Assembly: GCF_021568905.1 (NCBI RefSeq)
Contig: NZ_JAKGSB010000003.1
Location: 124,001 to 188,000 of the forward strand
Origin: Zavarzinia marina
GTDB lineage: Bacteria > Pseudomonadota > Alphaproteobacteria > Zavarziniales > Zavarziniaceae
Reading direction: 5' to 3'
DNA length: 64,000 nt
The translations under genes and the position numbers were made by a program. How positions within the stretch are numbered: position 1 is the stretch's first letter; the number at the start of each line of letters is the position of its first letter. This document shows positions 1 through 64,000 of the stretch, one piece after another. A model generated the notes under the pieces. The model did no database searches. It saw only the letters and a program-made list of their open reading frames with translations, and was not told where the DNA came from.

Positions 1-576
1 ACCCGGCCCTTCCCCTCCATGCCCGTCTTCTTCTGGGGCGACAAGGACGGGCGGCGCTATCACGAATCCTATTTCGACGTCTATCCGGGCGTCTGGCGCC
101 ATGGCGACTTCATCAAGATCAACGACCGCGGCGGCTGTTACATCTACGGTCGTTCCGACTCGACCCTGAACCGCTATGGCGTGCGCATCGGCACCTCCGA
201 GATCTATCGCGCGGTCGAACAGGTGGAAGGCGTCGCCGACAGTCTGATCGTTTGTTGTGAATTGTCGGGCGGAACCTTCTACATGCCGCTGTTCGTCAAG
301 ACGGCGCCCGGCGTAACGCTTGACGATCAGATGCGGAAATCCATCAACTCGAAGTTGCGTCAGGATTACAGCCCGCGGCACGTGCCCGACGAAATCCATC
401 AGGTCCCGGACATTCCCTATACGCTGACCGGCAAGAAGATGGAGATCCCGGTGCGCAAGATCCTCATGGATTGGGCGCCGGAACGCGCCGCGAGCCGCGA
501 TGCCATGACCAATCCGCCCGCGCTGGACTGGTACATCGGCCTCGCGACCCGGCGGCGGGTGAATGCTGTCGCCTGA
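1..576 (+). CDS. Acetoacetyl-CoA synthetase, C-terminal part (5' truncated by window)
   Basis: The reading frame is open from base 1, so the gene begins outside the window; about 191 residues remain. The product activates acetoacetate (or a similar keto acid) to its CoA ester with ATP, which feeds thiolase and ketone-body use. The visible part is the C-terminal ANL-superfamily domain: the hinge-region stretch GRSDSTLNRYGVRIG with the following TSEIY, and the late catalytic lysine in LTGKKMEIP. The spacing WRHGDFIKI before it is typical of the acetoacetate-CoA ligase branch. Family assignment is firm; the substrate is taken from the family. A thiolase and SDR downstream fit a keto-acid/fatty-acid catabolic neighbourhood. 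Confidence 0.9.
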   Translation, partial: TRPFPSMPVFFWGDKDGRRYHESYFDVYPGVWRHGDFIKINDRGGCYIYGRSDSTLNRYGVRIGTSEIYRAVEQVEGVADSLIVCCELSGGTFYMPLFVKTAPGVTLDDQMRKSINSKLRQDYSPRHVPDEIHQVPDIPYTLTGKKMEIPVRKILMDWAPERAASRDAMTNPPALDWYIGLATRRRVNAVA

Positions 577-741
577 TCGGGAACAAGTCCGCTCGCGCCG
601 GACAAACGAATAGTGCATAGTTTTAAATGCGACGGGGAGGAAACGGCCGGCGACAACGCCGGGGTTGATGAGCGTAACGCGCATCGACGTCGCGACAGGC
701 AACTATAACGATAACGGGCCAAAGCCCGGGGTGGTGCCGAT
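577..741. other. Intergenic region ahead of the LuxR-type regulator
   Basis: 165 bases. It contains a short GC hairpin (CCGGCG at 647-652 with CGCCGG at 657-662) with no T-run, and an AT-rich patch around 618-628 that could be part of a promoter. No convincing small gene. Confidence 0.4.
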
Positions 742-3510
742 ATGTTGGTCAGAACCAAATTTCTGCCGCCAAGTCTGCTTACCAATATCGTGCGGCGTAA
801 GAATCTCGACGATTATTTCGAGAACCTGCCGGCTCACACTGTCACCATGGTGCGGGCGCCCGCTGGCTTCGGCAAGACGACGCTTCTCGCGGATTGGCGA
901 AAGCGTCTTCTTTTCGATGGCGCCCGGGTCGCCTGGCTCAGTCTGGATTTCCACGACAACGAGCCGACGCAACTGCTGACATATCTGCTCGGCGCCCTCG
1001 ACCAGGCTTTCGAGAACGACCGGCAGACGGGCACCTCCTTCCTGTCGGCGTCGGGCAACATGGCGCCGTCCCAGGTCGCGGGCTTCATCGTCAACGAAGT
1101 GCAGCAACTCGGCGACGACATCTACGTCTTCCTCGACGACGTGCACGAGCTCAATTCGGCGCCCGTGCTCTCGGTGCTCTACGACCTGCTGCATTACGCG
1201 CCGCCGAACCTGCATTTCGTGCTCGCCGGGCGGCCCGCCATGTGGCTCGGCCTGTCGCGGCTGAAGCTGCAGGGCCGGGTGCAGGAAACCGACATCGGCG
1301 AAATGCGCTTCGACATCGCCGAGGCGATCGAATTCTTCCGCCTGCGCGGCCACAACCTGCTGCGCCTCACCGACATCGACACCCTGAACCAGGCGACCGA
1401 AGGCTGGGTCGCCGGTCTCTGCCTCGCCGCGCAGTCGCTGAACCGCAAGCGCAACGTCTCCGAATTCGTCGAGACCTTCTGCGGCGAGACCAAGGAGATC
1501 ACGGACTACATCCGCGAAACCGTATTCCGCCAGATCGGCGAGGAAGACCGTCGCTGGCTGGTGCGGGTCTCGATCCTGTCGCGCTTCTGTCCCAATCTCT
1601 GCGACACGCTGCTGGACACCACCGATTCCGAGGCGCGCATCCACCGCCTGATCGAGGAAGTGCCCTTCATCATCCCCCTCGAGGGGACGGAGGGATGGGC
1701 CCGGCTGCATCCCCTGCTGCGGGAATTCCTGGCGGGCGAGGTCGGCCAGATGGAGGCGGAGGAGTTGCGCGCCCTGCACAAGCGCGCCGCCACCTGGTTT
1801 TCCTCCCGGGGCGAGATATCGGAGGCGATCCACCACGCGATCGAGGAGGGCGATACCGCGCGTGCCATCGGCATGATCGCCCGCCAGTCGCGTCACCTGG
1901 TCGAGACGGCGCAGATCCTCCTTCTCATGAGCTGGTACGAACGCCTGCCCAAGAGCCTGTTCGTCGAGCGCCTGGATCTTTCGGTCGACGTCGGCTGGGC
2001 GCTGACGCTGTCGATGCGCATGGACGAGGCGGCGGCGACCATCGCCGGCGTCGAGAAGGCGCTGGCGGCGCGGCCCGATCCGGGCCGCCACGTGCATTTC
2101 GAGCTGCAGGCCCTGAAGGCGGCCTTCTACGCCCTCAACGACCGGACCTTCGAGGGCATGCAGCAGGCGGAGGAATGGCTGGCCTCCGGCCCGCGCGACG
2201 ATCAGTTCAAGATCGGCGCGCTGGCCAATGTCCTGACCTACTGCAAGACCGTGGAGGGCGATTTCGCCGCCGCCCTCGACGCCCAGGTGATCGGCGAAAG
2301 CTGGTCGGCGGCGGAGCGCAGCCGCTTCACCGTCGTCTATGCCGCCTGCGTGATCGGACAGGCCCACGAACAGCTCGGCGATTTCGCCAAGGCCCGCGAC
2401 TGTTTCGAGGAGGCGCTGCGCCACGGCGAGGAGGCGGGCGGGCGCCGTTCGGTGCCGGCCAGCCTGCCGGCCTCCTGTCTCGCCGGCCTGCTCTATGATC
2501 TCGGCGATCTCGAGGGCGCGCAGAAGCTTCTGGCCGGGCGCTTCGACATCGCCTGTTCGCGCACCCCGCCCAGCATCGGCATCCGGGGACCGCTGTCCCT
2601 GGTCCGCGTCCATGCCGCCGACGGCGACATGAAGCGTGCCCTGGAGCGGCTCGACCGGCTGGAGGCGATCGCCCATCGCCTCGGCTTCATCCGCATCGTC
2701 GCCGCCTGCCTGGTGCAGCGTCTCCATTTCGCCCTGCTCGCCAACGACTGGCGCCAGGTCCGCCATCTGTTGAACCGTCTCGAACAGATGCGCCAGCCCG
2801 AGGAGAAGGCGCTCGGCCGCACGGCGCGCAGCGTGACCAACGAGATCATCTGCCTCGGCATGGCCAGGGCCGATTGCGTGCTGGGCGAGGCGCGGCGCAA
2901 TCTCGCCTATCTTCAGGAATATCTGGCCAAGGCGGAAGCCATGGGCCGCTTCGGCGATCAGGTCGAGGGGCGCATCCTGCTCGCCGCCTCGCTCTGGGCC
3001 TGCGGCGAACAGGCCGAGGCGCTGGACGTCTTCCGCAATGCCCTGGCGGCCGCCATGCCACGCGGCTTCACGCGCATCTTCCGCGAGATGCGGCTCTATC
3101 TCCTGCCGTTGCTGAAGGGTGTCGAGGCCAGCACCATCGGCGAGATGCTGCCGAAGGCGAAGCGCGACTTCATCGCCGATCTGCTGCACCCCGGAAAGGA
3201 ACCGGCGGCATCGCGTTCGGAAGTGGTCAGTTTCGCCGACGCCAATCGGCCGCAGAAGCCGGTGCCCGAGCGGATCGTCGCGACGCGCGAGGAGGAACCG
3301 GCGACCCAGCCGCTCTACCAGCAGCTCACGGGGCGCGAGCGCGAGGTGCTGGCCTGCATGGCGGAAGGCCTGACCAACAAGGAGATCGCGGTCGCCCTGG
3401 CGATCACGCCGGAGACGGTGAAATGGTACGCCAAGCAGATCTTCGTGAAGCTCGGCGCCAACACCCGCACCCAGGCCGTGCGACAGGCCCGGCGGGCGCG
3501 GGTGCTGTAA
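742..3510 (+). CDS. Large ATP-binding LuxR-family (MalT/LAL-type) transcriptional regulator
   Basis: A 922-residue protein with the three-part layout of the MalT/LAL family. It has an N-terminal STAND-type nucleotide-binding domain with a P-loop (APAGFGKTT, about 40-48) and Walker B (VFLDDVHEL, about 129-137), a long alpha-helical TPR-like middle (about 340-830), and a C-terminal LuxR helix-turn-helix (starting LTGREREVL, about residue 855). Such proteins are inducer-gated activators that hydrolyse ATP. The ATG at 742 gives the usual family N-terminus (LVRTKFLPP). The inducer is unknown; the position between acetoacetyl-CoA synthetase and SDR/thiolase genes suggests control of nearby catabolic genes, but that is inference. 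A hairpin with T-run follows at 3577-3611. Confidence 0.88.
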   Translation: MLVRTKFLPPSLLTNIVRRKNLDDYFENLPAHTVTMVRAPAGFGKTTLLADWRKRLLFDGARVAWLSLDFHDNEPTQLLTYLLGALDQAFENDRQTGTSFLSASGNMAPSQVAGFIVNEVQQLGDDIYVFLDDVHELNSAPVLSVLYDLLHYAPPNLHFVLAGRPAMWLGLSRLKLQGRVQETDIGEMRFDIAEAIEFFRLRGHNLLRLTDIDTLNQATEGWVAGLCLAAQSLNRKRNVSEFVETFCGETKEITDYIRETVFRQIGEEDRRWLVRVSILSRFCPNLCDTLLDTTDSEARIHRLIEEVPFIIPLEGTEGWARLHPLLREFLAGEVGQMEAEELRALHKRAATWFSSRGEISEAIHHAIEEGDTARAIGMIARQSRHLVETAQILLLMSWYERLPKSLFVERLDLSVDVGWALTLSMRMDEAAATIAGVEKALAARPDPGRHVHFELQALKAAFYALNDRTFEGMQQAEEWLASGPRDDQFKIGALANVLTYCKTVEGDFAAALDAQVIGESWSAAERSRFTVVYAACVIGQAHEQLGDFAKARDCFEEALRHGEEAGGRRSVPASLPASCLAGLLYDLGDLEGAQKLLAGRFDIACSRTPPSIGIRGPLSLVRVHAADGDMKRALERLDRLEAIAHRLGFIRIVAACLVQRLHFALLANDWRQVRHLLNRLEQMRQPEEKALGRTARSVTNEIICLGMARADCVLGEARRNLAYLQEYLAKAEAMGRFGDQVEGRILLAASLWACGEQAEALDVFRNALAAAMPRGFTRIFREMRLYLLPLLKGVEASTIGEMLPKAKRDFIADLLHPGKEPAASRSEVVSFADANRPQKPVPERIVATREEEPATQPLYQQLTGREREVLACMAEGLTNKEIAVALAITPETVKWYAKQIFVKLGANTRTQAVRQARRARVL

Positions 3511-3576
3511 CACAACAGTGAGCGTCGTCCAGGCAGAAGGCCGGGATCTTGATCCGGAAGAGGCGCCCCTCCCGTC

Positions 3577-3611
3577 GCGTCACCCCGGCTGTCGCCGGGG
3601 TGACGCTTTTT
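3577..3611 (+). terminator. Intrinsic terminator and REP-like hairpin
   Basis: A perfect 13-bp stem (3577-3589 with 3594-3606) with loop TGTC, followed by five T. It lies between convergent genes (LuxR-type regulator and SDR). The stem is a variant of the GTCATCCCGGC...GCCGGGATGAC hairpin found again at 49427-49454 and 59039-59124. Confidence 0.75.
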
Positions 3612-3625
3612 GAATGGGCCTTCGA

Positions 3626-4438
3626 TCAGCCCGCGCTGAAGCCGCCGTCGACGGCGAGTTCGGTGCCGGTGACCCAGCGCGCCGCATCGCTCGACAGATA
3701 GAGGATCGCCTCGGCGATGTCGCTCGGTCGGCCGTCGCCGAGAGGTTGACGCGAGGCGAAGATGGCCGATGCGGCCTCCTCGTCCGGCACCAGGCCGGCG
3801 GCGACGAAATGCTCGACCGCGGCCTTGCCCATGGCGGTCATGATGAGGCCCGGATGGACCGAATTGACCCGAATGCCATAGCCGAGCGCGGCGCATTCGA
3901 GGGCGACCGCCTTGGTCATCAGGCGAACGGCCCCCTTCGAGGCGCAATAGGCGGTGACGCCGGCGAAGCCGCTGAGGCCGGCGATCGACGACAGGTTGAC
4001 GATGGCGCCGCCCCGGCCGGCCGGCCCGCCCGGCTTCATGGCCGCGACCGCGGTCTTCATGCCGAGGAATGTGCCGGTCGAATTCACCTGCATCACCTTC
4101 TCGAAAATCTCGAGGCTGGTGTCCGCCAGCATGTGGACGACTTCGATGCCGGCATTGTTGACCAGGATGTCGAGACCGCCGCAGGCCGCGACCGTGGTGT
4201 CAACCACGCGCTGCCAGTCGGCTTCGCTGGTCACGTCGTGGGTGACGAAACGGGCATCGATGCCGTCGGCCGCCAGCGCCTCGGCCGTCGCCTGTCCGGC
4301 GTCGCTCAGGATGTCGGTCAGGACCACGGCTGCCCCCGCCTTGCCGAGCGTGCGCGCCGTCTCGGCGCCGAGGCCGCGCGCGGCGCCGGTGATCAGCGCG
4401 GTCTTGCCGGCGAGGCGGGTGCTGTCGGTGGATGTCAT
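3626..4438 (-). CDS. SDR-family NAD(P)-dependent oxidoreductase
   Basis: A 270-residue classical short-chain dehydrogenase/reductase. The cofactor motif TGAARGLG is at about 17-24, NNAG at about 94-97, and the catalytic Ser-Tyr-Lys are at S151, Y164 and K168 (YCASK). The C-terminus has the usual VDGGFSAG ending. An acidic residue after the second strand (TDI, about 41-43) favours NAD(H). The start is the ATG at 4438 with GGAGACGA just upstream; the longer open frame to 4816 would run across the divergent promoter and lacks family similarity. The substrate, a secondary alcohol or 3-hydroxy compound, cannot be fixed from sequence. It is divergent from the DUF3237 gene. Confidence 0.88.
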   Translation of the reverse strand: MTSTDSTRLAGKTALITGAARGLGAETARTLGKAGAAVVLTDILSDAGQATAEALAADGIDARFVTHDVTSEADWQRVVDTTVAACGGLDILVNNAGIEVVHMLADTSLEIFEKVMQVNSTGTFLGMKTAVAAMKPGGPAGRGGAIVNLSSIAGLSGFAGVTAYCASKGAVRLMTKAVALECAALGYGIRVNSVHPGLIMTAMGKAAVEHFVAAGLVPDEEAASAIFASRQPLGDGRPSDIAEAILYLSSDAARWVTGTELAVDGGFSAG

Positions 4439-4577
4439 GTCTCGTCTCCCTGATTTTCTTGGTGCCGTCTGATGGGCGGGCACAGTGTGGCCCGGCCGGG
4501 CGATCGCACTACCCCACCCGTCGGGGGGGCGTGGACGGGGGCGGAACGCGCTAGAACGGTTCGGGGAGGAAAAAACA

Positions 4578-5042
4578 ATGACCCTGAATTCCGAATTCCT
4601 GTTTTCCATGAAGGCGCCGCTGCTGCCGCCGCTCGACGGCGGGGCCAGTTCCGCCGGCCATCTGCTGCCGATCCTGGTCGCCGAGGGCGGTACCTTCGAG
4701 GGGCCGAAGCTGTCTGGCCGGATCGTGGCCGGGGGCGACTGGTTCCGCATGCGGAACGATGGTTCGGGCGTGCTCGACGTCCGGCTCGCGATCCAGACCG
4801 CGGACGGCGCCTTCATCCATCTGACCTATGGCGGCCGGCTGGTGGTGCCGCCCGACCTGATCCCGCAGGTGATGGATTTCGCCAATGCGCAGAAGGTCGA
4901 TCCGGCGAAATACTACTTCCGCAGCCTCATCACCTTCGAGACCGGGCATCCGGACTATGTCTGGCTGAACGACGTGGTCGCGGTCGGCGTCGGCAAGGTC
5001 GGCCATGGCGGCGTTTCCTACGACGTCCATCTGATCAAGTGA
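4578..5042 (+). CDS. DUF3237 (UPF0311) domain protein
   Basis: A 154-residue protein that is one DUF3237 domain. Features include the FSMKAPL start, a central DVRLAIQTADGA strand pair, and a C-terminal YVWLNDVVAVGVG. No signal peptide or membrane segment is visible. The ATG at 4578 follows GGGGAGGAAAAAAC, a good ribosome-binding site; longer upstream starts are not supported. The biochemical role of the family is not established. It often occurs beside SDR, MDR and thiolase genes of aromatic/steroid-like catabolism, as here. A strong hairpin follows the stop codon. Confidence 0.85.
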   Translation: MTLNSEFLFSMKAPLLPPLDGGASSAGHLLPILVAEGGTFEGPKLSGRIVAGGDWFRMRNDGSGVLDVRLAIQTADGAFIHLTYGGRLVVPPDLIPQVMDFANAQKVDPAKYYFRSLITFETGHPDYVWLNDVVAVGVGKVGHGGVSYDVHLIK

Positions 5043-5046
5043 AAAA

Positions 5047-5070
5047 GGGGCCGGCGTCGCCGCCGGCCCC
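5047..5070. terminator. GC-rich hairpin between convergent genes
   Basis: A perfect 10-bp stem, GGGGCCGGCG (5047-5056) and CGCCGGCCCC (5061-5070), with loop TCGC. It starts 5 bases after the DUF3237 stop and sits 20 bases from the stop of the convergent MDR gene, so it could serve both. The A-run preceding it (5042-5046) gives a T-run for minus-strand transcripts. Confidence 0.7.
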
Positions 5071-5090
5071 CCTCTCTTACGCGGAACTGA

Positions 5091-6149
5091 TCAGGATTCC
5101 GCGCCGATCTGGACCATCAGCTTGCCGCTGTTGCCGCTGTGATACATGGAACGCAGGGCATCCACCGATTTTTCGAGGCCGTCGACGATGTCGAGGCGGA
5201 ACTTCAACTCGCCTTTCTGCAGCCAGGGGATCAGCTCCGCCCAGGCCTCGCCATAGCGCGCCATGTAGTCGAGCACGACGAAGCCCTGGATGCGCAGGCG
5301 CTTCATGATGACGTTGTGGAACAGCTTGGGTCCCGTGCCGCCGGCGCCGACGCCGCCGTTGTAGGTGGAGATCAGGCCGCAGACCACCACCGTGCCGCCC
5401 TGCTTCATGTTGGCGAGGGAGGCATCCATGATGTCGCCGCCGACGTTCTCATAGAGGATGTCGATGCCCTCCGGCGCCAGGCGGTGCAGGGCCTCCGCGA
5501 CATTCTCGGTCTTGTAGTCGACGACGGCGTCGAGCTTCGCCTCGTCCTTCAGCCAGCCGCATTTGTCGGCGCCGCCGGCGATGCCGATGACGCGGCAGCC
5601 CTTCAGGCGGGCGATCTGGGCGGCGCAGGACCCGGCGGCACCGGCGGCGGCGCTGACCACCACCGTGTCGCCGGGCTTGGGACGGCCCACGTCCATCATG
5701 CCGAACCAGGCGGTCGGCCCGGCGATGGCGAGAACGCCGAAGGCGAGGGACAGGGGAATGCCGTCCGGCCGGTCGAGCGCCATCCAGCCCTCGCCGTCGG
5801 TCACCACATGGCTGGCCCAATGGCCGAGACCCATGGCGATCTGGCCGGGCCGGAAGCCGGGGTTGCGGCTCTCCGCCACCTCGGCCAGCACGAAGCCGAG
5901 CATGGGCGTGCCCAGCGGCACCGCCGGCATATACATGTTCTCGATCTCTTCCATCCACAACCGGTTGGTGGCGTCGAGGGAGAGATAGACCACCCGCATC
6001 AGCACCTGTCCCTCTTCGAGGGCCGGGATGGGCACGGTCTGGAGCGAGAGGCAATCGTCCTCGATCTCGATCTTCGGGCGCTTGTCCAGGCGCCAATAGC
6101 GCATTTCACCGGCATTCGCCTGGGGCGAGAGGCTGCGGGCCGCTTCCAT
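5091..6149 (-). CDS. MDR-superfamily NADP-dependent oxidoreductase (CurA / prostaglandin reductase-like)
   Basis: A 352-residue zinc-independent medium-chain reductase. The N-terminal half is a GroES-like domain; the Rossmann half has the NADP motif in VVSAAAGAAGS (about 160-170), then GIAGG, and the C-terminal FRLDIVDGLE. It lacks the structural-zinc cysteines of alcohol dehydrogenases. Relatives reduce alpha,beta-unsaturated ketones with NADPH. The start at 6149 is preceded by GGGAGAACAACC; the longer upstream frame runs antisense through the thiolase gene and is a shadow. It lies 41 bases downstream of the thiolase gene on the same strand, so the two are probably co-transcribed. Confidence 0.87.
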   Translation of the reverse strand: MEAARSLSPQANAGEMRYWRLDKRPKIEIEDDCLSLQTVPIPALEEGQVLMRVVYLSLDATNRLWMEEIENMYMPAVPLGTPMLGFVLAEVAESRNPGFRPGQIAMGLGHWASHVVTDGEGWMALDRPDGIPLSLAFGVLAIAGPTAWFGMMDVGRPKPGDTVVVSAAAGAAGSCAAQIARLKGCRVIGIAGGADKCGWLKDEAKLDAVVDYKTENVAEALHRLAPEGIDILYENVGGDIMDASLANMKQGGTVVVCGLISTYNGGVGAGGTGPKLFHNVIMKRLRIQGFVVLDYMARYGEAWAELIPWLQKGELKFRLDIVDGLEKSVDALRSMYHSGNSGKLMVQIGAES

Positions 6150-6190
6150 GGTTGTTCTCCCTTGTCCGTCTTTTTCGCGGTGTTTCGGCG

Positions 6191-7375
6191 TCAGGCCTTC
6201 TGATAGAGGGTGACGACGCAGGCGCCGCCGAGGCCCAGATTGTGCTGGAGCGCGAGTTCCGCGCCCTCGACCTGGCGGGGGCCGGCGGTGCCGCGCAATT
6301 GCCAGACCAGTTCGGTGCATTGGGCAAGGCCGGTCGCGCCGAGCGGATGGCCCTTGGACAGGAGCCCGCCCGAGGGATTGGTCACGCAGGTGCCGCCATA
6401 GGTGTTCTGGCCGTCCAGGATGAAGCGTTCGGCCGTGCCTTCCGGGGTCAGGCCCAGGCCCTCGTAGGTGATCAGTTCGTTCGCCGTGAAGCAGTCGTGC
6501 AGTTCGGCGACGCGGATGTCCTCCGGCCCGACGCCGGCCATCTCGTAGACCTGCTGGGCGGCCGCCCTGGTCATGTCGTAGCCGACGACGCGGCGCATGT
6601 CGTGCGCCTCGAAGGTCGAGGGCTTGTCGGTGGTCATGGCCTGGGCGGCGATCTTCACCGCCGGGGTCAGGCCGTGGCGCCTGGCGAAATCGCGCGACAC
6701 CAGGATGGCCGCGGCGCCGCCGCAGGTCGGCGGGCAGCATTGCAGCCGGGTGAGGGGGGCGAAGATCTCCTTCGCCGCCATCACTTCCTCGAGACTGATC
6801 GGGTTGCGGAAGAGGGCGAAGGGGTTGTTGGCGGCGTGGCTGCGGGCCTTGACCGAGATCCGGGCGAAGGTTTCGGGCCTGGTGCCGTAGAGCTGCTGGT
6901 GGGCGCGGCCGGCGCCGCCGAAATGCTGGGCGGCGAAGGGCACATCGTCCTCGAAGCCCTGGATGTCGCGCATCTCGTCGTTGAAGCGCGAGAGCGGCGA
7001 CGGCCGGTCCTCGAACACGGCGCCGAGGGCGCCGGGTTCCATCTGCTCGAAGCCGAGGGCGAGCACGCAGTCGGCCGTGCCGCTCTCGATCGCCTGGCGC
7101 GCGAGGAACAGCGCGGTCGAGCCGGTGGAGCAATTGTTGTTGACGTTGATCACAGGGATGCCGGTCAGGCCGACGCCATAGACCGCGGCCTGGCCGGCGG
7201 TCGAATCGCCGTAGACATAGCCGACATAGGCCTGCTGCACCTGGTCGTAGCCGATGCCCGCGTCCTCGAGGGCCGTCCTGGCGGCGGCGGCGCCCATGAC
7301 ATGATAGGGATCGCTCTGTCCCGGCTTTGTGAAGGGAATCATGCCGACGCCGGCGACAAGCACGTCTCTGCTCAT
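6191..7375 (-). CDS. Thiolase-family protein (SCP-x / lipid-transfer type acetyl-CoA acyltransferase)
   Basis: A 394-residue thiolase. The nucleophilic Cys is C82 in [11 protein letters not shown], the HDCF motif typical of SCP-x thiolases is present ([10 protein letters not shown]), and the C-terminal [12 protein letters not shown] carries the catalytic His and the region of the second Cys. It lacks the CAAGxxA-style acceptor loop of classical FadA. The ATG at 7375 has ACGGAGGACCCC upstream. The family cleaves branched or sterol-side-chain 3-ketoacyl-CoA; the exact substrate here is unknown. First gene of a probable two-gene operon with the MDR reductase, divergent from fixL. Confidence 0.9.
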
Positions 7376-7538
7376 GGGGTCCTCCGTTTTTTCGCATTCT
7401 CTTCCGGCCGCACCGGATTGCGCCCCCCCAAGTGGGCGGGGTAAACGGAGGGCGGCGAAGGCGCTCCGAGGGTTTCTCTTGTTCCCTTGGTTTTGCAATT
7501 TATTCTTGGACAAAATGATTCCTTCCTCGGAGGTGGGG

Positions 7539-9008
7539 ATGAAGGGCACCCCCACGCATTCGGCATTGTTCAGCGACCAGCGACCGCAGGCCTTCGGCCT
7601 TGCGGTGGCGGTGGTCTGCGCCGTCACGCTGCTGTGCCATCTGGCCGGCGGCGGCATGCCGGATCAGGCGTTCTACCTGCCGTTTCTCGCCTGCGTGCTG
7701 GCGGCGACCGCCTATGGCGGGCTGCTGCCGGGGCTCTTCGCCACGCTGCTCGCCACCTTGGCGGCGGTCTTTCTGCTGCGCGGTCCGCCGCCGGGGCTGG
7801 CGGGCGTCGTCTCGGTCGGCGCCTTCGTGCTGACCGGGGCCGCGGTTTCGCTGGGCGGCGGCTGGTATCTGGCGGCCCGGCGGCGGGCGGCGGAAAAGAC
7901 CGACCATCTGCGCTCGATTCTCGACACGGTGCCGGACGCCATGGTGGTGATCGACCGCCACGGCACCATGCGCTCCTTCAGCGCGGCGGCGGAACGCCTG
8001 TTCGGCTGGACCGAGGCGGAGGCGCTGGGCAAGAACGTCAGCCTGCTGATGCCGGATCCCTATGCACGGGCCCACGACGGCTATCTGGAGCGCTATGCGA
8101 GGACGGGAGAGCGCCGGATCATCGGTTTCGCCCGCGTCATCGTCGGCATGCGCAAGGACGGCAGCACCTTTCCGATGGAACTCCACGTCGGCGAAGCCAA
8201 GGGGGCGGAGCCCTTCTTCACCGGCTTCGTCAAGGATCTCTCGGAACGCCAGGAGGTGGAGGCGCGGCTCCAGGACCTGCAGTCGGAACTGGTCCATGTC
8301 TCGCGCCTGATGGCGGTGGGCGAGATGGCGTCGATGCTGGCGCACGAGTTGAACCAGCCGCTGTCGGCGATCGCCAACCTGCTCACGGGCGCGCGCCGCC
8401 TGCACGAGCGCGGCCGGCCCGAGGACGACGCCAAGATCCGCGAAGCGATGCAGAAGGCGTCGCAGCAGGCGTTGCGCGCCGGCGACATCATCCACCGCAT
8501 GCGCAATTTCGTCAGCCGCGGCGACGGCGAGCGCGCGGTGGAGAATCTGTCCAAGGTGGTCGAGGAGGCGGCGGCGCTGGCCCTGGTCGGCGCCAAGGAA
8601 CGCCAGGTCAACGTGCGCTTCCAGCTCTCGCCCGAGGCCAACGCGGTCTTCGTCGACCGGGTGCAGATCCAGCAGGTTCTTCTGAACCTGATCCGCAACG
8701 CGATCGAGGCGATGCAGGATTCGACGACCCGCAGCCTGGTGATCGCCACGGTCCGGCGCGACGACGGCCAGGCCCAGATCAGCGTCGCGGATACGGGCAG
8801 CGGCCTCGCGGAAGAGATCCGTCAACGCCTGTTCCAACCCTTCATGACGACCAAACCCCAGGGCATGGGCGTGGGGCTGTCGATTTCCCGCTCGATCGTG
8901 GACGCCCATGGCGGCCGCATCTGGGCCGAGGAAAATCCGGCCGGCGGCACCATCTTCCGCTTCACCCTGCCCCCCCTACCGACGGAAGGCACAGACGATG
9001 ACGCATGA
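7539..9008 (+). CDS. fixL: Oxygen-sensing PAS histidine kinase FixL
   Basis: A 489-residue membrane histidine kinase. Hydrophobic segments lie at about 19-38, 46-80 and 89-113, followed by a PAS domain (about 123-235), a HisKA domain with phospho-acceptor H269 in LAHELNQPL, and a HATPase domain. The PAS keeps the FixL haem signature: proximal His H179 in [11 protein letters not shown], plus Arg R185 and R199 matching the two regulatory arginines of Bradyrhizobium FixL (R206/R220). It should therefore be active when oxygen leaves the haem. The start at 7539 (GGAGGTGGGG upstream) is preferred over the ATG at 7515. It overlaps fixJ by 11 bases. Confidence 0.92.
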
Positions 9009-9600
9009 GATGCTCATCCATCTCATCGACGACGACGAAAGCGCGCGCGAAAGCCTCGCCTTCATGCTGGAAGCGTCGGATTTCGACGTCCGCACCTACG
9101 AGTCCGCCCCCGCCTTCCTGGCGGCGCTGGCGGATCTTGCGCCGGGCTGCATCGTCACCGACGTCCGCATGCCCGACATGACCGGGATCGAACTGGTGCA
9201 CAAGCTGAATGCCCTGGGCGTCGGCTTGCCGGTGGTCATGATCACCGGCCATGGCGACATTCCGCTGGCGATCGAGGCGATGCGCGCCGGCGTCGTCGAT
9301 TTCATCGAGAAGCCCTTTTCCGAGGACCGCCTGCTCGAAGCCCTGGCCATGGCGGCGGAACGCTTCGCGCCGCCCGCCGCCGACGATGGCGCCACCCTGG
9401 TGGTCGAGCGCATGAAGAGCCTCTCCGACCGCGAGCGCGAGGTGCTGGACGGCGTGGTCGCCGGGCGGGCGAACAAGGTGATCGCCCGCGACCTCGGCAT
9501 CAGCCCGCGCACGGTCGAGATCTATCGCGCCAAGGTCATGGCCAAGATGCAGGCCGACAATCTGGCCGCCCTCGTGCGCATGGCGCTTCTGGTGCGCTAG
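8998..9600 (+). CDS. fixJ: Response regulator FixJ (LuxR output)
   Basis: A 200-residue two-domain regulator. The receiver domain has acidic residues DDD at about 11-13, phospho-acceptor D55 in [10 protein letters not shown] in MITGHGD and K in IEKPF. The C-terminal LuxR helix-turn-helix begins LSDREREVL at about 140. It is the partner of FixL, whose stop codon it overlaps (ATG at 8998, FixL stop at 9006-9008), so translation is coupled. GGAAGG at about 8985 serves as ribosome-binding site. The likely target is the fixK-type gene 575 bases downstream. Confidence 0.92.
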
Positions 9601-9986
9601 AGCAGCGAGCGGATCTTGCGGCTGAGGGCGTCGGTCATCAGCGGCTTCTCGACGATGGCGGCGCCCATCAGGCGGGCGCGGCGCCGGCAATGGTGATCCG
9701 GCTTGGTGGTGATCAGGATGGCGGGGGCGGTGGCGCCCAGGCGCCGCAGTTCCGCCAGTACTTCCAGCCCGTCCATGGGCGACAGCAGATAGTCGATCAC
9801 GAAGCAGTCGGCGTCGGCCAGGCCGCCCGCCTCCAGGACGTCGGCCTCGCCCAGGAAGCCCCGCGTCTCGTAACCCTCGGTGTCGAGGGCGAAGGAGAGG
9901 GCGTCGAGCAGCGCCGCATCGTCTTCGATGACGACGATGCGGGGACGGGTCGCGGCGGCGCCGTATGTCACAGGGCTGGTATCCAT
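9597..9986 (-). CDS. Stand-alone response-regulator receiver protein
   Basis: A 129-residue receiver domain with no output domain. The acidic pocket is D22/D23 (EDDAA), phospho-acceptor D65 in VIDYLLSP, T94 in ILITTKPD and conserved K114 in VEKPL; all phosphorylation residues are present. The start at 9986 is chosen because upstream starts (to 10034) would cover the regulatory palindromes. The gene converges on fixJ and their stop codons overlap (9597-9600). It may be a phosphate sink or modulator for FixL, functionally like FixT although FixT is unrelated in fold; this is inference. Confidence 0.85.
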   Translation of the reverse strand: MDTSPVTYGAAATRPRIVVIEDDAALLDALSFALDTEGYETRGFLGEADVLEAGGLADADCFVIDYLLSPMDGLEVLAELRRLGATAPAILITTKPDHHCRRRARLMGAAIVEKPLMTDALSRKIRSLL

Positions 9987-10020
9987 GGTGCGAATATCCC
10001 TGAAATACACCGGGCCGCCC

Positions 10021-10034
10021 TTGATCCAAAGCAA
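10021..10034. promoter_or_regulatory. Degenerate FNR/FixK-type box
   Basis: TTGATCCAAAGCAA, i.e. TTGA-N6-GCAA, matches the anaerobox core TTGA-N6-TCAA with one change. It lies 35 bases upstream of the receiver gene start (9986) and 140 bases upstream of the fixK-type start, so it could mediate FixK control of the receiver gene or autoregulation. Confidence 0.45.
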
Positions 10035-10042
10035 GGTCGGCC

Positions 10043-10064
10043 TAGGTAGTTCCCCTTAGGGGAA
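10043..10064. promoter_or_regulatory. Candidate FixJ site with perfect palindrome upstream of fixK
   Basis: TAGGTAGTTCCCC (10043-10055) resembles FixJ-binding sequences recalled from rhizobial fixK promoters (TACGTAGTTTCCC-like). It runs into a perfect inverted repeat TTCCCC-TTA-GGGGAA (10050-10064). It lies 111 bases or more upstream of the fixK-type start codon. Site identity is inferred from memory of the consensus and from the neighbouring fixLJ. Confidence 0.45.
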
Positions 10065-10174
10065 ATCCCTTATGGGGGCCTCCTTATGCGCGCGTCCTGA
10101 ATGTTCGCCGCGCCGTCCCGGGCGTAGACCTGTTCTCGCCAGTCAGGACCAACGCCTCGGGAAGGATAGCGACC

Positions 10175-10861
10175 ATGTATGCCGAGCCCCTCTACGCCCA
10201 GCAGATCGCCAATATCGCCCCCGCGCCCGCCGTGTTCCCCCCCCACATCGGCACGGGTGACGATCTGCCCCTGGACGTCGGCCAGGTCATGCATTTCGCC
10301 CGCGGCGAGGAAATCTTCGGTCAGGGCGAACGCGCCGACTGCCTCTACAAGGTCGTTTCGGGCTGGGTGCGGAGCTACCGCATCCTTCGCGACGGCCGCC
10401 GGCAGATCGAGGGTTTCCACCTGGCTGGCGAATATTTCGGCATCGAGACGGACGACAGCCACCATTGCTCGGCCGAGGCGCTGGGCCCAGCCACCGTCCT
10501 CGTCGTCCGCCGCTCGGTCCTGAACGAACTGGCCACGCGCCGGGGCAACATCGCGACGACCCTGTTCCGTCTGGCGATGCAGGGCCTGCAGCGCAGCCGC
10601 GAGCACATCGCCATGCTCAGCCACAAGTCGGCCTGCGAGCGCGTCGCCGGCTTCCTCCTCGACATGGCGGAGCGCGCCGACGCCGTGAAGGCCCTGGACC
10701 TGCCGATGAGCCGCCAGGACATCGCCGACTACCTCAGCCTGACCATCGAGACCGTCTCCCGCACCCTCAGCCAGCTTCAGGCCGACGGCCTGATCGACAT
10801 TCCCCGCTCGCGCAACATCGTGCTGCGCGACCGCCTCGCCCTCGAAGACATGTGCGAATGA
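10175..10861 (+). CDS. fixK: CRP/FNR-family regulator, FixK type
   Basis: A 228-residue protein with an N-terminal cyclic-nucleotide-like beta-roll (about 25-140) and a C-terminal winged HTH whose recognition helix reads TIETVSRTLSQL. The E-x-x-S-R pattern predicts binding to TTGAT-N4-ATCAA boxes. The N-terminal Cys cluster that holds the FNR iron-sulfur centre is absent, so it should act as a FixK whose level is set by FixLJ, not as a direct oxygen sensor. GGAAGGATAGCGACC precedes the ATG. A strong terminator follows at 10929-10963. Perfect target boxes occur within 14 kb (13935 and 23295). Confidence 0.85.
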   Translation: MYAEPLYAQQIANIAPAPAVFPPHIGTGDDLPLDVGQVMHFARGEEIFGQGERADCLYKVVSGWVRSYRILRDGRRQIEGFHLAGEYFGIETDDSHHCSAEALGPATVLVVRRSVLNELATRRGNIATTLFRLAMQGLQRSREHIAMLSHKSACERVAGFLLDMAERADAVKALDLPMSRQDIADYLSLTIETVSRTLSQLQADGLIDIPRSRNIVLRDRLALEDMCE

Positions 10862-10928
10862 TTTGAGCGCAAGCCAGCGGTAGAAGTTCGGTATCGCGCA
10901 CGGCCAAACTGCCCGCCGCGTGATACCG

Positions 10929-10963
10929 GGGCCCGGGGGTCGTTACCCGGGCCCGCTTTTTTT
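10929..10963 (+). terminator. Strong intrinsic terminator after fixK
   Basis: GGGCCCGGG (10929-10937) pairs with CCCGGGCCC (10946-10954) around an 8-base loop, followed two bases later by seven T (10957-10963). Confidence 0.85.
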
Positions 10964-10974
10964 CGGAGCGGCAG

Positions 10975-11883
10975 TTGAACCTGAAAATGACGTCGGCGGA
11001 CTGGGGTCTGCTCGGCCTGCTGTCCGTCCTCTGGGGCGGGTCCTTCTTCTTCACCGGGATCGCGGTCCGCGAACTGCCGCCCTTCACCATCGTCACCCTC
11101 CGGGTCGGCATCGCCGCGCTCGCCCTTCTCGGGTTCCTGGCGCTGCAAGGCCGGCGCCTGCCACGCGGGCGGGATTTCGTGCTCGCCTGCATCGGCATGG
11201 GCTTCCTGAACAACATGGTGCCCTTCAGCCTGATCGTGACCGGCCAGGGCTGGATCGCCAGCGGCCTCGCCGCGATCCTGAACGCGACCACGCCGCTCTT
11301 CGCCGTCGTCGTCGGCCACGTCCTGACCGACGACGAGAAGATGACGCCGGCCCGTCTCGGCGGCGTGGTGACCGGCTTTCTCGGCGTCGCGCTGATGCTG
11401 GGGCCGGCGCTCGGCGGCGCGGGCCAGCATCTCGCCGGCATGATCGCCGTTCTCGGCGCCGCCTTCTCCTATGCCTGCGCCGGCGTCTTCGGGCGGCGCT
11501 TCCGCCGCCTCGGCATCGCGCCGATCGAGGCGGCGACGGGGCAGGTGACGGCGGCGACGCTGATGATGCTGCCGCTCGCGCTCGCCGTCGACCAGCCCTG
11601 GACGCTGGCCATGCCCGCCGTTCCGACCGTGGCCGCCGTGGTCGGCGCGGGCGTGCTCTCCACCGCGCTCGCCTATGGCATCTATTTCAGAATCCTGCAA
11701 TCGAGCGGGGCGACCAATGCCGCGCTGGTCACCTTCCTGATTCCGGTCAGCGCCGTCTTCCTGGGCGCGGTTTTCCTCGGAGAGGCATTGGACGCGCGGC
11801 ATTTCGGCGGCATGGCGCTGATCGCCGCCGGTCTCGCGGCGATCGACGGGCGCCTTTTGTCGCGGTCACTTTCAAAATATTGA
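10975..11883 (+). CDS. DMT-superfamily (EamA) transporter
   Basis: A 302-residue inner-membrane protein with about ten hydrophobic helices arranged as two EamA repeats, the family's usual size. The first helix carries SVLWGGSFFFTG and the second half starts near residue 150 (MIAVLGAAFSYAC). Members export amino acids, metabolites or drugs; the substrate is unknown. The start is a TTG at 10975 with CGGAG six bases upstream; the ATG at 10987 is the alternative, too far from this site. The stop codon overlaps the operator-like palindrome of the next operon. Confidence 0.85.
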   Translation: MNLKMTSADWGLLGLLSVLWGGSFFFTGIAVRELPPFTIVTLRVGIAALALLGFLALQGRRLPRGRDFVLACIGMGFLNNMVPFSLIVTGQGWIASGLAAILNATTPLFAVVVGHVLTDDEKMTPARLGGVVTGFLGVALMLGPALGGAGQHLAGMIAVLGAAFSYACAGVFGRRFRRLGIAPIEAATGQVTAATLMMLPLALAVDQPWTLAMPAVPTVAAVVGAGVLSTALAYGIYFRILQSSGATNAALVTFLIPVSAVFLGAVFLGEALDARHFGGMALIAAGLAAIDGRLLSRSLSKY

Positions 11884-11909
11884 AATTGTTACCGGGGTGC
11901 GCCTATATG
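11870..11909 (+). promoter_or_regulatory. Promoter with overlapping palindromic operator for the peroxiredoxin-ArsR operon
   Basis: TTTCAA-AATA-TTGAAA (11870-11885) is a perfect inverted repeat. Its right arm doubles as a -35 element, TTGAAA (11880-11885), followed after 18 bases by TATATG (11904-11909) as -10. Transcription would begin near 11916, which supports the GTG start at 11942. A repressor bound here would block RNA polymerase; the ArsR-type protein encoded by the operon is the obvious candidate. Confidence 0.55.
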
Positions 11910-11941
11910 AGACGGTACCCCGAACCGGAGCGCGCCATCCC

Positions 11942-12640
11942 GTGACCGAATCCGCCAACAGCTTCGATCTCTACGACCGTCTGCCCCTGATCGGCGAGGC
12001 GGCGCCGGATTTCCAGGCCCGCTCGACCATGGGCACGGTGTCGCTGTCGGCCTATCGCGGGCGCTGGGTGCTGCTGCTGTCCCATCCCGCCGATTTCACG
12101 CCGGTCTGCACCTCGGAATTCGTCGCGCTGGCCCGTGCCGCCGACCGCTTCCGGGCCCTCGACTGCGAGATCGTGGCGCTGTCTGTCGACAGTCTCTTCG
12201 CCCATATCGCCTGGAGCCTGGCGATCGAGGAGAAATTCGGCGTCACCATCGATTTCCCGATCGTCGAGGATGTCTCGCTGGCGATTTCGCGCGCCTTCGG
12301 CATGGTCCATCCGAGCGCGGGCACGACGGCGACGATCCGCGCCGTCTTCGCCATCGACCCGGACGGGGTGATCCAGGCGATCCAGTATTACCCGATGTCG
12401 ATCGGACGTTCGGTCGACGAACTGCTGCGCCTCGTCGCCGCCCTGAAGGCGGCGGAGGGGGGGACCTGCTCGGTTCCCGCCGACTGGCGGGAAGGCGAGG
12501 CGGTGCTGGCGCCGCCGCCGCTCGCCCTGCCGGAGGCGCGTCGCCGCCTCGGCGCGCCGGGCGCGCGCGACTGGTATTACGGCGATGCGGGCGAGGATGC
12601 CGCACCTCCGCCGTCCAAGCTTCGCAAGGGACGAAAGTGA
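11942..12640 (+). CDS. Peroxiredoxin (1-Cys / Prx6-like)
   Basis: A 232-residue AhpC/TSA-fold thiol peroxidase. The peroxidatic Cys is C56 in HPADFTPVCTSEF, and the long C-terminal arm (PPPLALPEA region) is typical of the Prx6 class. There is one further Cys (GGTCSVP, about 177), not in a canonical resolving position. It reduces peroxides and possibly persulfides using cellular thiols. The GTG at 11942 is preferred because the upstream GTG at 11897 would precede the predicted transcription start. The start of the ArsR gene overlaps its stop. A paralogue lies at 13130-13774. Confidence 0.85.
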   Translation: MTESANSFDLYDRLPLIGEAAPDFQARSTMGTVSLSAYRGRWVLLLSHPADFTPVCTSEFVALARAADRFRALDCEIVALSVDSLFAHIAWSLAIEEKFGVTIDFPIVEDVSLAISRAFGMVHPSAGTTATIRAVFAIDPDGVIQAIQYYPMSIGRSVDELLRLVAALKAAEGGTCSVPADWREGEAVLAPPPLALPEARRRLGAPGARDWYYGDAGEDAAPPPSKLRKGRK

Positions 12641-13083
12641 TGGCCCAGGCCGAATTGATGGACATGGCCGATCATGCGGCCGATTTCCTGAAGGTGCTGG
12701 CCAACGCCAACCGCCTGATGATCGTGTGCCACCTGCTGAGTGGCGAGCGTTCGGTCTCGGATCTCGAAAGCGAGCTCGGCATCCGCCAGCCGACCCTGTC
12801 GCAGCAATTGGGCATCCTGCGCGAGGCGGGCATCGTCGCCGGCCGGCGCGACGCCAAATCGGTGATCTATCATCTGGCGGACGAAAGGGCCCGGCCCATG
12901 ATCGCCGTCATGAACAATCTGTTCTGCGGCGGTCCCCCGGTCGACGACGCCCATTTGGATGCGGGCACCAAGGGTGTTCCGACCGCGGCGGCGCTCAGTC
13001 TGCCGGCGGCGCGGGCGGCGGCGCCCGGCGAGGCGGCCGCCTTCCCGACGGTCCGCCGGCCGTCCCGCCCTTCGGCGGAATGA
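12640..13083 (+). CDS. ArsR-family repressor, SqrR/BigR-like persulfide sensor
   Basis: A 147-residue winged-helix regulator. The HTH spans about 38-72 (RQPTLSQQLGILREAG), the wing about 72-80. Two cysteines, C30 (RLMIVCHLL) and C96 (NNLFCGG), match in place the dithiol pair of SqrR and BigR that forms a tetrasulfide bridge with sulfane sulfur; metal-site signatures such as CVC are absent. The C-terminal 45 residues are low-complexity and not part of the fold. The ATG overlaps the peroxiredoxin stop (TGATG), so translation is coupled. It probably represses the adjoining sulfide genes; the family link is solid and the target set is inferred. Confidence 0.82.
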   Translation: MAQAELMDMADHAADFLKVLANANRLMIVCHLLSGERSVSDLESELGIRQPTLSQQLGILREAGIVAGRRDAKSVIYHLADERARPMIAVMNNLFCGGPPVDDAHLDAGTKGVPTAAALSLPAARAAAPGEAAAFPTVRRPSRPSAE

Positions 13084-13129
13084 CGGCCGGCGTCCCTGCA
13101 GTCGGGCCTTCCCGAAAAGGGGCGCTTCC

Positions 13130-13774
13130 TCAGAGAGACTTCTTCGAGAAGAACCAGTCGGTGTAGTCGTAACCCATGCCGGCACGGGTGTCCGCATCCT
13201 CGGCGGTCTTCGGCGGCGGCACGATCACCGGCTCGCCCTTCTTCCAGGCTTCGGGCGTCGCGACGCCGTTCGCGTCGGTGGTCTGCAGGGCCTCGACCAG
13301 GCGCAGGAATTCCTCGACCGAGCGGCCGTTCGACATGGGGTAGTAGACCATGGCGCGCAGGATGCCGTTCGGGTCGATGATGAAGGTGGCGCGCACCGCC
13401 GAGGTGTCGCCGGCACCCGGGTGGATCATGCCGTAGGCCATGGCCACTTCCATCGAGAGATCCTCGATGATCGGGAAGGGGATCTTCACGCCGAACTTCT
13501 CGTCGATCGTGCGCATCCAGGCGATGTGGGCGAAGATGCTGTCGATAGAGAGGCCGAGCAATTCGCAGCCGAGCGCCTTGAAGGCATCGGCATGGCGCGC
13601 GAAGGCCATGAATTCGGTGGTGCAGACCGGGGTGAAGTCGGCGGGGTGCGAGAACAGCACCAGCCACTTGCCCTTGTAGTCGGTCAGGGAGCGTTCGCCG
13701 GCCGTGGTGCGGGCCTTGAAGAAGGGGGCGGGTTCATTCAGGCGCGGCAGGCCGGGGATGGGGGCTTCGGACAT
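13130..13774 (-). CDS. Peroxiredoxin (1-Cys / Prx6-like), second copy
   Basis: A 214-residue thiol peroxidase with peroxidatic C51 in HPADFTPVCTTEF and the Prx6-type C-terminal arm ending DYTDWFFSKKSL. It is clearly related to the product of 11942-12640 but not a recent duplicate, since many positions differ and the C-termini diverge. The ATG at 13774 has GAGGAAACA upstream. It is divergent from the exported-protein gene across a 302-base AT-rich regulatory region holding a perfect FNR/FixK box, and converges on the ArsR gene with a 46-base gap. Confidence 0.88.
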   Translation of the reverse strand: MSEAPIPGLPRLNEPAPFFKARTTAGERSLTDYKGKWLVLFSHPADFTPVCTTEFMAFARHADAFKALGCELLGLSIDSIFAHIAWMRTIDEKFGVKIPFPIIEDLSMEVAMAYGMIHPGAGDTSAVRATFIIDPNGILRAMVYYPMSNGRSVEEFLRLVEALQTTDANGVATPEAWKKGEPVIVPPPKTAEDADTRAGMGYDYTDWFFSKKSL

Positions 13775-13868
13775 TGTTTCCTCATTCGTTGACCGCCGGC
13801 CTTTCGGGGGCACGGCCGGCGGAGGGGGCGGTGTGTTCCGTCTCGGAACGGCTCCATCATTTTATAAT

Positions 13869-13883
13869 TTCTCTAAAAGAGAA
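13869..13883. promoter_or_regulatory. Palindrome in the peroxiredoxin promoter
   Basis: TTCTCT-AAA-AGAGAA is a perfect inverted repeat, positioned just upstream of a minus-strand -10-like hexamer, i.e. in the spacer of a putative peroxiredoxin promoter. It differs from the operator at 11870-11885, so a different regulator may act here. Confidence 0.45.
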
Positions 13884-13934
13884 GCATTGTTTTGCTGATA
13901 TTGCGATCATAAAAACAGATCGAAAGCCCAACCA

Positions 13935-13948
13935 TTGATGAAAATCAA
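13935..13948. promoter_or_regulatory. Perfect FNR/FixK box (anaerobox)
   Basis: TTGATGAAAATCAA matches TTGAT-N4-ATCAA exactly. Its centre is about 64 bases upstream of the transcription start predicted from TTGCCT-N18-TATAAT (13970-13999), a class I activator position for the rightward sulfur operon; it could also act on the divergent peroxiredoxin gene. Confidence 0.7.
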
Positions 13949-13969
13949 TAGGTTGTGGTCTGGGGCGGC

Positions 13970-13999
13970 TTGCCTTGCCGCGCTGCAATAATTTATAAT
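13970..13999 (+). promoter_or_regulatory. Sigma-70 type promoter for the sulfur operon
   Basis: -35 TTGCCT (13970-13975), an 18-base spacer, and consensus -10 TATAAT (13994-13999). The predicted start near 14006 leaves a leader of about 70 bases before the ATG at 14077. Confidence 0.55.
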
Positions 14000-14076
14000 T
14001 CACGAAAAAATATATTGAAAGAGGCCCGTGCGCGGCTATCTTCTTTCTCCAGAACCCTGGAGAAGGAGATGCCGCG

Positions 14077-14868
14077 ATGTCCGTTCGAAGCCTGTCGAGG
14101 GTACTGCTGGCCAAGCAGCTGGTGATCGGCGGTCTGCTGGCCGGGACCCTGGCCCTGCCGGCGGGGGCGGAGGATACGCCGGTCACCGTGCGCGCCCTCA
14201 GCCGCGATGCGAAATTCATCGGCAGTTCCATGGGCGGCATGGCGGTCACCCTGCGCGATGCCGCGACCGGCGCCGTCCTCGCCGAGGGCGTCACGGCCGG
14301 CGGCACGGGCGATACCACCCGCCTGATCAAGACGCCGCGTGCCCGGGGTGATGCGCTGGCGGGCGAAGGCGATGCCGGCTTTTCGGCGGTGATCGATCTC
14401 GCGCGTCCGACCCTGGTCGAGGTGGCCCTGCGCGGCCCCGTCGATCACCCGGCTTCGGCGGTCGAGGTCACGTCGCGCATGTGGCTGATGCCGGGTCTCG
14501 GCATCGCGGAAGGCGACGGCTGGGTGATCGAGGTGCCGGGCTTCGTCGTCGATCTCGACCAGACGCCCGCGACGGCCGCGGTCGGCGACAGCCTGACCCT
14601 CGGCGCCAAGGTGACCATGATGTGCGGCTGTCCGGTCACCCCCGGCGGTCTCTGGAACGCCGATACCTATGCGATCGCCGCCCATGTCACGGTCGACGGC
14701 GAAGCGCGTCCCGACCTGCCCCTGACCGGGGGCGAGGGCAGCCGTTATGCCGTGCCGCTCCGCTTCGATCGCCCCGGCCTCTGGCGCATAGACGTCTATG
14801 CCCATGACCCCGCCAACGGCAATACCGGCGTCGTCAGCCGCGAAATCCGCGTCACACCGCAAAGCTGA
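14077..14868 (+). CDS. Exported protein of unknown function with a CGCP motif
   Basis: A 263-residue protein that I do not recognise. A clear Sec signal peptide (basic N-terminus, hydrophobic 14-27, likely cleavage after AGA at about 31) sends it to the periplasm. The mature part looks beta-rich, with two similar stretches that read like immunoglobulin-like or CopC-like sandwich strands, and only two cysteines, C183 and C185, in MMCGCPV. A Met-Met-Cys-Gly-Cys cluster could bind copper or carry sulfane sulfur. AGAAGGAGAT precedes the ATG. It is the first gene of the operon with the periplasmic DsrE-like protein, persulfide dioxygenase and SQR, so a role in periplasmic sulfur or metal handling is likely but unproven. 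Confidence 0.75.
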   Translation: MSVRSLSRVLLAKQLVIGGLLAGTLALPAGAEDTPVTVRALSRDAKFIGSSMGGMAVTLRDAATGAVLAEGVTAGGTGDTTRLIKTPRARGDALAGEGDAGFSAVIDLARPTLVEVALRGPVDHPASAVEVTSRMWLMPGLGIAEGDGWVIEVPGFVVDLDQTPATAAVGDSLTLGAKVTMMCGCPVTPGGLWNADTYAIAAHVTVDGEARPDLPLTGGEGSRYAVPLRFDRPGLWRIDVYAHDPANGNTGVVSREIRVTPQS

Positions 14869-14887
14869 TCAGTCGGAAGGAACCCTC

Positions 14888-15334
14888 ATGAAATCCCTGC
14901 GCCCCGGTTTCGCCGCCGCCCTCCTCGTCGCCGGCGCCGCCGCTTTCACCCCGCTCGCCGCCGCCGAGCCGGCGACGATCCTGTCGATCGTGACCTCGCC
15001 CGCGCCCGAGACCCAGGCCATGGCCCTGGTGCTGGCCACCGCGTCCAGAAAGGCCGGGGCCGAGGTTCGCATCCTGCTCTGCGACGCGGCCGGCGATATC
15101 GCGCTCCGCGAACCGCCGGCCGCCGCCACCGCGCCCCTCAAGCCCAGGGGCGCCAGCCCGCGCGGCCTGCTGGACGGCCTGATGGCCGCCGGCGTGCCGG
15201 TGGAAGTCTGCGCCCTCTATCTCCCCAACCGCGACCTCGGGCCCGACGCCCTGGCCGCCGGCGTGGGGGTGGCAAGGCCGCCCGCCGTGGCTTCGACGAT
15301 GGTCGATCCCACGGTGAAGGTGATTTCGTATTGA
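14888..15334 (+). CDS. Periplasmic DsrE-family-like protein
   Basis: A 148-residue protein with a signal peptide (hydrophobic 8-25, cleavage likely after AAA at about 26) and then a DsrE/DsrF-like alpha-beta domain: a first strand TILSIVTSP, a helix with ETQAMALVLATASRKAG, strand EVRILLCDAAGD with C65, and VEVCALYLPN with C108. The C65 position fits a sulfur-carrier cysteine of this family. The ATG at 14888 follows GGAAGGAACCCTC and starts 19 bases after the preceding gene. It probably binds or relays sulfane sulfur in the periplasm together with the preceding CGCP protein. Confidence 0.75.
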   Translation: MKSLRPGFAAALLVAGAAAFTPLAAAEPATILSIVTSPAPETQAMALVLATASRKAGAEVRILLCDAAGDIALREPPAAATAPLKPRGASPRGLLDGLMAAGVPVEVCALYLPNRDLGPDALAAGVGVARPPAVASTMVDPTVKVISY

Positions 15335-15403
15335 TTTTAATTTTACGAAATCATAAATAGTGTAATCATAAAACATGGCGCAAGCCGCCCAGGAGTAGAA
15401 ACC
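15335..15403. promoter_or_regulatory. AT-rich internal promoter/operator with direct repeats
   Basis: AATCATAAA occurs twice (15349-15357 and 15364-15372) at a 15-base pitch, and related ATCATAAAA is at 13906-13914. TTGATT (15331-15336) and ATAAAT (15353-15358) could form a weak promoter for the dioxygenase gene. This is a possible second SqrR-type control point. Confidence 0.4.
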
Positions 15404-16267
15404 ATGAAGCCCGTCGTCCATGCCTTCTTCGACGAGCCGACCTACACGGTCAGCTATGTGGTCGAAGACCCCGCCACCAAAGCCGCGGCCATCGTCGATT
15501 CGGTGCTCGACTACGATCCGAACTCGGGCCGCACGTCCCACGAGTCCGCCGACAAGATCATCGCCTTCGTGAAGGAGAAGGGTCTGACGGTCGAATGGCT
15601 GCTGGAAACCCATGTCCACGCCGATCATCTGTCCGCCGCGCCCTATCTGAAGCAGGCGCTGGGCGGCAAGATCGCCATCGGCGCCAACATCAAGGTCGTC
15701 CAGGGCATCTTCGGCAAGGTGTTCAACGCCGAGCCGCAATTCGCCACCGACGGCCGCCAGTTCGACCAGCTCTTCGCCGACGGCGACACCTTCAAGGTCG
15801 GCACGATCGAGGGCCGCGTGATGCACACGCCCGGCCATACGCCCGCCTGCCTGACCTATCTGATCGGCGATGCCGGTTTCGTCGGCGACACGCTGTTCAT
15901 GCCGGACTACGGCACGGCGCGCTGCGACTTCCCCGGCGGTGACGCCACCACCCTGTTCCGTTCGATCCAGAAGATCTTCGCGCTGCCGGACGAGACGCGG
16001 CTCTTCATGTGCCACGACTACAAGGCGCCGGGCCGCGACACCTATGCCTGGGAGACCACGGTGGGCGAGGAGAAGAAGCGGAACATCCACGTCCACGACG
16101 GCGTGAAGGAGGAAGACTTCGTCGCCATGCGCTCCAAGCGTGACGCCACCCTGGCCATGCCCCGGCTCATCCTGCCGTCGGTCCAGGTGAACATGCGGGC
16201 GGGCGAACTGCCCCCGCCGGAAGACAACGGCACCCGCTATCTGAAGATCCCCCTCAACGCGCTCTGA
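15404..16267 (+). CDS. Persulfide dioxygenase (ETHE1-type MBL-fold)
   Basis: A 287-residue metallo-beta-lactamase-fold protein. Metal-site motifs are ETHVHADH (H70, H72, D74, H75), HTPGHTP (H145), GDTLFMPD (D162) and MCHDY (H204), the pattern of mono-iron ETHE1/Blh enzymes that oxidise glutathione persulfide to sulfite. The C-terminal PRLILPSVQVNMRAGELPPPE is typical of the bacterial branch. The rhodanese or DUF442 partner domain often fused in this family is absent; here the DUF442 domain sits on the SQR instead. CAGGAGTAGAAACC precedes the ATG. Confidence 0.9.
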   Translation: MKPVVHAFFDEPTYTVSYVVEDPATKAAAIVDSVLDYDPNSGRTSHESADKIIAFVKEKGLTVEWLLETHVHADHLSAAPYLKQALGGKIAIGANIKVVQGIFGKVFNAEPQFATDGRQFDQLFADGDTFKVGTIEGRVMHTPGHTPACLTYLIGDAGFVGDTLFMPDYGTARCDFPGGDATTLFRSIQKIFALPDETRLFMCHDYKAPGRDTYAWETTVGEEKKRNIHVHDGVKEEDFVAMRSKRDATLAMPRLILPSVQVNMRAGELPPPEDNGTRYLKIPLNAL

Positions 16268-16306
16268 CGGACGGCACGCCCCGAGCGCAAGGAAAGGTCC
16301 ACCGCC

Positions 16307-16507
16307 ATGGAACGCAACGTCGGAACCGTCGATCGGGTGCTGCGCCTCGCCGCCGCCGTGATCCTGCTGTCGCTGCTCTTCCTCCTCGAGGGCAACGCGC
16401 GGTGGATCGGGCTGGTCGGCCTGGTGCCGCTGTTCACCGGCGGCACCGCCTGGTGCCCGCTCTACACGCTGTTCGGCATCCGGACCTGTCCGGTCGCCAA
16501 GCGCTGA
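16307..16507 (+). CDS. Small DUF2892 membrane protein
   Basis: A 66-residue protein with two membrane segments (about 9-28 and 33-50) and the DUF2892 signature: MERNVGTVDRVLR start, GTAWCPLYTLFGI, and a terminal cysteine in RTCPVAKR. The family accompanies rhodanese and sulfide-oxidation genes (it also forms the membrane part of YgaP). C49 and C61 could take part in sulfur transfer at the membrane. It lies 39 bases after the dioxygenase gene in the same operon. Confidence 0.87.
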   Translation: MERNVGTVDRVLRLAAAVILLSLLFLLEGNARWIGLVGLVPLFTGGTAWCPLYTLFGIRTCPVAKR

Positions 16508-16663
16508 TCCCCAGGGCCGCTCTCCCCACCCCCCGCGGCCCGGCCCCGGCACCGTCTCGATGGCGGTGCCGGGTGCCGTTCGGGGACCCGGCCGCCCGTG
16601 AATGTGCCGAGCCGGTGAGTTTGCCGAACCCTTTCGAACGATAATCAAGCGAGGAACGCCCCG
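16508..16663. other. Intergenic stretch with hairpin inside the sulfur operon
   Basis: CCCGGCACCG (16545-16554) pairs with CGGTGCCGGG (16564-16573) around a 9-base loop, without a T-run. It may stabilise mRNA ends or attenuate between the DUF2892 gene and the SQR fusion. Nothing else is evident. Confidence 0.4.
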
Positions 16664-18427
16664 ATGGACAGCCTGAAGAAACTGACGCCCTTCCTTTCCG
16701 TCGCCCCCCAGATCACCACCGGCGATGTCGGAAGCCTGTCCGCCCTGGGCTTCCGGGCGATCATCAACAACCGGCCCGACGGCGAGGGGCCGGGGCAGCC
16801 CCCGTCGGCCGAAATCGCCGAAGCGGCGAAGCGCCTCGGCCTCGACTACCGCCATATCCCCGTGGTTTCCGGCCAGGTGACGGACGAGGCGGTGGCGGCC
16901 TTCACCGCCGCCCTCGAAGAGGTGAAGGGCCCGGTTCTCGCCTTCTGCCGCACCGGCACCCGCTCCACCACCCTCTGGGCGCTGTCCGAAGCCCATCACC
17001 TCTCGACCGACGCCATCGTCGAGGCGGCGGCGGGGGCCGGCTACGATCTGGCGAACCTGCGCACCCGCCTCGATGCGACGGCTTCCGCCGGCCAGCCGGG
17101 TGGCGGCGAGGTCCTGCCCTTCACCCGCTCCACCAGTTTCGACGTGCTGATCATCGGCGGCGGTGCCGCCGGCTGCGCCACCGCGGCCAGCATCCGCCGC
17201 CGCCGCCCGTCGCTGTCGATCGCGATCGTCGAGCCCAGCGACAAGCATTACTACCAGCCGGCCTGGACCCTGGTCGGCGGCGGCGCCTTCGACCGGGCCA
17301 AGACCGAACGCTCGATGGAGCGGGCGATCCCCAATGGCGTGCGCTGGATCCGCGCCGCCGCCGCCGGCTTCGAGCCCGACCGCAATCTCGTCGTCCTGGA
17401 GGACGGCACCCGTCTCGCCTATCGCACCCTCGTGGTGGCGCCCGGCCTGCAACTGCGCTGGGACCTGATCGAGGGCCTGTCGGAGACGCTCGGCAAGAAC
17501 GGCGTGACCTCGAACTATCTGTTCGATCTGGCGCCCTATACGTGGGAACTGGTGCAGGGCCTGAAGAAGGGCAAGGCGATCTTCACCCAGCCGCCCATGC
17601 CGATCAAATGCGCCGGCGCGCCGCAGAAGGCGATGTATCTGTCCTGCGACCACTGGCTGAAGAGCGGCGCCCTGAAGGATATCGACGTCGAGCTCGACAA
17701 TGCCGGTGCCGTGCTCTTCGGCGTCGGCACCTTCGTGCCGCCGCTGATGAAATACGTCGAAAAATACGGCGCCCATCTCGCCTTCAACTCGAACCTGAAG
17801 GCGATCGACGGTGCCGCCAAGACCGCCTTCTTCGACGTCAAGGCGGCCGACGGCACGGTCGCCCGCGTCGAGAAGAAATTCGACATGATCCACGTCGTGC
17901 CGCCGCAGACCGCGCCCGAATTCATCCGCAATTCGCCCTTCGCCGATGCCGCCGGCTGGGTCGACGTCGATCAGGAGACGCTGCGCCACAAGCGTTACGG
18001 CAATGTCTTCTCGCTGGGCGACGCCTCCTCGGCGCCCAATGCCAAGACCGCGGCGGCGGTGCGCAAGCAGGCGCCGGTGGTGGCCGAGAATGTGCTCGCC
18101 GTCCTCGAGGGCAAGAGCCCGCACGCGGTCTACGACGGCTACGGCTCGTGCCCGCTGACGGTCGAGAAGGGCAAGGTGGTGCTGGCCGAATTCGGCTATG
18201 GCGGCAAGCTGCTGCCGACCTTCCCGATGGATCCCGCGGTGCCCCGCCGCACCGCCTGGTTCCTGAAGGCCAGGATGCTGCCGACGCTCTATTGGGACGT
18301 CATGCTGAAGGGCCACGAATGGCTGGCGAAGCCGACCATCCTGCCCCACGAGCCGCAGGAGCGTGAGGAGAACCCGTCGCTCGACGATTGCGCCAAGTCG
18401 AAGCGCGTGGGCGGGGGCGCGTCGTGA
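16664..18427 (+). CDS. DUF442 phosphatase-like domain fused to type II sulfide:quinone oxidoreductase
   Basis: A 587-residue two-domain protein. Residues 1-125 are a DUF442 (TIGR01244) domain with the cysteine-phosphatase loop C95-RTGTR-S. Residues 158-560 are an FAD disulfide reductase: dinucleotide motif LIIGGGAAGC (about 162-171), PIKCAGAPQKAMYL typical of type II (mitochondrial-like) SQR, and GDASSAPNAKTAAAVRKQAP for the FAD/quinone face. The SQR part oxidises sulfide to sulfane sulfur and reduces quinone at the membrane; the DUF442 cysteine may accept that sulfur. The ATG follows GCGAGGAACGCCCCG. The next gene overlaps its stop. Confidence 0.9.
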   Translation: MDSLKKLTPFLSVAPQITTGDVGSLSALGFRAIINNRPDGEGPGQPPSAEIAEAAKRLGLDYRHIPVVSGQVTDEAVAAFTAALEEVKGPVLAFCRTGTRSTTLWALSEAHHLSTDAIVEAAAGAGYDLANLRTRLDATASAGQPGGGEVLPFTRSTSFDVLIIGGGAAGCATAASIRRRRPSLSIAIVEPSDKHYYQPAWTLVGGGAFDRAKTERSMERAIPNGVRWIRAAAAGFEPDRNLVVLEDGTRLAYRTLVVAPGLQLRWDLIEGLSETLGKNGVTSNYLFDLAPYTWELVQGLKKGKAIFTQPPMPIKCAGAPQKAMYLSCDHWLKSGALKDIDVELDNAGAVLFGVGTFVPPLMKYVEKYGAHLAFNSNLKAIDGAAKTAFFDVKAADGTVARVEKKFDMIHVVPPQTAPEFIRNSPFADAAGWVDVDQETLRHKRYGNVFSLGDASSAPNAKTAAAVRKQAPVVAENVLAVLEGKSPHAVYDGYGSCPLTVEKGKVVLAEFGYGGKLLPTFPMDPAVPRRTAWFLKARMLPTLYWDVMLKGHEWLAKPTILPHEPQEREENPSLDDCAKSKRVGGGAS

Positions 18428-19071
18428 TGGCGCAGGCCGTCACCCGGGCGACCGGCGCGAAGGCGCCCGTCTCGACGGCCCCCGACTGGGACGCCCGCTT
18501 CGGCTCGGACGAGGCTTTCTACGGCCTCGCCCCGTCCGGCTTCGTCATGGACTGTGCCCTGGCCCTGCCGGCCGGGGCGCGGGTGCTCTGTCTCGCGGAA
18601 GGTCAGGGGCGGAACGCGCTGGCCCTGTCCGCGCGCGGCTTCGAGGTGACGGCGCTCGACCTTTCCGCCGTCGCCTGCGAGCAACTGCGTGACAGGGCGC
18701 GGGCGCTGCGCCTGCCGGTCACCGTGCGCCAGCAGGATCTCGGTCTCTGGACGCCGGCGCCGGGCAGTGCCGATGCCGTGGTCGCGGTCTATGCCCATAT
18801 GCCGCGCGCGCTCCGCCGTCAGGTCCACGCCATGATGATCCGGGCGCTCGCCCCGCGCGGCCTCGTCGTGATCGAGGGCTTTCGCAAGGAACAGCTCGGC
18901 CGCCAGTCCGGCGGTCCGAAAAACCCCGACTGGCTCTATGGGGTCGAGGATCTGCGCGAGGATTTCGCCGCGCTGACCATCGAGCATCTGGCCACGCCCG
19001 ACATCGTCCTGGACGAGGGCCGGGGCCACCGCGGTCCGGCCGCCGTCGTCCAGTTCCGGGCCCGTAACTGA
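18427..19071 (+). CDS. Class I SAM-dependent methyltransferase
   Basis: A 214-residue protein with motif I VLCLAEGQGRNAL (about 54-66), acidic motif II TALDLSAV (about 77-84) and a DAVVAVYAHM motif IV-like strand. Its profile resembles small-molecule methyltransferases of the TehB/thiopurine type, not RNA or protein enzymes. Translation is coupled to SQR (ATG at 18427 overlaps the stop). In a sulfide operon a thiol or sulfide S-methyltransferase role is attractive, but the substrate is not shown by sequence. Confidence 0.82.
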   Translation: MAQAVTRATGAKAPVSTAPDWDARFGSDEAFYGLAPSGFVMDCALALPAGARVLCLAEGQGRNALALSARGFEVTALDLSAVACEQLRDRARALRLPVTVRQQDLGLWTPAPGSADAVVAVYAHMPRALRRQVHAMMIRALAPRGLVVIEGFRKEQLGRQSGGPKNPDWLYGVEDLREDFAALTIEHLATPDIVLDEGRGHRGPAAVVQFRARN

Positions 19072-19081
19072 GGAATTCTTC

Positions 19082-20839
19082 ATGCCGTCCCGCCTGATCC
19101 GCGCGCTGCCCTTCCTCGAATGGGCGCGCGAATACCGACGCGACACCCTGGTCAGCGATCTGGTCGCGGCCGTGGTGGTCACCATCATGCTGGTGCCGCA
19201 GAGTCTCGCCTATGCCATGCTCGCCGGCCTGCCGCCCCATATCGGTCTCTATGCCTCGATCCTGCCGCTGGTCGCCTACGCCCTGTTCGGCACCAGCCGG
19301 GCGCTCGCGGTCGGGCCCGTCGCCGTCGTCTCGCTGATGACCGCGACCGCGGTCGGCGGCATCGCCGCCACCGGGACCGAGGATTATCTGGCGGCGGCCA
19401 TCGTGCTCGCCATGGAATCGGGTGTGATCCTGATCGCGCTCGGCGTGCTGCGCCTCGGCTTCCTGGCCAATTTCCTGTCCCATTCGGTGATCTCGGGCTT
19501 CATCACCGCGTCCGGCATCCTGATCGCGACCAGCCAGTTGAAGCATCTCTTCGGCGTGAGGACCAAGGGCGACACCATGCCCGATCTGGTCGGCCAGCTC
19601 GTCTCCTCGATCCCCGACATCAACTGGATCACCCTGGTGATCGGCGTCCTCGCCACCGGCTTCCTGTTCTGGGTGCGCAAGCAGTTGAAGCCGCTGCTGC
19701 GCCGGATCGGCCTCGGCCCGCTCGCCGCCGACATCGTCGCCAAGACGGGGCCGGTGGTCGCCGTCATCGTCTCGATCGTCGCCGTCGCCGGCCTCTCCCT
19801 CGACGCCGAGGGGGTGAAGGTGGTCGGCGCCATTCCGGGCGGCCTGCCGCCCATGGGCCTGCCCCTGCTGAACCCCGATCTCTGGATCGATCTCTTCGTG
19901 CCGGCGCTGCTGATCTCGATCATCGGCTTCGTCGAATCGATCTCGGTCGCCCAGACCTTCGCGGCCAAAAGGCGCCAGCGCGTCGACGCCAATTCGGAAC
20001 TGGTCGGTCTCGGCGCCGCCAATGTCGCCTCGTCCCTGACCGGCGGCTTTCCGGTGACCGGCGGCTTCTCGCGCTCGGTGGTCAATTTCGATGCCGGCGC
20101 CCAGACCCCCATGGCCGGCGTCTTCACCGCCGTCGGCATCCTGGTGACCACCCTGTTCCTGTCCCATCTCTTCGCCAAGCTGCCCCAGGCGGTGCTGGCC
20201 GCGACCATCATCGTCGCCGTCCTGTCGCTGGTCGATCTCGGCGCCGTGAAGCGGACCTGGGACTATTCCAAGGCCGATGCCGTCGCCATGGCGGTGACCA
20301 TCGTCGTCGTGCTCTTCGTCGGGGTCGAGATCGGTGTCGTCGCCGGCGTCGCCGTCTCCCTGGCGCTGTTCCTGTTCCGCACCAGCCGGCCCCATATGGC
20401 GATCGTCGGGCGCGTGCCGGGGACCGAGCATTTCCGCAACGTCGAGCGTCACAAGGTAGTCGAAAGCGAAGCGGTGCTGACGGTCCGCGTCGACGAAAGC
20501 CTCTATTTCGCCAATGCCCGCTTCCTCGAGGACCGGATCTACGACCTCGTCGCCAGCCGCGCCGAGGTGAAGCATGTCGTCCTGATGTGCTCGGCCGTGA
20601 ACATGATCGACGCCAGCGCCCTCGAAAGCCTGGAGGCGATCGCCGAGCGCCTGAAGGCGGCGGGCGTGAAATTCCATCTGTCGGAGGTGAAGGGCCCGGT
20701 CATGGACCGTCTGAAGCGGACCCATTTCCTCGACCATCTGACCGGCGAGGTGTTCCTGTCCCAGCAGGCGGCGATGCGGGCGCTGGATCCCGGCACCTGC
20801 GGCCCCGGACCGGCGGCCGAGGCTCGCCTCGTCTCCTGA
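19082..20839 (+). CDS. SulP/SLC26-family anion (sulfate) permease with STAS domain
   Basis: A 585-residue transporter with about 12-14 membrane helices (about 20-420) and a cytoplasmic STAS domain (about 450-560; VVLMCSAVNMIDASALESL). The SulP signature PPHIGLYASILPLVAYALFG is near residue 50. It starts 10 bases after the methyltransferase gene, with GAGGAATTCTTC upstream, so it is the last gene of the sulfur operon. Sulfate or sulfite movement out of or into the cell after sulfide oxidation is the simplest reading; SulP proteins also carry bicarbonate and organic acids. Confidence 0.88.
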   Translation: MPSRLIRALPFLEWAREYRRDTLVSDLVAAVVVTIMLVPQSLAYAMLAGLPPHIGLYASILPLVAYALFGTSRALAVGPVAVVSLMTATAVGGIAATGTEDYLAAAIVLAMESGVILIALGVLRLGFLANFLSHSVISGFITASGILIATSQLKHLFGVRTKGDTMPDLVGQLVSSIPDINWITLVIGVLATGFLFWVRKQLKPLLRRIGLGPLAADIVAKTGPVVAVIVSIVAVAGLSLDAEGVKVVGAIPGGLPPMGLPLLNPDLWIDLFVPALLISIIGFVESISVAQTFAAKRRQRVDANSELVGLGAANVASSLTGGFPVTGGFSRSVVNFDAGAQTPMAGVFTAVGILVTTLFLSHLFAKLPQAVLAATIIVAVLSLVDLGAVKRTWDYSKADAVAMAVTIVVVLFVGVEIGVVAGVAVSLALFLFRTSRPHMAIVGRVPGTEHFRNVERHKVVESEAVLTVRVDESLYFANARFLEDRIYDLVASRAEVKHVVLMCSAVNMIDASALESLEAIAERLKAAGVKFHLSEVKGPVMDRLKRTHFLDHLTGEVFLSQQAAMRALDPGTCGPGPAAEARLVS

Positions 20840-20851
20840 CCGTCGCGTAAC

Positions 20852-20890
20852 GAAAAGGGCCCGGCCGAGAGAATCGGCCGGGCCCTTTTC
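20852..20890. terminator. Strong bidirectional terminator
   Basis: A perfect 17-bp stem (20852-20868 with 20874-20890), loop GAGAA, flanked by A-run and T-run on either side (GAAAAGGG...CCCTTTTC). It separates the SulP gene from the convergent DUF599 gene. Confidence 0.9.
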
Positions 20891-20900
20891 GCATGGAATG

Positions 20901-21557
20901 TCAGTCGTTCCGGTGGGGCGCGCCGCGATCGAACCAGCGCAGGGTGAGGATGATGACGCCGGCGCCGAAGACGACGGCCATGGGCTCCAGGATCCCGGCG
21001 ATCAGGGGCGCCAGATAGATCAGGGTGCGCAGGCTGTCGCTGTAGTAGCGCCCGGCCAGCGCGACATAGCGCTTCGCCTGGCGGCGGTCGTCGTCGGTCG
21101 CATGGCCGCCGAAGCCGGCCAGATAGCCGAGATGGTTGTAGAAGCGTGCCGACTGGGTGGCGAACAGGAAGGATGTGAACAGGGTCGCGACCAGGAGGCC
21201 GCCGACCGCGAGCTGGATCGGATGGACCGCGGTCTCGCCCGGGCCGACCGCGACCTTGAGCGCCAGATGGACGGCGACCGGGCCGATCAGGCTGATGGTG
21301 CCCATCAGGGCGATCACCGTCGTCGAGGCGACGATGGTCGCGGCCATCAGGGAATTGCGGATGGTCTGGACCGCGATGATCTCCTGCCCGGGCCGGGCGA
21401 AGATCGAGTCCAGCCAGCGCTCGCGCATGGTGATATGGCGCTGGCGGGCGGTCTGGCGGTGGCGCTGGAAGGTTTCGAAGCCGGCGATCAGCAGGGTGCC
21501 GGCGCCGAGCGACGCCCAGCGCAGGCCTTCCACAACGTCGGGCGGAATGGCCGCCAT
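20901..21557 (-). CDS. DUF599 integral membrane protein
   Basis: A 218-residue protein with about four membrane helices and the DUF599 motifs FETFQRHRQTARQRHITMRERW and RNSLMAATI near the middle. No enzyme activity is known for the family. The ATG at 21557 shares a base with the stop codon of the YeeE/YedE gene upstream, so translation is coupled. It is the third gene of the run with the two thiosulfate-transporter-like halves. Confidence 0.82.
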   Translation of the reverse strand: MAAIPPDVVEGLRWASLGAGTLLIAGFETFQRHRQTARQRHITMRERWLDSIFARPGQEIIAVQTIRNSLMAATIVASTTVIALMGTISLIGPVAVHLALKVAVGPGETAVHPIQLAVGGLLVATLFTSFLFATQSARFYNHLGYLAGFGGHATDDDRRQAKRYVALAGRYYSDSLRTLIYLAPLIAGILEPMAVVFGAGVIILTLRWFDRGAPHRND

Positions 21558-21973
21558 CAACCCCTGGCCTTGATCACGCGCACCACGACCATGCCGGCGG
21601 CCATGGAAGCGACAAGGGCGACCACGGGCAGGGCGCCCGAGACCAGGGACGACAGCGCGGGCCCGGGGCAATAGCCGGCGAGGCCCCAGCCGATGCCGAA
21701 GAGGGCGGCGCCGGCGACGAGGTTCAAGTCGATGTCCCTGCGGGTCGGGATCTGGAACGCGCCGGCCAGCACGGGGCCGCTGCGGCTCAGCACCAGCTTG
21801 TAGCCGATGAAGGTGACGATCACGCCGGCGCCCATGACGAAGGCGAGGGAAGGATCCCAGTCGCCGGCCAGATCGAGAAAGCCGAGAACCTTGGCGGGAT
21901 CGGTCATGCCGGCGACGGCGAGACCGAGGCCGAAGATGAGGCCGATGACGAGGGCGGTGAGAATGCGGGCCAT
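21557..21973 (-). CDS. YeeE/YedE-family half protein (DUF6691, PmpB-like)
   Basis: A 138-residue membrane protein with four hydrophobic segments and the sulfur-transport motif GYCPGPA (Cys at about 102). With its neighbour it makes up the two halves of a YeeE/TsuA-type carrier, which passes thiosulfate or other reduced sulfur ions between membrane cysteines. The start at 21973 lies 15 bases after the stop of the partner half. The pairing and position beside the sulfide operon fit import or export of sulfane-sulfur species. Confidence 0.88.
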
Positions 21974-21988
21974 GGCGGCGTTTCCCGA

Positions 21989-22411
21989 TCAGAACAGGTG
22001 GCGGACGACGAAGACGGTGGCGACACCGGTCGCCATGAAGGTGGCGACGGCGACCAGGCTGCGGGGCGAGAGCCGCGAAAGGCCGCAGATGCCGTGGCCG
22101 GACGTGCAGCCCGAGCCGAGCGCCGTGCCGATGCCGACCAGAAAGCCGCCGACGATCATCATGGGCAGGTCGACGGTCGGGGCGCCGATGCCGGTGTCGC
22201 CGGTCAGAAGCCCGAGCAGCAAGGGCCCGCCAAGGAGGCCGACGACGAAGGCGAGGCGCAGCGCGGCCTCGCCGCCCGTGGCGGGGGCCGGCGGCAGCAG
22301 GCCGCCGAAAATGCCGCTGATGCCGGCGATACGGCCCAGCATCGCCATCATGAGGACGGCGGAAAATGCGATCAGCGCACCGCCCAGGGTGGGCAACAGA
22401 AACTGGCTCAT
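21989..22411 (-). CDS. YeeE/YedE-family half protein (PmpA-like)
   Basis: A 140-residue membrane protein with four hydrophobic segments and the hallmark GSGCTSGHGICGLSR (about 99-113), whose cysteines line the sulfur path in YeeE/TsuA. First gene of the minus-strand run with the DUF6691 half and DUF599. The promoter region contains a 12-base palindrome over the likely -10. BigR- and SqrR-type repressors often control such genes. Confidence 0.9.
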   Translation of the reverse strand: MSQFLLPTLGGALIAFSAVLMMAMLGRIAGISGIFGGLLPPAPATGGEAALRLAFVVGLLGGPLLLGLLTGDTGIGAPTVDLPMMIVGGFLVGIGTALGSGCTSGHGICGLSRLSPRSLVAVATFMATGVATVFVVRHLF

Positions 22412-22458
22412 GTCGGGTTCTCTGGCTGGTGGAATCGAGGTCCGGCTTCCGGAATTTC

Positions 22459-22470
22459 ATTATATATAAT
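22459..22470 (-). promoter_or_regulatory. Palindromic -10 region of the YeeE/YedE operon
   Basis: ATTATATATAAT is a perfect 12-base palindrome that contains TATAAT on the minus strand (complement of 22459-22464), 48 bases upstream of the start at 22411. It may be a promoter and operator together. Confidence 0.4.
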
Positions 22471-22666
22471 CGTAAAGTTTAAAAAATTCCAGCGCGGAAC
22501 GCACCCGCGTCCGAAACCGTCGCCCGATGTTCGCGGTCATCCCATATTGCGGTACGAGCCCTTGAGAACATTCGGTTTTCAGCCGATTCCGCGCCTGCGA
22601 CGCTTTGATCCGCGACGATGTGACATGTGCCGTTCTGTCCCATTCAGCCTGGATGGGGAGAGGCAT

Positions 22667-23107
22667 ATGGTTTCGCTATCGATGAAGTGGAGAACCGACG
22701 TGACGGTCGTCCGCAGGTCCAGACGCACAGCATGGCGCCCGATGCCGGCGCTGGCGGCGCTCTTTGCCCTGCTGGTCCATCTCGTCGCGCCGCTGTCCCC
22801 GATGTCGGGCGCCCGGAACACCGCGGACCGCGCGCTTGCCCTGGCCTTCGCGGACTTGTGCGGCTTCGGCGCGGCGGCGCCGGCGGGCGGCAAAGCGCCG
22901 ACCGACCGGCAACCTGTCGGCCGCACCCCTCACTGCCAAGTCTGCTTCACCATGGAGCACGGCGGTAACTTCGTCGCCCCCGTGCTCGCCGCGCTGGCCG
23001 TGCCCGGGCGGCATGGCGATCCGGAATGGATACAGCAGCCCCTCTCTGCTCCGTTCCTGGTCCATGCCGTCGGCGTCCAGCCGAGAGGGCCCCCGACCGT
23101 CGGGTGA
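22667..23107 (+). CDS. DUF2946-like exported protein
   Basis: A 146-residue protein with a long basic N-terminus and one hydrophobic segment (about 28-45), then a CxxC in THCQVCFTME-type context (PHCQVCFTM, about 96-104). That pattern is the DUF2946 family, small envelope proteins often near copper or TonB genes. The ATG at 22667 follows GGGGAGAGGC; an internal ATG at 22682 is possible. The function is unknown. It lies between the YeeE/YedE operon (divergent) and cydD. Confidence 0.65.
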   Translation: MVSLSMKWRTDVTVVRRSRRTAWRPMPALAALFALLVHLVAPLSPMSGARNTADRALALAFADLCGFGAAAPAGGKAPTDRQPVGRTPHCQVCFTMEHGGNFVAPVLAALAVPGRHGDPEWIQQPLSAPFLVHAVGVQPRGPPTVG

Positions 23108-23294
23108 CGCCGAACGCGTCCTTCCCGCCGACCGAGTCCCGCGTCTCCGCGCGGTCGTCGACGCCGAGCGGTCCCTCCACCCTCCGTTTTCCGTCCTGCA
23201 CACAGATCCGATGCGCCCGCACAGGGAAACGCGCCACCGCCCGGTTTCCGCAGTCCCGCGGCGCGTGCGATGCAGAAATACCGGAATGCGGGTG

Positions 23295-23308
23295 TTGATC
23301 GTGATCAA
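23295..23308. promoter_or_regulatory. Perfect FNR/FixK box upstream of cydD
   Basis: TTGATCGTGATCAA fits TTGAT-N4-ATCAA exactly. With class II geometry (centre at -41.5) transcription would begin near 23343. Predicts FixK-dependent induction of cydDCABX in low oxygen. Confidence 0.75.
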
Positions 23309-23360
23309 TGAAGTCGCAGGCAGGGCGTGTAGCCTTGCCCGGAAGTTCTTCAAAGCATAA

Positions 23361-23389
23361 CGTAACTTCAAGAATTATTCGAAGTTACG
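23361..23389. promoter_or_regulatory. Perfect 9-bp inverted repeat before cydD
   Basis: CGTAACTTC (23361-23369) and GAAGTTACG (23381-23389), 11 bases apart and AT-rich in between; the arms end 21 bases before the ATG. It could be an operator for a second regulator or, if transcription starts near 23343, a leader hairpin close to the translation start. Confidence 0.5.
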
Positions 23390-23410
23390 GAACCATGCAA
23401 AGCCGCTTAC

Positions 23411-25141
23411 ATGAAACCGTACTCGCAACGCCGATCGCCTTCTTCTCCCCCGGGGGAAGCTGATTTCCGCCGGGAAACCGCGACGGCCGAAGGGCGGGGT
23501 GCGGTCGATGGCGGATCCCTTCTGTCCATGCTCGCCGCCTTCGTCTGGCTGCCCCAGGCGGGCTTCATCGCCCTTGCCGTGCAACGGCTGGCGGATGGCG
23601 GCGGCGTCGATGCCGTGCTGTGGCCGGCGGTCGCGGTCGGTCTCCTCGGCGTGCTGCGTGCCGCGCTCGATGCCCTCGGCGCCCGGCTTTCCTACCGCAA
23701 GGCCCGGCATGTGCTGAGCGCCGCGCGGGCCCGGGCGGTCGATGTTCTCGCCGCCGGCTCGCCGCTCGACACGCGGCGCCATCCCGCCGGTCTCGCCGCC
23801 AGCGTCATCGCCGAACAGGCGGAAGCGGTGCTGCCCTATCTGTCGCGCTACAAGCCGGTGCGGATGCGCGTGATGGTGCTGCCCTTCGTCATCGCCGGCG
23901 CGGTCTTCTTCTTTTCCTGGACGGCGGCCCTGATCCTCCTGGTCGCGGCGCCGCTGATCCCCCTGTTCATGGCCCTGGTCGGCTGGCGCGCCAAGGCGGC
24001 GAGCGAGGCCCAGCTGGCGGAGATGGGCGACATGAACGCCTTCCTGCTGGACCGCCTGCGCGGCCTTGCCACCATTCGCGGCCTCGGCGCGGTCGAGACG
24101 ACGGCGAATCGGGTCCACGGCGCCGCCGTCAGCCTGAAGGAGCGCACCATGGCGGTGCTGCGCATCGCCTTCCTGTCGTCCGCCGTCCTCGAACTCTTCT
24201 CCGCCCTCGGCGTCGCCATGGTCGCGGTCTATGTCGGCTTCCATCTGCTCGGCCAGATCGGTTTCGGCGCCTGGGGCGGCACCCTCGGCCTCGGCGAGGC
24301 GCTGTTCGTGCTCCTCCTGGCGCCGGCCTTCTTCGAGCCGCTGCGCGATCTCTCCGCCGTCTGGCACGACCGTGCCGCCGGTGTCGCCGGCCTTGCCGCG
24401 CTGGACGGCCTGATGGCGCCGGGGCTCGAGATGCCGGGCGCGCTTTCGGCCGGAAGCCGGGTGCCTGCCCGCGCCGGTGCGCTGTCGGTGGACCTGCGCG
24501 GCCTCTCCTTTGGTCACGAGGGCGCGCCCGCCCCGGTCTTCGATCATTTCGACCTGCATGTCCGCCCGGGGGAGAGAATCGCCGTGCTCGGCCCCAGCGG
24601 CGCCGGCAAATCGACCCTGCTGTCGCTGATCGGCGGGCTGGCCCCGGCTTCGGGCGGGCGCATCGCCATCGGCGACCGTCTGATGACCGCCGAAACGGCG
24701 GCGGATCTGCGCCAGGGCATGGCCTGGATCGGCCAGCGGCCGCATTTCTTCGCCGGCACGCTGCGCGCCAATATCGCCCTCGGCCGGCCCGAGGTGGATC
24801 TGGCCACGGTCGAGACGGCGGTGGCCGAGGCGGCGCTCCAGCATGTCGCCGGGCCGGGTGCCGCGCGCGATCTCGGCGAAGGCGGCCTCGGCCTTTCGGG
24901 CGGGGAGGCGCTGCGCCTCGCGCTCGCCCGGGCCGCCGCCACCCCCGGCCTCGGTCTCGTGCTGGCGGACGAGCCGACGGCGCATCTCGACCGCGAGACG
25001 GCGGCAGAGGTCACGGCCGGCCTGCTGCGCCTGACCGAGGGCGTCACCCTGATCGTCGCGACCCATGACCCGGCGCTGGCCGCCGCCATGGACCGCACCA
25101 TCCGTATCGGCGGGAGGTCGACATGCCAAGCCGTCGCCTGA
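23411..25141 (+). CDS. cydD: CydD subunit of the thiol/haem ABC exporter for cytochrome bd assembly
   Basis: A 576-residue ABC exporter half: six membrane helices (about 35-330) and a C-terminal ATPase with Walker A GPSGAGKST (about 396), signature LSGGE (about 495) and Walker B LVLADEPTAHLD (about 517). CydDC exports cysteine/glutathione (and binds haem) to allow cytochrome bd maturation. No clear Shine-Dalgarno precedes the ATG at 23411; the first 30 residues are atypically polar, so a later start is possible. Its end overlaps cydC by 19 bases. Confidence 0.88.
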   Translation: MKPYSQRRSPSSPPGEADFRRETATAEGRGAVDGGSLLSMLAAFVWLPQAGFIALAVQRLADGGGVDAVLWPAVAVGLLGVLRAALDALGARLSYRKARHVLSAARARAVDVLAAGSPLDTRRHPAGLAASVIAEQAEAVLPYLSRYKPVRMRVMVLPFVIAGAVFFFSWTAALILLVAAPLIPLFMALVGWRAKAASEAQLAEMGDMNAFLLDRLRGLATIRGLGAVETTANRVHGAAVSLKERTMAVLRIAFLSSAVLELFSALGVAMVAVYVGFHLLGQIGFGAWGGTLGLGEALFVLLLAPAFFEPLRDLSAVWHDRAAGVAGLAALDGLMAPGLEMPGALSAGSRVPARAGALSVDLRGLSFGHEGAPAPVFDHFDLHVRPGERIAVLGPSGAGKSTLLSLIGGLAPASGGRIAIGDRLMTAETAADLRQGMAWIGQRPHFFAGTLRANIALGRPEVDLATVETAVAEAALQHVAGPGAARDLGEGGLGLSGGEALRLALARAAATPGLGLVLADEPTAHLDRETAAEVTAGLLRLTEGVTLIVATHDPALAAAMDRTIRIGGRSTCQAVA

Positions 25142-26811
25142 TCCACACCCTGGCGGATCTGCTGGCCCTGGCCGACCGGCGGCAATTGCTGCTGGGTGCC
25201 GTGCTGTCGGTCGTCACCGTGCTTGCCGGCATGGCGCTGCTCGGCCTGTCGGGCTGGTTCATCACCGCGACCGCGCTGGCCGGGCTGATCCCGGCGACGG
25301 CGCTCGCCTTCGACGTCTTCGCGCCCGCCGCCGCCATCCGCCTGCTGGCGATCGGGCGCACCGGATCGCGTTATGGCGAGCGGCTGGTGACCCATGACGC
25401 CACCCTGTCGCTGCTGGCCCATCTGCGCGCGCGCCTGTTCCGGGGTTTTGCCCGGCCGGCGGCGGCGCGCGACCTGCTGGCCCGCCCGGCGCGCCTGCTG
25501 TTCCGCCTGACCAACGACATCGATGCCCTCGACGGGCTCTATCTCCGCCTGATGGTGCCCTTCTCGGCCGCCTTCGGCGCGACGCTGGCCGCCGGTACCG
25601 CCCTCGGCCTGCTGGCGCCCTGGCTCGGCCTCGGGCTGGCGCTGTTCCTCGGCGGCATCGGCATCCTGGTGCCGGTCGCGACCGCGCTCGCCGGGCGCCG
25701 GCCGGCGCGGCGCCGCGCCCATGGGCTGGAGGCGCTGCGCGCCCGCACCATCGATCTCGTGGACGGCCAGACCGAACTGGCCATGGCCGGCCGCCTCGCC
25801 GCCCAGCGCGATGCGGTCCGCCGGGCCGATGCCTATCTGGCCGATGCCGACGATCGCCTGAACCGGATCGAGACCGGCGCCGGCCTCGCCTTCGGCATCG
25901 CCGGCAGCCTCGCCCTCGCCCTGGTGCTGGCGGGGGCCGGCCTTCTGGTTGAAGCGGGGCGCATCGACACGCCGCTGGCCGCCTTCGCCCTGCTGATCGC
26001 CGTCGCGGTCATGGAACCCTTCGGCGCGCTGCGCCGGGGCGCGGCCGAGATCGGACGCACCCTGCTGGCCCTCGATCGTCTCGGTCCCCGGATCCGGGAC
26101 GGTGCCGAGATGCCGGTGCCGGCGCGGCCCGACGGCTCGACCGCCGTCCTCCTGGACAATGTCGATTTCGCCCATGAGGGCGTGGCGCGACCGGTTTTCA
26201 CCGCCCTCGATCTGCGGATCGAGGCGGGCGAGACCGTCGCCCTGATCGGGCCGAGCGGGGCCGGCAAATCCAGCCTTCTCGCCCTGATCGCGGGCGAGGC
26301 CACGCCCCGGTCCGGGCGCTGCGCGGTCCGGCCGACGGCGCTGCTGACCCAGCGCAGCGAATTGTTCCGCGACACATTGGCCGAGAACCTGCGCCTCGCG
26401 GCGCCCGACGCGGACGAGGCGCGCCTCTGGGCCGCGCTGACGGCGGCCGGGCTCGCGGGCGATGTCGGCGAGATGGCCGACGGTCTCGAAACGCGGCTGG
26501 GCGACGGCGGGCTCGGCCTTTCGGGAGGGCAGGGGCGTCGCCTCGCGCTCGCCCGCATGTTTCTCCGAAACGCTCCGGTCTGGCTCCTGGACGAGCCGAC
26601 CGAGGGCCTGGATCGGGAAACCGCCGTCGACGTGCTCGCTCGGGTCCGGGCGGCGGCGGCGGGACACACGCTGCTTCTCGCCACCCATCTGCGGCGCGAG
26701 GCGGCGATCGCCGACCGTCTGCTGATGGTCGGCGGCGGCGGAATCAGCCGGGAGGCCCGTCGGGGCGAACCGGCTTTCGAAGAGATGCTCGCCGGCCTTC
26801 GGGCCGGTTGA
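25123..26811 (+). CDS. cydC: CydC subunit of the thiol/haem ABC exporter
   Basis: A 562-residue partner of CydD. The N-terminus has the CydC-typical LLGLSGWFITATALAG (about 40-55), followed by membrane helices and an ATPase with Walker A GPSGAGKSS (about 380), signature LSGGQGRRLALARM and Walker B WLLDEPTEGLD. It starts inside cydD (19-base overlap), so the two are translated together. Needed in the membrane for assembly of cytochrome bd encoded immediately downstream. Confidence 0.9.
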   Translation: MPSRRLIHTLADLLALADRRQLLLGAVLSVVTVLAGMALLGLSGWFITATALAGLIPATALAFDVFAPAAAIRLLAIGRTGSRYGERLVTHDATLSLLAHLRARLFRGFARPAAARDLLARPARLLFRLTNDIDALDGLYLRLMVPFSAAFGATLAAGTALGLLAPWLGLGLALFLGGIGILVPVATALAGRRPARRRAHGLEALRARTIDLVDGQTELAMAGRLAAQRDAVRRADAYLADADDRLNRIETGAGLAFGIAGSLALALVLAGAGLLVEAGRIDTPLAAFALLIAVAVMEPFGALRRGAAEIGRTLLALDRLGPRIRDGAEMPVPARPDGSTAVLLDNVDFAHEGVARPVFTALDLRIEAGETVALIGPSGAGKSSLLALIAGEATPRSGRCAVRPTALLTQRSELFRDTLAENLRLAAPDADEARLWAALTAAGLAGDVGEMADGLETRLGDGGLGLSGGQGRRLALARMFLRNAPVWLLDEPTEGLDRETAVDVLARVRAAAAGHTLLLATHLRREAAIADRLLMVGGGGISREARRGEPAFEEMLAGLRAG

Positions 26812-26886
26812 GAGCGAGGTTGCGTAACGCCCGGCGACGGGCACGGCCAACTGGAGGGCGCCGGAGGGATGCCGGCGTGAAATGAC

Positions 26887-28464
26887 ATGGAACTGGACAT
26901 CGTAGGCCTTTCGCGACTGCAGTTCGCGATGACGGCCCTCTATCACTTCCTCTTCGTGCCCCTGACGCTCGGGCTGTCGATCCTGCTCGCCATCATGGAG
27001 ACGGTCTATGTCATGACCGGCCGTCCGATCTGGCGTCAGATGACCAAGTTCTGGGGCACGCTGTTCGGCATCAACTTCGTGCTCGGCGTCGCGACCGGCA
27101 TCGTGATGGAATTCCAGTTCGGCATGAACTGGTCCTACTACAGCCATTACGTCGGCGACATCTTCGGGGCGCCGCTGGCGATCGAGGGCCTGATGGCCTT
27201 CTTCCTCGAGGCGACCTTCGTCGGCCTGTTCTTCTTCGGCTGGGACCGGATGTCCAAGGTCGGTCACCTGACCGCGACCTGGGCGGTCGCGCTCGGCTCG
27301 AACCTGTCGGCGCTGTGGATCCTGATCGCCAACGGCTGGATGCAGAACCCGGTGGGTTCCGTGTTCAACCCGGTGACCATGCGCATGGAGGTGAACAACT
27401 TCTTCGAGGTGCTGTTCAATTCCGTCGCCCAGGCGAAATTCGTGCACACGGTCTCGGCCGGTTACGTCACGGCCTCGATCTTCGTCCTCGGCGTCTCGGC
27501 CTGGTACGCGCTGAAGGGCCGCCATATCGATCTCGCCAAGCGTTCGATGACGGTCGCCGCCTCCTTCGGCCTCGCCGCCTCGCTCTCGGTCGTCGTGCTG
27601 GGTGACGAAAGCGGTTACCTCGCGACCGAGCATCAGAAGATGAAGCTGGCCGCCATGGAAGGCATGTGGGAGACGGAAGAGGCCCCCGCCGCCTTCAACC
27701 TGATCGGCTTCCCCGACCAGGAAGCGCGCGAGACCCACTACACGGTGAAGATCCCGGCCGTCATGGGCCTGATCACCACCCGCAGCCTGACCGAGGAACT
27801 GCCGGGCATCAAGGAACTGGTGGGCAAGGCGGAGGGCCGCATCCAGCGCGGCATCGTCGCCTATGACGCGCTCCAGACGATCCGCGCCGCCGGCAGCACG
27901 GATGCCGTCGATCCGGCGGTGAAGGCCGCCTTCGAGGACAATGGCGCCGATCTCGGCTATGCGCTGCTGCTCAAGCGTTACGTCGACGATCCGCGCGCGG
28001 CGACCCCGGCGCAGATCGAACAGGCGGCCTGGGACACGGTGCCGGAAGTCTTCCCGCTGTTCTGGTCCTTCCGCATCATGGTCGGGCTCGGCTTCTTCTT
28101 CATCCTGCTGACCGGTGTCTTCTTCGTGCTGTCGACCCGGCGCACGCTGCTGAAGCGGCGCTGGCTGCTGCGCCTTGCCGTGTTCTGCATCCCGCTGCCC
28201 TGGCTCGCGGCGGAACTCGGCTGGTTCGTCGCCGAATTCGGCCGCCAGCCCTGGATCATCGAAGGGGTGCTGCCGACGGCGGCGGCGGTCTCCAGCCTGG
28301 GCGCCGGCACCTTGCTGCTCACGCTGGTCGGCTTCGTCGCCATCTACAGCGTGCTCATCGTCATCGAAATGGGGCTGATGCTGAAGGCCATCCGCAAGGG
28401 GCCTGAAGAGGACGTCGACCCGCAGGCCGAGCTGGTCTCGCCTGCCATCGTGCCCGCGGAGTAA
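26887..28464 (+). CDS. cydA: Cytochrome bd ubiquinol oxidase subunit I
   Basis: A 525-residue membrane subunit that oxidises quinol and carries haems b558, b595 and d. The axial ligands are visible: H20 (ALYHFLF), H187 (AKFVHTVSAGY) and M398 (SFRIMVG); E100 and E108 (IEGLMAFFLEATF) belong to the proton path. The Q-loop region (about 250-390) is long, of the E. coli bd-I type, with GWFVAEFGRQPW after it. The gene follows cydC by 75 bases. Cytochrome bd has high oxygen affinity and resists sulfide, fitting the FixK box and the adjoining sulfide operon. Confidence 0.97.
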   Translation: MELDIVGLSRLQFAMTALYHFLFVPLTLGLSILLAIMETVYVMTGRPIWRQMTKFWGTLFGINFVLGVATGIVMEFQFGMNWSYYSHYVGDIFGAPLAIEGLMAFFLEATFVGLFFFGWDRMSKVGHLTATWAVALGSNLSALWILIANGWMQNPVGSVFNPVTMRMEVNNFFEVLFNSVAQAKFVHTVSAGYVTASIFVLGVSAWYALKGRHIDLAKRSMTVAASFGLAASLSVVVLGDESGYLATEHQKMKLAAMEGMWETEEAPAAFNLIGFPDQEARETHYTVKIPAVMGLITTRSLTEELPGIKELVGKAEGRIQRGIVAYDALQTIRAAGSTDAVDPAVKAAFEDNGADLGYALLLKRYVDDPRAATPAQIEQAAWDTVPEVFPLFWSFRIMVGLGFFFILLTGVFFVLSTRRTLLKRRWLLRLAVFCIPLPWLAAELGWFVAEFGRQPWIIEGVLPTAAAVSSLGAGTLLLTLVGFVAIYSVLIVIEMGLMLKAIRKGPEEDVDPQAELVSPAIVPAE

Positions 28465-28469
28465 CGACC

Positions 28470-29624
28470 ATGATCCTTCACACGCTTCTCGACTACGAAA
28501 CCCTGCGCCTGATCTGGTGGGTGCTGCTCGGCGTCCTCCTCATCGGCTTCGCGGCGACCGACGGCTTCGATCTCGGCGTCGCCACCCTGCTGCCCTTCGT
28601 CGGCCAGACCGACGTCGAGCGCCGGGTCGTCATCAACACCGTCGGCCCGGTCTGGGAAGGCAATCAGGTGTGGCTGATCCTGGGCGGCGGCGCCATCTTC
28701 GCCGCCTGGCCGCCGCTCTACGCCGTGTCGTTCTCGGGCTTCTACCTGGCGATGTTCGCGACCCTGTTCGCGCTCATCCTGCGGCCCGTGGGCTTCAAGT
28801 ACCGCTCGAAGCGCGAAAGCGCGACCTGGCGCAGCGGCTGGGACTGGGCGCTGTTCGTCGGCGGTTTCGTGCCTTCGCTGATCTTCGGCGTCGCCGTCGG
28901 CAACGTCCTCCAGGGCGTGCCCTTCCGGCTCGACGACGATCTGCGGATCTTCTACGACGGCACCTTCTTCGGCCTGCTGAATCCCTATGCCCTGCTGTGC
29001 GGCCTGCTGTCGGTCGCCATGCTGGTCATGCACGGGGCGGCCTGGCTGGTGATGAAGACCTCGGGCCGGGTGGCGGATCGCACCCGCACCTTCGGCACGG
29101 CGGCGGCCTTCGCCACCTTCGTGCTCTACGCCCTCGGCGGCATCGCCCTCTACTTCCTGGTGGACGGCTATGCGGTCACCTCGGGCGGCGACATGGCGGG
29201 TCCGTCCAACCCGCTGCTGAAGACGGCGGCGGTGCTGCCGGGCGCCTGGTTCGCCAATTACGGCGCCTATCCGCTGCTGCTGATCGCGCCCGCGCTCGGC
29301 CTGCTCGGCGCCTTCCTCGCCTTCGTCGGTTTCGGGGCGAAGCGGCCGGGCGTGACCTTCACCGGGTCGTTCCTGTCGATCTTCGGCATCATCTCCAGCG
29401 TCGGCGTCTCGATGTTTCCCTTCATCCTGCCGTCGTCGGTGGACCCCCGTGCCAGCCTGATGGTCTTCGACGCCTCGTCGAGCCATCTGACCCTGTTCAT
29501 CATGCTGGTGGTGACCCTGATCTTCCTGCCGCTCGTGCTGGCCTATACCGCCTGGGTCTACAAGATCCTGTGGGGCAAGGTCGAGCCGTCGGACATCACC
29601 CGCAAGGGCGGTCACGCCTACTGA
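28470..29624 (+). CDS. cydB: Cytochrome bd ubiquinol oxidase subunit II
   Basis: A 384-residue membrane protein of the CydB family, with eight to nine hydrophobic helices. The N-terminus LIWWVLLGVLLIGFAATDGFDLGV and the segment VGPVWEGNQVWLI-like (TVGPVWEGNQVW) are diagnostic. It packs against CydA and stabilises the haem d/b595 site. It starts 5 bases after the cydA stop and is followed by the tiny cydX. Confidence 0.97.
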   Translation: MILHTLLDYETLRLIWWVLLGVLLIGFAATDGFDLGVATLLPFVGQTDVERRVVINTVGPVWEGNQVWLILGGGAIFAAWPPLYAVSFSGFYLAMFATLFALILRPVGFKYRSKRESATWRSGWDWALFVGGFVPSLIFGVAVGNVLQGVPFRLDDDLRIFYDGTFFGLLNPYALLCGLLSVAMLVMHGAAWLVMKTSGRVADRTRTFGTAAAFATFVLYALGGIALYFLVDGYAVTSGGDMAGPSNPLLKTAAVLPGAWFANYGAYPLLLIAPALGLLGAFLAFVGFGAKRPGVTFTGSFLSIFGIISSVGVSMFPFILPSSVDPRASLMVFDASSSHLTLFIMLVVTLIFLPLVLAYTAWVYKILWGKVEPSDITRKGGHAY

Positions 29625-29642
29625 GCCAGAGGAGAACGAGAG

Positions 29643-29762
29643 ATGTGGTATTTCGCCTGGTTGCTCGGCCTGCCGCTGGCCGCCGCCTTCGCCGTCCTGA
29701 ACGCCATGTGGTACGAGCTGATGGAAGACGAAGCGAACAAGCGCAAGCTCGCGGGCAAGTGA
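29643..29762 (+). CDS. cydX: Cytochrome bd small subunit CydX
   Basis: A 39-residue ORF beginning MWYFAWLLGLPLA, with one membrane helix (about 3-24) and a charged tail (YELMEDEANKRKLAGK). The start, the single helix and the Glu/Lys-rich tail match CydX/CbdX, which is required for stable, active cytochrome bd. It lies 18 bases after cydB with AGAGGAGAACGAG as ribosome-binding site. Confidence 0.93.
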   Translation: MWYFAWLLGLPLAAAFAVLNAMWYELMEDEANKRKLAGK

Positions 29763-29793
29763 CGCCCGCGTGACCGGACCCCGCGGCGGCCCT

Positions 29794-31086
29794 TCAGGTC
29801 GCCGTGGGCAGCCGGTACAGCTTGTCCTGGAGCCAGAGGAACAACTCGCTCTCGGGCAGGGCCCGGGACAGGTAGTAGCCCTGATAGACGTCGACCCCGA
29901 GCGACGCGAGGTCCGCCGCCTGGGCGGCCGTCTCCACCCCTTCCGCGATGATCTGCAGGCCGAGCGCGTGACCGAGTTCGATGGTCGCCCGGATGATCAC
30001 CCGCGCGATCTTCGACATCGCCAGTTCGCAGACGAAGGAGCGGTCGATCTTCAGGCCGCTGACCGGGAAATGGCGCAGCCGGTGCAGCGACGAATAGCCC
30101 ATGCCGAAATCGTCGATCGAGACCTTCACGCCCATGGTGCGGAATTCCGCCAGCAGGGCGGAGGCCGCCAGCATGTCCTCCGCGATCGTCGTCTCGGTCA
30201 TCTCGATCTCGAGCCAATGGGGCGGGATGCCGCTGTCGCGCAGCACGTCGCGCACGGTCAGGACATAGGTGCTGGCGTCGAGTTCGTTGGCGGAGGCATT
30301 GACGGAAACCGTGAAATCGGTGCCGAAGGCGGTATTGATGCGCTTGATCGCGGCGCAGGCGCGTTCCACGACCCAGACGTCGATCTCGCGGATCAGGCCG
30401 CTCTCCTCCGCCAGGGGGATGAAGCTGGCGGGGGCGACCAGGCCGTGGCCCGGCCGATGCCAGCGCAGCAGGGCCTCGAAGCCCACAAGTTCGTTGCCCG
30501 GCAGCTTGGCCTTCGGCTGCAGGAAGATCTCGAATTCGCCCCGTTCCAGGGCATTGCGCAATTCGCCGTTGATCGCCGCGCGGTCCTGGGCGGTGCGGCT
30601 CACGTCCTCGTCGAAATAGGCGACGGCGAGGTGATGGCGCGCCGCGACGTTGAGCGAGGTGATGGCGCGCGACAGCAGTTCCTCGGCCGAGGCGCCATGG
30701 TCCGGCGCCAGCACGACGCCCATGCGCAGATCGATGCGCACCGGATGGCCGGCGATGTCGATCGGCAGCATCATGGCCGCCATCGCCCGGTCCACGATCT
30801 GGCGGACCTTCAGGTCGACGTCCGCCTCGCCGTCGACCAGGGCAAAGAATTCGTCCGCGAAGAAATGGCCGATGGCGATTTCGTGCAGCCGCTCCGCCAG
30901 GCGCTCGCCGAGGCCGGCGATGGCCCGGTCACGGCCCGACAGGCCGTGCAGATCCTCGATTGCAGACAGGCCGTTGATCTTGAACAGGACGAGGCCGAGA
31001 CGCGCGTCGGTAGCGCGGCGGTCGAGGGCGTCGATCAGCCACCGGCGATCGAAAAGGGAAGGCAGGTGTTCCGCCTTGGCGATCAT
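29794..31086 (-). CDS. c-di-GMP phosphodiesterase (degenerate GGDEF plus EAL)
   Basis: A 430-residue cytoplasmic protein. The N-terminal GGDEF-like domain (about 10-165) has FADEF (76-80) in place of GGDEF, so cyclase activity is unlikely though GTP binding is possible. The C-terminal EAL domain (about 170-425) keeps GFEALLRW (E204-A-L), the metal/active-site DDFGMGYSSL, KIDRSF and EGVET, so it should hydrolyse c-di-GMP. No membrane or sensory domain. The ATG at 31086 (GGGAA upstream) is preferred to the GTG at 31095. It lies downstream of ctrA on the same strand and probably tunes motility. Confidence 0.88.
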   Translation of the reverse strand: MIAKAEHLPSLFDRRWLIDALDRRATDARLGLVLFKINGLSAIEDLHGLSGRDRAIAGLGERLAERLHEIAIGHFFADEFFALVDGEADVDLKVRQIVDRAMAAMMLPIDIAGHPVRIDLRMGVVLAPDHGASAEELLSRAITSLNVAARHHLAVAYFDEDVSRTAQDRAAINGELRNALERGEFEIFLQPKAKLPGNELVGFEALLRWHRPGHGLVAPASFIPLAEESGLIREIDVWVVERACAAIKRINTAFGTDFTVSVNASANELDASTYVLTVRDVLRDSGIPPHWLEIEMTETTIAEDMLAASALLAEFRTMGVKVSIDDFGMGYSSLHRLRHFPVSGLKIDRSFVCELAMSKIARVIIRATIELGHALGLQIIAEGVETAAQAADLASLGVDVYQGYYLSRALPESELFLWLQDKLYRLPTAT

Positions 31087-31182
31087 GATTCCCACATCGT
31101 GAACAAACTGTCCTGTCCTCTGCCCGAAAGGCGAGGGTATTTGATGTCACAATTCCCTGGCTGTCGATCCGGTTATTGGCCG

Positions 31183-31206
31183 AAAAATTCAACTTTCGAT
31201 TGAATT
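31183..31206 (-). terminator. Possible AT-rich terminator after ctrA
   Basis: On the minus strand, AATTCAA (complement of 31200-31206) pairs with TTGAATT (complement of 31186-31192) around a 7-base loop and runs into five T (complement of 31183-31187). The stem is weak. Confidence 0.45.
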
Positions 31207-31235
31207 GCGCCCTGCCAAGGCTGGGGATGGATGGA

Positions 31236-31952
31236 TCAGGCGGTACGCGTCTTGCCGGCCGGCGCTTCCTCGTCACCGGCGGAATCGCGCAAGACATAGC
31301 CCCGGCCCCAGACCGTCTCGATGTAGTTGTCGCCGCCGGTCGCCTGCGCCAGCTTCTTGCGCAGCTTGCAGATGAAGACGTCGATGATCTTCAGTTCGGG
31401 CTCGTCCATGCCGCCGTAGAGATGGTTGAGGAACATCTCCTTGGTCAGGGTGGTGCCCTTGCGCAGCGACAGCAGCTCGAGCATGCCGTATTCCTTGCCG
31501 GTCAGATGCACCGGCCGTCCGTCCACCTCGACCGTCTTGGCGTCGAGGTTCACGGTCATGCGGCCGGTCTTGATCTGGGACTGGGAATGGCCCTTGGAGC
31601 GCCGCACGATGGCATGGATGCGCGCCACCAGTTCCTCCCGGTGGAAGGGCTTGGTGACATAGTCGTCCGCGCCGAAGCCGAGGCCCTTCACCTTGGAGTC
31701 GAGGCCGCCGATGCCGGTCAGGATCAGGATCGGGGTTTCGACGCGCGATGCCCTCAGCTTCTTCAGGACGTCGAAGCCGCTCATGTCCGGCAGGTTCAGG
31801 TCCAGGAGGATGATGTCGTAGTCGTAGAGCTTGCCGAGATCGAGCCCTTCCTCGCCGAGATCCGTCGCATAGACGTTCAGCCCTTCGGAACCGAGCATGA
31901 GCTCGATGCTCTTCGACAGTTGAGGATCGTCCTCGATCAGTAGAACACGCAT
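31236..31952 (-). CDS. ctrA: Cell-cycle response regulator CtrA
   Basis: A 238-residue OmpR-type regulator almost certainly Ctr[21 protein letters not shown] start, phospho-acceptor D51 in [16 protein letters not shown], and a winged-helix domain with [17 protein letters not shown] and [10 protein letters not shown]. In alphaproteobacteria CtrA controls flagellar, chemotaxis and division genes through TTAA-N7-TTAA boxes. Such boxes occur in this window at fliI, fliF and the small ORF at 55741. The C-terminal tail ([12 protein letters not shown]) is longer than in Caulobacter and lacks the terminal AA degradation tag. Divergent from fliI. Confidence 0.95.
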
Positions 31953-32103
31953 TGGACCTCCCCCCGCGCGTCGCGCCGCCTCGTCAACGATTTACAAAGG
32001 TTAATGTGCCCGCCGGTGCCGACGAATGCAACCGGATAGACTGCAATTTTCTTCGCGTGGTTCTTTTTCGGCAATGCCGCATGCCGCTCCGGACCGGGCG
32101 TGC

Positions 32104-32118
32104 TTTACCGCCGGTTAA
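32104..32118. promoter_or_regulatory. CtrA-type box upstream of fliI
   Basis: TTTA-CCGCCGG-TTAA matches TTAA-N7-TTAA with one mismatch, 55 bases upstream of the fliI start. A looser TTTA-N6-TTAA is at 31991-32004, nearer the ctrA start, and might relate to autoregulation. Confidence 0.5.
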
Positions 32119-32173
32119 GGATCCCGGGCGCACACTCCTGCGGCTGTCCGCCCATCGTCCCGGAGCCGGCCCG

Positions 32174-33508
32174 TTGCAAGCCCTGATCGCCGAAATCGCC
32201 GCCATGTCCACCACCACCCGCTTCGCCCGGGTCGTGGCCGTGCAGGGCCTGGTGGTCGAAGTGGCCGGGGTCAAGGGCATGGTCGGCATCGGCTCGCGCA
32301 TGCGCCTCGTCGGGCGCGACGGGCGCGAGACCCTGGCGGAAGTCGTCGGCTTTTCCGAAACAAGGGCGCTGGCCATGCCCTTCGGCCCGATCGACAGCGT
32401 GGGCATGGGCTCGCGCGTGATCATCGAGGACGGCACGGCGGCGGTCTTTCCCTGCGATCAATGGCTGGGCCGGGTCGTCGACTCCCTGGGGCGCCCGGTC
32501 GACGGCGGCGGCGAACTGCCGCGCGGCGCCGAAGCCTATCCCCTGCGCCGCCAGCCGCCGCCCGCCCATCAGCGAAAGCGCGTCGGCGCCAAGATCGAAC
32601 TCGGCGTCCGCGCCCTGAACACTTTCCTGTCGTGCTGCCGGGGCCAGCGCATGGGCATCTTCGCCGGTTCCGGCGTCGGCAAATCCTCGCTGCTCTCCAT
32701 GCTGGCGCGCTATTCGGGGGCCGACGTCATCGTCATCGGCCTGGTCGGCGAACGCGGCCGCGAGGCCCGCGAATTCATCGAGGACGATCTGGGGCCGGAA
32801 GGCCTCGCCCGGTCGGTCGTCGTCGTCGCCACCTCGGACGAAAGCGCCCTCATGCGCCGCCAGGCCGCCCATATGACCCTGACCGTCGCGGAATATTTCC
32901 GCGACCAGGGCAAGGACGTGCTGTGCCTGATGGATTCGGTCACGCGCTTCGCCATGGCCCAGCGCGAGATCGGCCTTTCGGGCGGCGAGCCGCCGACCTC
33001 CAAGGGCTATACGCCGACCGTCTTCGCCGAACTGCCCAAGCTTCTGGAACGCGCCGGGCCCGGCACCGGCAAGGGCTCGATCACCGGCCTCTTCACCGTG
33101 CTGGTCGAGGGCGACGATCACAACGAGCCGGTGGCGGACGCGGTGCGCGGCATCCTGGACGGCCATATCGTGCTGGAACGCGGGATCGCGGAACGCGGCC
33201 GCTTTCCGGCGGTGAACATCCTGCGTTCCGTCAGCCGCACCATGCCGGGCTGCAACACGCCGGAACAGAATGCCCTGGTCAGGACCGCTCGGCGTTACAT
33301 GGCGGCCTATGAGGACATGTCGGAGATGATCCGCCTCGGCGCCTATCGCCAGGGCGCCAACCCGGAAGTCGACACGTCCATCGAACTGCATCCCGCCCTC
33401 GAGGCATTTCTCTCCCAGGGCAAGGCGGAGGAGGCGAGCCTGGACGAGGGCTATGCCGCGCTCGCCGAGATCCTGGCCCCGGTGATGGAGGCGGACGATG
33501 GCGAATAA
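32174..33508 (+). CDS. fliI: Flagellar export ATPase FliI
   Basis: A 444-residue F1-beta-like ATPase that powers the flagellar type III export gate. Walker A is GSGVGKSS (about 164-171), Walker [13 protein letters not shown] (about 250), and the family [21 protein letters not shown] follows. The start is TTG at 32174, with GGAG upstream, which gives the normal N-terminus ([17 protein letters not shown]) and family length; the ATG at 32204 is the alternative, and the longer frame back to 31952 overlaps the divergent promoter. Ends inside fliJ (11-base overlap). Confidence 0.92.
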
Positions 33509-33923
33509 GCGCGGCCTGCCGACCCTGATCCGCCTGCACCAGCGCCAGCTCGACGAAAAGCGCCGCGTGCTGGCCGAGCTGGAACAGATGCGCGCCGAGA
33601 TGGATCACAAGATCCTGCTGCTCGACGCCGAGATCGAACGCGAGCGCAAGGCCGCCGGCGAAGGGCCGGAGGCGCTGCGCCAATTCACCCGCTATCTGGC
33701 GGGCGCGCGCCAGCGCCGCCAGACCATGCTGCGCACCATCGACGAACTCGTACCCCGGATCGAGGCGGCGGCCAATGCCGTCGCCATCGCCTTTCAGGAC
33801 GTGAAGCGTTACGAAATCGCGGTCGATCTCAAGGCGCGCCAGCGCCGCGCCGCCGCCGATCGCGAGGAACAGGGCGAATTGGACGAGATCGCGCTGGTCC
33901 AGCACCGCCGGCGCCCGACCTGA
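33498..33923 (+). CDS. fliJ: Flagellar export chaperone FliJ
   Basis: A 141-residue, almost entirely alpha-helical coiled-coil protein rich in Arg, Glu and Gln ([19 protein letters not shown] at the start), the size and composition of FliJ, which links FliI to FlhA and cycles export chaperones. The 11-base overlap with fliI is the standard gene pair. Sequence conservation is low in this family, so context carries much of the call. Confidence 0.85.
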
Positions 33924-33944
33924 CGCATCAGGCTTCCCGAGGCA

Positions 33945-35462
33945 TCAGGCCTCGATCGAAATCCCGCCGCCCTTCCGGGCATCGGCATCGCTGCCGAAAT
34001 CGATGTTGCCGAGCGGATTGTCCTCCACCTGGAAGGTCAGCGTGCCGGCGAGGCCCGAGAGGCCGAGCACGGCGCCGTAGCGCCCGGTCAATTCGTCGCG
34101 CAATCCCTCGTCCAGGGCCGTGCGGCTGCGCAGCAGGGTGTCGATCCGGCCTTCCTGGGCGAAGCCGTCGATCATCAGCGGGCCGAGGCGGCTGAGTTCG
34201 ACCCGGACGACGAAGCGCGAGCGCCCGCCTTTCGACGATCCGCGTTGCGTTTCGTCGCCACCGGCCGGGGCCTCTTCGGAATCTGAAGACGCCTGGCGGT
34301 GGACGAACAGCGTGACGGGTACGATCTCGCGCCCGTCGAAGAAGGGCAGGGGCACGACGCGCCAGCCGCCGGGCGTATCCTCGGCCGTCGCCGCCTTGGC
34401 GAATTCGGTCAGTGCCGCGCCGGCGCGCAACAGGGGCGCGGGGCCCGCCCGCGACAGCACCCGCGTCTCGCGCTCGGGGCCGATGAAACGTCGGAAATCA
34501 CGGAATTTCAGGGCCGCACCCAGCAGGGCCACGGACAATCCCTGACCGCCTTCCTGGGCGAGGCCGGGGACGAGGCGTGCCAGCGCCGGCAGGACCGCGT
34601 CCCTTTCCGCCAGCAGGGGCGCCAGGGTGGTGACGGCATCGCGCCCGGCGACGAATTCCTGCACCACGGTCGGCGCCGAGGCGACGGTGGGCACGCCCGG
34701 GGACTTGGCGGTCGCCGCCGGGCCGGCCGCGGCCATGGGGCGCCGATCCACCACTTCGAGCAGCAGCCTGGTGCCGGTGGCGATGGCGGGCGGCGCGTCG
34801 GCGATGGTGACGGCACTGCCGTCGGCGGCCCGCAGGGTCAGGCTGACCGTGCCGTCGGGCAGGGGGCGCCGTGCCGTCACCAGGGCCGGCAGGACCTTGC
34901 CCTCCGCGCCGCCGGCAGTGCCGACATGGACCGCCAGGGAGGCGCGGGTGGCGCCGTCGGCCGACATCTGCACGGCGCGATAGAGGGTACGGTCCGCCAT
35001 GGCCTCGCCCGTCGGCGGGGCGTTGCCGAGAAACTGCAGGTCGAAGCGCCCGGAGAGGCCGCGCGCCGCCGCGCCGCGCAGCATGACGGAGAGCAGCTCG
35101 CCCGATCCGATCACCTCCAGCGACAGCGGGGCGCCCGGCGGCGGCAGCGCGACGCCGTCGTCGGTGACGGCGAACATGCCGGCATTGGTGATCACGGTCG
35201 GGCGGCCGGCCTCGTCCGGACCGCCGGTCAGCGCTTCCAGGATCAGACCGGGGTCGAGGCGCAGCAGTTCGGCGGCGAGCCGCACGGCGGGGCCCGACAG
35301 GGGATGGGGCTGGGGCGGGGCCGCGCCGGGATCGCCCTGGTTCGGCGCGCCGCCCTGCTGGCGCAGGCGGGCCGCGCCGGGATCCAGCGACTGGCGCGCA
35401 TTGTCCGTCGCCGTGCCGAGGCGCGGCGTGGCCAGCGGGCCGTTCACCGGATCGGTGGCCAC
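33945..35462 (-). CDS. FliK-like flagellar hook-length control protein (putative)
   Basis: A 505-residue protein. The N-terminal 400 residues are Ala/Pro/Gly-rich and poorly conserved; the C-terminal part (about 390-480; RVELSRLGPLMIDGFAQEGRIDTLLRS split over two strands, then LRDELTGRYGAVLGL) resembles the FliK Flg_hook domain. It would be exported and set hook length by switching FlhB specificity. The start is a GTG at 35462 with GAGG upstream, 13 bases after flhG. Last gene of the fliF-to-flhG run. No signal peptide, as expected. Moderate confidence because only the C-terminal domain is recognisable. Confidence 0.6.
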   Translation of the reverse strand: MATDPVNGPLATPRLGTATDNARQSLDPGAARLRQQGGAPNQGDPGAAPPQPHPLSGPAVRLAAELLRLDPGLILEALTGGPDEAGRPTVITNAGMFAVTDDGVALPPPGAPLSLEVIGSGELLSVMLRGAAARGLSGRFDLQFLGNAPPTGEAMADRTLYRAVQMSADGATRASLAVHVGTAGGAEGKVLPALVTARRPLPDGTVSLTLRAADGSAVTIADAPPAIATGTRLLLEVVDRRPMAAAGPAATAKSPGVPTVASAPTVVQEFVAGRDAVTTLAPLLAERDAVLPALARLVPGLAQEGGQGLSVALLGAALKFRDFRRFIGPERETRVLSRAGPAPLLRAGAALTEFAKAATAEDTPGGWRVVPLPFFDGREIVPVTLFVHRQASSDSEEAPAGGDETQRGSSKGGRSRFVVRVELSRLGPLMIDGFAQEGRIDTLLRSRTALDEGLRDELTGRYGAVLGLSGLAGTLTFQVEDNPLGNIDFGSDADARKGGGISIEA

Positions 35463-35475
35463 CGGTGCCTCGCGG

Positions 35476-36303
35476 TCAGGCCGGCGTCGCCTTGGCCAAT
35501 TGGCCGGCCAGGGCTTCGACGTCGGCGGCGGCGTCCGCGTTCGGATGGCGGGTCAGGAACGGCGTCTGGTAACGGATGGCGTCCTTCACCTTGGCGTCTC
35601 GGCGGATGATGCCGGCCAGCGGCGGCGAGAATTTCAGGAAGCTCTCGCAGGCGCGTTTCAGGGTGCCGTAGGTGCGCTCGCCCTCGGTCCTGGAACTCGC
35701 CATGTTGACGACGACGCGCATGTCCGGGCGCGGCGTCAGCCGGTTTGCCACCTTGATGAAGGCATAGGCATCGGTCAGGGAGGTCGGCTCGTCCGTGACG
35801 ACGACGAGGACGGTGCCGCCGATCGAGGCGAGCACGAGTTGGGTCGTGTCGATGCCGGCGCCGATGTCGACGATGACGTCGTCGTAGCGCGGCGCGATGT
35901 CGAGGACGCCCTGGCGCAGCGACGCCACTTCCTGGCGGGTCAGGGACGACAGCGCGCCGGAGCCCGATTTGCCGGCGATGACGTCGAAGCCGGTCGAATC
36001 GACATGGGTGACGGCGGCACCGACATCGGCGCCGCTGGCGACCACGGCGCCCAGGTCCTGTTCGGGCATCAGGCCCAACTGGATGTCGACATTGGCGAGG
36101 CCGAGGTCGCCGTCGAACAGCAGCACGCGCTGGCCGGCGCGGGCCAGCGCATGGGACAGCGTGATGGCCAGCCAGGTCTTGCCGACGCCGCCCTTGCCCG
36201 AGGCGATGGCCGTGATGCGACGCGCCTCGTTCCGCCGCTGGGCGGCACCGAGGGACGAATTGCCGGGGGACGGATTCAGGGCGACGATGGATTCGGTGTT
36301 CAT
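35476..36303 (-). CDS. flhG: MinD-like ATPase FlhG
   Basis: A 275-residue ParA/MinD ATPase with the deviant Walker A GKGGVGKT (36-43), LLFDGDLGLANVD (about 61-73) and VIVDIGAGID (about 142-151). With FlhF it sets flagellar number and position. The ATG at 36303 overlaps the flhF stop by 4 bases. The C-terminal membrane-targeting helix is short. Confidence 0.9.
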   Translation of the reverse strand: MNTESIVALNPSPGNSSLGAAQRRNEARRITAIASGKGGVGKTWLAITLSHALARAGQRVLLFDGDLGLANVDIQLGLMPEQDLGAVVASGADVGAAVTHVDSTGFDVIAGKSGSGALSSLTRQEVASLRQGVLDIAPRYDDVIVDIGAGIDTTQLVLASIGGTVLVVVTDEPTSLTDAYAFIKVANRLTPRPDMRVVVNMASSRTEGERTYGTLKRACESFLKFSPPLAGIIRRDAKVKDAIRYQTPFLTRHPNADAAADVEALAGQLAKATPA

Positions 36304-37421
36304 TGGGCGGCCTCCTCGAGGGAAGGATCGGCTTCGATGTGGTCGTAGTCCTGCATGATCAGGCGGGCGAGGTCGGCGGCGCCGATGGGGCGCAGGCCCT
36401 GGCCGACGAAGGGGCTGGCGCTGACTTCCGCGATGGCGAGGCCGCCGGCCTCCGCCGCCGCGATCAGGCTGCCCAGGCGCCGTGTCGCGTCCAGCCGGGT
36501 CACGATCATGCGCCGTGCCCCCAGGCGGGCGAAGGCGCGGGCCGTGTCCATGGCGTCATGGGCGTCGGTGCCGGCCGCCATCACCATCACGGGTTCGACG
36601 TCGGCGGCGGCGAGAAGACGGGTGAGTTGGGTCATTTCCTGTTCGTCGAAGGGATTGACCCCGGCGGTGTCGATCACGGCGCGGCGCGCGCGGGCGCCGC
36701 CGTGTTCGGTCTTCGCCAGTTCCGCCGGATTGGCGGCAAGCCCGAGGGGCTGGTTCATCGCCCGCAGATAGGCTTCGAGCTGGGCCGTGGCGCCCGCCTT
36801 CAGGGTGTCGGTCGAGACGACGCGCAGCGGCGCCCCGGCGGCGGCGGCGCGCGCCGCGATCTTGGCGGTGACCACGGTCTTGCCGACGCCCGGCGTGCCA
36901 ACAAGCATGATCGAGCGGGTCGGCGGATCGGCCAGGGGCTGGAAGCGCAGCAGGGTCGAGAAGGCGTGGGTCAGCGCGTCGGACGGCGTGCCGCCCTCGA
37001 AGGCGGCGGCGATCCGGACCAGCCGCTCGACCTGGCGCCGGGGCGTGCGGTGATAGTCGAGGGCGCGGGTGATCTGGCGCGAGAAGGCGTCCCGCGTCTG
37101 GCTTTCCAGGGGGGCGCTGCGAGTCGGCTCGTTGATCTGCGCCAGGCGGTCGGCCAGCAGCGACTCGATCGGGTCCGAACCTTCCGGGCGGTGGCGCGCG
37201 AAGGGATCGGGGCGCCGGCCCAGGGCGTCGCGCGGGTCGGGCGGGGGGGGAGCGTGCAGGGGCTCGGGCGCGGGCGGCGGATTCTCGATCGCCGCCACCA
37301 CCTCGACCTTGCCGCGCGCGGCACGCCTGGTCGAGACGATGATGGCGTCGGGGCCCAGAACCTTGCGGATCTCGGCCATGGCGTCCGCCATGCTGTCGGC
37401 GTGGAAGGTGCGAAGCCGCAA
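36300..37421 (-). CDS. flhF: SRP-type GTPase FlhF
   Basis: A 373-residue protein with the FlhF N-terminal B-domain start MRLRTFHADSMADAMAEIRK, a Pro-rich linker (about 47-80), and an NG GTPase domain with P-loop VGTPGVGKT (about 174-182) and DTAGVNPFD. It places the flagellum at the pole. The start codon is TTG at 37421 with GGAGGG upstream, which gives the expected N-terminus. Neighbours flhA and flhG are 15 bases away and overlapping, respectively. Confidence 0.9.
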   Translation of the reverse strand: MRLRTFHADSMADAMAEIRKVLGPDAIIVSTRRAARGKVEVVAAIENPPPAPEPLHAPPPPDPRDALGRRPDPFARHRPEGSDPIESLLADRLAQINEPTRSAPLESQTRDAFSRQITRALDYHRTPRRQVERLVRIAAAFEGGTPSDALTHAFSTLLRFQPLADPPTRSIMLVGTPGVGKTVVTAKIAARAAAAGAPLRVVSTDTLKAGATAQLEAYLRAMNQPLGLAANPAELAKTEHGGARARRAVIDTAGVNPFDEQEMTQLTRLLAAADVEPVMVMAAGTDAHDAMDTARAFARLGARRMIVTRLDATRRLGSLIAAAEAGGLAIAEVSASPFVGQGLRPIGAADLARLIMQDYDHIEADPSLEEAAQ

Positions 37422-37436
37422 CGCTCAGTCCCTCCG

Positions 37437-39545
37437 TCAGATCTGGCCGAGCGTGCGGATGCGCGCGCGGGGGTGGATTTCATTCTGCGACATGACCACC
37501 GTCTGCGGCCGGAAACGTTCGACGATGGACCGGACATAGGGGCGGATCGCCGGGCTGGTCAGCAGCACCGGCAGTTCACCGTCGGCGGCGATCCGGTCGA
37601 AGGCCTGCTTCACCGCCTGGATGAATTGCTGCAGCCGGGTGGGGGCCAGCGTCAACTGCTTTTCCTCGCCCGGGCCGATCAGGGCCTCGGCGAAGGCCTG
37701 CTCCCAGTCGGGTGACAGCGGCAGCAGCGGAATATAGCCGCTGGGGCCGGTGTTGGAGAAGGAGATCTGGCGCGCCAGGCGGCTGCGCACATGCTCGGTG
37801 ATGACCATGATGTTCTGGCTGTAGCCGACCGCCTCGCCGATGCCTTCCAGGATGGTGGGCAGGTCGCGGATCGAGATCCGTTCGGACAGCAACTGTTGAA
37901 GGACGCGCTGCACGCCTGCCAGGGTGAAGCGCGACGGAATCAGGTCCGAGACCAGCTTCTGCTGCGGTTTCGGCAATTCGTCGAGCAGCTTCTGGGTCTC
38001 GGCATAGGACAACAGTTCGGCCATGTTGTCCTTGATCATCTCGGTCAGATGGGTGGTCACCACGGTCGCGGGATCGACCACGGTCAGGCCGCGGAACTGC
38101 GCCTCCTCGCGCAGCGAGGGATCGACCCAGGTGGCGGTCAGGCCGAAGGTCGGCTCCACCGTCGGCTCGCCCGGCAGGCTGACCGGCTCGCCCCGGGGGT
38201 CCATGACCAGCAGCATGTGGGGGCGGATGTCGCCCTTGCCCGCCTCCATCTCCTTCAGCCGCAGGACATAGGTGTTGGACGGAAGCTGGACGTTGTCGAG
38301 GATGCGGACGGACGGCATCACGAAGCCCATCTCGGCCGCGATCTGGCGGCGCAGGGCCTTGATCTGGTCGGTGATGCGCGGCCCCGAGGTATCGTTGATC
38401 AGGGCGATCAGGCCATAGCCGAGTTCGAGGCGCAGGCTGTCGATCGCGAGCGCCGAGGAGATCGGCTCCTCCGCCGGCACGGCGCGCTTCTGCTCGGTCT
38501 CGATGCGGCGGGTCTCCGCCGCCGCCTCGGCCGTCTGCTTGCGCTCGATCCGGAACGCGGCATAGCCGGCGCCGGCGGCGAGGATCAGGAAGGGCAGCGC
38601 CGGCATGCCGGGCAGCAGCGCCAGCACGAAGGCGAGCGCGGCGGCCATGCCCATGGCCCGGGCGGAACCGCCCAACTGGCCGAACAGGGCCTTGTCGGCG
38701 CTGCCCCGCGTGCCGCCCTTGGTGACCATCAGGCCGGCGGCGGTCGAGACGATCAGGGCCGGGAACTGGGAGACCAGGCCGTCGCCGACGGTCAGGGTCG
38801 AATAGGTGCGCATGGCATCGCCCGCCGACATGTCGGCCTGCATGGTGCCGATGACGATGCCGCCGATCAGGTTGATCGCGGTGATCAGCAGGCCGGCGAC
38901 GGCATCGCCGCGCACGAATTTGGCGGCACCGTCCATGGCGCCGAAGAAGGTCGATTCCTGTTCCAGCTCGGTGCGGCGCTTGCGCGCCTCGTTCTCGTCG
39001 ATGATGCCGGCCGAGAGATCGGCGTCGATCGCCATCTGCTTGCCGGGCATGGCGTCCAGGGTGAAGCGCGCCGCGACCTCGGCGATGCGGCCCGAACCCT
39101 TGGTGATGACGACGAAGTTCACGATCACCAGGATCGCGAAGACGATGACGCCGATCAGGAAGTTGCCGCCCATGATGAGGCCGCCGAAGGCGCCGATGAC
39201 GTCGCCGGCGGCATGGGTCCCCTCGTGGCCGAATTCGAGGATGAGCCGCGTCGACGCCAGGTTCAGCGACAGCCGCAACATGGTCGCGATCAGCAGGACG
39301 GTCGGAAAGGCCGAGAAGTCGAGCGGCTTCTCGATGAACAGCGACGTCATCAGGATGAGCACGCTGAGGGTCACCGACAGCGCCAGGGCGATGTCCAGCA
39401 GCCAACTCGGCATCGGGAAGATCAGCACGGTCAGGATGACCGTGACGCCCGCCGCCAGCATGATGTCGCCGCTGCGCAGCGTCGTCTGCAGGCGGTTCAG
39501 GAACCCCTGGACGTCGAAGCTTCTGCCGTTGTTCGCGTCGCTCAT
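37437..39545 (-). CDS. flhA: Flagellar export gate protein FlhA
   Basis: A 702-residue FHIPEP-family protein: about eight membrane helices in the first 330 residues and a large cytoplasmic domain that docks FliI/FliJ and chaperone-substrate complexes. The motif between helices with KGSGRIAEVAARFTLDAMPGKQ is diagnostic. ATG at 39545, 14 bases after flbD. Confidence 0.95.
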   Translation of the reverse strand: MSDANNGRSFDVQGFLNRLQTTLRSGDIMLAAGVTVILTVLIFPMPSWLLDIALALSVTLSVLILMTSLFIEKPLDFSAFPTVLLIATMLRLSLNLASTRLILEFGHEGTHAAGDVIGAFGGLIMGGNFLIGVIVFAILVIVNFVVITKGSGRIAEVAARFTLDAMPGKQMAIDADLSAGIIDENEARKRRTELEQESTFFGAMDGAAKFVRGDAVAGLLITAINLIGGIVIGTMQADMSAGDAMRTYSTLTVGDGLVSQFPALIVSTAAGLMVTKGGTRGSADKALFGQLGGSARAMGMAAALAFVLALLPGMPALPFLILAAGAGYAAFRIERKQTAEAAAETRRIETEQKRAVPAEEPISSALAIDSLRLELGYGLIALINDTSGPRITDQIKALRRQIAAEMGFVMPSVRILDNVQLPSNTYVLRLKEMEAGKGDIRPHMLLVMDPRGEPVSLPGEPTVEPTFGLTATWVDPSLREEAQFRGLTVVDPATVVTTHLTEMIKDNMAELLSYAETQKLLDELPKPQQKLVSDLIPSRFTLAGVQRVLQQLLSERISIRDLPTILEGIGEAVGYSQNIMVITEHVRSRLARQISFSNTGPSGYIPLLPLSPDWEQAFAEALIGPGEEKQLTLAPTRLQQFIQAVKQAFDRIAADGELPVLLTSPAIRPYVRSIVERFRPQTVVMSQNEIHPRARIRTLGQI

Positions 39546-39559
39546 GGCGCCTTCCGGGG

Positions 39560-40951
<1,392 letters not shown>

Positions 40952-40964
40952 GTTCAATCTCCCC

Positions 40965-41294
40965 TCAGCGCCGGTCGCCCTTGATGATTTCCGTCATGGT
41001 GACGCCCAGACGGTCCTCCACCACCACGACTTCGCCGCGGGCGACCAGGCGGTTGTTCACATAGATGTCGATCGCCTCGCCGACCTTGCGGTCCAGCTCG
41101 ATGACGGCTCCCTTGCCGATGCGAAGGAGCTGGCTGACCTGGAGCTTCGACTTGCCGAGCACGGCGGAGACCGCGACCGGGATGTCGAACACCGCCTCCA
41201 GTTCCTGGGCGGAACGGATGACGTCGCTCTCGTCGGGGGCGTCGCCCTGGGGCGACTGCAGTTCTTCGAAATTCATGTCGTTGTCGGCTGCCAT
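40965..41294 (-). CDS. fliN: Flagellar motor switch protein FliN
   Basis: A 109-residue protein whose C-terminal 75 residues form the SpoA/FliN domain (IPVAVSAVLGKSKLQVSQLLRIGKG across two strands, then DIYVNNRLVARGEVVVVEDRLGV). It is part of the C-ring with FliG and FliM and binds FliH. fliM is not in this window. Lies 16 bases downstream of fliH. Confidence 0.93.
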   Translation of the reverse strand: MAADNDMNFEELQSPQGDAPDESDVIRSAQELEAVFDIPVAVSAVLGKSKLQVSQLLRIGKGAVIELDRKVGEAIDIYVNNRLVARGEVVVVEDRLGVTMTEIIKGDRR

Positions 41295-41310
41295 GGTTCC
41301 GTCCCTGGGC

Positions 41311-41937
41311 TCAACGGCGCTGTGCGGTAATGAAACGGGTTACGGCGGACGAGACCGCCTTCTCGAGCGCGGCGGCATCGCGCAGCACGCCGCCGTGCGC
41401 CCATTCGACGCGGACGTCGCCGGGGGCGAGATCGCCGTCGCCGAGGACGAGAAGCTTGCCGGGAAAGGCCTGGTCCGCGGCGGTCGCCTCGAACATCGCC
41501 TTGGCGGCATCGAGCAAGGCGGTGGCGACATGGACGACGACCCGGGGTTCGTCGCGAAGGTCCGCGAGGGTGCTGGCGACCATGGCTTCCATTTCGGCCA
41601 TGGGCATGTCCTCTGTCAGGGCCTCGCACAGGCGGCGCGCGACGGCATGGCCGAGTTCGGCGGCATCGGCGCGGAGCTGGCGTTCGCCGGCGGCCAGATG
41701 GCCGGCGATGCCGTCCAGGGCCTCGACCAGGCGCGCGGCAGCATCGGCGAGGCGGGCCTGCTCGGCGGCGGCCTGTTCGGCCCGGCCGGCGGCCTCGCCC
41801 TCGGCGAAGGCGGCGGCGCGGGCGGCGGCCATGTCTTCCTCGCCGAAGCTCGGCGGAGGCGGCGCCACCGGGAGCTTCTGGCGCGGCGCCGCGTCGAAGG
41901 CGTTGTCGAAGGTGAATTTCACCGGTTTGCCGGTCAT
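41311..41937 (-). CDS. fliH: Flagellar assembly protein FliH
   Basis: A 208-residue Ala/Glu-rich protein: a disordered N-terminus with FTFDNAFD, a helical GxxxG-like stalk (AFAEGEAAGRAEQAAAEQA, about 43-62) and a C-terminal globular domain similar to ATP-synthase delta/E subunits. It holds FliI at the C-ring through FliN. Identification rests on features and on its position between fliG and fliN. Confidence 0.83.
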   Translation of the reverse strand: MTGKPVKFTFDNAFDAAPRQKLPVAPPPPSFGEEDMAAARAAAFAEGEAAGRAEQAAAEQARLADAAARLVEALDGIAGHLAAGERQLRADAAELGHAVARRLCEALTEDMPMAEMEAMVASTLADLRDEPRVVVHVATALLDAAKAMFEATAADQAFPGKLLVLGDGDLAPGDVRVEWAHGGVLRDAAALEKAVSSAVTRFITAQRR

Positions 41938-41953
41938 CCCGCGTCTCCCCGGC

Positions 41954-42970
41954 TCAATAGATCAGCTCGTCGTCGCCCCGGCTCTCGGCGAGGACGATCT
42001 GGCCCTGGGCGGCGAGTTCCTTGGCGGTCTGCACCATCTGCATCTGGGCTTCGTCGACGTCGCGCAGACGGACGGGCCCCATCTGTTCCATCTCCTCGCG
42101 GAGGAGCTTTGCCGCGCGTTCCGACATGTTCGAGAAGAACATGTCGCGCAGCGTGTCTGAGGCGCCCTTGAGCGCGAGCGCGAGGCGGCTCTTCTCGATC
42201 GCGCGCATCAGCACCTGGACGCCGCCCGGATCCAGTTTCTGCAGATCCTCGAAGGTGAACATCAGGGCCTTGATGCGCTCGGCGCTCTCGCGGCTGCGCT
42301 CCTCGAGCGCGGTGATGAATTTGGATTCGGTGGCGCGGTCGAGATTGTTGAAGATCTCGGCGATCAATTCGTGGGCGTCACGCCTCGCGGTGCGCGCCAG
42401 GTTGGACATGAACTCGGTGCGCAGCGTCTGCTCCACCTTGTCCAGAACCTCCTTCTGCACCGATTCCATGCGCAGCATGCGGTTCACCACCTCGAGGGCG
42501 AAATCCTCGGGCAGGTTGGAGAGCACGCGGGCGGCATGCTCCGGCTTGATCTTGGACAGGACGACGGCGACGGTCTGGGGATACTCGTTCTTCAGATAGG
42601 CCGCCAGAACCTGTTCGTTCACATTGCCGAGCTTGTCCCACATGGTGCGGCCGGCGGGGCCCCGGATCTCTTCCATGATCTGGGTCACGCGATCGTTCGG
42701 CAGGGATTTGGACAGCAGGCGCTCGGTCGATTCGAAGGAACCGATGAGGTTGCCGGAGGTGGTCATGTTCGAGGCGAATTCGACGAACACGCGCTCCACC
42801 ATGCTGGCCTGGACGCGGCCGAGCGTCGCCATGGCGGCGGAGATTTCCTTGATCTCGTCGTCGTCCATCAGGCGCCACAGGGGGGCGCCGTGATCCTCGC
42901 CCAGCGCCAGCATCAGGATGGCCGCCTTCTCGGGGCCGGTCAGGTTGCGGTTCTCGTCCTTGATGGCCAT
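41954..42970 (-). CDS. fliG: Flagellar motor switch protein FliG
   Basis: A 338-residue protein with the three FliG armadillo-like domains. The middle EHPQT-like segment appears as [22 protein letters not shown] (split), and the C-terminal torque helix carries charged residues in [29 protein letters not shown]. It couples stator force to rotor. Starts 1 base after the fliF stop region. Confidence 0.95.
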
Positions 42971-42971
42971 C

Positions 42972-44639
42972 TCAGGACTCCCGATACATCCAGTTGCGCA
43001 TGATCGCGATCGCTTCCTCGGGGTGGCGCTGGACGATCTCGCCGACCTTCTTCAAGCTCGACGCCTTCACGCGGCCCTCGATATTGGCGATGTCGACCAT
43101 CTGTTCGAATTCGTCGGAATCCGTGCCGATGGCCATGGGCATGCCGTCGGGGCCGGCGATGGCCGCCTGACCGCCCGGGCCGGGGATCTGCATCTGGCCG
43201 CCGCCACCCATGGCGCCGGCGCCGGCAAGCGCCGGACCGCCGCCTTCCAGCGGCGCCAGCATGCGCGCGACCAGCGGGCGGACGACGAAGAGCGTGAGCA
43301 AAAGGGCGACGAGGCCGAGAACGGCAATCTCGCCGATGCGGAAGAAGTCGGATTTGGTCAGGCCCAGAAAGCCTTCCTCGCCCGGCAGGCCGGTGTCGGC
43401 GATGGTGGCGTCGACGAAGGGCAGGTTGACCACGCGCACCTGATCGCCGCGCTGGTCGTCGAAGCCCATGGCCGATTTCACCAGGGCTTCCAACTGGTCC
43501 AGTTCCTGCTGGCTGCGCGGCTGATAGGTGCGGGTGCCGTCGGCGGCGACGTCATAGGTGCCGTCGACCAGGATGGCGACGGACATGCGCTTCACCCTGC
43601 CGCCTTCCTGCACCACGGTCTGTTCCGTGCGCGAGATTTCGTAGTTGATGGTCTCTTCCGAACGGTCGGTGCTGGACTGGTCGCCGGCGCCGCCCTGGTT
43701 GTTCTGGGTGCCCGGCAGATTGCCCTGCACGGTGACGGCGGTGGCGCCGCCCTCGGAGTTGCGGCTGCGGTCGGTGACGGTCTGGGTCGAGCGCACGACC
43801 TGGCCGTCGGGGTCGAAGGTCTGGGTCTGGGTGGTGATGCGGTCGAAATCGAGTTCGGCGGTCACCTCGGCGCGCACCTTGTCGAAGCCGACGGACGAGC
43901 CGACGAGCTGTTCGAGCGACCGGCGCATGCGCGTCTCGTATTCGCGGGTCTTGGTGGCGACCGCTTCGGCGGGGCCGGTCTCGCGCAGGTTGCCGTCGCC
44001 GGCGGCCAGAAGGTTGCCCCGGTCGTCGACGATGGAGACGCGGTCGGCCTTCAGGCCCGGCACGGCGGCGGCGGTCAATTGCTGGATAGCGCGGACCTGG
44101 CCGCCGTCGAGATTGCCGGCCTTCAGCTTGAGCACGATGGAGGCGGAGGGCGCCTCGGTCTCGCGGGCGAAGAGCTGGCGCTGGGGCAGCACCAGATGGA
44201 CGCGGGCGGCGGCGATGCGGTCGATCGAGGCGATGGAGCGGGCGATCTCGCCCTCGAGGGCGCGCAGGTGGTTGATGTTCTGGACGAAGCTGGTGGTGCC
44301 GATCGAATCCGAACGGTCGAAGATCTCGTAGCCCATGGAACCGCCGGCCGGCACGCCTTCCTCGGCCATGGCCATGCGCAGGCGCGCCACCTGGTCCTGC
44401 GGCACCATGATGCGGGTGCCGTCCGACGACAGTTGATAGGGCACGTTCATGCCCTCGAGCTTCTCGACGATGCGGCCGCTGTCGGTCAGGTCCAGATCGC
44501 CGTAGAGCAGCCCATAGGTCGGCTGCATCATGCGGTTCATGGCGAAGGCGAGAAAGGCGACGACGACGACGGCGATCCCGCCGAGCACCAGCAGGCGCCG
44601 CATCCCCAATGCCCTCAGTCGCGTGATCAGCTCGTTCAT
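42972..44639 (-). CDS. fliF: Flagellar MS-ring protein FliF
   Basis: A 555-residue protein with an N-terminal membrane helix (about 17-35), the YscJ/FliF periplasmic ring-building domains ([35 protein letters not shown]), and a second helix (about 435-455) followed by the FliG-binding tail. It forms the ring on which the motor assembles, and is the first gene of the flagellar run. The 329-base upstream region holds a CtrA-type box and phased repeats. Confidence 0.95.
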
Positions 44640-44742
44640 GTCGCCCCCGGCGCTTCTCGTTTCGGGTCGGGCACCGCGCGCGATACGCGCGGAATCCGGC
44701 CCCGGGATCCTTTGCTCTAGGCAAGAATTTCCCGGTTTCTGC

Positions 44743-44757
44743 TGAAGAAGTTCTTAA
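44743..44757. promoter_or_regulatory. CtrA-type box upstream of fliF
   Basis: Read on the minus strand, TTAA-GAACTTC-TTCA fits TTAA-N7-TTAA with one mismatch, 104 bases before the fliF ATG. CtrA control of fliF is established in Caulobacter; the site here is inferred from pattern. Confidence 0.5.
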
Positions 44758-44824
44758 CGGGAGACGGATATTTGCCGGTGCCGTGTGGGGCGCGGGCGTT
44801 GCTCACGGGCTCGCGCCAACCCCT

Positions 44825-44885
44825 GAAAATGATAAGCCGGCTCAAAAAACGATAATTTCCGGGGGATGGAGTCCAAAAACGATAA
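44825..44885. repeat. Three helically phased direct repeats, AAAA(A)CGATAA
   Basis: GAAAATGATAA (44825-44835), CAAAAAACGATAA (44843-44855) and CAAAAACGATAA (44874-44885). The GATAA ends are 20 and 30 bases apart, i.e. near whole helical turns, so bound proteins would face the same side. They lie upstream of the fliF CtrA-type box. Confidence 0.55.
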
Positions 44886-44916
44886 CTCTTTCCCGCCGGC
44901 ACCGGCCAGGAAGGAC

Positions 44917-44946
44917 GAAAAAGGCCGGGGCGTCGCCGCCCCGGCC
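44917..44946 (-). terminator. Intrinsic terminator after acnA
   Basis: A perfect 10-bp stem (44923-44932 with 44937-44946), loop of 4, followed on the minus strand by CCTTTTTCG. It lies 22 bases beyond the acnA stop. Confidence 0.85.
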
Positions 44947-44968
44947 TCGGTCTTGGATGCCTGCGTGA

Positions 44969-47680
<2,712 letters not shown>

Positions 47681-47954
47681 GGAGCGACTCCATGAATGAG
47701 CAAATCTCGGGGCGAGCGGCTCGCCGGCGGTTCGATGAAAACCTGGGCCGGCGAACGTTACGGGCGACGACACGAAGGGACGTCACGGATGGGCGCGGCG
47801 ATCAGCCTCGTGGATCGGTTGCGAGCATAGTGAGCCGCGCCCCGCTCGTGAAGTCCCGACGATGGTCGCGGTCCGCGCTTTCGCGCGATTTTTCTGGTTC
47901 GCGCGCCGTGCTTGCCTATGATGCGGCCAAAATTCGGAGCCAAGGAGGTGCGTC

Positions 47955-48719
47955 GTGGCGGTGCATGTCGAGACCAAGGGGCCGGTGACCACCATCATTC
48001 TGTCGCGGCCGCACGCCCGCAACGCGGTCGACCGGCCGACGGCGGAAGCCCTCGCCGACGCCTTCCGCGCCTTCGACGCCGACGACGACGCGCATGTCGC
48101 CGTGCTCTGGGGCGACCACGGAAATTTCTGCGCCGGCGCCGACCTGAAGGCCATCGCGTCGGGCGAGAACGTCAATCGGACAGAGCCCGACGGCGACGGC
48201 CCCATGGGCCCGACGCGCCTCGAACTCTCCAAGCCGGTGATCGCCGCGATCGCCGGCCATGCCGTTGCCGGCGGTCTCGAACTCGCGATCTGGGCCGACA
48301 TGCGCGTCGCCGAGGAAGACGCGATCCTCGGCGTCTTCTGCCGGCGCTTCGGCGTGCCGCTGATCGACGGCGGCACCGTGCGCCTGCCGCGCATCATCGG
48401 CCAGGGCCGTGCCCTCGACCTGATCATCACCGGGCGCGCCGTCTCCGCCGCCGAGGCGCTTTCCATGGGTCTCGTCAATCGCGTCGTGCCCAAGGGCGAG
48501 GCGCGGGCGGCGGCCGAGGCGTTGGCGGCGGAGATCGCGGCCCTGCCGCAGGCGTGCCTGCGCTTCGATCGCCGCTCCGCCTACGAGCAATGGAACCTCT
48601 CCCTCGACAGCGCCCTGCAGAACGAATTCTACCTCGGCATCCAGTCGCTCGAAGTGGCGGCCGAAGGCGTCGGGCGTTTCATCGAGGGCGCGGGCCGGGG
48701 CGGCGCCAAGGTCGAATGA
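47955..48719 (+). CDS. Crotonase/enoyl-CoA hydratase-family protein
   Basis: A 254-residue crotonase fold with both oxyanion-hole motifs (NFCAGADLKAI and AGHAVAGGLELA). The first catalytic Glu (GGLEL, position of rat E144) is present, but the position of the second (rat E164, normally PE) is Cys/Arg in ILGVFCRRFG, so it may not be a hydratase and could be an isomerase, hydrolase or other crotonase. The GTG at 47955 follows AAGGAGGTGCGTC. It sits alone 7 bases before ccmA, with no obvious role in cytochrome c assembly. Confidence 0.85.
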   Translation: MAVHVETKGPVTTIILSRPHARNAVDRPTAEALADAFRAFDADDDAHVAVLWGDHGNFCAGADLKAIASGENVNRTEPDGDGPMGPTRLELSKPVIAAIAGHAVAGGLELAIWADMRVAEEDAILGVFCRRFGVPLIDGGTVRLPRIIGQGRALDLIITGRAVSAAEALSMGLVNRVVPKGEARAAAEALAAEIAALPQACLRFDRRSAYEQWNLSLDSALQNEFYLGIQSLEVAAEGVGRFIEGAGRGGAKVE

Positions 48720-48726
48720 TCCCTCC

Positions 48727-49338
48727 ATGCTGGCGGCATCCGGTCTCGGCATCATCCGTGGCGAGCGGCCCGTCTTCACCGATCTCGACCTGACGGTCGG
48801 GCTCGGCGAGGCGGTGGTGCTGCGCGGCCCGAACGGCGCCGGCAAATCGACCCTGCTGCGGCTCTTCGCCGGACTGCTCGCGCCCAGCATCGGCCGCGTC
48901 ACCTGGGACGGCGCCGCCATTGCCGACGACCGCGAGGCACATGGCCGGCGCCTGCGCTATGCCGGTCATGGCGACGCCCTGAAATTCGCCCTGACCGCCC
49001 GTCAGAATCTCGCCTTCTGGGCCCGCTTCGAGGGCACGCCCGTCGGTGCCGTCGACGGCGCGCTCGATCGTTTCGGCCTCGGCGCGCTCGCCGACCTGCC
49101 GGCCGGCATTCTCTCCGCCGGGCAGAAGCGCCGTCTCGGGCTGGCCCGGCTGGCGCTCGCGCCGCGCGCGCTCTGGCTTCTCGACGAGCCGACGGTCAGT
49201 CTCGATGCCGCCTCGATCGAGATCCTGGGAGGGCTGATCTGGGATCATCGCGCCGCCGGCGGCATGGTCGTGCTCGCCACCCACGACGGCCTCGATCTGC
49301 CCGGCGCCCGGGTGTTCACGCTGGAGCCGGCGGCATGA
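48727..49338 (+). CDS. ccmA: Haem exporter ATPase CcmA
   Basis: A 203-residue ABC ATPase: Walker A GPNGAGKST (about 34-42), signature LSAGQKRRLGLARL (about 129), Walker B LWLLDEPTVSLD. Works with CcmB, CcmC and CcmD to release holo-CcmE for cytochrome c maturation. First of nine ccm genes in order A-B-C-D-E-F-G-H-I. Confidence 0.93.
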   Translation: MLAASGLGIIRGERPVFTDLDLTVGLGEAVVLRGPNGAGKSTLLRLFAGLLAPSIGRVTWDGAAIADDREAHGRRLRYAGHGDALKFALTARQNLAFWARFEGTPVGAVDGALDRFGLGALADLPAGILSAGQKRRLGLARLALAPRALWLLDEPTVSLDAASIEILGGLIWDHRAAGGMVVLATHDGLDLPGARVFTLEPAA

Positions 49339-49359
49339 TCGCGCGCGGCATCGACACTC

Positions 49360-49408
49360 TCCTCACCCCAACCCTCTCCCCCCTGGCGGGGGGCGAGGGG
49401 GGGTGGGG
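49360..49408. repeat. GC-rich intergenic repeat (CCTCACCCCAACCCTCTCCC type)
   Basis: A pyrimidine-rich left arm (CCCCAACCCTCTCCCCCC) with a GGGGGGCGAGGGGGGGTGGGG right arm, an imperfect hairpin of a type that is scattered widely between genes in many proteobacterial genomes. It lies in the 145-base gap between ccmA and ccmB, where the operon is otherwise tightly packed. Confidence 0.6.
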
Positions 49409-49426
49409 CACCATCCCATCCACGAT

Positions 49427-49454
49427 CGTCATCCCGGCCTTCGCCGGGATGACG
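49427..49454. repeat. REP-like palindrome CGTCATCCCGGC...
   Basis: CGTCATCCCGGC (49427-49438) and GCCGGGATGACG (49443-49454) form a 12-bp hairpin with a 4-base loop. Related copies are at 3577-3606 and, as a nested pair, at 59039-59124. Confidence 0.75.
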
Positions 49455-49483
49455 CGTATGGGTGAGGGGCAGGGGGCGTCGTC

Positions 49484-50149
49484 ATGAACGCCTTTCTCGC
49501 CGTGCTGCGCCGGGACCTTCGCCTCGCCTTCGCGCAGGGCGGATCGGTCGGGCTCGTGGTCGGCTTCTTCGTCATTGCCGCGACCCTCTTCCCTCTCGCC
49601 TCGGGGCCGGAGCGGGCGGAACTGGCGCGCGTGGCGCCGGCGGTGATCTGGATCGGGGCGCTGCTGGCGACCCTGCTCTCCCTCGACCGGATGTTCCAGG
49701 CGGATCTCGAGGACGGCAGCCTCGACCTGCTGCTGGCCGGGGGGGCGCCGTCCTCCCTCGTGGTGCTGGCGAAATGTCTGGCGCATTGGCTGTCGACCGG
49801 CCTGCCGCTGGTCATCGTGTCGCCGCTTTTGTCGCTTCTCCTCGGGCTCGACGGGGCGGGCACGATCATGCTGGGCAAGACCCTGCTGCTCGGCACGCCC
49901 ACCCTATCGCTGATCGGCGCGGTGGGCGCCGGGCTCACGGTCGGGGTGCGGCGCGCGGGCATCCTGATCGCGGTCCTGGTGCTGCCGCTCTATGTGCCGG
50001 TGCTGATCTTCGGGGCAGGCGCCGTCGATCTCGCCATGCTGGGGCTCGATACCGGGCCCAGTCTGGCGCTGCTCGGGGCCGTGCTGCTGGTCAGCCTGCC
50101 GGTCGGAACCCTCGGCGCGGCTGCGGCACTTCGCCTTGCGGCACTCTAG
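49484..50149 (+). CDS. ccmB: Haem exporter permease CcmB
   Basis: A 221-residue membrane protein with six hydrophobic helices and the CcmB start FLAVLRRDLRLAFAQGG and LDRMFQADLEDGSLDLLL. Partner of CcmA. Separated from ccmA by 145 bases holding two repetitive hairpins. ATG at 49484 follows GGGGCAGGGGGCGTCGTC. Confidence 0.93.
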   Translation: MNAFLAVLRRDLRLAFAQGGSVGLVVGFFVIAATLFPLASGPERAELARVAPAVIWIGALLATLLSLDRMFQADLEDGSLDLLLAGGAPSSLVVLAKCLAHWLSTGLPLVIVSPLLSLLLGLDGAGTIMLGKTLLLGTPTLSLIGAVGAGLTVGVRRAGILIAVLVLPLYVPVLIFGAGAVDLAMLGLDTGPSLALLGAVLLVSLPVGTLGAAAALRLAAL

Positions 50150-50197
50150 AATGATTTCGATCATATTGTTCCGCGCGATGCTGAGCGATAAACCTTC

Positions 50198-50929
50198 ATG
50201 ATGCTGACGCGCCTCGCGAACCCGACCCGCTTCATGCGCCTTGCCGACCGGCTTCTGCCGTGGCTCGCGGCGGCGACCGTGCTCGCCTTTGCCGCCGGCC
50301 TCGTCTGGGGGCTGGGCTTCGCGCCGCCCGACTATCAGCAGGGCGATACGGTGCGCATCATGTTCGTCCATGTGCCGGCCGCCTGGCTCGCCATGTTCGG
50401 CTATTCCTTCATGGCGGTGGCGAGTTTCGTCGCATTGGTCTGGAAACATCCGCTGGCCGATGTCGCGGCCAAGGCGGCGGCGCCGCTGGGCGCCGGCTTC
50501 TGCCTGATCGCGCTGATCACCGGCTCCCTCTGGGGCGAACCGATGTGGGGGACCTGGTGGGTGTGGGACGCACGGCTCACCTCCATGCTCGTCCTGTTCT
50601 TCCTCTATGTCGGCTATATCGCGCTCTGGTCCGCGATCGACGAGCCGGAGCGCGCGGCCCGGGCCGCCGCCATCCTCGCCCTGGTCGGCGCGGTCAATGT
50701 GCCGATCGTGAAATTCTCGGTCGACTGGTGGTCCACCCTGCATCAGCCGGCCTCGGTGATCCGCATGGACGGGCCGACCATCGATGCCTCTATCCTGTGG
50801 CCGCTGGCGATCAACGCGCTCGCCTTCCAGCTCTATTTCGTCACCGTGCTGCTGTGGCGCATGAAGGCGGAATTGATCGGCCGGCGCATCCGGGCGCTGA
50901 CGCTCGGCATCGCCGCGCGGGAAGCCTGA
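50198..50929 (+). CDS. ccmC: Haem handling protein CcmC
   Basis: A 243-residue membrane protein with six helices and the tryptophan-rich WWD motif GTWWVWDARLTS (about 118-129). Flanking histidines (IMFVHVPAAW and TLHQPASV) bind haem. Loads haem onto CcmE. ATG at 50198. Confidence 0.95.
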   Translation: MMLTRLANPTRFMRLADRLLPWLAAATVLAFAAGLVWGLGFAPPDYQQGDTVRIMFVHVPAAWLAMFGYSFMAVASFVALVWKHPLADVAAKAAAPLGAGFCLIALITGSLWGEPMWGTWWVWDARLTSMLVLFFLYVGYIALWSAIDEPERAARAAAILALVGAVNVPIVKFSVDWWSTLHQPASVIRMDGPTIDASILWPLAINALAFQLYFVTVLLWRMKAELIGRRIRALTLGIAAREA

Positions 50930-50932
50930 GCC

Positions 50933-51127
50933 ATGGACGACCTCGCGCAGTTCCTCGCCATGGGCGGTTATGCCGCATACGTCTGGCCCGCCTTCGGCAC
51001 CACCTTCCTCGTCGTGATCGGGCTTGCCGTCGCATCCTGGCGCCGTCTGAAGAGCGCGGAAGCGCGGCTCGCCCTTCTGGAACATTCGCGGCCGGCGCGC
51101 CGCGCCCGGCCGAGGACCGCCGCATGA
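50933..51127 (+). CDS. ccmD: Haem exporter small subunit CcmD
   Basis: A 64-residue protein with a single membrane helix (about 17-37; YVWPAFGTTFLVVIGLAV) preceded by GGYAAYVW, the CcmD pattern, and a basic tail. Stabilises CcmC-CcmE. 3-base gap from ccmC and overlaps ccmE by 4 bases. Confidence 0.9.
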   Translation: MDDLAQFLAMGGYAAYVWPAFGTTFLVVIGLAVASWRRLKSAEARLALLEHSRPARRARPRTAA

Positions 51128-51615
51128 CACCCAGAAAGCGCCGCCGCCTGATGATCGGCATCGCCGGGCTCGCCTGCCTCGGGGCCGCCGCCGGGCTCGT
51201 GCTGTCGTCGCTCGGCGATCAGCTCGTGTTCTTCCTGTCGCCGACCGAGATCGTCGAAAAGGCGCCGCCGCCGACCCAGCGCATCAGGATCGGCGGTCTG
51301 GTGGAGCAGGGCTCCGTCGTGCGCAGCGACGACGGCACCACCGTCGCCTTCAACATCACCGACCTCGCGACCAGCGTCCATGTCACCTATCGCGGCATAT
51401 TGCCGGCGCTGTTCCGCGAAGGTCAGGGCGTGGTCGCCGAAGGCCACCGCCAGCCCGACGGCACGGTGAAGGCCGCCGAAGTGCTGGCCAAGCACGACGA
51501 GACCTATATGCCGAAGGAAGTGGTCGAGTCCCTGAAGGCATCCGGCCGCTGGCAGGAGGGCGATCCCCTGCCGAGCGCGCCGCATCCCGGCACCGAAGCC
51601 GCGGTCACCCGATGA
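51124..51615 (+). CDS. ccmE: Periplasmic haem chaperone CcmE
   Basis: A 163-residue membrane-anchored protein: N-terminal helix (about 9-30), an OB-fold domain and the haem-binding H124 in LAKHDETYMP (with Y128). Carries haem from CcmC to CcmF/H. The start at 51124 overlaps ccmD (ATGA), and its end overlaps ccmF. Confidence 0.93.
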   Translation: MTPRKRRRLMIGIAGLACLGAAAGLVLSSLGDQLVFFLSPTEIVEKAPPPTQRIRIGGLVEQGSVVRSDDGTTVAFNITDLATSVHVTYRGILPALFREGQGVVAEGHRQPDGTVKAAEVLAKHDETYMPKEVVESLKASGRWQEGDPLPSAPHPGTEAAVTR

Positions 51616-53591
51616 GCGGCAGCCCCGGCATCGCCGAATTCGGCCATTTCGCCCTGATCCTCGCCTTCTGCGTGGCGCTGGTGCAGGGCATCGTGCCGCT
51701 GGCCGGCGCGGCCCGGGGCCATGTCCCGTCGATCCGCCTGGGCGATCATGCCGCCGTCCTCCAGTTCCTTCTGGTGGCGGCCGCCTTCGCCGCCCTGGTC
51801 CATGCCTATGTGACCTCGGACTTCTCGGTCCTCAACGTCTTCGAGAATTCCCATTCGAAGAAGCCGATGCTCTACAAGGTGACCGGCGTCTGGGGCAATC
51901 ACGAGGGATCGCTCCTGCTCTGGGCCCTGATGCTGACGATGTTCGGCGCCATGGTCGCCGTCTTCGGGCGCAATCTGCCCGAGACGTTCCGCGCCCGCGT
52001 GCTGTCGGTGCAGGGGCTGGTCGGCGTCGGCTTCATCGCCTTCATGCTCTTCACCTCCAATCCCTTCGCGCGCATCGATCCGGCACCGCTGGAAGGCAAC
52101 GGCCTGAACCCGATCCTCCAGGATCCCGGCCTCGCCTTTCATCCGCCCTTCCTCTATGCCGGTTATGTCGGCATTTCGATCGCCTTCTCCTTCGCCGTCG
52201 CCGCCCTGATCGAGGGGCGCGTGCCGCCCTCCTGGGCGCGCTGGGTGCGGCCCTGGACGCTCGCCGCCTGGGCCATGCTGACCATCGGCATCACCGGCGG
52301 TTCCTATTGGGCCTATTACGAACTCGGCTGGGGCGGCTTCTGGTTCTGGGACCCGGTCGAGAATGCCTCGCTCATGCCCTGGCTGGCGGCGACCGCGCTG
52401 CTCCATTCCGCCATCGTGGTCGAGAAGCGCGACACCTTGAAGAGCTGGACCATCCTGCTCGCCATCATCGCCTTCTCGCTCTCGCTGCTCGGCACCTTCC
52501 TGGTCCGTTCCGGCGTGCTGACCTCGGTCCATGCCTTCGCTTCCGATCCGACGCGGGGCTTCTTCATCCTGATCTTCCTGCTGGCGGTGACCGGCGGCGC
52601 CCTGGCGCTCTATGCCGTCCGCGCGCCCGCCCTGAAGCCCGGCGGCATGTTCCAGACCGTCAGCCGCGAAGGCGCGCTGGTCCTGAACAATCTCCTCCTG
52701 GCCACCGCGACGGCGACCGTGCTCCTCGGCACGCTCTATCCCCTGATCCTCGATGCCCTCGGCGGGGCCAAGGTCTCGGTCGGGCCGCCCTATTACAATT
52801 CGACCTTCATGCCCCTGATGGTGCCGCTGATGGTGGCGCTCGCCATCGGGCCGCTGCTGCCGTGGAAGCGGGGCGACCTGTTGGGCGTGCTCGGCCGGCT
52901 GAAATTCATCGCGCTCGCCTCGGCCGTCGGGGGCCTGCTCGTCTTCTGGCTGACCGTCGATGCCCCGCTGCTGCCGGTGCTCGCCTTCATCGTCGCCTTC
53001 TTCCTGGCGGGTTCGGTGGTGGTCGAGGTGCTGGAACGCGTGCAGTTCAGAAAGCGCGGCGTCCCGGGCGCGTTGCGCCGTCTGGTCGCGCTGCCGCGCG
53101 GCGCCGTCGGCATGTCGCTGGCCCATATGGGGCTTGCCGTCTCGATCTTCGGCATCGCGGCGGCGAGCGGCTTCGCCGAGGAACATCTCGGCATCATGAA
53201 AGAGGGCGACACGGTCGAGATCGCGGGCTGGTCCCTGACCTTCGAGGGGGTCGAGGACGTGCCGGGTCCCAACTATACGGCGACGCGCGGGCGCTTCGAG
53301 GTCGCGGGCCTTGGCCCCATGTTCCCCGAGACGCGGCGTTTCGAGAGCCCGCCAATGGAGACGACGGAGGCGGCGATCCACCCCACGATCCTCGGCGATC
53401 TCTATGTCGTCGTCGGCGAGAAGACGGGGCCGGGCCATGCCGTCCGCATCTATTGGAAGCCCTTCGTCATGTGGATCTGGGCCGGCGGCCTGATGATGGC
53501 GGCGGGCGGCTTCTTCTCCCTCTCCGACCGGCGGCTGCGGGTCGGCGCGCCGGTGCGCCGCGCGGCGCCACGCCCCCAGGCGGCCGAATAG
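51612..53591 (+). CDS. ccmF: Haem lyase subunit CcmF
   Basis: A 659-residue membrane protein with about 14-15 helices. The WWD domain GGFWFWDPVENASLMPW lies at about 238-254, and haem-ligand histidines are nearby (WGNHEGSLLLW; ALLHSA). Attaches haem to apocytochromes together with CcmH. 4-base overlap with ccmE. Confidence 0.95.
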   Translation: MSGSPGIAEFGHFALILAFCVALVQGIVPLAGAARGHVPSIRLGDHAAVLQFLLVAAAFAALVHAYVTSDFSVLNVFENSHSKKPMLYKVTGVWGNHEGSLLLWALMLTMFGAMVAVFGRNLPETFRARVLSVQGLVGVGFIAFMLFTSNPFARIDPAPLEGNGLNPILQDPGLAFHPPFLYAGYVGISIAFSFAVAALIEGRVPPSWARWVRPWTLAAWAMLTIGITGGSYWAYYELGWGGFWFWDPVENASLMPWLAATALLHSAIVVEKRDTLKSWTILLAIIAFSLSLLGTFLVRSGVLTSVHAFASDPTRGFFILIFLLAVTGGALALYAVRAPALKPGGMFQTVSREGALVLNNLLLATATATVLLGTLYPLILDALGGAKVSVGPPYYNSTFMPLMVPLMVALAIGPLLPWKRGDLLGVLGRLKFIALASAVGGLLVFWLTVDAPLLPVLAFIVAFFLAGSVVVEVLERVQFRKRGVPGALRRLVALPRGAVGMSLAHMGLAVSIFGIAAASGFAEEHLGIMKEGDTVEIAGWSLTFEGVEDVPGPNYTATRGRFEVAGLGPMFPETRRFESPPMETTEAAIHPTILGDLYVVVGEKTGPGHAVRIYWKPFVMWIWAGGLMMAAGGFFSLSDRRLRVGAPVRRAAPRPQAAE

Positions 53592-53598
53592 GGACGTC

Positions 53599-54138
53599 AT
53601 GCGCAACTATCGCTTCCTCATCGCGGCCCTGCCGCTGGCGGTCATGATCGGTCTCGGCAGCATGTTCTACGAGCGGCTGGGCAAGGATCCGTCCGAACTG
53701 CCCTCCGCCCTGATCGGCAAGCCGGTGCCCGCGTTCGAACTGCCGGGTCTCGACGACGGCAAGGGGCTGTCCGCCGACGATCTGCGCAACGGCCCGGTGA
53801 CGGTGGTCAATGTCTTCGCCTCCTGGTGCGCGCCCTGCCGGATCGAGCATCCGCTGCTGACGGCGCTGACCAAGGTGCCGGGCATCCGCATCGTCGGCAT
53901 GGCCTATAAGGACGAGCCGGCGGCCACGCGTGGCTTTCTCGAGCAATTGGGTAACCCTTATGAGCGCATCGGCGTCGATCAGGCGGGCCGGGTGGCGATC
54001 GACTGGGGCGTCTACGGCGTGCCCGAGACCTATCTCGTCTCCACCGACGGCCAGATCATGTGGAAGCACGTCGGCCCCCTGACCGAGGACGTGATCCGCA
54101 ACGACATGCTGCCGCTGGCCGAGAGGCTGATGAAATGA
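53599..54138 (+). CDS. ccmG: Thiol:disulfide oxidoreductase CcmG (DsbE)
   Basis: A 179-residue thioredoxin-like protein with an N-terminal membrane anchor (about 5-22) and active site WCAPC (C77, C80). The cis-proline GVYGVPETYLV and the central insert GMAYKDEP are CcmG features. Reduces the haem-binding CxxCH cysteines of apocytochrome c. It overlaps ccmH (ATGA). Confidence 0.94.
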   Translation: MRNYRFLIAALPLAVMIGLGSMFYERLGKDPSELPSALIGKPVPAFELPGLDDGKGLSADDLRNGPVTVVNVFASWCAPCRIEHPLLTALTKVPGIRIVGMAYKDEPAATRGFLEQLGNPYERIGVDQAGRVAIDWGVYGVPETYLVSTDGQIMWKHVGPLTEDVIRNDMLPLAERLMK

Positions 54139-54602
54139 TGCGCCTGGCGGGCTTCCTCCTCGCGCTCATGCTCGGCATGGGCCCGGCGCTGGCGATCGGT
54201 GTCGACGAGCCCATGGCCGATCCGGCGATGGAAGCGAAGGCGCGGGAGATTTCGCGCGGGCTTCGCTGTCTCGTCTGCCAGAACCAGTCGATCGAGGATT
54301 CCAACGCGCCCTTGGCCGCCGATCTTCGCCGCATCGTGCGCGAACGCCTGGCGGCCGGCGACGACGAGGCGGCGATCCAGGCCTATCTGGTCGATCGCTA
54401 CGGCGAATGGGTATTGCTGCGCCCGCCGTTCGAGCCGTCGACCTGGGCGCTCTGGCTCGGGCCCTTCGTGGTGCTGGGCGCGGGCCTCGCCATCGTCCTG
54501 TGGCGCCGCCGCGGGCCGGCCCCGGCGGAAGCCGTGGCACGACCCCTCGACGCCGACGAGAAGAAACGCCTCGACGAATTGCTGCGGGAGGACCGGGGGT
54601 GA
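54135..54602 (+). CDS. ccmH: Cytochrome c maturation protein CcmH
   Basis: A 155-residue protein with a signal peptide (1-20), the redox motif LRCLVCQN (C45, C48), a three-helix domain and a C-terminal membrane helix (about 104-123). It is the short CcmH form; the TPR part is the separate ccmI. Starts at 54135, overlapping the ccmG stop, with a second ATG directly after. Confidence 0.93.
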   Translation: MMRLAGFLLALMLGMGPALAIGVDEPMADPAMEAKAREISRGLRCLVCQNQSIEDSNAPLAADLRRIVRERLAAGDDEAAIQAYLVDRYGEWVLLRPPFEPSTWALWLGPFVVLGAGLAIVLWRRRGPAPAEAVARPLDADEKKRLDELLREDRG

Positions 54603-55690
54603 CCTTTGCCCTCTTCGCCCTGCTCGCGGCCGCCGTCGCGATCGTCCTGCTGCGCCCCCTGCTCAAGGCGGGTCCGGCGCGGGATCAGGCCGCCGCCGAA
54701 CGCGCCGTCTATCGCGCGCAGTTGCAGGAACTGGCGGCTGAACAGGAAAGCGGCGCCATCGCCCCCGCCGAGGCCGAGGGCGCGCGCCTGGAGATTCAGC
54801 GCCGTCTCCTGAAGGTGGGGGAGGGGGCGGCAACCCGTGCCAAGCCGTCCCTGGTGCTGGCGCTCGCGGTCGCGCTGGGCGTGCCCGCCGCCGCCGCGCT
54901 GATCTATGACCGCATGGGTGCCGGCGGCCTGCCGGACCAGCCCCTGGCCGAGCGGGTGACCGATGCCGGCAGTGCCGCCGAGACCGACAAGCTGGTCGAT
55001 GCCCTCGAAAAGCGCCTGGCCGAGGCGCCGGACGATCCGCGCGGCTGGGCCCTCATGGCGCGCGTCCGCGCCTCGGAAGGCCGCCTGATCGACGCGGCCG
55101 AGGCTTACGAGAAAGTGGCGGCCCTGGTGCCCCAATCGGTCGAGGCCCGCCTGGGCGCCGCCGAACTGCGCATCGCGGCGGCCCAGGGGCAGGTCACGCC
55201 CGAAGTGCGAAAACTGGTGACCGAGGCCCAGGGCCTTCAGCCCGACGATCCGGGGGTTCGCCATTTCGCCGCCTATGTCCGCTTCGCCGATGGCGACAAG
55301 GCGGGGGCGGCGGCGGCGTGGCGCGCCGTCCTGGCCGACCTGAAAACCGACGATCCCTTGCGCCCGGCGGTCGAGGCCGGCTTGAAGGCGGCGGGCGAAC
55401 CCGTGCCCGAAGCGCCCGGCCCCAGCGCCGCCGACATCGAGGCGGCGGGCGAGATGAGCGCCGACGACCGGAAAGCCATGATCGAGGGCATGGTGGCGCG
55501 TCTCGCGGAGCGGCTGGAACGCGAGCCGGGGGATGTCGATGGCTGGTTGCGTCTCGCCCGCGCTTATGAGGTGATGGGGCGCGGGCCGGACGCGGTCGCG
55601 GCCTGGGAGAAGGCCGCCGCGCTCCGCCCCGACGATGCCGCCATCGCCGAAGGCCTGGCGGCCGCCCGTGCCCGCTTTCCCGCGCCGTGA
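54599..55690 (+). CDS. ccmI: Cytochrome c maturation TPR protein CcmI
   Basis: A 363-residue protein: two N-terminal membrane helices (about 3-20 and 82-100) flanking a cytoplasmic loop, then periplasmic TPR repeats (DDPRGWALMARV about 145; GDVDGWLRLARAYEVMG about 310). Holds apocytochromes for haem ligation. The GTG at 54599 overlaps the ccmH stop by 4 bases. Last gene of the operon. Confidence 0.9.
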   Translation: MTFALFALLAAAVAIVLLRPLLKAGPARDQAAAERAVYRAQLQELAAEQESGAIAPAEAEGARLEIQRRLLKVGEGAATRAKPSLVLALAVALGVPAAAALIYDRMGAGGLPDQPLAERVTDAGSAAETDKLVDALEKRLAEAPDDPRGWALMARVRASEGRLIDAAEAYEKVAALVPQSVEARLGAAELRIAAAQGQVTPEVRKLVTEAQGLQPDDPGVRHFAAYVRFADGDKAGAAAAWRAVLADLKTDDPLRPAVEAGLKAAGEPVPEAPGPSAADIEAAGEMSADDRKAMIEGMVARLAERLEREPGDVDGWLRLARAYEVMGRGPDAVAAWEKAAALRPDDAAIAEGLAAARARFPAP

Positions 55691-55699
55691 TTCTGCCTG

Positions 55700-55714
55700 T
55701 TAAGCGATCCTTAA
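55700..55714. promoter_or_regulatory. Perfect CtrA box TTAA-N7-TTAA
   Basis: TTAAGCGATCCTTAA matches the CtrA consensus exactly, 26 bases upstream of the ATG at 55741. With the box at -35, transcription would begin at or very near the ATG. Confidence 0.65.
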
Positions 55715-55740
55715 GGGAGGGGGCGTAAAGCTCCACCACC

Positions 55741-56004
55741 ATGGACATCAAGCCGAGCCCCGCCATCCTCTCCGCGCTCGCCTCCCTCCAGCAGGGCGGC
55801 ACGGGGCCGCGTCCGCCCGTCGGCGCACAGCAGGGCACGGCTGTCCAGACGGTGGAGGCGGTGCCGCCGGTCACGCGCGGCGGCGTCGATATCCGCATCG
55901 GCGGCGACAGCGGCGCCCAGGCCGCGCCCCGGCGCGAGGCGCCGGGCACGGCACCCCGCCCGCTCCAGCCCGGTCTCGGCCGCCTGATCGACCTCTCGGT
56001 CTGA
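55741..56004 (+). CDS. Small protein of unknown function behind a CtrA box
   Basis: An 87-residue ORF that I do not recognise. It is Pro/Gly/Ala-rich with few hydrophobic stretches, no signal peptide and no membrane segment; the start is MDIKPSPAILSALASLQQ (a possible helix) and the end PGLGRLIDLSV (a possible strand). The GGGAGGGGG tract is 18 bases upstream, too far for a normal ribosome-binding site, so the mRNA may be leaderless. The perfect CtrA box at 55700-55714 argues that it is a real gene and part of the motility or cell-cycle regulon. It lies between ccmI and the NUDIX gene. Confidence 0.65.
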   Translation: MDIKPSPAILSALASLQQGGTGPRPPVGAQQGTAVQTVEAVPPVTRGGVDIRIGGDSGAQAAPRREAPGTAPRPLQPGLGRLIDLSV

Positions 56005-56060
56005 CGGGCGCGCCCGACAGGGCTTGCCACGGCGCCCAACCGGCGCCGACAATCCCCGCC

Positions 56061-56642
56061 ATGAACGACAGCGCGAAGCCGCCGCCGGCGGACGATCCCC
56101 ATCATTTCCACCGTCATTTCCAAATGGCGGTGCCGGACGGCGACGACCGCGAACGCCGCGTGTGCCGCACCTGCGGCTTCGTCGACTATGTGAATCCCAA
56201 GATCGTCGTCGGCTCGGTCATCAGCCACGAGGGGCGCATCCTGCTGGCCCGGCGTGCCATCCCGCCGCGCCTCGGCTTCTGGACCATTCCCGCCGGCTTC
56301 ATGGAGGAAGGCGAATCCGTCGCCGAGGGGGCGGCCCGTGAAGCGCGGGAGGAAGCCTGCGTCGAAATCACCATCGACGCCCTGCTGGCGGTCTATTCGA
56401 TCCCGCGCATCTCCCAGGTGCAGTTGATCCATCGCGCCACCCTGGCGCGTCCCGGCTTCGCCGCCGGGCCCGAGAGCCTCGAGGTACGGCTGTTCGATTG
56501 GGACGAAATCCCCTGGGCCGATCTCGCCTTTCCCTCGGTCCATTGGGCGCTGAAGGACTGGCTACGGGTTCGTGGCCAGCACGGTTTCGCGCCCTTCCTG
56601 AATCCGCCCGGGGAAGACGGCCGCAGCCCGCCGCCGCTCTGA
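56061..56642 (+). CDS. NUDIX hydrolase with zinc-ribbon-like N-terminus
   Basis: A 193-residue protein. The Nudix box begins at G79 (GFMEEGESVAEGAAREAREEA); all catalytic Glu/Arg are present, but the usual late Gly is Cys100. The N-terminus has CRTCG (C35, C38), half of a zinc ribbon like that of NADH pyrophosphatases, with no second CxxC. It probably hydrolyses a nucleoside-diphosphate derivative; substrate unknown. Its 3' end overlaps the convergent DUF1194 gene by 81 bases. Confidence 0.87.
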   Translation: MNDSAKPPPADDPHHFHRHFQMAVPDGDDRERRVCRTCGFVDYVNPKIVVGSVISHEGRILLARRAIPPRLGFWTIPAGFMEEGESVAEGAAREAREEACVEITIDALLAVYSIPRISQVQLIHRATLARPGFAAGPESLEVRLFDWDEIPWADLAFPSVHWALKDWLRVRGQHGFAPFLNPPGEDGRSPPPL

Positions 56643-57353
56643 CGGCGCAGGCTCGATCCCCGACATTTCGATGATCAGCTTGTCGAGAAGGGCACGGGTG
56701 AAATCGTCCCGCCCCTCGGCCGCCATGACGAAGGCACCGGCGCCGCCGATCACATTCGCCTCGTAGTCGCGCACCAGCCAATGGGCCATGCCTTCGGGCG
56801 GCGGCGAATTCAGGATCGCGAGTCCGTTCACCGTGATCCCGGCGGCGACGGCGGCATCCCGCGCCAGGGGCGCCGCGACATGGCTGCGGTTGTCCGGATT
56901 GTCGCCCGAAATGTCGATCACCCGGCGCAGCGGCGAACAGGGACAGGCGGCAAGCAGCGCGGTGCCATGGGTGATGGCGTCGCCGATGGCGTTATAGCTC
57001 TGGGCCGAGCGCGGCGCCGCCAGCACGGCAGCGGCGAAGGCCTCCGCCCCCGCGGCATCGACCACCACCATCCAGTCGACCATGGTGGCGGCCATGCCCG
57101 GCCCGCCCCATTCGACATAGGCGAAGGCGACCCGCCCGATCGGACCATTGGCGATGACGTCGATCACGCGAGGGTGGGTGACGGCGCTGGCGATGCCCTG
57201 GCGCTGCAAGGCGAATTCCGCCGCGTCGATACTGCCCGAGGCATCGACCGCCAGCACCAGCGCGACATCGACCGCCGGACCATCGACCAGGGGCCCATCG
57301 GCGGCTTTCGCCACGGGCGCCAGCATCAGGAGGACGAACAGGAGACGCAACAT
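56562..57353 (-). CDS. DUF1194 (von Willebrand A-like) exported protein
   Basis: A 263-residue protein with a signal peptide (LLFVLLMLAPVAKA, cleaved at about 17) and a vWA-like fold with the metal-site motif LAVDASGSID (DxSxS) near residue 33 and VIDISGDNPDN near 140. That is the DUF1194 family; function unknown. The ATG at 57353 is preferred for its spacing from AAGGGAGGGATC. The last 81 bases lie antisense to the end of the NUDIX gene, and both C-termini look genuine (the protein ends after a Pro/Arg-rich tail). Confidence 0.82.
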   Translation of the reverse strand: MLRLLFVLLMLAPVAKAADGPLVDGPAVDVALVLAVDASGSIDAAEFALQRQGIASAVTHPRVIDVIANGPIGRVAFAYVEWGGPGMAATMVDWMVVVDAAGAEAFAAAVLAAPRSAQSYNAIGDAITHGTALLAACPCSPLRRVIDISGDNPDNRSHVAAPLARDAAVAAGITVNGLAILNSPPPEGMAHWLVRDYEANVIGGAGAFVMAAEGRDDFTRALLDKLIIEMSGIEPAPSERRRAAAVFPGRIQEGRETVLATNP

Positions 57354-57512
57354 CACGATCCCTCCCTTCAAAGGACCATGGTAACGCGGAATTCCACCGT
57401 CCAGGGCCGGTTTTTGCCGCCCGACGTGTCATCCAACCGTCACCGAAGCGTCGCGGGACGGACGCCCGGCGGGCGCATAAACCGTCACGAGTTTTCTCGA
57501 CGGGGGATTCCC

Positions 57513-59030
57513 ATGCGCCACTTCCTGTCGCGCGGTGCCTATGCCGCCATCGCCCTTCTCGCCGGCCTGCCGCCGGCCTTCGGCGCTTCCGCCGAATACG
57601 GCAGCGCCCATGTCGCGACCGCCACCGGCCCGGTCACCCTGGAGATGGGCGGCGTGGCCTATGTCGACCAGGGCCTGCTGGGCGTCGGCCGGGTACCGGC
57701 CTCGAGCCTCGATTTCATGGGCACGACGCTCGGTTCCTTCTCGGGCATGGCGATCGATCCGGCGAGCTGGCGGAAGGACGGCGATGCCTATGTCGCCACC
57801 CTCTATTCCCTGCCGGACCGGGGTTACAACACGGCCGACCGCTATTCCGACTATCCGGGCCGCCTGGTGCAGTTCGACCTGCGCTTCACGCCCTATGCCG
57901 GCGCGGACCTGCCCGCCGAGGTCGCATCCCAGAGCCAGATCGTGCTGACGCCGACGGGCAAGGGCGTGACCCTGGTCGATTTCGCCGGCACGGCCACCAC
58001 CGGCTTCGATCCCGATGCCGGCATCACCGTGCAGGACGGCCACAGCCTGCCGAGCCCCGAAGGCGAAGGCCCGCGCCAGGTCGCCCTCGACGCCGAGGCC
58101 GTGGCCTTCACCGCCGATGGCGGCTTCTACGTCGGTGACGAATATACCGCCGGCATCTATCTGTTCGATGCGGACGGCAAGATGGCGGGCTTCATCCCGC
58201 CGGTGCCGGCGCTGGCGCCCATGACCGGGGGCAAGCTGAACTATAATTCGAAGAAGGCGCCCGATACCGGCCGGCGCAACAATCAGGGCATGGAAGCGGC
58301 GGCGCTGACCCCCGACGGCAAGACCCTGATCGCCGTGCTGCAGAGCGCCACCATGCAGGACAGCGCCGGCAAGGGCGGCGAGCGCGGCAATACCCGCGTC
58401 CTCGTCTACGACGTGTCGAGCGATCCGACGCCCCAGGCGCCGGTCGGCCACTACGTCCTGCAACTGCCCCTGGTCGACACCAAGGGCGACGGCAAGATGG
58501 ACAAGACGGCGGCGCAGAGCGAAGTGGTCGCCCTGAACGATCACCAGTTCCTGGTGCTGGCGCGCGACAGTGCCGGTTACGGCACCGAGAAGGCCACGCC
58601 GATCATGTACAAGTCGATCCTGCTGGCCGATACCACGGGCGCCACCAATCTCGCCGGCACCGAATACGAGACCGGGACCAAGCCGATCTCGGAGGGCCGC
58701 AAGCTCGATCCCGCCATCACCCCGGTCGCCACGGGCGAGTTGATCAATCTGCTGAACAGCGCCCAATTGGCGCGCTTCGGCATGAATCTCGACACGGCGG
58801 CGCCGAAGGGCGGCACCACCCTGACCCTGTCGGAGAAATGGGAGGCGATGTCCCTGATGCCGGCTCTCGATCCCGCGCATCCGGACGACTACATCCTCTT
58901 CGTCGCCAACGACAACGACTTCCTGGCCACGAAGGGCGTGATGCCCGGCTATACCTATGACGCCGGTCTCGACAACGACACCACGATCCTCGCCTTCCGG
59001 GTCACCATTCCGGGCGTGCAGAAGCCGTAA
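57513..59030 (+). CDS. Secreted phytase-like (esterase-like) protein
   Basis: A 505-residue protein with a signal peptide (cleavage after FGA at about 25) and a phytase-like beta-propeller domain (Pfam Phytase-like/esterase-like family): LYSLPDRGYNTADRYSDYPGR (split over a loop), EAVAFTADGGFYVGDEYTAGIYLFDADGK and NQGMEAAALTPDGKTL are typical. Periplasmic or secreted; reported activities in the family are poorly defined. ATG at 57513 after GGGGGATTCCC. Monocistronic. Confidence 0.85.
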   Translation: MRHFLSRGAYAAIALLAGLPPAFGASAEYGSAHVATATGPVTLEMGGVAYVDQGLLGVGRVPASSLDFMGTTLGSFSGMAIDPASWRKDGDAYVATLYSLPDRGYNTADRYSDYPGRLVQFDLRFTPYAGADLPAEVASQSQIVLTPTGKGVTLVDFAGTATTGFDPDAGITVQDGHSLPSPEGEGPRQVALDAEAVAFTADGGFYVGDEYTAGIYLFDADGKMAGFIPPVPALAPMTGGKLNYNSKKAPDTGRRNNQGMEAAALTPDGKTLIAVLQSATMQDSAGKGGERGNTRVLVYDVSSDPTPQAPVGHYVLQLPLVDTKGDGKMDKTAAQSEVVALNDHQFLVLARDSAGYGTEKATPIMYKSILLADTTGATNLAGTEYETGTKPISEGRKLDPAITPVATGELINLLNSAQLARFGMNLDTAAPKGGTTLTLSEKWEAMSLMPALDPAHPDDYILFVANDNDFLATKGVMPGYTYDAGLDNDTTILAFRVTIPGVQKP

Positions 59031-59038
59031 ACCTCGGT

Positions 59039-59124
59039 TCCCGTCGTCCCGGCGAAGGCCGGGACCTCGTGGGGCAGGGGCGCCACTTCCGGTGAAAGGT
59101 CCCGGCCTTCGCCGGGATGACGGG
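59039..59124. repeat. Nested inverted repeat built from two REP-like hairpins
   Basis: The left arm (59039-59066) and right arm (59097-59124) are near-perfect reverse complements of about 28 bases, and each arm is itself a hairpin (GTCCCGGCGAAGGCCGGGAC and its complement). They lie between the convergent phytase-like gene and yciB. An A-run (59125-59131) follows. Same core as 3577-3606 and 49427-49454. Confidence 0.75.
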
Positions 59125-59141
59125 AAAAAAATACGGGGGCG

Positions 59142-59738
59142 TTACTCCGCCGCCTGTTCCTCGGCCTGTTCCTCGGGAAGCTGGTGCTTCAGGATCAGGG
59201 GCATCTGGGCGAGGGTGAAGAGGATGGTGATCGGCATGATGCCGAAGACCTTGAAGTCCACCCAGGTGTCGGTCGAGAAATTGCGCCACACCACTTCGTT
59301 CAGGACCGCGAGCACGACGAAGAACGAGGCCCAGCGCACGGTCAGCACGCGCCAGCCCGCCTCGGTCAGCTGGAAGGCGGCGCCGAACATCGGTTTCAGC
59401 AGGGCGCGCCCGAAGGCGAGGCCGCCGAACAGCGCGATCGCGAACAGGCTGTTCACGATGGTCGGCTTCATCTTGATGAAGAGTTCGTCCTGAAGGATCA
59501 GGGTCAGGCCGCCGAAGACGAGCACGAAACCGCCCGAGACCAGGGGCATGATCGGCAGGCGCCGCTCCAGCGTCCAGTCGACCGCCAGCGCCACCACGGT
59601 CGCGACCATGAAGACGCCGGTCGCGGTGAAGAGACCGAATTTGGTGTTGCAATAGAAGAAGACGGCGAGCGGCCCCGCCTCGAGGACGAAGCGGAGCAGG
59701 GGGTGGACCTTGGGCCTGCCGCTCTTTTCAGCACTCAC
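59142..59738 (-). CDS. yciB: Inner-membrane septation protein A (YciB/IspZ)
   Basis: A 198-residue membrane protein with five to six helices and family motifs [38 protein letters not shown] (split) and [17 protein letters not shown]. Involved in cell-envelope synthesis and division. The GTG at 59738 overlaps the ftsY stop by 4 bases. Last gene of the leuB-dapF-mtaB-ftsY-yciB run. The C-terminal [10 protein letters not shown] tail is unusually acidic. Confidence 0.93.
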
Positions 59739-60721
59739 GAGACCACTCCCTCGGCGACGCCGGCGAGAGCCTTGGCGAAGGCTTCGGCGTTGAAGTCCTG
59801 GAAATCCTCGATCCCCTCGCCGACGCCGATGGCGTGGATCGGCATCCAGTATTTCTTGGCGACGGCGACCAGCACGCCGCCGCGCGCGGTGCCGTCCAGC
59901 TTGGTCATGATGACGCCGGTGATCTTGGCCACGCGCTCGAAGACGTCGACCTGATTGACCGCGTTCTGACCCGTCGTGGCGTCGAGCACGATCACCGTGT
60001 CGTGCGGCGCCTCCGGATCCAGCTTCTTCATGACGCGGATGATCTTGGTCAGTTCCGACATCAGCCCCTCCTTGTTCTGGAGGCGGCCGGCGGTGTCGAT
60101 CAGGAGGACGTCATAGCCTTCGCGCTTCGCCTGATCGAGGGCGTCGAAGGCGAGGCCGGCGGCGTCCGAGCCTTGCGGCCGCGTGATCACGGGCACGCCC
60201 GAGCGTTCGCCCCAGACCGCGAGCTGTTCGATCGCGGCGGCGCGGAAGGTATCGCCCGCCGCCAGCATGACCTTCAGGCCCTGCGCCTTGAAGCGGCTGG
60301 CCAGCTTGCCGATGGTGGTGGTCTTGCCGGTGCCGTTCACGCCCACCATCAGGATCACATGGGGCTTGCGGCTGGCATCGACCACCAGGGGCTTTTCGGA
60401 ATATTTCAGGATCTTGGCGACTTCCTCCGCCAGGACCGATTTCACTTCCTCGTCGGTCACTTCCTTGCCGAAGCGGCCCTTGGTCAGGGCTTCGCGCACA
60501 TGGACCGCGACGTCGACGCCGAGGTCGGCCCGGATCAGCGCCTCTTCCAGCTCGTCCAGGGTCTCGTCGTCCAGCTTGCGCTTCTTGAACAGGCCCGAGA
60601 TCGACTGGCCGAGGGAGGAGGAAGAGCGCGACAGGCCCTTCTTCAGGCGGCCGAGCCAGCCCGACTTCTTCTCGCCGGTCTCGTCGGTCGGGGCCTCGAG
60701 GGCGGGATCGAAATCACTCAT
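59735..60721 (-). CDS. ftsY: Signal-recognition-particle receptor FtsY
   Basis: A 328-residue NG-domain GTPase: N-domain helices (about 45-115) and G-domain with [15 protein letters not shown] (about 134-148), DTAGR (about 217-221) and [10 protein letters not shown]. The acidic A-domain is very short, as in many alphaproteobacteria. Receives ribosome-SRP complexes at the membrane. 4-base overlaps with both mtaB and yciB. Confidence 0.96.
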
Positions 60722-61998
60722 GCGGCAATCAACTCCCCGCCCTCGCGGGCGGCAATGGTCACGGGCACGATCTCGCCCGCCACCGCCGGCCGGGCCAGCC
60801 GCACGGGGGCGAAATGTTCGGTGCGGGCCACATCCGCCGTCTCGGCGATGGCGCTTTCGGTCCGGCCGATGCGGCCGTCGAGGAAGCGGGCGAGGGCCTC
60901 CGCCCCCTTGGCGCGCAGCCGCTCCGCGCGCGCCTTGGCGGTGGCGCGGCCGACCTGCGGCATCTTCGCGGCCGGCGTGTCCGGGCGGGGCGAGAAGGGA
61001 AAGACGTGGAGATAGGTGAGCCCGGCCTCGTCCACGAGGCGCATCGTATCCTCGAACGCCTCTTCGCTCTCGGTCGGGAAGCCGGCGATGAAATCGGCCC
61101 CCAGCACGATGTCGGGCCGGGCCTGGCGCAGGCGCGCGGCGAAGCGGATGGCATCGTCGCGCAGGTGGCGGCGCTTCATCCGCTTCAGGATCAGATCGTT
61201 GCCGGCCTGGAGCGAGAGATGCAGATGGGGCATCAGGCGCTCTTCCTCGGCCAGGGCCGCGATCAGGTCGTCGTCCGCCTCCGCCGCGTCGATCGAGGAA
61301 ATGCGCAGGCGCGGCAGTTCGGGCACGGCCTTGAGGAGGCGCCGGGTGAGCTGGCCGAGGCTGGGCCGGCCCGGCAGATCCTCGCCATAGGACGTCAGAT
61401 CGACCCCGGTCAGCACCACCTCGTTGTGGCCGGCGGCGGCGAGGCGGCGCACCTCATCGACGATGGCGCCCATGGGGACGGAGCGGGACGGGCCACGGCC
61501 ATAGGGAATGATGCAGAAGGTGCAGCGGTGATCGCAGCCGTTCTGGACCTGGACGAAAGCCCGCGCGCGGCCCTCGAAACCCTCCACCAGATGGCCGGCG
61601 GTCTCGGTCACCGCCATGATGTCGGCGACGCGGATCTTCTCGGCGGCATCGATGCCGAAGTCGGGCCCGAATGCGGGGCGGAAACCTTCCGCCACCATCT
61701 TCTCCATATTGCCGATGACCTGATCGACCTCGTCCATCTCGGCGAAGCGTTCGGGCTCGATCTGGGCGGCGCAGCCGGTGACGATGAGGCGGGCACCGGG
61801 ATTGTCGCGCCTTGCCTTCCGGATCGCCTGGCGCGCCTGGCGCACCGCCTCGCCGGTGACGGCGCAGGTGTTGACGATCACCGCATGGTCCAGGCCGGCA
61901 TCCTCGGCGTTCCGCTTCATCACCTCGGATTCATAGGCGTTGAGGCGGCAGCCGAAGGTGATGACCTCGATCCCTGATGCGGGGGGCGGGGCGGACAT
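60718..61998 (-). CDS. mtaB: tRNA t6A37 methylthiotransferase MtaB
   Basis: A 426-residue radical-SAM methylthiotransferase that makes ms2t6A37 in tRNA. The N-terminal UPF0004 domain has three cluster cysteines (FGCRLN, NTCAVT, VTGCAAQ), the radical-SAM core has GCDHRCTFC (about 155-163), and a TRAM domain ends the protein. Start at 61998, 6 bases after the dapF stop. Confidence 0.95.
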   Translation of the reverse strand: MSAPPPASGIEVITFGCRLNAYESEVMKRNAEDAGLDHAVIVNTCAVTGEAVRQARQAIRKARRDNPGARLIVTGCAAQIEPERFAEMDEVDQVIGNMEKMVAEGFRPAFGPDFGIDAAEKIRVADIMAVTETAGHLVEGFEGRARAFVQVQNGCDHRCTFCIIPYGRGPSRSVPMGAIVDEVRRLAAAGHNEVVLTGVDLTSYGEDLPGRPSLGQLTRRLLKAVPELPRLRISSIDAAEADDDLIAALAEEERLMPHLHLSLQAGNDLILKRMKRRHLRDDAIRFAARLRQARPDIVLGADFIAGFPTESEEAFEDTMRLVDEAGLTYLHVFPFSPRPDTPAAKMPQVGRATAKARAERLRAKGAEALARFLDGRIGRTESAIAETADVARTEHFAPVRLARPAVAGEIVPVTIAAREGGELIAA

Positions 61999-62004
61999 CG
62001 GATC

Positions 62005-62847
62005 TCAGGCCGCCTGCACGCGCGGCGGCAGGGCAATGACACCCGAAAAGGCGACGGCGACGGGGCCGGTCATGATCACGTGATCGTCCTCGGCCCGCCA
62101 TTCCATGTCGAGCCGGCCGCCGTCCATCCAGATCGCGGCCTTGCGCTCGATCAGGCCCCGGCGGGTGGCCGCGACGACGACGGCGCAGGCGGCGGACCCG
62201 CAGGCGGGCGTGCGCCCGGCGCCGCGCTCCCAGACGACGACGCGCAAGGAGCCGTCGGCATTCTTCGAGACGAAGGAGACATTGGCCCGCTCGGGGAACA
62301 GGGAATCCTTCTCGACCACCGGGCCCAGCGCCTCCACCTTCACGCTTTCGGCATCATCGACGAAGAAGATCACATGGGGATTGCCCATGGAGACGGCGCC
62401 GGGGCTGGCGATGCCCGGTGCCACGGCATAGTCGAGGCGGGCGGTATCCATTGCGCGCGCCAGCGGGATCTGGTCCCAGCCCAGGCGCGGCGGGCCCATG
62501 TCGACGGTGATATAGCCGTCGGGTGCGGAGGATGCCTTGAGGATGCCGGCGACGGTCTCGATGCTGACGTCGTTCCGCCGCGCGCCCGCGATCATCAGCG
62601 CGCCCACGCAGCGCGTGGCATTGCCACAGGCGCCCGCCTGGCTGCCGTCCGCGTTCCAGATGCGCATGAAGACGTCGGCGTCGGCCGAGGGTTCCAGCAC
62701 GATCAACTGGTCGCAGCCGACCCCCGTGCGCCGGTCGGCGATCGCCTGCGCCAGCGTCTCGTTGATCTCCACGGGGGAGTTGCGGCTGTCGACGATGACG
62801 AAGTCATTGCCGAGGCCATGCATCTTGAGGAATTGAATGCCGTCCAT
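62005..62847 (-). CDS. dapF: Diaminopimelate epimerase
   Basis: A 280-residue enzyme that converts LL- to meso-diaminopimelate for lysine and peptidoglycan. The two catalytic cysteines are in GACGNATRC (C74) and TPACGSAACA. The start FLKMHGLGNDFVIVD is the family signature. Between leuB (83-base gap) and mtaB in the same direction. Confidence 0.97.
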   Translation of the reverse strand: MDGIQFLKMHGLGNDFVIVDSRNSPVEINETLAQAIADRRTGVGCDQLIVLEPSADADVFMRIWNADGSQAGACGNATRCVGALMIAGARRNDVSIETVAGILKASSAPDGYITVDMGPPRLGWDQIPLARAMDTARLDYAVAPGIASPGAVSMGNPHVIFFVDDAESVKVEALGPVVEKDSLFPERANVSFVSKNADGSLRVVVWERGAGRTPACGSAACAVVVAATRRGLIERKAAIWMDGGRLDMEWRAEDDHVIMTGPVAVAFSGVIALPPRVQAA

Positions 62848-62890
62848 GGCCCGCTATATAGGCGTTTCCGGGCCATTTCGAAAGCCTGTC

Positions 62891-62921
62891 CTTCCCCGCC
62901 GACCATGCGCCGACGGGGAAG
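62891..62921. other. Hairpin in the leuB-dapF gap
   Basis: CTTCCCCG (62891-62898) pairs with CGGGGAAG (62914-62921) over a 15-base loop, with no T-run on either strand. It could be a partial terminator or processing site between leuB and dapF. Confidence 0.4.
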
Positions 62922-62930
62922 CGCCTTGCG

Positions 62931-64000
62931 TCAGGCGGCCAGCTTGTCGAGGGCGCGGACGATCGACTCGCCCATGACGCCGGTCGAAACCTTGGCCATG
63001 CCGGGCTGCATGATGTCGCCGGTGCGCAAGCCCCCGCCCAGCACGTTCTCGACCGCCTTCTCCAGAAGATCGGCCTCGGCGCCGAGATCGAAGGAATAGC
63101 GCAGCGCCATGGCGAAGGAGAGCAGGGTGGCGATCGGGTTCGCCAGGTCCTTGCCGGCGATGTCGGGCGCCGAACCGTGGACCGGCTCGTACATCGCCTT
63201 CCGCTTGCCGTTGGCATCCGCCGCGCCCAGCGAGGCGGAGGGCAGCATGCCGAGCGAGCCGGTGAGCATGGCGGCGGCATCGGAGAGCAGGTCGCCGAAC
63301 AGGTTGTCGGTCACTATGACGTCGAACTGCTTCGGATTGCGGACGAGTTGCATGGCGCAATTGTCGGCGTACATATGCGACAGCTCGACGCCGGGGAATT
63401 CCTTGTCGTGGACGAAGGTCACTTCCTCGCGCCACAGAATGCCGGATTCCATGACGTTGGCCTTCTCGGACGAGGTAACCTTGTTGTTGCGCTTGGTCGC
63501 GATGTCGAAGGCGACGCGGGCGACGCGGCGGATCTCCTCGGTCGTATAGACCTGAGTGTTTACGCCCCGGCGGCTGCCGTCGGGCAGGGTCTCGATACCG
63601 CGCGGGGTGCCGAAATAGACGCCGCCGGTGAGTTCCCGCACGATCATGATGTCGAGGCCGCGCACGATCTCGGGCTTCAGGGTCGAGGCATCGACCAGGG
63701 CGTCGAAGCACATGGCGGGGCGCAGGTTGGCGAACAGGCCGAGGTCCTTGCGCAGGCGCAGCAGGCCGCGCTCCGGCTTCACCTCGAAGGGCAGATCGTC
63801 CCACTTGGGACCGCCCACGGCGCCCAGCAGCACGGCATCGGCGGCCAGGGCGATGTCCATGGTCTCGTCGGTGACGGGCTTGCCGTAGGCGTCGATCGAG
63901 GCGCCGCCGACCAGGGCTTCCTCGACCTCGAAGGTGATGCCGCGCTTCTTCGCCATCCAGTCGATGACGCGGCGAACCTCGCGCATCACTTCGGGACCGA
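62931..64000 (-). CDS. leuB: 3-isopropylmalate dehydrogenase (5' end outside window)
   Basis: The frame is still open at base 64000, where it reads GPEVMREV, part of the family start GDGIGPEV; about 8-12 residues are missing. The 356 residues seen include the LeuB NAD/substrate motifs: [32 protein letters not shown] (split), YADNCAMQL and [20 protein letters not shown]. Third step of leucine synthesis. Heads the run with dapF. Confidence 0.95.

Follow-up and report, generated by a model that had tools for sequence, protein, structure and literature searches.

An exported protein with an invariant CGC motif in a sulfide/persulfide gene cluster of Zavarzinia marina

P1 is an exported protein of a family without a name. 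It is encoded within a sulfide/persulfide gene cluster of Zavarzinia marina, and its invariant CGC motif probably acts on reactive sulfur beyond the inner membrane. The cluster is located in a 64,000 nt stretch of DNA that was analyzed as a whole (the window; positions 124,001–188,000 of contig NZ_JAKGSB010000003.1). On the sequence comparisons presented here, the place of P1 and of the adjacent gene P2, which encodes an exported DsrE-like protein, in this cluster is not an accident. Far less is understood about the bacterial handling of polysulfide and persulfide outside the inner membrane than about the cytoplasmic SqrR/PDO/SQR route. The P1 family, with its fixed dithiol, a promoter positioned as that of the persulfide dioxygenase (PDO), and its occurrence on conjugative plasmids, would make the question of extracytoplasmic sulfur directly testable.

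Features of the cluster are listed in Table 1. The gene order is Prx1, repressor, Prx2 (opposite strand), P1, P2, PDO, a 66-residue protein, a DUF442-SQR fusion, a methyltransferase-like gene and SulP; the YeeE/YedE-type genes and then CydDCAB lie beyond SulP. The preliminary description of this DNA proposed two adjacent genes for exported proteins, and the reading frames of P1 and P2 are indeed both open, with signal peptides judged by eye. The window PDO matches the dioxygenase half of Blh with 420 bits, where the cut-off for the whole protein is 625. The DUF442-SQR fusion scores over the cut-off of TIGR01244 and reaches 191 bits with NF049943, under the cut-off of 525. Prx2 is approximately 73% identical to the peroxiredoxin (Prx) found beside P2 relatives in two other loci (L047 and L048).

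Table 1. Features of the P1-P2 cluster, in positions of the window
Feature	Position	Strand	Basis or remark
Prx1, peroxiredoxin encoded before the repressor, also present in congeners	11897–12640	+	PF00578
ArsR-family repressor, SqrR/BigR type	12637–13083	+	ArsR winged helix, PF01022; NCBIfam BigR equivalog 103 bits, cut-off 155
Prx2, 1-Cys-type peroxiredoxin, divergent from P1	13130–13813	-	PF00578 and PF10417
O1 and P1-P2 promoter	13986–14042	+	gap-free alignment, operator to -10, with the pre-PDO region of three congeners
P1, exported, family without a name, 263 residues	14077–14868	+	no family match; model pLDDT 93.4
P1 mature part	from about residue 32 (14170)	+	signal peptide judged by eye
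Codons of C183-G184-C185, invariant CGC of P1	14623–14631	+	38 of 38 rows
P2, exported, DsrE-like, 148 residues	14888–15334	+	PF02635 E 0.0022, under cut-off
P2 C65 and C108 codons	15080–15082, 15209–15211	+	both Cys in 9 of 9
O2, inverted repeat before PDO	15321–15353	+	equaled by none of 200 shuffles; three congeners have repeats at this site
Persulfide dioxygenase (PDO), MBL fold	15404–16267	+	PF00753
66-residue protein	16307–16507	+	by eye like the small PDO-adjacent protein of congeners and plasmid DUF2892 proteins
DUF442 sulfurtransferase domain fused to SQR-like flavoprotein	16664–18427	+	PF04273, PF07992
SulP sulfate-permease-type transporter	19082–20839	+	PF00916, PF01740
Two small YeeE/YedE-type membrane proteins	21557–21973, 21989–22411	-	by eye
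CydD, CydC, CydA, CydB	23411–29624	+	by eye and similarity to the pISP1 island

A comparison with five congeners locates P1 and P2 relative to the PDO promoter. PDO is 86–91% identical in four of the five. The three congeners with the sqrR-PDO stretch on one contig (L138, L139 and L141) have the same SqrR-PDO-SQR locus without Prx2, P1 and P2, and their repressor and PDO genes are approximately 280–320 nt apart, versus 2,320 nt in the window. Within this gap is the repeat TTTCAATATAT-N13-ATATATTGAAA, near perfect in L138 and L139, and its right arm runs into a -35 sequence TTGAAA followed by a -10 sequence TATCTT or TATGTT. The same right arm, -35 and -10 are found directly before P1 in the window in a gap-free alignment (operator O1 at 13986–14020, TTGAAA at 14015–14020, TATCTT at 14037–14042), so that P1 and P2 stand behind the promoter found ahead of PDO in these three genomes. 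In the window, O1 has a degraded left arm, and 91 of 200 shuffled sequences match its best inverted repeat; the same test gives 24 of 200 in L141, one in L138 and none in L139.

O2 is a perfect 9-bp inverted repeat with a 15-nt spacer and has the P2 stop codon inside. Two of 200 shuffles are as good in each congener, where the repeats are at the O2 place, in L139 with different letters. The SqrR-like repressor is predicted to bind O1 and O2 and to control P1-P2. A scan for O1-like sites gave none in the 11 further loci with P1 or P2 that were examined. Upstream of the YeeE/YedE pair, a weak O1-like site (22455–22484) was rejected, since its inverted repeat is matched by 199 of 200 shuffles. 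A unique insertion in the window genome as the only history was also rejected, as a deletion in the congeners is possible too. Congeners L138 and L141 keep a stretch able to encode the last P2 codons (VISY-stop), which is indecisive on insertion versus deletion because it is also the left arm of O2. A stand-alone DUF442 gene (approximately 138 residues in L138 and L139) follows the small-protein gene and precedes the DUF442-SQR fusion in L138, L139 and L141, and is missing from the window and from L140.

P1 has exactly two cysteines, C183 and C185, both within MMCGCPV, as first described, and its N-terminus resembles by eye a Sec signal peptide ending at about AGA/ED. The protein was initially not recognized, and it remains without a Pfam or NCBIfam match at E ≤ 10 or a PHROGs match at E ≤ 0.001. 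A PDB profile search with the P1 alignment gave no matches at E ≤ 1, and the best E value of a single-sequence search of the PDB is 0.32. The 12 relatives in alignment A1/A2 have 24–50% identity to P1 and all keep the CGC. C183, G184, C185 and W193 are present in 38 of 38 aligned rows, which include a near-identical pair (L054/L073), fragments (L007/L008) and a frameshifted copy (L084). The CGC represents the sole two cysteines of many mature proteins of the family, and many relatives likewise have a signal-peptide-like N-terminus by eye.

The distribution of the P1 family is patchy. One genome collection yielded 12 loci with a relative. By taxon, relatives are present in 6 of 385 genomes searched in the class, in 6 of 398 in the phylum (two being the same as in the class search), in 2 of 101 in one family and in 15 of 149 in a second family (four of these 15 matches are partial or split). 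Among 72,556 plasmid records, 6 have a relative, and all of these are from sphingomonads. Named hosts include Parvibaculum, Parasphingopyxis, Saprospiraceae and Methylobacter. P1 was not found in the five congeners, and among 60 related genomes it is present in one, its own. Five Saprospiraceae/Methylobacter rows (L009–L013) keep the CGC but display no visible signal peptide, which counts against the idea that the entire family acts solely in the periplasm; no sulfur neighbor was seen by eye for these five Bacteroidota/Methylobacter relatives. Within one family, copies are split between frames (L084) or partial (G962, G883 and G964). The gene may decay often, and some partial copies may be contig ends.

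Structure modeling of mature P1 with AlphaFold2 (13 sequences) gives a mean pLDDT of 93.4 and a pTM of 0.85, with nearly all strands. The CGC, at mature residues 152–154 in the model, directly follows the strand at 141–150 and is in the C-terminal domain. This domain (approximately 124–232) matches Ig-like/macroglobulin-like domains with VIA Z of about 9–11 over about 100 residues; Z peaks at 11.2, and the aligned part, about 100 residues long, is mainly 124–232 of the model. The fold searches used the whole P1 model, and the Foldseek matches are generic chains of two Ig or FnIII domains, for the most part with TM-scores of 0.2–0.4. SoxY and SoxZ are absent among the 50 matches listed, many of which are generic Ig-like. 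A structure check on mature P1 had been suggested at the outset; it found only generic Ig-like, macroglobulin-like and FnIII-like matches, and no well-known family. As modeled, the C-terminal domain of P1 is Ig-like and carries the CGC, and the matches give a fold class, not a function.

Sulfur genes recur near P1 in other genomes. Ten marker proteins were taken from the window and one P2 locus, none from P1 relatives. At least one marker is found in 7 of 37 P1 loci versus 1 of 40 stretches drawn at random from genomes with P1 (Fisher 0.021), or in 6 of 35 P1 loci (Fisher 0.036) with two repeats removed (L074, which repeats L005, and L052, which repeats the L051 island). Two plasmid loci were left out of the test, L055 (L051 island) and L073 (same as L054). 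The controls are 40 of 41 random regions drawn, from 14 contigs; each is 16 kb, ten P1 loci are shorter than 10 kb, and the controls are longer on average. A marker is within approximately 1 kb of P1 in five lineages versus 0.16–0.31 expected, this distance having been chosen post hoc, after the loci were seen. None of the ten markers is present in 30 of the 37 loci.

The five lineages, L080, L008, L021, L029 and the plasmid island L051/L052, differ in their sulfur genes. A PDO that is 68% identical to that of the window is directly upstream of P1 and touching it in L080, with TauE and YeiH nearby. P1 is beside PDO, ArsR and TauE in L008; ArsR overlaps P1 in the chromosomal locus L021 and is one gene away from P1 in the plasmid island L051/L052. 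P1 of L029 follows a cytochrome c and a flavocytochrome c sulfide dehydrogenase (FCSD) flavoprotein, which has 24% identity to the window SQR and is confirmed by PF21706 and PF09242. Four loci were judged by eye and without a control: L024 (cysteine biosynthesis), L053 (TauE and an annotated DsbB), L054 (YeiH) and L076 (CydC). With the by-eye loci added, sulfur or thiol genes are near P1 in 9 of 35 loci; at the remaining loci none were seen by eye, and neighbors are, e.g., recJ and thrC. The proposal of a sulfur role, with co-occurrence of sulfur genes, is thus supported in part: the promoter position, the recurrent PDO, FCSD, SQR-like, rhodanese and ArsR neighbors and the excess over controls argue for it, but loci with a sulfur neighbor are a minority.

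Plasmid pISP1 of Sphingomonas sp. MM-1 (NC_020562) has a P1 relative in approximately 25 kb between recombinase and integrase genes (84–110 kb, L127). Also encoded there are TauE, PDO, two peroxiredoxins, TrxC, two ArsR, CydDC, CydABX, TlpA, an RND pump, a rhodanese, an SQR-like flavoprotein and DUF3365. Identities to the window proteins are 67% for PDO, 76% for one Prx (to Prx2) and 66% for CydA; the SQR-like protein has no match to the window SQR at E 0.001 and does not reach the NCBIfam cut-off for SQR. Two other sphingomonad plasmids show the same order from TolC to P1 in the stretch read, and these three plasmids are all typed conjugative. Their SQR-like/DUF2892/rhodanese/RND/CMD/ArsR/P1 module is also present at the chromosomal locus L021, with 46–75% identity. 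The stretch of approximately 25 kb between recombinase genes, also found in L052 and L055, looks like a mobile sulfide/persulfide resistance island.

P2 has an N-terminus that resembles a Sec signal peptide ending at about AAA/EP, and the aligned relatives show the same by eye. It was first described as DsrE-like with C65 and C108, and this assignment is sustained by a weak match to PF02635 (DsrE; 18.6 bits, curated cut-off 22.7). Both cysteines are kept in all nine family members, four of which match PF02635 at E ≤ 0.1. C108 aligns with a Cys of YchN (1jx7) in a weak match, E 0.026. The single-sequence model of P2 is of low confidence (pLDDT 38). PPR matches in the P2 profile search were rejected as repeat artefacts, with 4–6 bits per repeat.

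P2 is found in 9 of 372 genomes of the class, its own included. In six of seven contexts read, the neighborhood of the P2 relative includes genes for PDO, SQR, rhodanese, Prx or cytochrome bd; L049, a weak P2 match, was dropped from this count, and L072, the P2 relative of G504, is in the alignment only. A P2 relative occurs with PDO, DUF442 and SulP in L043 and with SQR in L046; Prx is near P2 relatives in L044, L047 and L048, and cytochrome bd genes are in L044 and L046. L042 has none of these five kinds of gene. An exported rhodanese-like protein adjoins the exported DsrE-like protein in three contexts (L043, L045 and L047), a possible periplasmic sulfurtransferase pair. The order Prx-rhodanese-P2 of L047 resembles Prx2-P1-P2 of the window, with P1 in place of the rhodanese, a likeness that is suggestive only. 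P1 and P2 do not form a conserved pair: of 27 genomes or records that carry P1 (10 known to be at least 90% complete, 4 plasmids), two also carry P2, the window genome and G504, and in G504 the two genes are approximately 316 kb apart.

On the best reading, which is tentative and a little short of an even chance, the dithiol of P1 acts in the periplasm during sulfide stress, where it would bind sulfane sulfur or pass it on. P1 would be an exported member of a sulfide/persulfide-stress regulon. Its CGC, on the Ig-like domain, would accept periplasmic sulfane sulfur, as persulfide or polysulfide, and then hand the sulfur on or release sulfide, by which exported thiols would be spared oxidation. 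P2 would probably serve as the partner at this locus or as a second, parallel carrier. Next, the sulfur would enter the SQR/PDO route, perhaps via the YeeE/YedE pair encoded nearby. Sulfur binding by P1, the direction of transfer and any P1-P2 contact are what we infer from gene context and motif.

A sulfane-sulfur site at the CGC is the most likely mechanism, although somewhat less than probable. It is favored because the promoter position is shared with PDO of the congeners and because PDO, SQR-like, FCSD, rhodanese and ArsR neighbors occur in separate lineages, and it is supported by the invariance of the CGC and W193 and by the sulfur-type neighbors of the P2 relatives. It is weakened by the 30 P1 loci without markers, by the absence of P2 from 25 of the 27 P1-bearing genomes or records, by the five Bacteroidota/Methylobacter relatives without signal peptide or sulfur neighbor, and by the degraded left arm of O1 in the window, alone no better than chance. 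A broader proposal is that P1 is the first member of a new class of sulfane-sulfur carriers in the periplasm, Ig-like and with a CGC holding a persulfide or trisulfide. Such a carrier would work like SoxYZ or an exported rhodanese but be unrelated in sequence; it would supplement SQR/PDO detoxification and have spread with conjugative islands of sulfide resistance. This proposal is rather unlikely.

The fixed CXC dithiol would also suit a periplasmic thiol-disulfide enzyme or redox buffer, where the CGC cycles between dithiol and disulfide and carries no sulfur. Short CGC peptides can mimic disulfide isomerase. P1 relatives adjoin CydC in L076 and the annotated DsbB in L053, and TlpA and CydDC are near the P1 relative on pISP1. 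A P1 of this type, which might keep exported thiols in order during sulfide stress, is improbable: the model is beta-rich with an Ig-like domain and no thioredoxin fold, the L053 DsbB is weak in NCBIfam (19.8 bits, cut-off 138), and the PDO, SQR and rhodanese neighbors are explained less directly than by sulfane sulfur at the CGC. The CXC motif is also a common soft-metal site, and P1 might bind copper, mercury or arsenic, protecting the periplasm or loading an enzyme. RND pumps and ArsR regulators at some P1 loci, a metal P-type ATPase and CDF approximately 4–7 kb from P1 in L053, and an arsC-like gene directly downstream of P1 in L029 are consistent with metal binding. The residues beside the CGC are less so, since position 181 (counted by hand) is Met in only 24 of 38 rows, position 182 is Met in 35 and Leu in three, and no His is conserved in 90% of the rows. 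P1 has no Pfam match and hence none to copper-chaperone families, and the tested ArsR proteins rank the BigR model first or next after a generic model, below cut-off. Soft-metal binding thus has a small probability, and copper, which the preliminary description had suggested, was rejected as the first-choice reading, M181 and His not being conserved. The least probable alternative, in which the sulfur link is secondary and P1 is a general envelope protein whose widely travelling gene landed in sulfur clusters several times, would account for the patchy distribution, the varied neighbors such as recJ and thrC, the many loci without markers and the lack of P1 in congeners, but not as readily for marker adjacency in five lineages (post hoc), the same P1 module on plasmids and one chromosome, or the fixed CGC.

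When compared with known proteins, P2 is like the DsrE/TusD/YchN family (PF02635) in its weak profile match and in the alignment of C108 with a YchN Cys, and unlike it in being exported, in its second fixed cysteine, C65, and in a score under the curated cut-off. SoxYZ is a periplasmic sulfur carrier with an Ig-like fold and a sulfur-binding Cys, which in SoxY is on a C-terminal GGCGG arm. P1, if the sulfane-sulfur reading is right, would share the periplasmic Ig-like fold with sulfur-binding Cys; it differs in that the CGC is internal and the C-terminus has no Cys arm, and it has no SoxY or SoxZ Pfam match at E ≤ 10. Two other identities for P1 are disfavored, a thioredoxin-fold Dsb protein (the model is beta-rich with an Ig-like domain and the motif is CXC, not CXXC) and a periplasmic copper chaperone (no Pfam match, M181 Met in 24 of 38 rows, no conserved His). 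A literature search, with most subscription journals outside its scope, found no paper on an exported DsrE or on the CGC motif of P1. Other divergent DsrE-like proteins occur in DsrE-like complexes, according to the part of the source available (PMC13047784).

The pISP1 island is like the window in that its P1 relative co-occurs with PDO, two Prx, two ArsR, CydDC and CydABX. It is unlike the window in the absence of P2 and in its different SQR-like protein, and has as extras the RND pump, rhodanese, TrxC, TlpA and DUF3365. The bigR operon of Xylella and Agrobacterium comprises BigR, Blh and a TauE transporter, as described in the available part of PMC5823870. On that description, the operon and the window share a type of ArsR repressor that responds to sulfane sulfur or sulfide, DUF442 and PDO activities, and sulfite/sulfate-type transporters. 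The window differs in that PDO and DUF442 are separate proteins and DUF442 is fused to SQR, and the operon as described in that part of the source has no counterpart of P1, P2 or Prx2. The SqrR/BigR-PDO-SQR route is already known, and P1 is of a family nameless in the libraries searched, within a known kind of system.
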